From: Blastocatellia bacterium
Lineage (GTDB): Bacteria; Acidobacteriota; Blastocatellia; HR10
Assembly: GCA_035573895.1 (NCBI GenBank)
Contig: DATLZR010000091.1
Location: 1-38,681 of the forward strand
Reading direction: 5' to 3'
Length of the DNA stretch: 38,681 nt
Part shown: in pieces, positions 1-38,681 of the stretch
How the letters are laid out: the number at the start of each line of letters is the position of its first letter
How positions within the stretch are numbered: the first letter of the stretch is position 1
Notes under the pieces: generated by a model
Told to the model about the DNA's origin: nothing
Seen by the model: only the letters and a program-made list of their open reading frames with translations
Database searches by the model: none
Position numbers and translations under genes: made by a program

Positions 1-2
1 TT

Positions 3-383
3 ACCGGGCGCACGCTGGGGGAGGAGAAAGTTCTCCACTATGCCTACGAACTCGAAGGCCACGCCGATAATGTGACCCCCTCGGTGATGGGCTCGCTTGT
101 CCTGACGTGTCTGACCGAGGAGGGCAAGATCAAATACATTCGGTCGGACTGGCCCCGCGAGCTCAAGGTCATCGCCGTCGTTCCTTCGTTTCGATTGAGC
201 ACGGAGAAAGGCCGAGGCATCCTCCCCTCAGAGATTCCACTCCTTGACCGCCGGGTTCGGGCACCAAACGCCGGCCATCGGCATCCCCCTCGGGTACATC
301 CCTGCCCGAAGACGAGTGCCCTCCGTCCCCGTCAGCGAGGAAGCTCAATCGGTTTGCCCGTCATGACCGGAGCCACCGCATGA
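3..383 (+). pseudogene. thrB: homoserine kinase fragment (GHMP kinase), cut by the window start and apparently truncated at its C-terminus
   Basis: The frame is already open at the window edge and reads GHADNVTPS.MGSLVL, then PSFRLSTEKGRGILPSEIPL. These are the middle motifs of homoserine kinase, the GHMP-family enzyme that phosphorylates homoserine in threonine synthesis. The similarity stops near nt 236. The family normally continues with a DAVFN-like segment, a DRLHQPYR-like segment and about 90 more residues. Here the frame becomes Arg/Pro-rich low-similarity sequence and stops at 381-383. Neither other plus-strand frame resumes a recognisable kinase sequence, so a simple frameshift is not visible. 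The last 52 bases overlap the end of the convergent gene on the minus strand. I read this as a decayed or rearranged thrB, but a misassembly join near nt 236 would look the same. The family call is good; the broken status is fairly likely. Confidence 0.6.
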
Positions 384-3300
384 CGGCGGAGCGTCTCGTT
401 GAGACGCGAGACTTCCTGAGCGAGAAACGTATTCACTTCCCCGATCTTCTTGCGGCACTCGCTCTGAAGCTCGGCGAAATACTCCCGTTGTGCCGGTGTG
501 GGCGCGGCGTTGACGCCGTCAACGGCCTGGAAGAGGCTGCTCAGCTTTTGCGCCAGCTTGGGCCCCTGGGCGTAGGTGGGCAGGTTTTGCGGTCGCGTGA
601 GTTCCCCGATGAGCGCCTCGATGCGCGTGATGGCGTCAGTGATGGCCTTTTTCACCTCGTCCGGCGGAGCGGGCGATTGTTCGCCGAGCCTCTTCTGCCG
701 TTCCTCAAGCTGCTCTTTGAGGCTGTCGAGCGCCCTGAGCGCGTCGCTTGTGGCCGACTGCATGTCACGCAGAGCGAGCGTCATCTCGAACTGAGCGCGA
801 AGATCCGCCTCCGGGACCGAGACCGTAGGATCGAGCCGAACGTCAACCGGTTGCTCGAGCGTCCGGGACCCGACGATCAATCTCACCGTGTACCGTCCCG
901 GCAGAACCTGCGGCCCGCGCGGACCGCCGCCGAATTCGGTTTCGGCTTCGCTCGGCGGCCGTCGCAGTCGCGGCGACTCCACGCGCAAGTCCCAGGAGGT
1001 TCGGTTCACCCCTTTCTCTCGGGGGATCGTGGTCAGTTCCCTGATGACTTTGCCGCTGCCGTCGAGGATCTGAATTTTCACCGGCGTTTTCTCGTCGGGC
1101 TTCTCCTTGAGGTAGTAGCTGATGAGGGCTCCGTAAGGAGGATTGGGACCGGTGTAGACTTTGTTGCCGATGCCATAGCGAGTGAATCTCTGGGTGAAAC
1201 GCAGCGCCGGACGAACGGCGAACAGATGCGCGTCGCTGGCGAGAATCTCCGGACTCATGGTCTGGATCGGCGTGGCGTCGTCGAAGATATAGATGCTCCG
1301 TCCGTGCGTGCCCAGAATGAGATCGTTCTCGCGCGGATGAACGAGGATGTCATGCACGGCGACGGTGGGCAGATTTTTCAGTCGCAGAGGAATCCAGTTC
1401 CCCCCTCCGGTATAGGAGACGAAGAGCCCCAATTCGGTTCCGGCATAGAGCAGATTGGGATTCTTCGGGTCCTCGCGGACGACGTGCACGTAGGCTTTGC
1501 TCGGGAGGTTGCCGCTGATATTGGTCCACTGCCGCCCGCCGTCGGTCGTTTTGTAGATGAGGGGACGAAAGTCATCCAGCATGTGACGGTCAAAGGCGAC
1601 GTAGACGAGATTGGCCTGGTGGCGCGACGGCTCGATATGCGAGACCGGTGAATTCGGCGGAAGCCCCGGAATGTTCTTGATGAGATTGGTCCAGGTCTTG
1701 CCTCCGTCGGTCGTCACCTGAAGGTTGCCGTCATCGGTGCCGGCCCAGATCACTCCCGGACGCAGCGGCGATTCGGCCAGACTGATGATCGTGCAGTGAA
1801 ATTCGGCGGTGGTATTTTCGTACCAGACGGGTCCGCCCGCCTCCTTTTGTTTCTCCGGATCATTGGTGGTCAGATCGGGACTGATGGGCTGCCAGGTTTT
1901 GCCGAAATCCGTTGACTTGAAGACGACGTTTCCGCCCAGATAGACGGTGTTCTTGTCATGAGGTGAGACAATCAGCGGTGTATTCCAGTTGAAGCGATAT
2001 TTCAAGTCCTTGGCCGGGCCGCCGTCGTTGCGCTGGGCCTGAGGACTGACCACCTGCTGCTCCCGCGTGCGCAGATCCGTTCGCACGACATTGCCGCCCT
2101 GCGATTCGGAGAGGTAGAGGTCGGGATCATCGGCGTGATTGACGATGTGGAATCCATCGCCGAAGCTGACCATGCGCCAATCGTCGTTCAAAATGCCGGC
2201 GGGTTCGCGGGTGCGACTCGGCCCCGTCCACGCGCCATTATCTTGAAGCCCGCCGCTCACCCAGTAAAACGGCTGCCGGTTGTCCACCGAAATCTGATAG
2301 AACTGACCGAGGGGGATATTGTTGACGTACTCCCATGTCTCTCCTCGATCATAGGAAACGGCGATGCCACCGTCCTGCCCCTGCCACATCCGTCGGGGAT
2401 TGAGCGGGTCAATCCAGAGGGCGTGATAATCCACGTGCGTGCGCTGCGAGATGCGGCGGAAAGTGCGCCCACCATCAATGGAGACGAACAACATCGAAGC
2501 GACGGCATAGATGCGGTTTTCGTCGGTCGGATCCACGCGCAGTTGGGTGTAGTAAAATCCCCGGGAGATGATGTTGGTCTCTCTGGAGACCTGACGGAAG
2601 GTTTCGCCGCCATCGTCCGAGCGGAAGAGCGTACCTTCTCTTGATTCCGCCAGGACATAGACGACCTGGGGATTGCTCGGCGCGACTTTGACGGCGATGC
2701 GCCCGAGGAGCTTGGGTAATCCTTTCTCCAGTTTCTTCCAGGTTCGTCCGCCGTCGGTGGATTTGAAGACGCCTCCGCGTTCGCTTCCGCTGCGATGCGT
2801 CCAGGGTTTGCGCTCGAAGTGCCAGAGCGCGGCGTAGAGAATGTTGGGGTTGGAGGGATCCATGTCGAGATCGGACGCCCCGTGCCGATCATCGAGGTAG
2901 AGGACTTTCTGCCACGTCTTCCCGCCATCGGTCGTCATGAAGACGCCGCGCTCCTCGTTGGGGCCGAAGGCATGGCCGAGCGCGGCCACGTAGACGATGT
3001 CGGTGTTCTGTGGATTGATGAGGATGCGGGTGATGCGCTCGGTCTCGCGCAAGCCCATGTGCTGCCACGTGCGTCCTCCATCGGTTGACTTGTAAACGCC
3101 ATCGCCAAACGACGTGCTGTTGCGGGGATTTCCCTCGCCGGTGCCGACCCAGATGACGTCGGGGCTCCGGGGATCAAGGGCGATGTCGCCGATGGAGATC
3201 GTCGGCTGACGGTCAAAAATGGGCGTCCAGGTGACGCCGCCGTTGGTCGTTTTCCACAGTCCGCCCGAGGCCGAGGCGACGTAGACGATGTTGGGATTGC

Positions 3301-3502
3301 CGGGAACACCTTCGATATCGGTCATCCGTCCCCCCATATTGGCCGGACCGATCGCCCGCCATTCGAGCTGATCGAAGACGGCAGGATCAATCGCCGGACG
3401 CTGATCGGATTGACCGGTTCCAGTACCCGCTCGACCAACGAGCGACAGGATGAAAATCAGGACAAGTGTACCTGCGAGACTTTTCCAGCGTGGTGTGGGC
3501 AT
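332..3502 (-). CDS. secreted sortilin/VPS10-like BNR-repeat beta-propeller protein
   Basis: About 1056 residues. The ATG at 3502 is preceded by GAGGAGG; an upstream extension of the frame runs into the neighbouring kinase gene and is rejected. Residues about 8-30 form a hydrophobic signal segment, so the protein is probably exported. The body carries about eleven Asp-box/BNR motifs (KTTNGGVTW, KSTDGGRTW, MTTDGGKTW, KSTDFGKTW, KTTDGGRQW and others) spaced as in the sortilin/VPS10 and xyloglucanase-type propellers. Then comes an Ig-like segment near residues 800-900 (VKIQILDGSGKVIREL, LPGRYTVRL) and a helical, charged C-terminus that may be coiled coil. BNR motifs are structural turns and do not identify a catalytic activity. 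Large proteins of this type in environmental bacteria are usually annotated as glycosyl hydrolase-like or sortilin-like without proven substrate. It lies 121 bp downstream of the propeller kinase on the same strand and may be co-transcribed with it. Confidence 0.85.
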   Translation of the reverse strand: MPTPRWKSLAGTLVLIFILSLVGRAGTGTGQSDQRPAIDPAVFDQLEWRAIGPANMGGRMTDIEGVPGNPNIVYVASASGGLWKTTNGGVTWTPIFDRQPTISIGDIALDPRSPDVIWVGTGEGNPRNSTSFGDGVYKSTDGGRTWQHMGLRETERITRILINPQNTDIVYVAALGHAFGPNEERGVFMTTDGGKTWQKVLYLDDRHGASDLDMDPSNPNILYAALWHFERKPWTHRSGSERGGVFKSTDGGRTWKKLEKGLPKLLGRIAVKVAPSNPQVVYVLAESREGTLFRSDDGGETFRQVSRETNIISRGFYYTQLRVDPTDENRIYAVASMLFVSIDGGRTFRRISQRTHVDYHALWIDPLNPRRMWQGQDGGIAVSYDRGETWEYVNNIPLGQFYQISVDNRQPFYWVSGGLQDNGAWTGPSRTREPAGILNDDWRMVSFGDGFHIVNHADDPDLYLSESQGGNVVRTDLRTREQQVVSPQAQRNDGGPAKDLKYRFNWNTPLIVSPHDKNTVYLGGNVVFKSTDFGKTWQPISPDLTTNDPEKQKEAGGPVWYENTTAEFHCTIISLAESPLRPGVIWAGTDDGNLQVTTDGGKTWTNLIKNIPGLPPNSPVSHIEPSRHQANLVYVAFDRHMLDDFRPLIYKTTDGGRQWTNISGNLPSKAYVHVVREDPKNPNLLYAGTELGLFVSYTGGGNWIPLRLKNLPTVAVHDILVHPRENDLILGTHGRSIYIFDDATPIQTMSPEILASDAHLFAVRPALRFTQRFTRYGIGNKVYTGPNPPYGALISYYLKEKPDEKTPVKIQILDGSGKVIRELTTIPREKGVNRTSWDLRVESPRLRRPPSEAETEFGGGPRGPQVLPGRYTVRLIVGSRTLEQPVDVRLDPTVSVPEADLRAQFEMTLALRDMQSATSDALRALDSLKEQLEERQKRLGEQSPAPPDEVKKAITDAITRIEALIGELTRPQNLPTYAQGPKLAQKLSSLFQAVDGVNAAPTPAQREYFAELQSECRKKIGEVNTFLAQEVSRLNETLRRHAVAPVMTGKPIELPR

Positions 3503-3529
3503 AGGTTCCTCCTCAAAATCTCGCGAAGT

Positions 3530-3617
3530 GGCGCAGGCTTTCCCGCCTGCGTTTTTTGTTGTAGCGCAGGCTGTCGCGCCTGGGATTTTTTTCGCAGGCT
3601 GGAGAGTCCGCGCTGCG
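3530..3617. repeat. intergenic palindromic repeat cluster, GCGCAGGCTTTCC family
   Basis: The gap between the kinase stop and the BNR gene start is nearly filled with head-to-tail and inverted units: GCGCAGGCTTTCCCGCCTGCG is followed by a T6 run, then GCGCAGGCTGTCGCGCCTGG, a T7 run, and CGCAGGCTGGAGAGTCCGCG. Each unit can fold on itself. The same arrangement (palindrome, T run, inverted palindrome) occurs at 6842-6895 on the other side of the kinase gene. No open frame or transposase is linked to it. Confidence 0.7.
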
Positions 3618-3623
3618 TGAACA

Positions 3624-6740
<3,117 letters not shown>

Positions 6741-6789
6741 TGTGACCTCCATACCCGTTGAAATGTCGGCGTCTGCGGGGCGGTGGGAA

Positions 6790-6818
6790 ATTGTAGGATG
6801 AGTCCCCCCAACGGTCAA
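6790..6818 (-). promoter_or_regulatory. sigma70-type promoter of the propeller kinase gene
   Basis: On the minus strand TTGACC (6813-6818) and TACAAT (6790-6795) are separated by exactly 17 bases. The predicted transcript start near 6783 gives a leader of about 43 nt before the GGAGG and ATG at 6740. This also argues against any start codon upstream of 6783. Confidence 0.65.
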
Positions 6819-6841
6819 TGTGCTGGGTTTCGTGAGCACTT

Positions 6842-6895
6842 GTGGCGCAGGCTTTCCAGACTGCGCTTTTTTCGCAGACTGGGGAAAGTCTGCGC
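6842..6895. repeat. long imperfect inverted repeat of the GCGCAGGCTTTCC family
   Basis: The left arm GCGCAGGCTTTCCAGACTGCG and the right arm CGCAGACTGGGGAAAGTCTGCGC are near-perfect reverse complements around a T6 loop, giving a hairpin with a stem of about 22 bp. It sits between the ABC permease stop (6927) and the kinase promoter. On the minus strand the arm is not followed by a U tract, so it is not a classical intrinsic terminator, although it could stall or protect transcript ends. It is closely related to the cluster at 3530-3617. Confidence 0.7.
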
Positions 6896-6926
6896 GACCT
6901 GTGGCGGTTTTTCGTTCTCCGTCCCC

Positions 6927-8201
6927 TCAGGCTTCGCGCAGCCACCGCAGGATCTCGCTTGCGCTCGGCCGCTTGCCGTACAGAAGTGACGCCGCGCGGA
7001 AAATCTTCGCCGCTCCCTTCACGGCGAAATAAACGCTCAACAGAAGAATCGCTGCCGATATGAAGAGATCGCTCGTTCGGGTCAGCCCGGCGCCGATCCG
7101 GAGCATCATCATCGTGGGCGCCGTCAGAGGGAAATAGGAAAGCCCCCGGGCCAGAGCGGAGTCGGGCGCTTGACCGACCGTCGGGAGGATGAAAACGGGA
7201 ATCATGCTGGTGATCGTCCAGACGGCCGAGAGCTGACTGCTCTCCTGCACCGTGTTGCCGAGAACACCGGTGGCCGCCATCAAACTGGCAAAGAGCAGGT
7301 ACCCCAGGAGAAAGAAGACGAGCGACAGGAGAATCTTGCTCACGCTGATGCTGGTCACCGCCAGAAGCGTCATGGCCGGGAGAAAGAGCAACACCACATA
7401 GACGGCGACCTGGAGAAGCCCGGCCGCTCCCAGACCGAGAATTTTCCCCGCCATGAGCTGTTCCGGCGTCGTCGAGGAGAGCAAGACCTCGATAACGCGG
7501 TTCTGTTTCTCTTCGGCCGTTCCCTGGAGCAGATACCCCGAGGAGAAAAAGATCGCCATCGTCAGCAGCAGGAACATTCCGAACGGACCGAGGAACCGTC
7601 CCAGCTCGCTCAGTTCGTCGCCGGCCGATTTGATCTCACCGCGGGCCGTCAGTCTCAGATGGTCGAGGTCCATCGGTGCAACAACGCGGTCGAACGTCTC
7701 TGGGCTGACGGACGAACGGACGAGGCTGGCCCGCAGCAGATTTTCGAGCCGGCTCCGGCCCGGCGTCCGTAGACTCTGAAAAAATCCCCCTTCGGGAGTA
7801 TAAACGAGAACTTTTCCCGTCCTCCGATAGTCCTCGGTGATGAGATAGCACGCCGACAGGCGCCGGGAGCGAATATCCGCCAGCGCCTGTTCCAGAGACG
7901 AGTAAGCGACAAATGGCAGGGGGCGCTCCTCTCGATCCTGAGGGCCACGAATGTCGGTGAGCGGCGCTTGAGTCGGCTGAAGCTTTTCCATCAAACTCAG
8001 ATCAACCACCGCCGCCCGATCCACGATGGCAATGGGTTTCTCGTCCGGCAGTGCGTCTCGTTTTTCGGCCCGGGCAAACAGAACGGGTATGGATGTTACA
8101 GCGATGAAAAAGAGAGGCATCCCGACGACGGCGAAGATGTATCCTTTGCGGGTGATGGTGGCGAAAAATTCGTATCGCGCGACGACCCAGGCTCTCTTCA
8201 T
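6927..8201 (-). CDS. ABC-2 type transporter permease (NatB/YhaP-like)
   Basis: 424 residues from the ATG at 8201, which begins MKRAWVVARYEF and has GGGAGGA about 10 nt upstream. A longer frame would add 23 non-conserved residues and has no better ribosome site. One N-terminal membrane helix (GYIFAVVGMPLFFIAVTSI) is followed by an extracytoplasmic domain of about 150 residues. Five or so further helices follow in the C-terminal half, including FGMFLLLTMAIFFSSGYLL with the nearby EEKQNRVIEVLLSS coupling segment typical of ABC-2 permeases. This architecture matches the NatB/YhaP family, in which NatAB exports Na+ in Bacillus. The substrate cannot be told from sequence. It lies 86 bp downstream of the ATPase gene and forms one unit with it. 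Confidence 0.88.
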   Translation of the reverse strand: MKRAWVVARYEFFATITRKGYIFAVVGMPLFFIAVTSIPVLFARAEKRDALPDEKPIAIVDRAAVVDLSLMEKLQPTQAPLTDIRGPQDREERPLPFVAYSSLEQALADIRSRRLSACYLITEDYRRTGKVLVYTPEGGFFQSLRTPGRSRLENLLRASLVRSSVSPETFDRVVAPMDLDHLRLTARGEIKSAGDELSELGRFLGPFGMFLLLTMAIFFSSGYLLQGTAEEKQNRVIEVLLSSTTPEQLMAGKILGLGAAGLLQVAVYVVLLFLPAMTLLAVTSISVSKILLSLVFFLLGYLLFASLMAATGVLGNTVQESSQLSAVWTITSMIPVFILPTVGQAPDSALARGLSYFPLTAPTMMMLRIGAGLTRTSDLFISAAILLLSVYFAVKGAAKIFRAASLLYGKRPSASEILRWLREA

Positions 8202-8287
8202 CTCATCATTCCTCCCTCGAAACGGCTGCTCGGTCGTGCCCGCCCTTTTGCTCCGGCGGGAGGCACGCAATCGCCCGGCGCCGGAGA

Positions 8288-9181
8288 TCAGCCCTGCACG
8301 ACTTTGATGAAAATATCTTCGAGCGGCGTCGTCGCCTGCTCGAATGATTGGACCTCGATTCCCGACGCCACCAGCCAGGAGAGAAAGTCATGCGGGCGGA
8401 CGCCGTCGCGGAGATAAACTTTCACGGCATCGTTCTCGGTCACCGTGCGAAGGACGAGCCCGCACGCGCGATAATCCCCCTCTGCCCGCACGAGCACGGC
8501 ATTGTCGGAATACCGTTGTCGGATCTCGTCCAGAGGACCATAAAGCACCGTCTGACCCCGATGGATCATCAGGACGCGCTGGCAGAGCGTCTCAACATGA
8601 TTCATCTGGTGCGTGGAGAGAAGAATCGCTTTTCCCGCTGCTGCTTGCTCGCGCAGGATGGTGCTGAGCAAGCGCGTGGCCACCGGATCGAGGCCGGTGA
8701 ACGGTTCATCGAGAACGAGAATGGCGGGATCGGCCACGAGCGTTGCGATGAACTGGATCTTCTGCTGATTGCCCTTGGACAGCTCGCCGATCCTTCGGTC
8801 TTTGACATCCATCATGTCGAGTCGGTCGAGCCAGGCGAGGGCGCTCTGTCGGGCCTGCTGCTCGCTCATCCCCTTCAACTGAGCGAAGTACTGCAACAGC
8901 GTCAGCACCTTCTGCCGCGTGTAGAGGCCGCGCTCTTCGGGTAAATAGCCGATGCGATCCTTGTCCCGATCGCTCAGGGGGTGGCCGAAGACCTCGATGC
9001 GCCCGGCGTCGGGTCGGATGATGTCCATGATCATCCGAATCAGCGTCGTTTTGCCCGCCCCATTGGGGCCGAGCAGTCCGAAAATTTCCCCGGGGAAGAC
9101 GGACAGTGAGACGTCCTTGACGGCCGTAACCGAATCGAACGTCTTTTGCGCCGACTGAACCGAAATGGCCGGCGTCGTCAT
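8288..9181 (-). CDS. ABC transporter ATP-binding protein (NatA/YhaQ-like)
   Basis: 297 residues, ATG with a strong AGGAGGT upstream. It contains Walker A GPNGAGKT (residues 39-46), the signature LSKGNQQK in place of the usual LSGGQ, Walker B ILVLDEPFTGLDP and the H-loop STHQM. The C-terminal 80 residues form the extra domain (DUF4162-like) common in ABC-2 exporter ATPases. GNQQK signatures are typical of the NatA/YhaQ branch. It energises the permease encoded immediately downstream. The pair may export ions, peptides or lipids; the sequence does not decide which. A promoter is visible at 9261-9290. Confidence 0.92.
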   Translation of the reverse strand: MTTPAISVQSAQKTFDSVTAVKDVSLSVFPGEIFGLLGPNGAGKTTLIRMIMDIIRPDAGRIEVFGHPLSDRDKDRIGYLPEERGLYTRQKVLTLLQYFAQLKGMSEQQARQSALAWLDRLDMMDVKDRRIGELSKGNQQKIQFIATLVADPAILVLDEPFTGLDPVATRLLSTILREQAAAGKAILLSTHQMNHVETLCQRVLMIHRGQTVLYGPLDEIRQRYSDNAVLVRAEGDYRACGLVLRTVTENDAVKVYLRDGVRPHDFLSWLVASGIEVQSFEQATTPLEDIFIKVVQG

Positions 9182-9260
9182 AATCCTACCTCCTGAAGGA
9201 ACGAGACTTGAACTTTCATTGACCGTTCACCTTCAGCCGAGCCATCCGCAAGAGCGAGCA

Positions 9261-9290
9261 CTATACCACAGCTTGAAAAAACCGAACAAT
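9261..9290 (-). promoter_or_regulatory. extended -10 promoter of the ABC exporter operon
   Basis: On the minus strand the extended -10 reads TGGTATAGT (9261-9269). A weak -35, TTGTTC (9285-9290), lies 18 bases upstream of the -10 hexamer. The TG extension would compensate for the poor -35. The predicted start near 9254 leaves a leader of about 70 nt before the ABC ATPase gene. Confidence 0.55.
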
Positions 9291-9339
9291 CTATCCGGGC
9301 GTTCCATCCCGCGCGCGGTCACGGACGGGGAAGTCGGCG

Positions 9340-10050
9340 CTAGGAAAAAAGCGATCCTTGTTCCGGTGGGACAGCTCCTCCCTGCCGCAGGCGATTGACC
9401 AAAAGGTGCGCCTGCCGCGTGGGTTCGGGCTGGCGATAGCCGGCGGTGCATCGCAGGACGAGCGCAATGGAACTCTCCAGGTCAATCTTGTGGCCCGGCG
9501 AGACGAAGACCGGACTCGTATGATCTTTGGTTCGAAGCGCCACGCCCACCACTTCTCCGCGATCAACCAGAGGCGTGTAGCTTCCGGCTGTCGGAGGGGG
9601 ATCATCATAGTCGCCGACGAGGACGCTCTTGGCACAGCCGACCGCCGGAATATCCAGCAGCAGCCCGAGGTGACAGGCGATCCCCATGCGGCGGGGATGA
9701 GCGATCCCCTGCCCGTCGAGCATGATCGCATCGGGCTCGGTGCGAAGCTTCTCGCAGGCTTTCAGCAACGACGGCGATTCCCTGAACGAGAGCAGCCCGG
9801 GGATATAGGGAAAGCGGGCCACATCCTCAACAGTGGCTTCCTCGATGACGCGGAGATCGGGCAGCCGCAGCACGACAACGGCCGCGAAGACCCGATCCGA
9901 TCCCTTATCAAAGGAGATGTCAGCGCCGGCGACGTGACGCACGCAACTCACGTCGAAAGGAGCGATGATTACCTGCTGCTGAAGCTGTCGCTGAAGAGCA
10001 ATCGCCTCCGCTGGCGAAAGGTCCCACCGATGAAGCTGCCGAATCTTCAT
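9340..10050 (-). CDS. nfi: endonuclease V (deoxyinosine 3'-endonuclease)
   Basis: 236 residues, close to the 220-240 usual for the family. Endonuclease V nicks DNA, and in some organisms RNA, one phosphodiester 3' of inosine, starting repair of deaminated adenine. The conserved blocks are present in order: GADISF with catalytic Asp44, YIPGLLSFRE with Glu91, LDGQGIAHPRRMG with Asp112 and the wedge/base-pocket region, then SPGHKIDLESSI and GYRQPEPTR near the C-terminus. All three metal-binding acids are in place, so it should be active. The ATG is 6 bp after the stop of the antiporter gene, making it the last gene of a nadB-antiporter-nfi unit. Stop/start proximity suggests translational coupling. 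Confidence 0.93.
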   Translation of the reverse strand: MKIRQLHRWDLSPAEAIALQRQLQQQVIIAPFDVSCVRHVAGADISFDKGSDRVFAAVVVLRLPDLRVIEEATVEDVARFPYIPGLLSFRESPSLLKACEKLRTEPDAIMLDGQGIAHPRRMGIACHLGLLLDIPAVGCAKSVLVGDYDDPPPTAGSYTPLVDRGEVVGVALRTKDHTSPVFVSPGHKIDLESSIALVLRCTAGYRQPEPTRQAHLLVNRLRQGGAVPPEQGSLFS

Positions 10051-10056
10051 CTCCGG

Positions 10057-11403
10057 TCACCAGTTCTCCCGCAAGAGCCGGGGAAAGACGATGAACGCTT
10101 CGATATTTCTCCGCAGAAAGAGGGCTTGAAGAATTCCGATCATCACCCAGAGGAAATAGAGCGCCGTGACGATCTCCTTGACGGTGGTGGCGAGCGTCAC
10201 CTCCGCGCCTGAGAAAACGAACTGAGCAAACCACAGTACGAAGAGGATGGCCGCTTCGTACCAGTGAAATCTCATATTGGCCAGAAGCACCATGCCCAGC
10301 ATGGATTGAGAGATGGTGAGAAGAATCTCCAGCCGTTGATGCGCGTCGAATACAACCGGGTGAGGCCCCTGTCGGCTGAGGCCGTAGACGATCGGCAGCA
10401 TGGCTGCCAGCATCGTCCACTGGTTGATGTTGGACGACACCATGTTCATGAGCGCCATCGAGGCTCCGCTGACCTTCCGCGCCCAATAAAAAGCGCTGAC
10501 CTTTTCGGGAAATTCGGAGAGAAAGGGGGCGACCCACTGAACGAAGACGAAACTGGAAATGCCCAGAGTGAGGGCGAGAGCCAACATGCTTTCCAAAAAG
10601 GGGTGAGCGATGAAATAGAGGGCCACACCACCGACCAGGAACAGCGTCGAGATGATGGCGTTCCGTCGTCGTCGCCGCTGGCGCAGGATCCAGCGAGGAA
10701 TAGCTTCGATGTCCTCGAGGCTCTCTTCTCCTTTGGGCGGCACCTTGTTGAGAATGAAGAGGTAGGTCAGGTACATGGCGATCAAGATGACGCTGTCGTA
10801 CCACGCCAGCGTCCCCTTGTACCAGACAAACAGAAAGTAAAGGATGGGCACACCGAGTCCCACCACCTCGACCGAATGCTCCTTATCGAGCGTAATCACG
10901 CGAAGGGGTCCGTGGCCCTTGAAGCGACTGAAGAGCGCCGCCGTGAGATAGATCATCGGCCAGCCGAGTCCGACGAGCAGTCGCAGGCTGCCCGTGAGAT
11001 TGGCGATCATGAGGTGAACTTTTTCGGGATCCTTACCGGCCTCCCAGGCGATGACGGCCTCGACGGCGAACTCGGGGAGCGTCTGAAGCCAGGCGACGAT
11101 GGCGAGCGCCATGCCTTGAGAGATGAGGAACTGCGCCGCTTCAGCAGCCCAGGCGATGAGCATGGCTGCGGTGACAACGCTGGGAAACGTCCACAGCGCC
11201 GACGAGGCTTTTCCCGCCGTCAGTCCGACGCCCAGCGGCGCCGCTCCGAGAAGACCGGCGAAGGATTTTCTCTCCCTCGTGAGAGTCGTCTGGGCTTGTG
11301 CCGGAAGGTTCACACGATCTCGCGGAGTATCCATCATAGGTGCTCTGCTCCTTGAAGACAACGTCATTGCGCCACTTGAATCCCTCCGTGGAGGTTCCGT
11401 CAT
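10057..11403 (-). CDS. CaCA-type sodium/calcium antiporter-like membrane protein
   Basis: 448 residues with about ten membrane helices. Two alpha-repeat-like segments characteristic of Ca2+/cation antiporters are visible. The first is WLQTLPEFAVEAV followed by ANLTGSLRLLVG; the second is APFLSEFPEKVSAF followed by MNMVSSNINQWT. In the CaCA superfamily the acidic residue in each (here PEF and SEFPE) and the Asn/Ser of the GN.GSN-type turn bind the cation. A basic, Glu-rich cytosolic loop separates the halves near residues 225-245. The chosen ATG overlaps the nadB stop by 4 bp (ATGA) and has AAGGAG 10 nt upstream. Internal ATGs at codons 13 and 23 also have Shine-Dalgarno-like sequences, so the first 22 residues are uncertain. 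Transported ions cannot be assigned. Confidence 0.8.
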   Translation of the reverse strand: MTEPPRRDSSGAMTLSSRSRAPMMDTPRDRVNLPAQAQTTLTRERKSFAGLLGAAPLGVGLTAGKASSALWTFPSVVTAAMLIAWAAEAAQFLISQGMALAIVAWLQTLPEFAVEAVIAWEAGKDPEKVHLMIANLTGSLRLLVGLGWPMIYLTAALFSRFKGHGPLRVITLDKEHSVEVVGLGVPILYFLFVWYKGTLAWYDSVILIAMYLTYLFILNKVPPKGEESLEDIEAIPRWILRQRRRRRNAIISTLFLVGGVALYFIAHPFLESMLALALTLGISSFVFVQWVAPFLSEFPEKVSAFYWARKVSGASMALMNMVSSNINQWTMLAAMLPIVYGLSRQGPHPVVFDAHQRLEILLTISQSMLGMVLLANMRFHWYEAAILFVLWFAQFVFSGAEVTLATTVKEIVTALYFLWVMIGILQALFLRRNIEAFIVFPRLLRENW

Positions 11404-12956
11404 GAGGCTTCTGCTCCTTGAACAGGCAGGGTGAAAATATCGCGCTCGCGCTGCTGCGCGGAATGGCAGCGCCAGGTTCGATCATCCGGGGCGGGGAAAT
11501 CGCTCCGATAGTGAGCCCCCCGACTCTCCTGGCGAAAAAGGGCCGCTCGGGTCACCAGCCGGGCGACGGTGAGAAAATAGCGGGTGGGAATCGTCAGGTC
11601 CGCTCTCTCCATCTCCGTGAGCGCCGTGAGCGCCCGCTGCAATCCGTCCTGATGACGGATGATCCCGACCTGCGACCACAGGATGTGTCGGACGGTGCGG
11701 GCGATTTCCGGGTCCAGGCTCCACTCGGAGGGAGCGTGCTCGGCGGCCCTCACCTGCGGGCCGGGTTGTCGCGCTCGATCAATCGCCCGGCGCGCGGCGC
11801 GCGCGCCAAAGACAAGCCCCTCGAGGAGCGAGTTGCTCGCCAACCGATTCGCTCCGTGAACCCCGGTGCAGGCCACTTCACCGGCGGCGTAGAGTCCTTC
11901 GATGCCCGTCCAGCCGTCGGTATCGGTTCGCACGCCGCCCATGAAATAATGAGCTGCCGGAGTAACCGGGATCGCGTCCCTGGCGATGTCAATGCCATAG
12001 TCTCGACAGGTGGCGTAGACGCGGGGAAATCGTCGTTGAAGGAACTTCTCATCGAGATGGGTGAGATCGAGATAGACGCAGTCGCTCCCGGTCTCCCGCA
12101 TTCGCTCAAAGATGGCCCGGGCGACGATGTCGCGGGGAGCCAGTTCGGCTTTCTCATGAACGCGGAGCATGAAGCGATCCCCGAATCGGTCTCGTAAGAT
12201 GCCGCCCTCGCCCCGCAAGGCTTCCGTCAGTAAAAATCGCGGTGCGCCGGGCAGGGCGAGCGCCGTGGGATGGAACTGAACGAACTCCATATCGCAGAGG
12301 ATCGCGCCGGCCCAGTAGGCCATGGCCATGCCGTCTCCGGTCGCCACATCGGGATTGGTCGTCACGGCATAGACGTGGCCCGCGCCGCCGGTCGCCAGGA
12401 TCACGGCGGACGCCGAGACGATCTGCACGCGACGGTGCTGCGTCTCCACATAGCGGACGCCTCCGCATCGTCCCTCTTCGACCAGAAGGTCCAGAGCAAG
12501 GGCATGATCAACGATCTGGACGCGTGGATGACCGATGAGCTGCCCCAGAAGCGTGCGAACGATCTCTCGACCTGTGGAGTCCCCGTGCGCGTGCAGGATA
12601 CGGCGTCGGGAGTGGGCTGCCTCCCGACCGAGTTCCCACCGTTCCCCCGCACGATCAAACCGACAGCCCCAGGCCATCAGTTCCTGAACATATCGCGGGC
12701 CTTCCTCGACGAGGACGCGAACGGCCTCGGCATCGCACAATCCGGCTCCGGCCCGCAGCGTATCTTCGTAGTGCAGCGCGATCTCATCGTCGTCGCTGAG
12801 GACGACGGCGACGCCTCCTTGCGCGTATTCGGTGCTCGATTCGGTGAGACGGTCTTTGGTGAGGATGAGAACACGACCGACGCGAGCCAACTCGATAGCT
12901 GCCCGCAAGCCAGCAATGCCACTGCCAATGACGATGAAATCAGTCTCCGCGCTCAC
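11400..12956 (-). CDS. nadB: L-aspartate oxidase
   Basis: 518 residues with a GTG start (encoding MSAETDFIVIGSG). This flavoenzyme oxidises L-aspartate to iminoaspartate for quinolinate and NAD synthesis. The N-terminal dinucleotide fold GSGIAGLRAA (12-21) binds FAD. The succinate dehydrogenase/NadB family signatures SSTEYAQGGVAV, ATGGAGHVYAVTTNP, EFVQFHPTAL, HYFMGGVRTD and GANRLASNSLLEGLVFG follow in order, then the helical C-terminal domain. Length matches E. coli NadB (540). nadA and nadC are not in the window. It is the first gene of a three-gene unit, with its stop overlapping the antiporter start. Confidence 0.95.
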   Translation of the reverse strand: MSAETDFIVIGSGIAGLRAAIELARVGRVLILTKDRLTESSTEYAQGGVAVVLSDDDEIALHYEDTLRAGAGLCDAEAVRVLVEEGPRYVQELMAWGCRFDRAGERWELGREAAHSRRRILHAHGDSTGREIVRTLLGQLIGHPRVQIVDHALALDLLVEEGRCGGVRYVETQHRRVQIVSASAVILATGGAGHVYAVTTNPDVATGDGMAMAYWAGAILCDMEFVQFHPTALALPGAPRFLLTEALRGEGGILRDRFGDRFMLRVHEKAELAPRDIVARAIFERMRETGSDCVYLDLTHLDEKFLQRRFPRVYATCRDYGIDIARDAIPVTPAAHYFMGGVRTDTDGWTGIEGLYAAGEVACTGVHGANRLASNSLLEGLVFGARAARRAIDRARQPGPQVRAAEHAPSEWSLDPEIARTVRHILWSQVGIIRHQDGLQRALTALTEMERADLTIPTRYFLTVARLVTRAALFRQESRGAHYRSDFPAPDDRTWRCHSAQQRERDIFTLPVQGAEAS

Positions 12957-12964
12957 CTCTCATC

Positions 12965-13045
12965 AGCGGTGAAAGCGAGGCCGCGAGAAATGCTTCTCAG
13001 AGGCACGCAGGAAGCGTGCACTCCCGGAAAGCGAGGCTGTGAGAG
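12965..13045. repeat. recA-nadB intergenic repeats
   Basis: The 126-bp gap holds two direct copies of GAAAGCGAGGCYGYGAGA (about 12971-12988 and 13027-13045). Between them lies the small hairpin GCACGC-AGGAA-GCGTGC (13003-13019). On the minus strand this hairpin reads GGGAGTGCACGCTTCCTGCGTGC, close to GGGAGCGCACGCTTCGAGCGTGC at about 34157-34179. No clear nadB promoter was recognised here. Confidence 0.5.
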
Positions 13046-13082
13046 AAAACTCTCGCCCCCGGCAACGGATCACGGCGACCTC

Positions 13083-14144
13083 TCAATCCCCCTTCCTGGC
13101 CTTCGCGGGTTGAGCGACCTCGGGCTCGGCCGGTTTCTCCGCCTGGCGCAGGGGCAGGCCGAGCGCCTGACGGATCTCGTTCTCGATCTTCAGGGCCAGC
13201 TCGGGATTACTCTTGAGAAACAGACGCGCATTCTCGCGCCCCTGACCGAGCCGCTCCCCCTTGTAGGCGTACCAGGCCCCGCTTTTCTCCAGGATGCGGT
13301 GCTCGACGCCGAGATCGAGAATCTCACCCTCGCGGGAGATGCCTTCGCCGTAGAGCATGTCGAACTCGGCCTCTTTGAACGGCGGGGCGACCTTGTTCTT
13401 GACGACTTTCACCTTGACCCGATTTCCGACGACCTGCTCGCCATCCTTGAGCGATTGAATCCGCCGCATATCGAGACGAACGCTGGCGTAGAATTTCAAC
13501 GCCTGCCCGCCGGTGGTTGTGTCAGGAGATCCGAACATGACGCCGATTTTCTGGCGCATCTGGTTGATGAAGATCAGGCAGGTATTGGAGCGATAAACAG
13601 CGCCGGAGAGTTTCCTGAGGGCCTGTGACATGAGTCGGGCTTGCAGACCCGGCAGGGCATCTCCCATTTCCCCTTCGAGTTCCGCGCGGGGGACGAGCGC
13701 CGCGACCGAATCCACGACGAGGACATCCACGCCGCCGGAGCGAACGAGCGTTTCCGCGATCTCCAGGGCCTGCTCGCCGTTGTCCGGCTGCGATACCAGC
13801 AGATCGTCAATGCGCACGCCGATTTTCTCAGCGTATCCGGCATCCAGAGCGTGCTCCGCATCAATGTAGGCAGCCACACCACCGAGTCGTTGCGCCTCGG
13901 CCACCACATGCAGCGCCAGGGTCGTTTTTCCGCTCGCTTCCTGACCGAAAATTTCCGTGACGCGCCCGCGAGGAAGTCCTCCCACGCCGATCGCGTAATC
14001 GAGACTCAGGCTGTTGGTGGAGATGACGGGAATTTCCTCCACCTTCCGGTCGCCGAGCCGCATGATCGCTCCTTTGCCGAACTGCTTCTCGATCTGGCTG
14101 ACGGCGATTTCGATGATTTTTGATTTCTTTTCCGCTTCGCCCAT
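13083..14144 (-). CDS. recA: recombinase A
   Basis: 353 residues, the normal RecA length; ATG with AAGGAG about 8 nt upstream. RecA forms the ATP-dependent filament for homologous pairing and triggers LexA self-cleavage where LexA exists. Visible elements: the N-terminal helix motif [13 protein letters not shown], Walker A GQEASGKT (67-74), YIDAEHALD, the [18 protein letters not shown] segment leading to loop L1, [21 protein letters not shown] with loop L2, and KNKVAPPF. Walker A departs from the usual GPESSGKT at two positions, but the essential GKT is kept. The C-terminus ends in a charged Pro/Lys/Glu tail. It appears to be transcribed alone; no SOS box was recognised upstream. Confidence 0.98.
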
Positions 14145-14289
14145 GGTGTTCTCCTTCCGGTTCCCTTATGGCCAACAAGTGTACTGCCGGGCAAGAGCCG
14201 AAGTCCAGCCGCTCACAGGCTGCGGCCATTCGGCTCCATTTCCCGGCGGGGAGATGTCCCCCCGCCGGGGAGACCGCCGGATGCTGCCC

Positions 14290-16983
<2,694 letters not shown>

Positions 16984-17037
16984 GCAGTTCCTCCTCGGTG
17001 ACATTCAAACGAGCAAAATTTCATTTTCCGGGCGGCA

Positions 17038-17067
17038 ACAATACCGTAAACCTCCGGGAGATTTCAA
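17038..17067 (-). promoter_or_regulatory. sigma70-type promoter of the metalloprotease gene
   Basis: On the minus strand TTGAAA (17062-17067) and TATTGT (17038-17043) are 18 bases apart. The predicted start near 17031 gives a 48-nt leader ending in GAGGAGG and the ATG at 16983. Confidence 0.5.
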
Positions 17068-17154
17068 GGGAACAGTCTCGATGCGGAGAGGTCGTCACTC
17101 CCCCGGATTTCCTCCGAGAAGCGAATCGCCCGCCGATCGCAGGTGCCCGCTGAT

Positions 17155-17188
17155 AAGTGATCCGCGGGACCCCTTCATCCGCGGGCGG
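17155..17188. repeat. dispersed repeat, AGTGATCCG..TTCATCCGCGGG family
   Basis: AAGTGATCCGCGGGACCCC followed by TTCATCCGCGGGCGG is matched, with several substitutions, at 34309-34340 (GAGTGATCCGTTGGAACCG then TTCATCCGCCGGG). Both copies are intergenic and in the same orientation. ATCCGCGGG occurs twice within this copy. Confidence 0.45.
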
Positions 17189-17235
17189 AGATTTTTCCCG
17201 TCATTCCGCGTGATTCGCGGGCTATTTCTGGATTC

Positions 17236-18489
17236 TCACCGGTGGGCTTTCCAGGTCCCTTGAGCAACCTGGGGAATGAATCGTTCCAGCCCCCTGGGCG
17301 GGAAGGGTAACGAGCGCCCTTGTTCGGCGGACATGTAGCATGTCATCAGAAGCTCCACCACATTCAACCCATCATACCAGGTTTCGTCAGGCATCTCGCC
17401 GGCCAGGAACTTCCGCACGATATGGCGGTTTTCTTCGGTGTAGCCGTAGGCCGCCGCTTCATCTTCGATGACGGGCATCCAGCCGATGTCGGCATTTTGC
17501 TTCTCCACCATGTCCTCTCCCGCCTCGCCTCTGACCTGCCGACTGAAAAAGACCATGAGCGGCGATTGAAGCGTATTGATGCTCATCGAGTACTCCGGTC
17601 CGAGCAGTTCCATCGTCAGGCGCAATCCCGGACCGACGAAACTCCATGAGGTCGTCGCCTCCACGATGAGCGGATTCTTGTTGGCATCCTGATAGAGAAT
17701 CGTCGCGCGGGCGAAATCTTCGGCCGGAGATCGCCGATAATCCACCTGGCGACCCATCATCTCCTTGAGGCGCTTGACGTATTCCGGGCGCGTCCACTTG
17801 AGCGAGGCAATTTGCGCCGAGACCGAGACCGGTCGGAGCGAGTCGCGGGGAGCCCCCGGCTCGGTCAACAGGAATCGGGCGGCTTCCAGGCTGTGACACA
17901 TCATATCGTTGAGGACGCCACCGCCTTGTTTCTTCCCCTGCCAGAACCAGGGGCGATGGGGCCCGCTGTGTTCTTCCGCCGCTCGCGCCAGGTACGGACG
18001 GCCGGTGAGCGCCGCGCCTCGACGCCAGAGGATCTCCTTTCCTCGCTGCACCGCCGGAGCGAAGACCTGATTCTCCAGATACCCGTGCAGCAGACCGGCC
18101 TGCTCGACAAGTGAGACTAATCGTCGTGCTTCGGCGACGTTTCGCGCAAGCGGTTTCTCGCACGCCAGTCCGATGAGCTGACCAGCCCCGGAGCGCACCA
18201 CGTCCACGATCTCCTCGACCACCTCCAGTCGGGCATCATTCGGCCCGCAAATCCAGATGGCGTCAATCTCCGGAGCCACGACAAGATCTCTCAGCCGCCG
18301 GTATGGTCGAGCATCTCCGACGCCGAGGTCGCGGGCGAGGCGAGCGGCATCGCCGGCATGGGCCGGCGTCGGACTCCAGATGCCCCGAACATCCGCATCG
18401 CGCACGCCGAGCAAACTCCGGATGTGAAACCGCGTGACAAATCCGCTTCCCACAAAGCCGATGCCCAATCGTCTCTGCCGTTCTCCCAT
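17236..18489 (-). CDS. Gfo/Idh/MocA-family NAD(P)-dependent oxidoreductase
   Basis: 417 residues; ATG preceded by GAGGGGAG. The N-terminal Rossmann fold begins LGIGFVGSGFVTRFHIRSL (GxGxxx..H pattern), followed by IWICGPNDARLEVVEEIV and the catalytic-region ACEKPLARNVAEARRLV, where the EKP motif supplies the conserved Lys of this family. GGVLNDMMCHSLEAARFLL is the C-terminal-domain motif that contributes the substrate His. These enzymes oxidise or reduce hydroxyl groups of sugars and inositols; the substrate here is unknown. No Tat signal is seen, so it is cytosolic. It is transcribed from its own promoter (18534-18563) and is separated from the metalloprotease gene by 252 bp containing a dispersed repeat. 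Confidence 0.92.
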   Translation of the reverse strand: MGERQRRLGIGFVGSGFVTRFHIRSLLGVRDADVRGIWSPTPAHAGDAARLARDLGVGDARPYRRLRDLVVAPEIDAIWICGPNDARLEVVEEIVDVVRSGAGQLIGLACEKPLARNVAEARRLVSLVEQAGLLHGYLENQVFAPAVQRGKEILWRRGAALTGRPYLARAAEEHSGPHRPWFWQGKKQGGGVLNDMMCHSLEAARFLLTEPGAPRDSLRPVSVSAQIASLKWTRPEYVKRLKEMMGRQVDYRRSPAEDFARATILYQDANKNPLIVEATTSWSFVGPGLRLTMELLGPEYSMSINTLQSPLMVFFSRQVRGEAGEDMVEKQNADIGWMPVIEDEAAAYGYTEENRHIVRKFLAGEMPDETWYDGLNVVELLMTCYMSAEQGRSLPFPPRGLERFIPQVAQGTWKAHR

Positions 18490-18533
18490 GATCCGTTCTC
18501 CCCTCTCTCAGAGGTGTCGCACACGCGCGCCGT

Positions 18534-18563
18534 ATTCTAGCCGTTTTAAATTGTCCCCTTCAA
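18534..18563 (-). promoter_or_regulatory. sigma70-type promoter of the Gfo/Idh/MocA gene
   Basis: On the minus strand TTGAAG (18558-18563) and TAGAAT (18534-18539) are 18 bases apart, giving a start near 18527 and a leader of about 38 nt. No other gene was found between 18490 and 18788. Confidence 0.5.
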
Positions 18564-18746
18564 GATGCCTTCCCGGGAGAAGCCCTGCGCGATCGGTCCG
18601 CCTTCCATCTTGCAAAAAACGCGGTGATATTCTCAGTCCGCGCGTGCGGGCGGAAAATATCGCTCCGACAGATGGCAAAGGGGACTCCCTTTCGACAACC
18701 GCGGGTGCCTTGGCGACGGCTTTCGAGGGCGTGAGGAGTGAGCGAG

Positions 18747-18766
18747 CTGGAGGCGTTCGCCTCCAG
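18747..18766 (-). terminator. hairpin just downstream of the suf operon
   Basis: CTGGAGGC-GTTC-GCCTCCAG is a perfect 8-bp GC-rich stem with a 4-nt loop, 22 bp past the sufT stop on the minus strand. It is positioned as a transcript end for the operon, but no U run follows, so it may act as an RNA-stabilising or Rho-assisted end rather than a classical intrinsic terminator. Confidence 0.45.
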
Positions 18767-18788
18767 GCCGATTGATTTGCGCGTCGCT

Positions 18789-19133
18789 TTAGAAAATGCC
18801 CAGCGTGAGGCGGGCTTCTTCGCTCATGCGGTCGGGCGACCAGGGCGGATCCCACACGACCTCGACCGTGGCATCGGTGACGCCTTCGACGGCTTTCACC
18901 CGGTCTTGAACTTCAAGCGGAAGCGAGATCGCCGTCGGGCATCCCGGTGCCGTCAGCGTCATCTTGATCGAGACGACGCCCGAGGGGCTCACCTCGATGT
19001 CATAGATCAATCCCAGGTCGTAGATGTTGACGGGAATTTCCGGATCATAGATCGTGCGGATCGTCTCGATGACCCGCTGCCGCAACTCCTGCTCATTGAC
19101 GGGGTGTTGCGTGGGAGGAGAAGGCGTTTCCAT
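18789..19133 (-). CDS. sufT: SufT-like MIP18/DUF59 Fe-S maturation factor
   Basis: 114 residues from the ATG at 19133, 8 nt after GGAG. A GTG at 19142 that overlaps the sufU stop would add three residues but has no ribosome site. The protein shows the DUF59/MIP18 pattern: RVIETIRTIYDPEIPVNIYDLGLIY, MTLTAPGCPTA with the single conserved Cys, and VVWDPPWSPDRMSEEAR at the end. Members act as auxiliary factors that help deliver or mature Fe-S clusters in SUF organisms. The last gene of the suf operon is a common position for sufT. No Cys-rich domain or fusion is present. Confidence 0.88.
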   Translation of the reverse strand: METPSPPTQHPVNEQELRQRVIETIRTIYDPEIPVNIYDLGLIYDIEVSPSGVVSIKMTLTAPGCPTAISLPLEVQDRVKAVEGVTDATVEVVWDPPWSPDRMSEEARLTLGIF

Positions 19134-19138
19134 ACGTC

Positions 19139-19591
19139 TCACTCCGTCGAGATTTCCTCCGTCTTATTTTCCAGAGCGGCTTTCAACGTGTGCCAGGGGA
19201 GGGAAGCGCACTTGACCCGGACGGGATATTTCTGCACTCCCGCGAAAATTTCCAGTTTCCCCAGGGGCGGGCCCGGTTCCGATGGCTGCAACTTCCCGGT
19301 GACGAGCCGATGGAACTTCTCAAACAGTGCTTCCACTTCGGCGCGCGTCTTCCCTTTGACGCTTTCGGTCATGAGCGACGCCGAGGCTTGAGAGACGGCG
19401 CACCCCTGACCCTGGAATCGAATATCGTGGATCATCTCCCCGTCAATCTCCAGGTAGACGACGATCTTGTCGCCGCACAGAGGATTATGACCCACGGCCT
19501 GACGATTGGCGTGTTCGAGCCGGCCAAAATTACGCGGTCGCTTGCTGTGATCCAGCAGGACCTCCTGGTAGAGATCGCGCAGATCGGTCAT
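19139..19591 (-). CDS. sufU: SufU zinc-dependent sulfurtransferase
   Basis: 150 residues. The ATG overlaps the sufS stop by 4 bp. It resembles IscU, but has the extra segment of about 18 residues (around 95-115) that distinguishes SufU, and [15 protein letters not shown] before the third Cys. Ligands are visible: Cys39 and Asp41 in NPLCGD, Cys64 in GQGCAVS, Cys128 in [10 protein letters not shown]. In Bacillus-type SUF systems SufU binds zinc and accepts persulfide sulfur from SufS for transfer to SufBCD, rather than acting as a scaffold. Its place directly after sufS fits that role. Confidence 0.95.
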
Positions 19592-20859
19592 GCTCCAAAA
19601 ACCTCTCTCACCTTCTCGAGCGCCCGAACGAGAGTATCCACCTCTTCCCTTGTGTTGTAAAGTGCCAGCGAGGCGCGCGCCGTGGCCGGAACGCCGAACC
19701 GCTCCATGAGCGGTTGAGCGCAGTGATGTCCCGCCCGAATGGCCACGCCCTCCTGATCGAGGATCGTGCCAATATCATGGGGATGAATTCCGTCGAGAAC
19801 GAAGGAGAGGATACTGGCCTTCTGGCGAGCGGTCCCGATGATCCGAAGGCCGGGCACACTGGAGACCGCTTCCGTCGCATAGGCCAGCAGGTCATGCTCA
19901 TAGCGAGCCACTGCGTCCAGGTCGAGGGAAGTCAAATAATCAATCGCCGCTCCCAGACCGATGGCTCCGGCGATGTGCGGCGTTCCCGCTTCAAATTTGT
20001 GGGGCACGCGATTGTAGGTCGTCTTCTCAAACGTGACCGAACTGATCATGTCCCCTCCGCCCTGGTAAGGGGGCATGGCTTCGAGTTTCTCCAGCTTACC
20101 GTACAAAACGCCGATGCCCGTCGGACCGTACATCTTGTGGCCGGAGAAGGTGTAAAAGTCGCAATCGAGCTGCTGCACGTCAACGCGCAGGTGCGGCACG
20201 GCTTGAGCCCCATCCACGAGCACCGGAATATTTCGCCGATGGGCGATCTGGACGATCTCCCGAATGGGATTGATTGTTCCCAGGGCATTGGAGATATGGG
20301 TCACCGCCACGAGCCGGGTCCTCTCGCTGAGCAACTTCTCATAGTCATCGAGCAAAAACTCGCCTTCATCCGAGATGGGGACGACCCTGAGGCGAGCGCC
20401 TTTCTCCTGACACAACATCTGCCAGGGGACGATATTGGAGTGGTGCTCCATCGTCGAGATGACGATCTCATCGCCGGCGCGGACCTGCTGGCGACCGTAG
20501 GTTTGTGCCACGAGATTGATGCCCTCGGTCGTCCCGCGAACGAAAATGATCTCGCGTTCGGAAGCGGCGTGAATAAACTGCTGGACCTTCCGGCGGGCTT
20601 GCTCGTAGGCTTCGGTGGCGCGCTCGCTCAGCGCATGCAGCCCCCGATGGATATTGGCGCAGTCCTCCTGATAGAAGCGCACGAGGGCGTCAATGACCGA
20701 ACGAGGTTTTTGACTCGTCGCCGCATTGTCGAGATAGACGAGCGGCTTGCCGTGAACCTTCTGGTGAAGGCTCGGGAAATCCTCCCGGATCCGCCAGACA
20801 TCGTAAGGACGCGATTCCACGGATGCGGCTGTGCCCGATTGAGAATTCCGAACAGCCAT
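19588..20859 (-). CDS. sufS: SufS group II cysteine desulfurase
   Basis: 423 residues. The ATG shares one base with the sufD stop (TGATG) and follows AGGAGG; a GTG one codon earlier is possible but less well placed. This PLP enzyme removes sulfur from cysteine and passes it to SufU. Seen: [11 protein letters not shown], the cofactor region [21 protein letters not shown], the PLP lysine Lys242 in [10 protein letters not shown], and the persulfide cysteine Cys380 in [10 protein letters not shown], set in the short rigid loop typical of group II (SufS) rather than the long loop of IscS. It is coupled with sufD upstream and sufU downstream. Confidence 0.96.
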
Positions 20860-22208
20860 CACACACCCTCCTTCTTCTGTCGGCTGTCAGGCCCGGAGGT
20901 CACCAGACGCGCCTCTAGCGTCCGGCGAATGGGTTCGATAGGAATGCGACCGAGGATGTCGCTGGCAAAGGCGTAGGTCAAAATCTGCCGGGCGGCATCC
21001 TCCTCGATCCCCCGCGTGCGAAGATAAAAGAGCGCATCCGCATCGAGTTGTCCGATGGCCGACCCGTGCGTGCACTTCACATCATCGGCATAAATCTCAA
21101 GCTGAGGATTGCTGTTGACCAGCGCTTCCTCGGACAGGAGGAGGTTCTTGTTGGTCTGCCGGGCATCGGTCTTCTGCGCTCCGGGGCGAACGATGATGCG
21201 CCCGTTGAAAACGCCGGTGGCTTGATCGTCCAGAATGCCCTTGTATATCTCGCGGCTCGTGCTGTGGGGTTTGACGTGCTCGATGAGCGTGTGATAGTCC
21301 ACATGCTGGCGACCGGTCGCCAGGTAGAATCCCTGAAGCGTGCACTCACTCCCCTCCCCATCCAGCACGACGGTGAGATCCGTGCGCGAGAGCGCCGCGC
21401 CGAGCGATACCTGAGAATCGGTGAAAGTGGCATCCCGCTCCTCACGAACCGCCAGGCTCGAGAGAAAGAATCCGGCGAGGCTCTCTCGCTGTATCTGATA
21501 GTGAGCGAGGCGGGCATTCGCCCCCAGAATGATTTCCGTAACAGCATTGGTGAAGGATACCGCTCCCGGCTCGCCGCAGTAGGTTTCGACGATCGTTGCC
21601 TGACTCTGCGCCTGGGCGACAATCAGGGTGCGCGGATGGGCAACCGACGGATGCTCGCGGGCCGTTGAAAGGAACAGCAGGTGAATCGGTTCATCCACGA
21701 CCGCCCCCTTCGGCAGATAGACAAAGGCTCCATCCGCCAGGAAAGCGGTGTTCAAAGCGACGAAAGGATGGGTCTCATCCGTGGCGACGCGGGCAAGAAA
21801 AGGTTCTACCTGTTGCGGCGATGTCTCGAGGACGTCGGCTAACCCACAAACCACCACGCCCGGCGGAAGTCCGTCGAGCGAGGACAGCGCGGGCGAAAAC
21901 CATCCGTTGACGAAGACCATCGTCGGACAGGGCCACTCTCCAAAGGGCTGCCGCAGCGATGCGGGAATTTGCTTCTCGTCAGCCGATGCCGGTTCGACCG
22001 GCACAAAGGGAACGGCCACAAGCGGCGCCAGATTGGTAAATCGCCACTCCTCCTGGCGCGTGGTGGGAAATCCGAGATCGGCAAATCGTGCGATCGCCGC
22101 TCGACGGAGAGATCGAAGCCATTCACCATCGCGCCGCCCCGCCTCGAACCGGGCGAACTGATTCAGATACGCCTCGCACTCGCGACTCACGGGAACTGTC
22201 ACCGGCAT
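20859..22208 (-). CDS. sufD: SufD, Fe-S assembly scaffold subunit
   Basis: 449 residues from the ATG at 22208 ([15 protein letters not shown]), which has AGGAGAG upstream. The open frame extends 51 codons further into sufC, but that extension is antifunctional overlap and is rejected. SufD pairs with SufB and SufC to build clusters. Features: the N-terminal [18 protein letters not shown], a beta-helix core, and the C-terminal [19 protein letters not shown] with the conserved Cys and His, then [18 protein letters not shown]. It sits 10 bp after sufC. Confidence 0.95.
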
Positions 22209-22218
22209 ACGCTCTCTC

Positions 22219-23001
22219 CTATTCTCTGAGCGAAGAGACGGCAGCCGCCTCTTCTTCCACCCAGCCGTAGCCTTTCTCCTCCAGCTCCAGCGCGAGGTCC
22301 CGGCCTCCAGACCTGACAATGCGACCGCCCGACAGCACGTGAACGACATCGGGCACGACATAGTTGAGCAGGCGCTGATAGTGCGTGATGACGATCATGG
22401 CCCGCTCCGGGTGACGCAGCGTATTGATCCCCCGGGCGACGATCTTCAAAGCATCAATGTCCAGACCCGAGTCGGTCTCATCGAGAATCGCCAGGCGCGG
22501 ATCCAACACGGCCATCTGAAAGATCTCGTTCCGCTTCTTCTCGCCTCCGGAGAATCCCTCGTTGACCGAGCGGTGGAGGAAACTCTCCTCCATCTCCACG
22601 AGCTTGAGTTTTTCCCGCACCAGGGAGAGGAACTCCAGGGCATCGAGTTCGGGAAGACCCCGATGCTTCCGAATGGCGTTGACGGCCGCCTTGAGAAAAT
22701 AGACATTGCTCACGCCGGGGATCTCAATCGGATATTGAAAGGCCAGAAAGAGACCTTCCCGCGCGCGCTCCTCCGGCGACATCGCCAGAAGGTCTTTCCC
22801 CCGATAGAGAACCTCGCCCCGGGTGACGAGATAGGTTTCTCGCCCGGCCAGGACATGAGCCAGTGTGCTTTTGCCCGAGCCGTTGGGTCCCATGATGGCA
22901 TGAACTTCTCCCGCGCGGACGATCAAATCAATGCCGCGCAGAATCTCCTTCCCCTCCACGCTCACATGAAGGTTCCGGATTTCCAGCATCACCTCTGTCA
23001 C
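22219..23001 (-). CDS. sufC: SufC, ABC-type ATPase of the SufBCD complex
   Basis: 260 residues with a GTG start 7 nt after GAGGAGG. Walker A is GPNGSGKST (38-46), the signature FSGGEKKR, Walker B LAILDETDSGLD, and the switch His is in VITHYQR. GGEKKRNEI and ETDSGLDIDAL are SufC hallmarks that separate it from transport ATPases. SufC dimerises on SufB and SufD and drives the rearrangement that allows cluster assembly; it is cytosolic. The gap of 73 bp to sufB contains no separate promoter that I recognise. Confidence 0.96.
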   Translation of the reverse strand: MTEVMLEIRNLHVSVEGKEILRGIDLIVRAGEVHAIMGPNGSGKSTLAHVLAGRETYLVTRGEVLYRGKDLLAMSPEERAREGLFLAFQYPIEIPGVSNVYFLKAAVNAIRKHRGLPELDALEFLSLVREKLKLVEMEESFLHRSVNEGFSGGEKKRNEIFQMAVLDPRLAILDETDSGLDIDALKIVARGINTLRHPERAMIVITHYQRLLNYVVPDVVHVLSGGRIVRSGGRDLALELEEKGYGWVEEEAAAVSSLRE

Positions 23002-23074
23002 GTTCCTTCCTCCTCTTGATCAAAACATCTCGCGCCGACTCTTCCGTGAGGACGGCGGGCATCCCTTCGCCGTC

Positions 23075-24526
23075 TCATCCGACGCTTCCTTCCAGACTCA
23101 CGGCCAGCAGCTTCTGGGCTTCGACGGCAAACTCCATCGGCAGCTCGCGCAAGACCTGACGGCAGAATCCGTTGACGATCATCGAGACGGCATCCTCCGT
23201 CGTCAGGCCCCGTTGCCGACAGTAGAAAAGTTGATCCTCGCCGATCTTCGACGTCGAGGCCTCGTGCTCAATCTGCGCCGTGCTGTTATGAACTTCCAGA
23301 TAGGGGAACGTATGCGCCCCGCACTTATCGCCGAGCAGCAACGAATCGCACTGAGAGTAATTGCGGGCGTTGGTCGCCCCTTTCATGATCTTGACCATGC
23401 CCCGATACGTGTTCTGCCCGTGACCGGCTGAAATGCCCTTGGAGATGATCGTGCTGCGCGTGTTCTTGCCGATGTGAATCATCTTCGTTCCCGTATCGGC
23501 CTGCTGATAGTTGTTAGTGATGGCCACGGAGTAGAACTCGCCCACGGAGTAATCGCCAAGCAGGATGCAGCTCGGATATTTCCAGGTGATGGCCGATCCG
23601 GCTTCCACCTGCGTCCAGGAGATCTTGGAGTGAACGCCCTGGCACTTCCCCCGCTTGGTGACGAAATTGTAGATGCCGCCCCGCCCCTCCTTATCTCCCG
23701 GATACCAGTTCTGAATCGTCGAGTACTTGATCTCGGCATGGTCCAGAGCGATGAGTTCGACGACGGCCGCGTGCAGTTGATTCTCATCGCGCATCGGCGC
23801 CGTACAGCCCTCAAGATAGCTCACATACGATCCCTCATCAGCGATGATGAGCGTGCGCTCGAACTGACCTGTCTCCGAGGCATTGATGCGGAAATAGGTC
23901 GAGAGTTCCATCGGACAGCGCACTCCCTTGGGCACGTAAACGAACGAGCCATCGCTGAAAACAGCCGAATTGAGCGCCGCGAAGAAATTATCCGTGTAGG
24001 GGACCACCGACCCCAAATACTGCTGAACCAGCTCCGGGTGCTCCTGCACCGCTTCGGAAAAAGAGCAGAAAATGATTCCTAACGCCGCCAGCTTCTCGCG
24101 GAAGGTCGTCGCCACCGACACGCTGTCAAAAACGGCATCCACCGCAACACCGGCCAGTCGCTCTTGCTCATGAAGGGGAATTCCCAGCTTCTCATAGGTG
24201 GCGCGAATCTCAGGATCAATCTCGTCTAAACTGCGAGGCCGTCGCTTGGGCGCGGCATAATACCGAATCGCTTGATAGTCAATCGGTGGATAAGTGACTT
24301 TAGCCCATCGAGGCTCCCCCTTCGTCTCCAGTAACTGCTTCCAGTAGCGATAGGCCTTCAACCGCCACTCCAGCAACCACTGAGGCTCATTCTTCTTGGC
24401 CGAAATCATACGGATAATGTCTTCATTGAGCCCCGGGGGGAAGACCTCTTGCTCAACGGGTGTGACAAATCCGTACCGGTACTCCCTATTGACAAGTTCC
24501 GTGATGACGTCCGGTGATGTTGCCAT
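23075..24526 (-). CDS. sufB: SufB, Fe-S assembly scaffold protein
   Basis: 483 residues, typical length; ATG with AAGGGAG close upstream. SufB is the main scaffold on which clusters form from SufU/SufS sulfur. Conserved blocks are [28 protein letters not shown], the assembly-site Cys in [16 protein letters not shown], and [20 protein letters not shown]. It is the first structural gene of the operon, 70 bp after the rrf2 stop. A candidate Rrf2-type operator (24550-24573) lies in that gap. Confidence 0.97.
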
Positions 24527-24549
24527 ATCTCCCTTCCCTGATCTCCGCT

Positions 24550-24573
24550 AAACCTGACAAAGAAGTCATATTT
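24550..24573. promoter_or_regulatory. candidate Rrf2-type operator upstream of sufB
   Basis: On the plus strand AAACCTGACA-N4-AGTCATATTT has the same layout as the site in the rrf2 promoter, ATACCTGACT-N4-TGTCAACTTT. Both resemble half-sites of the type 1 IscR box (ATASYYGACT..AGTCRRSTAT) with a spacer one base shorter. It is 24-47 nt before the sufB start. No convincing -10/-35 was found here. Confidence 0.5.
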
Positions 24574-24596
24574 GAAACCAAAAAAACGACCCTCGC

Positions 24597-25064
24597 TCAG
24601 ACGGACATGAACTGAGCCCGTCCTTTCTTCATGAGACTCATCTCTACCTCCTGCTCATCCCGAAGCAGATGGGAAAGAGGAATCTGATCGAGCAAGCTCT
24701 GGATATAAAACGCCACCCGCCACAGCGGGCGCAAACCACAATTATTGACATGCACGCAACAGTCGAGATTACCGGTGTATTGATTGCAGATGTCGGTGTC
24801 GGAGGTCAGCCCTCCAAGGGCGCGCAGGACTTCGCCAAGCGAAATCGTCTCGGCGGGCCGGCTCAAACAGTATCCACCGTTGATCCCTCGAACGCTGCGC
24901 GTGATCCCCGCTCGACTGAGCATGTGCAGGAGCTTTTCGACATACGCGACCGACAGCGCTTCGCGCCGGGCAATTTCCTTCACCGACAGTGGAGTTCCTT
25001 CAGGCTGCAAGGCCAGTTGCAGCAAGCAGCGCAGGCCATATTCTTCTTGCGCGGTGATTCTCAC
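24597..25064 (-). CDS. Rrf2-family Fe-S-sensing transcriptional regulator
   Basis: 155 residues from the GTG at 25064. An ATG-type frame from 25139 would span the promoter and is rejected. Residues 1-85 form the winged helix-turn-helix (RITAQEEYGLRCLLQLA, SVKEIARREALSVAYVEKLLHML, RSVRGINGGYCLSRP). Cys93, Cys102, Cys103 and Cys109 lie where IscR has its three cluster ligands, with spacing C-x8-CC-x5-C instead of C-x5-C-x5-C. Placed first in the suf operon, it should sense cluster supply and control suf expression, as IscR, RirA or SufR-like Rrf2 proteins do. Its promoter contains a candidate self-operator. The predicted transcript starts at or next to the GTG, so translation is probably leaderless. 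Confidence 0.9.
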   Translation of the reverse strand: MRITAQEEYGLRCLLQLALQPEGTPLSVKEIARREALSVAYVEKLLHMLSRAGITRSVRGINGGYCLSRPAETISLGEVLRALGGLTSDTDICNQYTGNLDCCVHVNNCGLRPLWRVAFYIQSLLDQIPLSHLLRDEQEVEMSLMKKGRAQFMSV

Positions 25065-25071
25065 AACGGCC

Positions 25072-25100
25072 AGTTTAGCAATACCTGACTCTTTTGTCAA
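25072..25100 (-). promoter_or_regulatory. promoter of the rrf2-suf operon, implying a leaderless mRNA
   Basis: On the minus strand a consensus TTGACA (25095-25100) and TAAACT (25072-25077) are 17 bases apart. Only 7 bases (GGCCGTT) separate the -10 from the GTG start codon at 25064. Transcription normally starts about 7 nt after the -10, so the start codon would be at or within a base of the 5' end. No Shine-Dalgarno sequence precedes the GTG. Confidence 0.7.
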
Positions 25101-25104
25101 CTTT
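25081..25104. promoter_or_regulatory. candidate Rrf2 self-operator overlapping the -35 and spacer
   Basis: ATACCTGACT (25081-25090) matches the IscR type 1 half-site ATASYYGACT exactly. After four bases, TGTCAACTTT matches the second half-site at 8 of 10 positions. Bound protein would cover the -35 and block the operon. The sister site is at 24550-24573. Confidence 0.55.
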
Positions 25105-25391
25105 TGAGGATGACAACTCCACCGGCATGCTCGTGACAATCAGATAAGCTCCCCCCGTGAGGAAAACCTGCGACTCAGGTGAACAAGCGTCGCATTTCCG
25201 GCGCGATACGTGCCCCAAGAGGTCGCTGGTGGCAACAAGGTGAAAAACAACAGGCGTTGCACTTCCGACCCCCTTGGAGGCATCCATTACACGAGGTCGG
25301 GAGGGATGGGAGATGGTTCACGGTGCAGGCAGGGGAAGTGCCTGACCATTATGTTTTAGCCCGCGCGACCGGATCGAAAATAAGAGAATCC

Positions 25392-25468
25392 TGGCGCGCC
25401 CGAGAGGACTCGAACCTCCAACCCTTGGATCCGAAGTCCAATGCTCTGTCCTGTTGAGCTACGGGCGC
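25392..25468 (-). tRNA. tRNA-Arg, anticodon TCG, with encoded CCA
   Basis: The 77-nt minus-strand sequence folds as a full cloverleaf. The acceptor stem is GCGCCCG/CGGGCGC with discriminator G and genomic CCA. The D arm is GCTC..GAGC, the anticodon stem TTGGA/TCCAA around loop CTTCGGA (anticodon TCG, reading CGA), the variable loop GGGTT, and the T arm GGAGG-TTCGAGT-CCTCT. It lies between the suf operon promoter and a repeat-rich gap. The 25140-25391 stretch downstream holds no gene that I can support. Confidence 0.96.
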
Positions 25469-25491
25469 GCACAACTCGCCACAGGTCAGAA

Positions 25492-25521
25492 ACAATAACA
25501 CCTTTCCCTTTTCTTTGTCCA
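25492..25521 (-). promoter_or_regulatory. possible promoter of tRNA-Arg
   Basis: On the minus strand TGGACA (25516-25521) and TATTGT (25492-25497) are 18 bases apart, which would give a 5' leader of about 15 nt before the tRNA. The -10 is only a 4/6 match. Confidence 0.35.
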
Positions 25522-26193
25522 GCAGCACCACAAGAAGTATCCGTTTGTCGTCCTCTACCTGTCGCCATGTCCTTGTAGAAATCTGGTTCCGAATGAACAC
25601 GGATACGCGGAGAGTCACTTGGTCTGCCTGCCCTGCATGCGGCGCAGGCCCGGTCAGCCGCAGAACGAGACCCTGCCTTAGGTAATTTTTCGGAGAGGGT
25701 TTCTGAATAACGGCCCTGTTCGTGGGAATCTATCTACCGCCACAGTGTCACCGGTCTGGCTTCCCTCCTAGGGAGGTGTTTGCCGACGCCGGCGCAAAGA
25801 CCAGGCATCAAACGTGTGGGTCCTAAGGCGGATTGATGAGCCCCGTAGTGAGGATGTACCCCGACGGGCAACGTTCCAAAACAATGGGCCGCGCAAGCGG
25901 CCCCGGCGAAGGTCGCCAGACCTGAAACGTCTGGAAAACGCGAGGGAATCAATCCACCGCGCGTTGAAGACGCGCGAGCAGGCCTGCAAGATGCGGGCGC
26001 TCCCAGGGGATTTTCGGAGAACTCGGTCATGTCGCTCATGTGACCCCCCGATGAAAGAGGCCATAGATTATACCAATTGCCTTTTGAGACACCCTCATGA
26101 GTTGCGGATAACTGGACGGGATCGGAACCTGTGAATCTGAAATCCGCCTGTTCACAACCCGCAGTTGGTACACTCGGGAGAGATGTTGCCCGA
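25522..26193. other. intergenic region with degenerate dispersed repeats, no gene seen
   Basis: No open frame here has a ribosome site or a recognisable product. Pieces match other gaps in the window. GATGAGCCCCGTAGTGAGGATG (from about 25835) resembles ACGAGCCCCGTCAGGGATG at about 29863. GCGCTCCCAGGGGATTTTCGG (from about 25998) with a following TCGGTCATG resembles GCGCTCCCGGGGATTTTCGC and TCGCTCATG at 34220-34252. It looks like a landing or accumulation zone of short repeats. Confidence 0.5.
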
Positions 26194-27168
26194 CTATCCC
26201 GTAACACGCCAGACTCGCTCCACGACGCCCGAGTGGCCGAGGCTGCGACAATACTCCTCGTGGAGCATCCGAAACGTCTCCAGGTCGCCCAGCACGTTTG
26301 TGATCTGCGAGCCGTAGGCAGCGACGGCGGCGAGTTTGGCCGGAAAGACCGCGCTGATGTCGCACACTTCGGCCGAGAGGACCAATCGCCGTCGAGGGAG
26401 CCGGTAAGCATCGAGGAGAAACCGGGAGAAAACGAAAGCAAAAGCGAGCCCGCGCAGAAGCGGCGTTCCCAGGTAAGCTCTCACCGAGGGCACACGCATC
26501 ATGCAGGCGTGAGCCTCTCGTGTCCTGGCCCAGAGCGATTTCTGATTCTCCCGTTCATCAGATCGCGCGCCCATGGCTTTCAGCCGATACTGGACGAGAT
26601 GAGGGATGAAGGCGTAAGGAGCATCCTCGTAGAAGAAAATCTCCCAGGGCCTTGCCGGCCGGTGGGACAGGTGCATGCCCGCATCGCAGAGCACGCGATG
26701 GTCTATGTGATTGCCCACGCCCAGAGGGAAATAGAGGCGGCGCGCCCGAATCTGTCGCGCGATCTCTTCTACCTGGTCGGCCAGAAGCTGAGCCAGCAGG
26801 CGATCGCTCGCCCGATAGCGCCAGAAGGTCCCTGCGACCGTGTGATAGGTGCGATGGCGATAGATCGCCTCGGCGTGCTCCATCCAGAAGAAATCAGCTC
26901 CCAACTGCTTCATCGCCCGGCGATCCTCATCACGACGAACGGCCATGTCGCCGATCCGCGCGCGAACTTCCGCCGGGATGCTCGCGGCCCCGTCCGGCTC
27001 ACCGGTGAAAACGGTGATGACGAGGCAGGACTGTCGGTTCGCCACCGTTTGAAGAATTCGTCCTCCGCAAGAGAAGACCACATCGTCTAGATGCGGCGAG
27101 ATATAGACCTCATCGTATTGCCGCTCGTGGAGAGGGTTCATCGAGAGAGACGTTCTTGCCTTTCGCAT
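26194..27168 (-). CDS. PIG-L/LmbE-family zinc-dependent N-deacetylase
   Basis: 324 residues from the ATG at 27168; the ATG at 27141 (MNPLHERQYDEV) is an alternative, and neither has a strong ribosome site. The fold is identified by SPHLDDVVFSCGG (His26, Asp28, Asp29) and GNHIDHRV (His154, Asp156, His157). These provide the zinc ligands and the catalytic acid of the MshB/BshB/PIG-L group, which removes N-acetyl groups from GlcNAc-type substrates. The C-terminal 120 residues are less conserved and rich in aromatic and basic residues. It lies 180 bp downstream of a GNAT acetyltransferase gene on the same strand, with a hairpin between. The substrate is unknown; sugar or lipid-linked amino sugar is typical. 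Confidence 0.88.
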   Translation of the reverse strand: MRKARTSLSMNPLHERQYDEVYISPHLDDVVFSCGGRILQTVANRQSCLVITVFTGEPDGAASIPAEVRARIGDMAVRRDEDRRAMKQLGADFFWMEHAEAIYRHRTYHTVAGTFWRYRASDRLLAQLLADQVEEIARQIRARRLYFPLGVGNHIDHRVLCDAGMHLSHRPARPWEIFFYEDAPYAFIPHLVQYRLKAMGARSDERENQKSLWARTREAHACMMRVPSVRAYLGTPLLRGLAFAFVFSRFLLDAYRLPRRRLVLSAEVCDISAVFPAKLAAVAAYGSQITNVLGDLETFRMLHEEYCRSLGHSGVVERVWRVTG

Positions 27169-27183
27169 GGTTGGACGATTGGC

Positions 27184-27211
27184 TCAGGGCAGGCGCGGGC
27201 TCTTGCCCTGA
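27184..27211. terminator. hairpin between the GNAT and PIG-L genes
   Basis: TCAGGGCA and TGCCCTGA form a perfect 8-bp stem around a 12-nt loop. No U tract follows on the minus strand. It could end or attenuate the upstream transcript, which would make the PIG-L gene partly independent. Confidence 0.3.
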
Positions 27212-27348
27212 ACCGGTGGAAGGAGAGTAAGCCTTTTCGTGTGGGACGGGGTGTTGGCTCCAGAGCCTGCGCTCCACTCCGTCACTTTTCTGGCCGCTGG
27301 TCGCCTTCCTTTTCCTTTCTGGAGAGAAGGTCGCATCTGTCAGAGACG

Positions 27349-28044
27349 TTACAGGTCAATGACGACCATTTTGGCGTACCATCGTTTGTCGGTGAACATC
27401 TCCCAGAGCGAGAACCGCCGCACAGCCGTCACCCGTGCGCCGTAGACGCGGCGGTAGAAGAGGCTCAAATTCTCATCGTCTTCGGGTTCGGCGATGGCGC
27501 CTTGAATCCCGCGAACGCCCGCCTGGCGCAGATGCGTGATGACGGCATCGGCCAGCCTCATGCCGAGCTTGAAGGCGACGAGTTTCATCTCGCTCACCGC
27601 CGGGTCGAGATTGGCATGGAGATGCGCCGGATATGCCGCGAGCGATTCCCTCGGCAGCTCGCGCCAGGATCGCGTGAGTACCCACCAGAGCGTCCGGTAG
27701 GTTGACCGACGCCGATACTGAAGCGTGAGAATCTTCCAGAGAATGCGCCCGATCAGCCGGGGCACGACGCGCCATGCCATCACCCGCAGATAGCGTCGGG
27801 TATCCTTACAGGCGAGCGCATAGCCGACCACCTGACCATCTACTTCCGCGACGAAGCACGACTCCGGTTCATAATCGAGATAGTAGTCGGCGAAGAGGCG
27901 GCTGACGATCTCTTCGTCTTCAAAAAAGAGCCGGGTGGGAAGTCCCCGAAGGGCCGTCTGTTGACAGATCTGTCGGATGCGCGGGCGATCATCGGGACGC
28001 GCCCGGCGCACCTGAACATGAGTGAAGTCAAATCGCTCGGACAT
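27349..28044 (-). CDS. GNAT-family N-acetyltransferase
   Basis: 231 residues from the ATG at 28044 (MSERFDF); a GTG 14 codons upstream is possible. Residues 10-75 carry the GNAT start (VQVRRARPDDRPRIRQIC) and the central strand ESCFVAEVDGQVVGYALA. Further on, PAHLHANLDPA, GMRLADAVITHLRQAGVRGIQG and ENLSLFYRRVYGA correspond to the acetyl-CoA-binding and final helix-strand part of the fold. The middle holds a basic, Trp-rich insert (residues about 90-130) not usual in small GNATs, which could touch a membrane or acyl carrier. The gene is 99 bp downstream of the ketosynthase gene. Acceptor and acyl donor cannot be assigned; use of acyl-ACP is a possibility raised only by the neighbours. Confidence 0.8.
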   Translation of the reverse strand: MSERFDFTHVQVRRARPDDRPRIRQICQQTALRGLPTRLFFEDEEIVSRLFADYYLDYEPESCFVAEVDGQVVGYALACKDTRRYLRVMAWRVVPRLIGRILWKILTLQYRRRSTYRTLWWVLTRSWRELPRESLAAYPAHLHANLDPAVSEMKLVAFKLGMRLADAVITHLRQAGVRGIQGAIAEPEDDENLSLFYRRVYGARVTAVRRFSLWEMFTDKRWYAKMVVIDL

Positions 28045-28143
28045 CGGCAAAAATCCCCACGGCGGCGCGGAAGGGATCGCTCGCACGATCCGGGACTCAC
28101 GCGCGCGATCGGGGGCCGTGGGATTCTCTCGGACGCATCGGCG

Positions 28144-29370
28144 CTACACCTTTCGAGCGAGCAAAACGGCATTGATTCCGCCGAATCCGAAGGAGTTGGA
28201 CATCACCGTGCGAAGCTCCTGCTCGCGGGCGTAATTGGGCACATAATCGAGATCGCAGTCCGGATCCGGGCCCGTGTAATGCGCCGTCGGAGGGATGAGG
28301 TTATGCCTGAGGGCGAGCAACGCGGCCACGAATTCGATGGCTCCGGCGGCTCCCAGCGTATGCCCGTGCAGGGCCTTGGTCGAACTGATGGCCAGGCGTC
28401 GCGCATGCGCACCGAAGACCTGTTTGATGGCCTGCGTCTCGACCCGATCGTTCTGCCGCGTTCCCGTGCCGTGAGCGTTGATGTAGTCCACCTCTTCCGG
28501 ATTCATCCGGGCCTCGTCCAGGGCCATCGCCATAGCGCGAGCCGGGCCGTCAACCGAGGGATCAGTGATATGTGCGGCATCGCTGCTCGTGCCAAAACCG
28601 ACGACCTCTCCATAGATGGATGCCCCCCGCGCTTTCGCCCGCTCATACTCTTCCAGCAGGATGACCGCTGCTCCCTCGCCGAGAACCAGTCCCTCACGAT
28701 CCACGCTGAAGGGGCGGCAGGCGCGTGCCGGATCCGGCTGACCCGAGGCGAGAATGCGCAGCCCTTCCCAGGCGCGCATCACCGTCAGAGTGATCGGCGC
28801 GTCGGAACCTCCGGCCAGCATCCAGTCGGCCTGCCCGTACTTGATCAGATGGTAGGCGTGACCGATGGCGTGCGTTCCCGAGGCGCAAGCCGTCGTCACC
28901 GCCAGAATCGGTCCCCGCGCGCGATACCTCATCGAGATCTGGCTGGCTGCCGCGTTGTACATGGCCTTGGGCATGACGAGCGGATGCACCCGGGGGTTCT
29001 GTTTCCCGTAGAAATTTTCGTAGGCGCTCTCCATCGTGCTCATCCCACCCAATCCCGTTCCCAGCGAAACGCCGAACCGCACTTCGTCGGCTTCCCCGGG
29101 AGTAAAATGGGCATCCGCCAGCGCCTGAGCTGCCGCCACCAGAGCGAATTGACTGAACCGATCCAGCAGATCGAGCTGTTTCCCCGTAAAGTGATGGGTG
29201 GGATCGAACCCTTTCACTTCAGCCGCGACTTTCACCGTCAGCCGATCACAGGGAACAGAAGAGATCTCCCCTACGCCGGATCGAGCGTGAACGAGGCTGT
29301 GGAAGAACTGCTCGGGATCATTCCCCACAGCGGAAATCACTCCAACACCGGTCACAACGACGCGTCTCAT
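28144..29370 (-). CDS. fabF: beta-ketoacyl-ACP synthase II-like (FabF family)
   Basis: 408 residues from the ATG at 29370 (MRRVVVTGVGVISAVGN), 7 nt after AAGGA. A 40-codon upstream extension overlaps the ACP gene and is rejected. The catalytic triad is intact: Cys162 in TTACASGTHAIG, His300 in NAHGTGT, and His337 in KALHGHTLGAAG. These residues condense acyl groups with malonyl-ACP. Length and motifs fit FabF, elongating ketosynthases of fatty acid synthesis. It is 43 bp downstream of a dedicated acyl carrier protein gene. No fabG, fabD or fabH accompanies it, so it may serve a side pathway with the GNAT and PIG-L neighbours rather than bulk lipid synthesis. Confidence 0.92.
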   Translation of the reverse strand: MRRVVVTGVGVISAVGNDPEQFFHSLVHARSGVGEISSVPCDRLTVKVAAEVKGFDPTHHFTGKQLDLLDRFSQFALVAAAQALADAHFTPGEADEVRFGVSLGTGLGGMSTMESAYENFYGKQNPRVHPLVMPKAMYNAAASQISMRYRARGPILAVTTACASGTHAIGHAYHLIKYGQADWMLAGGSDAPITLTVMRAWEGLRILASGQPDPARACRPFSVDREGLVLGEGAAVILLEEYERAKARGASIYGEVVGFGTSSDAAHITDPSVDGPARAMAMALDEARMNPEEVDYINAHGTGTRQNDRVETQAIKQVFGAHARRLAISSTKALHGHTLGAAGAIEFVAALLALRHNLIPPTAHYTGPDPDCDLDYVPNYAREQELRTVMSNSFGFGGINAVLLARKV

Positions 29371-29413
29371 GGGTGATCCTTCGACGCTCCGGGATCGAGC
29401 CGTCATCATCTCG

Positions 29414-29656
29414 TCAGGCGTTGGCCACGCCCACGACCTCCCCCAGACGATCAATGACATCCTGCACCGATCGCATCGAGGCCGCGACATTTTCCGGGAT
29501 CGAGATCTGAAACTCCTCCTCCAGTTCGAACACGATCTGCAATCCCGTCAGCGAATCAACACCCAGCTCCTCGAAGGTCGAACTCGGCGTGATCTCCGAG
29601 GGCGCGACGTGGCACGCCCGGGCAATGGCATGGATAACTCGCTGTTCCAGCGTCAT
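29414..29656 (-). CDS. acpP: acyl carrier protein
   Basis: 80 residues from the ATG at 29656; the frame continues upstream but that part is not ACP-like. Ser35 in GVDSLTGLQ is the 4'-phosphopantetheine attachment site. The rest is the usual acidic four-helix pattern (FELEEEFQISIPE) ending VQDVIDRL. The usual signature is DSLD/DSLT followed by a hydrophobic residue and E; here Gln replaces the common E (GLQ). It is paired with the ketosynthase gene 43 bp downstream. It could be the housekeeping ACP or a dedicated one. Confidence 0.92.
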   Translation of the reverse strand: MTLEQRVIHAIARACHVAPSEITPSSTFEELGVDSLTGLQIVFELEEEFQISIPENVAASMRSVQDVIDRLGEVVGVANA

Positions 29657-30021
29657 TCGCTTTCTGTCTCCACCGAGGACATGATGATGAAGCCCTTTAA
29701 TATCCCAAGTCAGCCGCGAAGTCAACCGGGAACTGTGCCCGGCTTCGCGTGACGACATCGCGGCAGGAGCGAGACGTTCCGCCACCGGCGTAAAAATCCT
29801 CGAAACCATGACAGGCCCATCTCCCGCAGGAGCGACATATCCGTAGCCCGCCGTCGCCGTGTACGAGCCCCGTCAGGGATGACCTGTTTGATCGTCGGGT
29901 GGGACGTATCACTTCTCCGAAAATCTCCCACGGGTGAAAGGTTCTCGCGGATCACGCTTTTCATCGGTGGGCGATCCTCAGCACTCCTGCGCCTGTGGGG
30001 CGGACGGCAATCCCTCCTGAG
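29657..30021. other. intergenic region with repeat-like sequence, no gene seen
   Basis: 365 bp between the ACP gene and the membrane protein gene. GCAGGAGCGA occurs twice (about 29762 and 29826). ACGAGCCCCGTCAGGGATG resembles a segment near 25835. No open frame here looks coding. Any promoter of the ACP gene should lie in it, but none stands out. Confidence 0.4.
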
Positions 30022-30609
30022 CTAAGCCGATCGGGTTCGCCCGAGCACGGCGCAGGCCAGAAGCGCACCGAGAACCATCCCCAGGAAATTCCATTGCAGA
30101 TCATTGGGTGCATCAAAGGGTCCCCAGATCCGCCGATTGCCGAAATAACGGGCATCCCACAGCTCGATGATCTCGTAGATGGCACTCGCGCTCAGACAGA
30201 GCGAGACCGCCACCAGAGCGACAAGCGAAAGCGGCAGCCGCGAACAATACCGCCTGGCCAGTTCGCCGAGGAACCAGACAAAGATTGGAATCGAAAGCGC
30301 CGATACGGCCATGTGAGAAAACTCGTCATATTGCAGCGGTCCGAACGGCTGACCGTACATGGCAAAATAGTTCCCCAGAAGGTCAACCTGAGCAGCGGCG
30401 AACAATAAGACGAGGAACACGACAGGAACTCGCATGCGCTGAAAAGATCGCAGGTATCCGTATCCCGTTCCCAGCAGCGCCACCCCCAGGAGGCTCCCCC
30501 AGAACTCCCCGAGATAGGGCAGGCGGAGAAGATAGGCCGCCGTCCCCAGGATCAGGATCACCCGCACCAACCACTCTCGCCTTCTTGTGGATGATGGCTC
30601 GTTCATCAT
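30022..30609 (-). CDS. DUF2238/YjdF-like inner-membrane protein
   Basis: 195 residues from the first of two ATGs (30609/30606), just after GGAGG. About five or six hydrophobic helices are visible. The motifs YDEFSHMAVSALSIP, SASAIYEIIELWDARYFG and DAPNDLQWNFLGMVLGALLA match the DUF2238 family: a His/Asp near the third helix, then Y/E-rich and D..QW residues. The function of that family is not established. Conserved charged residues inside membrane helices hint at ion or small-molecule binding. It is separated from queG by 111 bp with no clear promoter. Confidence 0.75.
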   Translation of the reverse strand: MMNEPSSTRRREWLVRVILILGTAAYLLRLPYLGEFWGSLLGVALLGTGYGYLRSFQRMRVPVVFLVLLFAAAQVDLLGNYFAMYGQPFGPLQYDEFSHMAVSALSIPIFVWFLGELARRYCSRLPLSLVALVAVSLCLSASAIYEIIELWDARYFGNRRIWGPFDAPNDLQWNFLGMVLGALLACAVLGRTRSA

Positions 30610-30720
30610 GGCCCTCCGGCAAAATCCCCGTGGCGGGACGTGGATTTGACGGAGATCAAAGCCCATCCACGCCCTCCACGTGGATGAATGTTTCAGGCGC
30701 TCAATGGCCGGCAGTGCATG

Positions 30721-31980
30721 TCACACAGGAAGGCTTCGGCCGTTCGCCGACGCGAGCGAGTCTCCGGCGTCCGCGGGCGTCGGCGCGGCGCCTTCCAGGG
30801 CGTGCACGGCTTCCTCTCGAACCAGCGGAGACGGATCGCGCCACGCGCGCTCGATCCCCGATCGCGCTGAGGGGCCTCCGAGCACGCTCACGGCCCAGAC
30901 GGCGTGCGCCCGGATGATCTCGTCGGGATCGGATTCCATCAACCGGGAGAGCATCGGGAGAGCGTCATCATAGCCCGTGTTGGCGGCAACGATGGTCGCA
31001 TTGCGCACGAGTCCCCGACGTCGCGCCCGCCGCAGGGCTGTGTGACGAAACCGCCGGCGAAATTGCTCGTCGGTATCAATCGTCAGGACATCTTTCAGAG
31101 CGAGCGTCTTGCCCACTCCCGATTCGGGGTGAAACTCGCGCCAGGATGTCAGCGGGATCTGACGATTGTGCGGACACACCTGCTGGCAGACATCGCACCC
31201 GAACAGCCAATCGCCCATAAGCGGTCGCAGCTCACGGGGAACCATCCCTCGGTTTTCAATCGTGTGGTAGGAGATGCAGCGGCGGGCATCAACAACGTGG
31301 GGGCGAAGGATGGCTCCGGTCGGACATTCGGTCAGACAGTCGCGAGTGCTGAAGCAGATGCGCCGGTCAGGTTCATCGGGCTCCAGCGGGACATCGAGGA
31401 GAATTTCGCAGAGGAAAATCCACGAGCCCCATTCGTCAGTGATGAGGCAACTGTTCCATCCGATCCGTCCGATTCCCGCCCGTGCGGCCACCGCCCGTTC
31501 GAGCAGCGGTACGGCATCGGTGAAGCATCGAGCCCGCACCGGTCGCCCGACGAACTGCTGAATCTGGCCGACGAGCTGCCACAGTCGGGGGGGAATCACC
31601 TCGTGATAATCTCGGCCCCAGGCATATCGGGCGATCCGTCCGTGTCCCGGGGGGATGGTCTCGAAATCGCCGCTGTAGTAGCTCACGGCGAGCGAGATGA
31701 TCGTCCCTGCCTCCGGCAGCAACCGTTCGGGATGAGCACGAAGCGACCGGCTCTCGACCATATAACCGAGAGCGGCCGCATGTTGAGCATCGAGCCACTC
31801 GTGATAACGGCGTTCTTCCTCGACAAGCGGTGTCACGCGAGCGATCCCCACACGGTGAAAGCCCAGAGCGCGAGCCCACTCCTTCACCCTCTCGCTGAGC
31901 GACCGATGCTGGTCAGAGTTGCTCATCATCTGGAGCCATGCTCTTGCCGATGATCTCGGCGCCGGGCGCGGTGCCGGCAT
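30721..31980 (-). CDS. queG: epoxyqueuosine reductase, with one cluster cysteine replaced
   Basis: 419 residues from the ATG that directly abuts the stop of the upstream regulator gene (TAGATG). Downstream ATGs at 31929/31926 would remove a non-conserved N-terminus and are possible. QueG uses cobalamin and two [4Fe-4S] clusters to reduce epoxyqueuosine to queuosine in tRNA. Seen: the cobalamin region TDAVPLLERAVAARAGIGRIG, CPTGAI, CISYHTIE and FGCDVCQQVCP, then C-terminal HEAT-like repeats. The first cluster motif should read CxxCxxCxxxCP, but here it is C209-F-S-T212-R-D-C215-LTE-C219-P, with Thr for the second Cys. GWIGKN-type residues are also altered to GRIGWN. Identity as QueG is secure; full activity is not. 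Confidence 0.9.
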   Translation of the reverse strand: MPAPRPAPRSSARAWLQMMSNSDQHRSLSERVKEWARALGFHRVGIARVTPLVEEERRYHEWLDAQHAAALGYMVESRSLRAHPERLLPEAGTIISLAVSYYSGDFETIPPGHGRIARYAWGRDYHEVIPPRLWQLVGQIQQFVGRPVRARCFTDAVPLLERAVAARAGIGRIGWNSCLITDEWGSWIFLCEILLDVPLEPDEPDRRICFSTRDCLTECPTGAILRPHVVDARRCISYHTIENRGMVPRELRPLMGDWLFGCDVCQQVCPHNRQIPLTSWREFHPESGVGKTLALKDVLTIDTDEQFRRRFRHTALRRARRRGLVRNATIVAANTGYDDALPMLSRLMESDPDEIIRAHAVWAVSVLGGPSARSGIERAWRDPSPLVREEAVHALEGAAPTPADAGDSLASANGRSLPV

Positions 31981-32640
31981 CTATTCTTCTGTTGTTCGCC
32001 AGACGTGAATCTCACGGGCGATCTCCTCTTCCAGAGCGATCTCAGTCTCCTCGCACTGAATCACATAACTCGGCCATTTTTGCAGGAGTTTGATCGGCGC
32101 CCCGGGCGTCACACCCAGTGCCGCCAGGCGAAGCAATCGGGGATGAGCCCGCGTGCTGATATAGGCGATGCGTCCCTGCTCGCCGATATTCAAGCGGGTA
32201 CAGGGAACGACGATCGCGCTGACCTGCTCGCGTGCCTGACGACAGCACGCACCTTCGGGAATCGTCCGCCCATGAGGACACTGGCGGGGATGCCCCAGCA
32301 ACGTACAGATGGCGTTGGTGACCCCTTCGGCGATGAGGTGCTCGAACTCGCAGGCGGCATCCTCCGATTCCTCCACCGTCACACCCAGTACATCGCAGAG
32401 CAATCGCTCGGCGAGCCGATGGCGACGAATGATCCGCGCCGCCTCCGTCCGTCCCTGCGGCGTCAGTCTCACCTGATCCTCACCTTCGAGAACAATGAGC
32501 CCGTCGGCCACCATCTGCCGGAGGAGCTGCTCGGTGACCTCGGTATGAGCGATCCGTTGCACCTCGACGAGCGAAGCCGCACCGTGCTCCTCCAGCGTCC
32601 ACAACGCCTCCAAGATCTCAGCCGCCTGTTGCTGGAGCAT
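31981..32640 (-). CDS. DtxR/MntR-family metal-dependent transcriptional regulator
   Basis: 219 residues. Residues 1-60 form a winged helix-turn-helix, followed by the dimerisation and metal-binding segment RRHRLAERLLCDVLGV..EESEDAACEFEHLI. There the His, Glu and Cys/Glu residues correspond to the metal ligands of DtxR/IdeR. GHPRQCPHGRTIPEG is the usual family motif after that. The last 75 residues are an SH3/FeoA-like domain (LNIGEQGRIAYIS, RLLRLAALGVTPGAPIKLLQ). Such proteins repress iron or manganese uptake genes when metal is bound. Its target is not in the window. The stop codon is contiguous with the queG start, so queG is probably co-expressed. Confidence 0.9.
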   Translation of the reverse strand: MLQQQAAEILEALWTLEEHGAASLVEVQRIAHTEVTEQLLRQMVADGLIVLEGEDQVRLTPQGRTEAARIIRRHRLAERLLCDVLGVTVEESEDAACEFEHLIAEGVTNAICTLLGHPRQCPHGRTIPEGACCRQAREQVSAIVVPCTRLNIGEQGRIAYISTRAHPRLLRLAALGVTPGAPIKLLQKWPSYVIQCEETEIALEEEIAREIHVWRTTEE

Positions 32641-33134
32641 CGCCGTCCCCGGATTCGACGGAGAGAAAACAAACCATCAGGGGGAAGACAGAAGAAGCCC
32701 CGTCCCGATCGGGCGTGAGCATGAACTCAACCGCCGGACCGCAGACGGAAGCCCCTGTCCCCTCCGACCCTGTTGCATCGTATTCGCCCGCTCATGCCGA
32801 AATCTGCTGCATTCGAGATCGGGGATTGTCCCATTTTTTCTCCTTCATGGCAAACGGAGGAATCTCCGCCGCCGATTCAGACGTCATCGCACAGCCGCCC
32901 GCCAAAGGCTCAGAATCTTCGGGTGCACGGACGTCGCACCGGGGCGGGACGCCGATTCTCCGCCCACCTCCCCGCCGGCTCACAGCGGATGCGAAAAACG
33001 GACGTGATTTCGGATTCCCGCTCGCACGGTGAGACGCTCGTCCTCATCGTAACTGCTTGCCCTGCAAAAACGCCTCCTCCTATAATGGCGGAGATGGCGA
33101 ATCATCATACCACGAAGCAAGACGAGAAGTCGCT
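32641..33134. other. divergent intergenic region between the DtxR-type gene and gpmA
   Basis: 494 bp separating minus- and plus-strand genes. It holds a gpmA promoter at its right end and the perfect palindrome CCCGATCGGG near 32704-32713. Short open frames are present but have no ribosome sites or recognisable products. Confidence 0.45.
33057..33086 (+). promoter_or_regulatory. sigma70-type promoter of gpmA
   Basis: A perfect TATAAT (33081-33086) lies 18 bases after TTGCCC (33057-33062). The predicted start near 33093 gives a leader of about 42 nt before the ATG at 33135. Confidence 0.6.
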
Positions 33135-33893
33135 ATGATCAAACTCGTCCTCCTCAGGCATGGCGAAAGCCTCTGGAATAAAGAGAACCGGTTCACCGGC
33201 TGGACCGATGTGGATCTGTCCGAACGAGGGATCGAAGAGGCCCGGGCCGCCGGGCGAGTTCTCAAGCAAGAAGGGTACGTCTTCGATATAGCTTTCAGCT
33301 CGGTTCTGAAGCGAGCGATCCGGACGCTCTGGCTGGTTCAAGACGAGATGGACCTGATGTGGATTCCCGTGCAGCTCTCCTGGCGGTTGAACGAACGCCA
33401 CTACGGAGCCCTGCAGGGACTCAACAAGGCGGAGATGGCGGCTCGATTTGGCGAACAGCAGGTGCTTCTGTGGCGACGGAGTTACGATGTCGCTCCTCCG
33501 CCGCTGGAGAAGACCGATCCGCGCTATCCCGGTCATGATCCGCGCTATCGGGATCTGGACGAGAAGGACTTGCCGCTCACCGAATCGCTCAAAGACACGG
33601 TGGCCCGCTTCCTCCCCTACTGGCATGACGTGATCGCTCCCACTTTGAGATCGGGCAAGCGCGTCCTTATCGTCGCTCATGGAAACAGTCTTCGGGCGCT
33701 CGTCAAATATCTCGACGGCATCTCCGATGCCGAGATCGTGCACCTGAACATTCCCACGGGCATTCCTCTGGTCTATGAATTGACCGAGGATCTCGCTCCG
33801 ATCCGCCATTACTATTTGGGCGATCCGGAAGCCGTCAAACGCGCTATGCAGATGGTCGCCGATCAGGCAAAAGTGCGACCGGGCGGGTCCTGA
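33135..33893 (+). CDS. gpmA: 2,3-bisphosphoglycerate-dependent phosphoglycerate mutase
   Basis: 252 residues, the family length. The ATG at 33135 is chosen because the protein then starts [12 protein letters not shown] as in all dPGMs and the promoter lies upstream of it; the frame continues 26 codons further into leader sequence. His9 in LLRHGES is phosphorylated during catalysis. [29 protein letters not shown] and [19 protein letters not shown] follow, with the second catalytic His in VAHGNS. The enzyme interconverts 3- and 2-phosphoglycerate in glycolysis and gluconeogenesis. It appears monocistronic. Confidence 0.96.
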
Positions 33894-34364
33894 ACCGGAC
33901 AATATCGGGAGAACGCAACCGCGAGCAAACGCAAACCGGTCAGGGTGCTCGGATTCGTCGGATCTCTTCGAGGCGATTCGGGGGGAAGAGTTCTTCGCGA
34001 GGCGGGGGCTTCCGCCCCCGAAACGATGAATAAGGGGCGCCAGTTTTCGCGTCCGCGACAACGCCCTGCCTGTGCCGTCGGCAGGGCAGAGAGGCGAAGA
34101 CGAAAGTGACTTGTTCTGAGCAGCCGTTTGTGCGATTGCGCGCCACGAAGGGCCCAAGCCCGGGGAGCGCACGCTTCGAGCGTGCTTCTTCCGGGAAGCC
34201 ACAGCAGGTCGGAAGCCTGCGCTCCCGGGGATTTTCGCAGGAATCGCTCATGTGCTCACGCACGCCACGAAAAATGTGCTGGCCAGCGGATGAAAAGGGC
34301 CAACTGGTGAGTGATCCGTTGGAACCGTTCATCCGCCGGGAGATCATTCAAGGGAGGGATACCG
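33894..34364. other. repeat-rich intergenic region downstream of gpmA
   Basis: 471 bp without a credible gene. Three repeat types are stacked. First, hairpin CGGGGGC-TTCC-GCCCCCG at 34003-34020. Second, a larger palindrome at about 34157-34228 with outer arms GGGAGCGCA and TGCGCTCCC and inner hairpin GCACGC-TTCGA-GCGTGC. Third, a copy of the AGTGATCCG..TTCATCCGC repeat at 34309-34340. The segment 34220-34252 is shared with about 25998-26031. The first hairpin lacks a T run and is a weak terminator candidate for gpmA. Confidence 0.55.
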
Positions 34365-35447
34365 ATGAGAGCGACTCGTCGCGAGTTTCTCCAGCTTATG
34401 TCGGTCGGGACAGCCGGAGTCGTTTTGTCCGATGATCTGCCGTCGTCCTGGCAAACGGAGGCGGAAATTGATGCGCTCTATGATCGGGCGCTTGTGGTGG
34501 ATTCGCTTTCCATTGAGACCTGGGATGAGGCGGGATTTGCCGCTTGGAGGCGATCCGGCTATACGGCCATCCATACCAGTCTGGCCAATCGAAATTTCGC
34601 CGTCGGGATGCGCGATCTGGAAGCCTGGCACAAGCGATTCGCCGAGCATCCCGATAAGCTCATCCACTGCACGAAGGCGGCGGACATCCTTCGCGCCAAA
34701 CGGGAGGGGAAGCTGGCCGTCATTCTGGGATTTCAGAATGCGACGGTGATCGAGGACGACCTCTCGAATCTCGATAAACTCTATGCCGCCGGGACGCGCT
34801 GCATCCAGCTCACGTACAACTCGCGGAATCTTCTCGGCGATGGGTGCACCGAGCGCACCAATGCGGGCCTCTCGGATTTCGGGATCGCCTGTGTCGAACG
34901 GATGAACGAATTGGGGATCATCGTTGATCTCTCTCACTGTGGGGAGCAGACGTCGGCCGATGGCATTGCCTTTTCCCGTCGTCCGCCAGCCTTCACGCAT
35001 ACGATGTGCAAGGCCCTGTACTTTCATCCCCGAGCCAAACCCGATGAGTTGCTGCGGGCCATGTCCAACCGGGGTGGGATGACGGGCATAGCCGCGCTGG
35101 GCTATTTCGTCAGCCCTCGCGCCGATGCCACGCTGGAGGATTACCTCAAGCACATTGATCACGCCGTCAAAGTCTGCGGGATTGATCACGTGGGGTTGTG
35201 CACGGATTTCCCCATCCGGGGCATCGAGGCGTCGGCCATGCGCGAGAGCTGGTATCTTCCCCGACTGCGAATGTTCAAGCCGTCGTACAACGTGCGCTGG
35301 CCGCCCTGGATCCCCGAACTCGACAAGCCGGAGCGATTCCGCATCGTCGCGCACGCGCTGGCCAAGCGCGGCTACAAGACGGGCGAGATCGAAAAACTTC
35401 TCGGCGGTAACTGGGTTCGCTATTTCCGCGATGTCTTCGGCGGCTGA
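34365..35447 (+). CDS. Tat-exported M19 (renal dipeptidase-type) family protein with altered metal site
   Basis: 360 residues from the ATG at 34365, 6 nt after AGGGAGGG. The N-terminus MRATRREFLQLMS is a twin-arginine signal, so the folded protein is exported. The M19 barrel is recognisable: YAAGTRCIQLTYNSRNLLGDGC, GLSDFGIACVERMNELGIIVDLSH (His191), FTHTMCKALYFHPRAKPDELL (His212) and DHVGLCTDF (Asp281). Compared with human DPEP1 (His20, Asp22, Glu125, His198, His219, Asp288), the N-terminal HxD is replaced (VVDSLSIET), and the bridging Glu becomes Gln124 in LGFQN. Two His and the late Asp remain. It may belong to a divergent M19 clade with one metal or different chemistry. No partner gene is adjacent. 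Confidence 0.8.
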   Translation: MRATRREFLQLMSVGTAGVVLSDDLPSSWQTEAEIDALYDRALVVDSLSIETWDEAGFAAWRRSGYTAIHTSLANRNFAVGMRDLEAWHKRFAEHPDKLIHCTKAADILRAKREGKLAVILGFQNATVIEDDLSNLDKLYAAGTRCIQLTYNSRNLLGDGCTERTNAGLSDFGIACVERMNELGIIVDLSHCGEQTSADGIAFSRRPPAFTHTMCKALYFHPRAKPDELLRAMSNRGGMTGIAALGYFVSPRADATLEDYLKHIDHAVKVCGIDHVGLCTDFPIRGIEASAMRESWYLPRLRMFKPSYNVRWPPWIPELDKPERFRIVAHALAKRGYKTGEIEKLLGGNWVRYFRDVFGG

Positions 35448-35480
35448 GGTGGAGCGGATCAAGGGTGGTTTTCGCCTTCA

Positions 35481-35510
35481 TTGACAGTCCGGCGGATCCT
35501 GACGTAAATT
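35481..35510 (+). promoter_or_regulatory. sigma70-type promoter of the hisIE-like/trpE operon
   Basis: A consensus TTGACA (35481-35486) is followed after 18 bases by TAAATT (35505-35510). The predicted start near 35517 leaves a leader of about 39 nt, too short for a classical Trp-leader peptide attenuator. Confidence 0.6.
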
Positions 35511-35555
35511 TCCTTTTTCCAGAGAGATTATCGCCAGAGGCATCACCGAGGTCGC

Positions 35556-36227
35556 ATGAACATCCAGGCCTTACACTTTGATGAGCGCGGCTTGATTCCC
35601 GCCATCATCCAGGAGAGTGAGACCGGGCGGATTCTCCTCTTCGGCTACATGAACACGCGGGCGTTGGAACTGACCTTACAGACGGGGCGCATTCATCTGT
35701 GGGATGTCGCCGCTCGCTGCGTCCGGCCCCAATCCGATGATCGCCCGCAGAAGGTGGCCGACGTGTTCATCGAGTGTGAGGGAGATGCTCTGATCGTGAA
35801 GGTGAGCGCCCTCCCGTCGGCGTCCGGGGTCTCTCCCCCACGGCACTCGCTCCGGTCGGAACGGCAGCCGACGGAGCAGGCGGTCTCGCTCATCGGCATG
35901 GAATCACTGGAACTCGGCATCTTGCTGGGGGAAATTTTCCGCATGATCCAGGAGCGCAAGCGCGAGCGACCGGAGAACTCGTACACGGCGCGGCTTCTCG
36001 ATAGCGGGCTGGACACCATCCTGAAGAAGCTCGGCGAACAAACGATCGAAACGATCATCGCCGCCAAGAGCGGATCGCCCCGCGAGCTGAGCGCCAAAGT
36101 ATCGGCGCTTCTCTACCACCTTCTCGTTTTGCTCGCCGAGCGCGAGCTTGATCCGAGGGAGATTCTCCTGGAGTTGAAAATGTGGGGGACTCCCACCGCT
36201 GACATGAAGTCGGTTCACGTCCAATGA
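35556..36227 (+). CDS. HisIE-like protein with both catalytic sites degenerate
   Basis: 223 residues; ATG with GAGGT 3 nt upstream. The sequence aligns end to end with bifunctional HisIE: HisI (phosphoribosyl-AMP cyclohydrolase, residues 8-100) then HisE (phosphoribosyl-ATP pyrophosphatase, 118-208). The framework is well kept (GLIPAIIQESETG, LLFGYMN, ALELTLQTG; ENSYTARLLDSG, LLYHLLVLL). However, the HisI motifs WxKGxTSG, DCDxD and CHxG..SCF are replaced by CVRPQSDDRP, ECEGD (73-77) and a Cys-free stretch. In HisE the KxxEExxE motif reads KLGEQTIE (Glu161, Gln162, Glu165), and ExxDLxYH reads KVSALLYH. Both activities are therefore doubtful. The stop overlaps the trpE ATG by 4 bp. It is an intact frame, not a frameshifted gene, which suggests a retained non-canonical role. 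Confidence 0.82.
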   Translation: MNIQALHFDERGLIPAIIQESETGRILLFGYMNTRALELTLQTGRIHLWDVAARCVRPQSDDRPQKVADVFIECEGDALIVKVSALPSASGVSPPRHSLRSERQPTEQAVSLIGMESLELGILLGEIFRMIQERKRERPENSYTARLLDSGLDTILKKLGEQTIETIIAAKSGSPRELSAKVSALLYHLLVLLAERELDPREILLELKMWGTPTADMKSVHVQ

Positions 36228-37714
36228 ACCTCAATACCATCACACCGACGTTCAAGGAACTGTGCGAGCTGGCCGGGCGCGGCAATGTCATCCCGGTGAC
36301 GAAGGTCATCGCCGCTGATTTGCTGACGCCGGTTTCGGCTTTTCTCAAGATCCGAAGCGAAGCGACCTATCCCTTTCTTCTCGAATCGGTGGAGGGAGGA
36401 GAGAAGATCGCCCGCCATTCGTTTCTCGGCTGGACGCCTCACACGATCATTCGCTCGCGGCAGGAGAGTTCGATCATCGAGGCTCCCGGAGAACGCATCG
36501 AGCGGCGCGAACCGTTGCTGGACCTTCTCCGGGAGCTGACGGCGTCCTATCGTCCGGTGATGCGACCCGGATTGCCTCCGTTCACCGCCGGGGCGGTCGG
36601 GTACCTCGGCTACGATGGCGTCCGGTGGTTCGAGCGCGTGCCGATGCGCGCTCGGGACGATCTCCATCTGGACATCGCCCAGATGATGTTCCACTCTCAC
36701 CTGCTGGCCTTCGATCACGCCAAGCACCAGATTCACATCATCGCCAATGTCTTCACCGGCGGGCGGGAACATCGGCTGAAGGAGAAGTACGAACACGCCA
36801 TCGCCGAGATCGAAAGAGTTGAAGAGTGGCTCCGTCGTCCGCTGGAGGTGCCGCCGATCCCTCCGAATCCACGCCCGCTCTCTCTGCACTCCACCATGAC
36901 GCAGGGAGAATTTGAGGAGAAAGTTCGCCGCATCAAAGACTACATCGCGCGGGGCGATGCCTATCAGGTGGTCCTCTCTCAGCGGTTCGATGTGGAGATC
37001 GGCGGGATTGATCCCTTCCAGATCTATCGCGCCCTGCGGATGATCAATCCCTCCCCTTATATGTATTGCATCAAATGCGACTTCGGCTGGATCATCGGGG
37101 CCTCGCCCGAAATGCTCGTGCGGTTGAAAGGGCGAGAGATCACCTATCGCCCGATTGCCGGAACCCGTCCGCGCGGTCAGACCGAGGAAGAAGACCGTCA
37201 GCTCGAACAAGAGATGCTGGCCGACGAAAAAGAACGAGCCGAGCACGTCATGCTCGTTGATCTCGGACGCAACGATGTCGGGCGCGTCGCCGAGTACGGA
37301 TCGGTGCAGGTGACCGATCTGATGTCGGTCGAACGCTATTCCCATGTCATGCACATCGTCTCTACCATTCGCGGACGACTGCGGGAGGATCGGGACCGAT
37401 TCGATCTGCTGGCGGCCTGCTTCCCGGCGGGAACGCTCACCGGCGCTCCCAAGATTCGCGCCATGGAGATCATTGACGAGCTGGAGCCCACGCGTCGGGG
37501 CATTTACGGGGGAGCCGTCATGTATATTGATTATTCGGGCAATCTCGATTCCTGCATTGCCATCCGAACGGCGGTGATCACAAACGGGCGGGCTTCGATT
37601 CAGGCTGGCGCGGGCATTGTCGCCGACTCCATCCCGGAAAAGGAATATCACGAGACGGTGAATAAAGCTCGCTCGATCCTTCGCGCCATCGAGATGGCAA
37701 TGACTGATCTGTGA
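36224..37714 (+). CDS. trpE: anthranilate synthase component I
   Basis: 496 residues, starting inside the stop of the HisIE-like gene (ATGA overlap). TrpE converts chorismate and ammonia (from TrpG) to anthranilate. LLES at 52-55 is the tryptophan feedback-binding motif that separates TrpE from PabB. The chorismate-binding domain shows GDAYQVVLSQRF, ASPEMLVRL, YRPIAGTRPRG, AEHVMLVDLGRNDVGRV, FPAGTLTGAPKIRAMEII and GGAVMYIDYSGNLDSCIAIRT. All usual active-site segments are present, so activity and feedback control are expected. No trpG follows; a cyclophilin gene comes 7 bp later. Confidence 0.95.
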   Translation: MNLNTITPTFKELCELAGRGNVIPVTKVIAADLLTPVSAFLKIRSEATYPFLLESVEGGEKIARHSFLGWTPHTIIRSRQESSIIEAPGERIERREPLLDLLRELTASYRPVMRPGLPPFTAGAVGYLGYDGVRWFERVPMRARDDLHLDIAQMMFHSHLLAFDHAKHQIHIIANVFTGGREHRLKEKYEHAIAEIERVEEWLRRPLEVPPIPPNPRPLSLHSTMTQGEFEEKVRRIKDYIARGDAYQVVLSQRFDVEIGGIDPFQIYRALRMINPSPYMYCIKCDFGWIIGASPEMLVRLKGREITYRPIAGTRPRGQTEEEDRQLEQEMLADEKERAEHVMLVDLGRNDVGRVAEYGSVQVTDLMSVERYSHVMHIVSTIRGRLREDRDRFDLLAACFPAGTLTGAPKIRAMEIIDELEPTRRGIYGGAVMYIDYSGNLDSCIAIRTAVITNGRASIQAGAGIVADSIPEKEYHETVNKARSILRAIEMAMTDL

Positions 37715-37721
37715 GGGAGCT

Positions 37722-38681
37722 ATGCCAAGGACCTTGCGACTCAGTCTCCGATGCATTCGCCATCCCGATCATGTGGGGCCCGGTGATTTCTCGCGGCTAT
37801 TGCGGGCGACGCGCACCGGTATCGTTGGCCTGGGCCTGGCGCTGGCGCTGGCGAGTCCGGCTCTGGGTCAGGCCCAGCGGGCGACGGGCGAGGCCCCTCC
37901 CCCACCCACGACGTTTAACGTTGAGGAGCTGAAGGACCTGCAAGCGGTGATCGAAACCGACCTGGGAACGATTGTCATCGAGTTCTTCGCTCAGGCAGCG
38001 CCCCGTCATGTCGCCTATTTCGTCAGCCTCGCCCGCCAGGGATTTTACAACGGGACGACCTTCCATCGGATTCTCCCCAAGAGTTTGATTCAGGGCGGCG
38101 ATCCGCTCAGCCGCAACCCGCGCACTCCCCGTGAGGCCCTCGGTCGAGGCGGACTCGATAAGCTCCCGCCGGAATTCAACGATCATCCCTTCACGCGAGG
38201 CGTCGTCGGCGCCGTCCTCCGACCGAATCAGCCCAACAGCGCCGGCACTCAGTTCTTCATCTGCGTCACCGATCAAGGACAACTGGATCGGCGATTCACT
38301 GCTTTTGGTCGGGTCGTCGAGGGAATGGATGTGGTGGAGAAAATCTCCGAAACGCCCACCGATGCCGAGGGACTGGCTCAGAAGCGCATCGTGATGAAGA
38401 CGGTGACGATTCGTCCCTCGCCTCTCGCGCAGGTGGACGAGCTGAAGAAATATCGCGTCGTGCTGGAGAGCGAACTGGGAGCCATCACGCTCGAATTTCT
38501 TCCCGAGATCGCTCCTCGACACGTGCGCCATTTCATCAGCCTGGCCGGAAGCGGCTTTTATGACGGGACGACATTCCATCGCATCTATCCCGGCTACATG
38601 CTCATGGGAGGCGATCCGCTCACCCGCAGCGACGACCGCAGCCTCTGGGGGCGAGGGTGGTCCGGCGACTTCCTTCCCGCC
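37722..38681 (+). CDS. tandem-domain cyclophilin-type peptidyl-prolyl isomerase, cut by the window end
   Basis: 320 codons are visible without a stop. The ATG is 7 bp after trpE, with GAGGGAG close by. An unusually long basic N-terminus precedes a hydrophobic stretch (GIVGLGLALALASPALG, about 33-49), probably a signal peptide, so the protein likely works in the periplasm. The first cyclophilin domain (75-232) is complete: TFHRILPKSLIQGGD, NSAGTQFFI, FTAFGRVVEGMDVV. A second domain begins at 245 (VVLESELGAITLEF, TFHRIYPGYMLMGGD) and is interrupted by the window edge. In the second domain Met replaces the Gln of the usual QGGD motif. Two fused cyclophilin domains in one exported protein are uncommon. 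Its link to trpE is probably only transcriptional. Confidence 0.88.
   Translation, partial: MPRTLRLSLRCIRHPDHVGPGDFSRLLRATRTGIVGLGLALALASPALGQAQRATGEAPPPPTTFNVEELKDLQAVIETDLGTIVIEFFAQAAPRHVAYFVSLARQGFYNGTTFHRILPKSLIQGGDPLSRNPRTPREALGRGGLDKLPPEFNDHPFTRGVVGAVLRPNQPNSAGTQFFICVTDQGQLDRRFTAFGRVVEGMDVVEKISETPTDAEGLAQKRIVMKTVTIRPSPLAQVDELKKYRVVLESELGAITLEFLPEIAPRHVRHFISLAGSGFYDGTTFHRIYPGYMLMGGDPLTRSDDRSLWGRGWSGDFLPA

Follow-up and report, generated by a model that had tools for sequence, protein, structure and literature searches.

The rrf2-suf locus and its two dyads

The window, by which we mean the whole stretch of 38,681 nucleotides analysed, is one entire contig of a 3.9-Mb genome (184 contigs, 97% complete) that, among named relatives, is closest to Blastocatellia and other Acidobacteriota MAGs. 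Its minus strand carries a gene for a RisR-like regulator of the Rrf2 family, here called rrf2, which heads a run of sufB, sufC, sufD, sufS and genes resembling sufU and sufT (Table 1). The GTG at 25064-25062 is most likely the start of rrf2, and sufD probably begins further downstream than its listed start, because the listed open reading frame overlaps sufC. An Rfam search at the locus retrieved nothing besides the tRNA gene found upstream of rrf2.

Table 1. Features of the rrf2-suf locus, in window coordinates
Feature	Coordinates	Strand	Remarks
tRNA-Arg	25392..25468	-	anticodon tcg
operator P	25081..25104	-	minus strand reads AAAGTTGACAAAAGAGTCAGGTAT (TGAC-N6-GTCA dyad); match of the held-out model; counterpart in 10/10 genomes of the order
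-35 hexamer of the rrf2 promoter	25095..25100	-	TTGACA; inside the left arm of P
-10 hexamer of the rrf2 promoter	25072..25077	-	TAAACT, with TG before it; 17 bp from the -35; A and ACT kept in the order consensus
rrf2 (RisR-like Rrf2 regulator)	24597..25064	-	GTG start, 155 aa; Cys 93, 102, 103 and 109 in the cluster region
A/T tract	24580..24586	-	T7 on the coding strand; 12 bp from its end to the GAC of B downstream
operator B	24550..24573	-	minus strand reads AAATATGACTTCTTTGTCAGGTTT; match of the held-out model; intact dyad at the same junction in 7/9 loci of family f8
sufB	23075..24526	-	NF008773, TIGR01980
sufC	22219..23001	-	TIGR01978
sufD	20859..22361	-	TIGR01981; open reading frame as listed
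sufS (cysteine desulfurase)	19588..20862	-	TIGR01979
sufU-like	19139..19591	-	NifU_N
sufT-like	18789..19142	-	FeS_assembly_P, PF01883

Two imperfect dyads flank the regulator gene. An earlier, sequence-only reading of this DNA had picked out both, P as ATACCTGACT-CTTT-TGTCAACTTT and B as AAACCTGACA-AAGA-AGTCATATTT, and the letters and positions it gave proved correct; read from those letters, 6/10 arm positions are complementary in P and 7/10 in B. Its description of an identical 4-bp gap holds for the length and fails for the sequence (CTTT versus AAGA), while the likeness it saw to an IscR type 1 box with a spacer one base shorter is borne out by the N6 spacing found here against N7 in that box. 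B was rightly placed before sufB, in the interval between rrf2 and that gene. P had been said to overlap the rrf2 promoter at its -35 and spacer, and a promoter of the form TTGACA-17-TAAACT was indeed found there. With 10/12 matches it is the sole promoter-like match on either strand of the region 24400-25300 (0.3 expected in shuffles), and P covers its -35 and most of its spacer. As 7 bp separate the -10 from the GTG, the rrf2 transcript would be nearly leaderless.

Across the 10 genomes of the order the consensus at P reads AaacTTGACAAa..AGTCAggTt.tG.cA.ACT, and the 44 alignment columns before it hold no conserved letter. The TTGAC in P is also simply a -35, so the right arm alone constitutes independent evidence of an operator; its AGTCA is located in the spacer, which would not require these letters if it served a promoter only.

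The protein encoded between the two sites is the one Rrf2 protein found in the genome. It passed the models of the Rrf2 superfamily (PF02082, 105.8 bits against a cut-off of 30; TIGR00738, 100.2 against 73.3) and fell below the cut-offs of the more specific ones, namely the IscR equivalog model TIGR02010 (73.2 bits, cut-off 207.55) and those for NsrR (60.2/182), RirA (57.6/193), CymR (73.5/195) and the Xanthomonas-type SUF regulator (69.9/110.65). It has cysteines at positions 13, 66, 93, 102, 103 and 109, among which 93, 103 and 109 are spaced +10/+6. These three very probably hold an Fe-S cluster.

Specificity and conservation of the putative operator P

In order to see how far the dyads stand out from chance, we counted the pattern ACCTGAC-N6-GTCA, itself derived from both sites. 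It occurs exactly twice in the 3.9-Mb genome, at P and at B. Allowing up to one mismatch gave 35 occurrences genome-wide compared with 39 in a backwards control, and with two mismatches the window holds 10 compared with 7.66 expected. Because these counts are at control or ordinary level, the pattern count alone is weak, and a held-out sequence model was therefore built. The model spans 24 bp and was trained on 12 sites from other genomes, taken from 36 site rows, together with their reverse complements; purposely kept out of the training were the window sites, the eroded B sites of the order and an f8 site with the same sequence as P, and the other rows were left out as repeats or for brevity. 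A genome scan with a site model had been proposed as a check by the sequence-only reading and was run in this held-out form. On both strands of the window's own genome, and among the 150 of 490 first-look candidates that were scored, P and B alone appeared at E<=10 (E 0.08-0.10), with no further match that would point to a wider regulon.

Within the order the model matched P in 10/10 genomes, and P was the top match in each of the nine others. The further matches at E<=5 came from two genomes, on contigs G008:C83 (L154, L156) and G009:C19 (L155), where dyads reading GACAATTTTGTC or GACAAATTTGTC lie beside a gene that by eye resembles a sigma-54 activator (GAF-AAA); these are possibly the sites of another regulator. 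The held-out model and the conservation of the sites in relatives are stronger evidence than the pattern count.

Conservation was assessed in 110 loci (L031-L140), and further searches yielded none beyond this set. We grouped 89 of them, 70 in which rrf2 heads suf and 19 in which it does not; the 21 omitted were L057, four further Bacteroidota/Pedobacter loci (L123, L133, L134 and L139) and 16 loci that duplicate named contigs. Group labels were partly assigned in this analysis: L094 is the single one of the five Armatimonadota-like loci with such a title, the delta/other group comprises L081, L087, L093 and L102, and the suf-heading groups include L084, L092 and L136, which had no sufB match in the stretch examined. 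In 54/70 suf-heading loci, from several phyla, TTGA[CA]-N6-GT[CA] lies upstream of rrf2 and in register with a -10, a count in which related genomes are taken as separate. By group, it was present in 10/10 loci of the order, 19/19 Omnitrophota, 12/14 other Acidobacteriota, 4/5 Armatimonadota-like loci, 4/5 Planctomycetes, 3/4 Melainabacteria (all with TTGAA), 2/4 delta/other and 0/9 f8; dinucleotide shuffles gave an expectation of 0.00-0.04 loci per group. The pattern was found in 0/19 loci in which rrf2 does not head suf, a mild control, because rrf2 there sits behind suf genes and no promoter is expected right before it.

The f8 loci carry the dyad in a different register: GAC-N6-GTC lies upstream of rrf2 in 8/9 (0.21 expected), the right arm reads TTGTCA in 6/8 of these, and a -10 with 4/6 matches follows 17 bp on in 4/6 of that subset. 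As to spacing, TGAC-N6-GTCA is found within 150 bp upstream of rrf2 in 31/70 loci and each of the other spacings from 4 to 9 in at most one. An intact GAC-N6-GTC precedes rrf2 in 10/10 loci of the order, 8/9 f8, 19/19 Omnitrophota and 2/4 delta/other, and in 1/14 other Acidobacteriota, 0/5 Armatimonadota-like loci, 0/5 Planctomycetes and 0/4 Melainabacteria; outside the order, f8 and Omnitrophota the right arm is mostly GTA. A glutamate of the recognition helix (YVEK) was considered, by eye, as a correlate of GTC versus GTA and was rejected on counter-examples among the Armatimonadota-like loci and in L071/L078 and L059. Two Omnitrophota loci, L085 and L086, have two tandem dyads of the GAC-N6-GTC type before rrf2, 24 and 25 bp apart, a layout like that of the two IscR sites at the isc promoter of Pseudomonas aeruginosa.

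That P accompanies rrf2 genes heading suf also bears on which protein would bind there. The dyads might be IscR-family sites to which not the window's Rrf2 but some other protein binds; nothing was found in favour of this, and with a single Rrf2 protein in the genome, encoded between the two sites, we consider it extremely improbable.

The putative operator B and the A/T tract before it

Among the nearest relatives B is far less conserved than P. The window's genome is the one among ten in the order with an intact GAC-N6-GTC after rrf2; the right arm is eroded, with GTG or GTT for GTC, in eight of the nine others and the site is absent from the ninth (L067), and at E<=5 the held-out model reported B in none of these nine. 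In the eight eroded copies (L061, L066, L062-L065, L037 and L039) the site reads ATGACTTTTTAG, a sequence not seen in the window that might form an open frame of three codons and a stop. Outside the order, an intact dyad lies between rrf2 and the next suf gene in 7/9 f8 loci (0.07 expected) and at the rrf2-sufC junction in 10/19 Omnitrophota (0.27 expected, both in mononucleotide shuffles), the other nine Omnitrophota being without it, and after rrf2 in 0/14 loci of other Acidobacteriota. The lack of an intact site in the nine order genomes and in these 14 loci would suit a reading in which P is the only real operator and B either a weak leftover or a dyad that arose by chance in an AT-rich intergenic stretch. 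We consider this unlikely, given that the exact dyad recurs at the same junction in f8 and Omnitrophota far above shuffles and that even the eroded copies of the order still lie 12 bp from an A/T tract. The second control point that the sequence-only reading saw at B is supported by the intact sites of the window, f8 and Omnitrophota, and weakened by erosion or loss in the nine order relatives.

The Omnitrophota junction dyad often falls on the start of sufC (ATG or GTG, ACN AAA GAG TCN), so that protein sequence could explain part of its conservation. The core dyad is, however, kept in L074, L088 and L092 though the codon there is no longer ATG or GTG, which favours a role of the DNA.

We also analyzed the surroundings of B in 19 B-type loci, nine from the order, seven from f8, the Acidobacteriaceae L071 and L078 and the Omnitrophota L096. 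L078 belongs to Edaphobacter aggregans, a relative in culture whose own sites are variants. These were chosen for a dyad-like site near a tract and are no random sample, although the spacing was no part of the choice. The distance from the end of the A/T tract to the GAC downstream is 12 bp in 18/19 of them and 11 bp in L068; when any A/T run is counted rather than A-then-T tracts, L046 also gives 11. Both flanking distances vary: the tract follows the rrf2 stop at 1 to 20, and the estimated sufB start follows the GAC at 24 to 58 in 16 loci and at 96 and 418 in two others. The centres of tract and dyad are about 21.5 bp apart, near two helical turns. Speaking against a general rule, a tract is missing at 8/10 Omnitrophota junction dyads (in a scan that did not list L074), and the junction dyads of three Melainabacteria have tracts at distances other than 12 bp. 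At P sites a tract at 12 bp was found in 0/21 inspected, and some f8 P sites have one at 21-32. The composite pattern T5-N11-TGAC-N6-GTCA occurs once in the window's own genome and in 52/396 genomes of the phylum; its matches in the window genome, G014 and G022 are known suf junctions.

The constant spacing between tract and dyad amid variable flanks would fit an internal sufB promoter of which the tract is a part and B the operator, much as IscR acts at P3 of Rhodobacter (PMC6956336), and in three Melainabacteria the rrf2-sufC dyad does overlap a TATAAT. No sigma-70 promoter was detected at B, however, the 18 aligned loci show no -10 consensus, and the estimated sufB start of L070 lies 24 bp after the GAC, which together make an internal promoter rather unlikely in our judgement. 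On inspection of the alignment by hand, no -10 fits an internal sigma-70 promoter, an antisense promoter or a UP element with a -35 at B, and all three were rejected. The Melainabacteria concerned (L110, L118 and L140) carry a TTGA-N8-TCAA dyad whose end overlaps the TATAAT, an arrangement that looks like an internal promoter with its operator.

An attenuator, with an intrinsic terminator after rrf2 and the dyad downstream of it, was suggested by the T7 tracts after rrf2 and by short stems that by eye abut the tract in one genus. We consider it very unlikely, and a terminator after rrf2 was rejected, as there is no terminator-like match at the window tract, the fold z is -0.99 and no consistent stem was seen in the 19 loci. 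The tract is moreover not a U-run throughout, because it is either T6-8 or A-then-T, and f8 has A-rich forms such as AAAAAATTT. Three overlapping terminator-like matches were found inside rrf2 itself, at 24711-24731 on the minus strand (1.0 expected in region shuffles). Looping between P and B was likewise rejected, because the distances, 531-545 bp within the order and 559-657 bp among f8 loci, share no helical phase.

Tentatively, then, B may be one half of a composite element, in which an A/T tract 12 bp from an N6 Rrf2 dyad shapes or extends binding and switches transcription from rrf2 into suf, a second tier of control beyond repression at the promoter; we hold this to be a possibility, and no stronger than that. 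Such an element before sufB makes one ask how a regulator at the head of an operon comes to be controlled apart from the genes behind it.

Proposed control of the operon and comparison with known systems

Taken together, the locus is likely to be an autoregulated rrf2-sufBCDSUT operon in which cluster-loaded Rrf2 represses at P and has a second effect at B. Loaded Rrf2 would bind the TGAC-N6-GTCA dyads as a dimer and, at P, cover the -35 element and spacer and thereby exclude RNA polymerase; with polymerase shut out, an ample supply of clusters would keep the operon repressed and a shortage would release it. Self-repression at P, as the sequence-only reading had proposed, is supported by the conservation of the site, the lack of other model matches and the single Rrf2 found. 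The same protein may also bind B. This second control point, probably a weaker one, would adjust suf expression relative to that of rrf2, most likely as an obstacle to elongation or through an unrecognised internal start such as P3 of Rhodobacter (PMC6956336).

The closest known system is RisR of Myxococcus xanthus, which also heads sufBCDSUT, has C92, C102 and C108 as proposed ligands and, in its holo form, represses isc and suf, protecting about 30 bp around a core GAC-N7-GTC (PMC9973013). Membership of the RisR/IS6 group would call for a [4Fe-4S]-type cluster and repression by the holo form; the group includes Acidobacteria and Chthonomonas calidirosea, and according to the same source no Rrf2 regulator of this group had been investigated before RisR (PMC9973013). 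The window system shares with RisR a regulator heading sufBCDSUT, cysteines spaced +10/+6 and an imperfect GAC...GTC dyad on the promoter hexamers. It differs in that the dyad of the window and its relatives is GAC-N6-GTC rather than GAC-N7-GTC, that RisR also controls an isc operon and that the accessible text of PMC9973013 describes no second site before sufB comparable with B.

In Escherichia coli, IscR binds a type 1 site, ATASYYGACTRWWWYAGTCRRSTAT, with GAC-N7-GTC in a 25-bp consensus, and ligates its cluster through cysteines 92, 98 and 104 and His107 (PMC6599224). It resembles the window system as an Rrf2-family protein with a GAC...GTC dyad and AT-rich flanks at the promoter of its own operon. 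In contrast to the N7 dyad and the +6/+6 cysteines with His107 of IscR, the window has an N6 dyad, +10/+6 cysteines and an Arg three residues after the third Cys. By cysteine spacing and gene order the window Rrf2 appears closer to RisR than to IscR, and since the IscR type 1 and RisR sites are both N7, the N6 spacing is a departure.

Sites repeated within one operon also have precedents. In the isc-suf operon of Rhodobacter sphaeroides IscR acts at P1, P2 and the internal promoter P3 (PMC6956336), so that one regulator has several sites in its own operon, one of them internal, as proposed here; the internal promoter has been shown in R. sphaeroides, whereas none is recognisable in the window. 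Two type 1 sites for one Rrf2 regulator are likewise found at the isc promoter of P. aeruginosa (PMC6599224), though side by side at one promoter and not, as here, 531 bp apart and flanking rrf2.

If the protein belongs to the IS6 group, the N6 dyad fused to a -35 becomes a testable SUF operator for Acidobacteriota and Omnitrophota, to which half-eroded forms found in other phyla are related. It would show a change of spacing relative to both IscR and RisR and be a concrete candidate switch for poorly studied bacteria. In the literature retrieved on N6 dyads and on Rrf2/IscR with suf in Acidobacteria, which mostly did not cover subscription papers, no title or beginning of an abstract describes an N6 dyad. 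Set beside RisR, IscR and the multi-site operons, the locus is distinguished by the putative N6 operator of its RisR-like SUF regulator and by the tract-dyad element before sufB.
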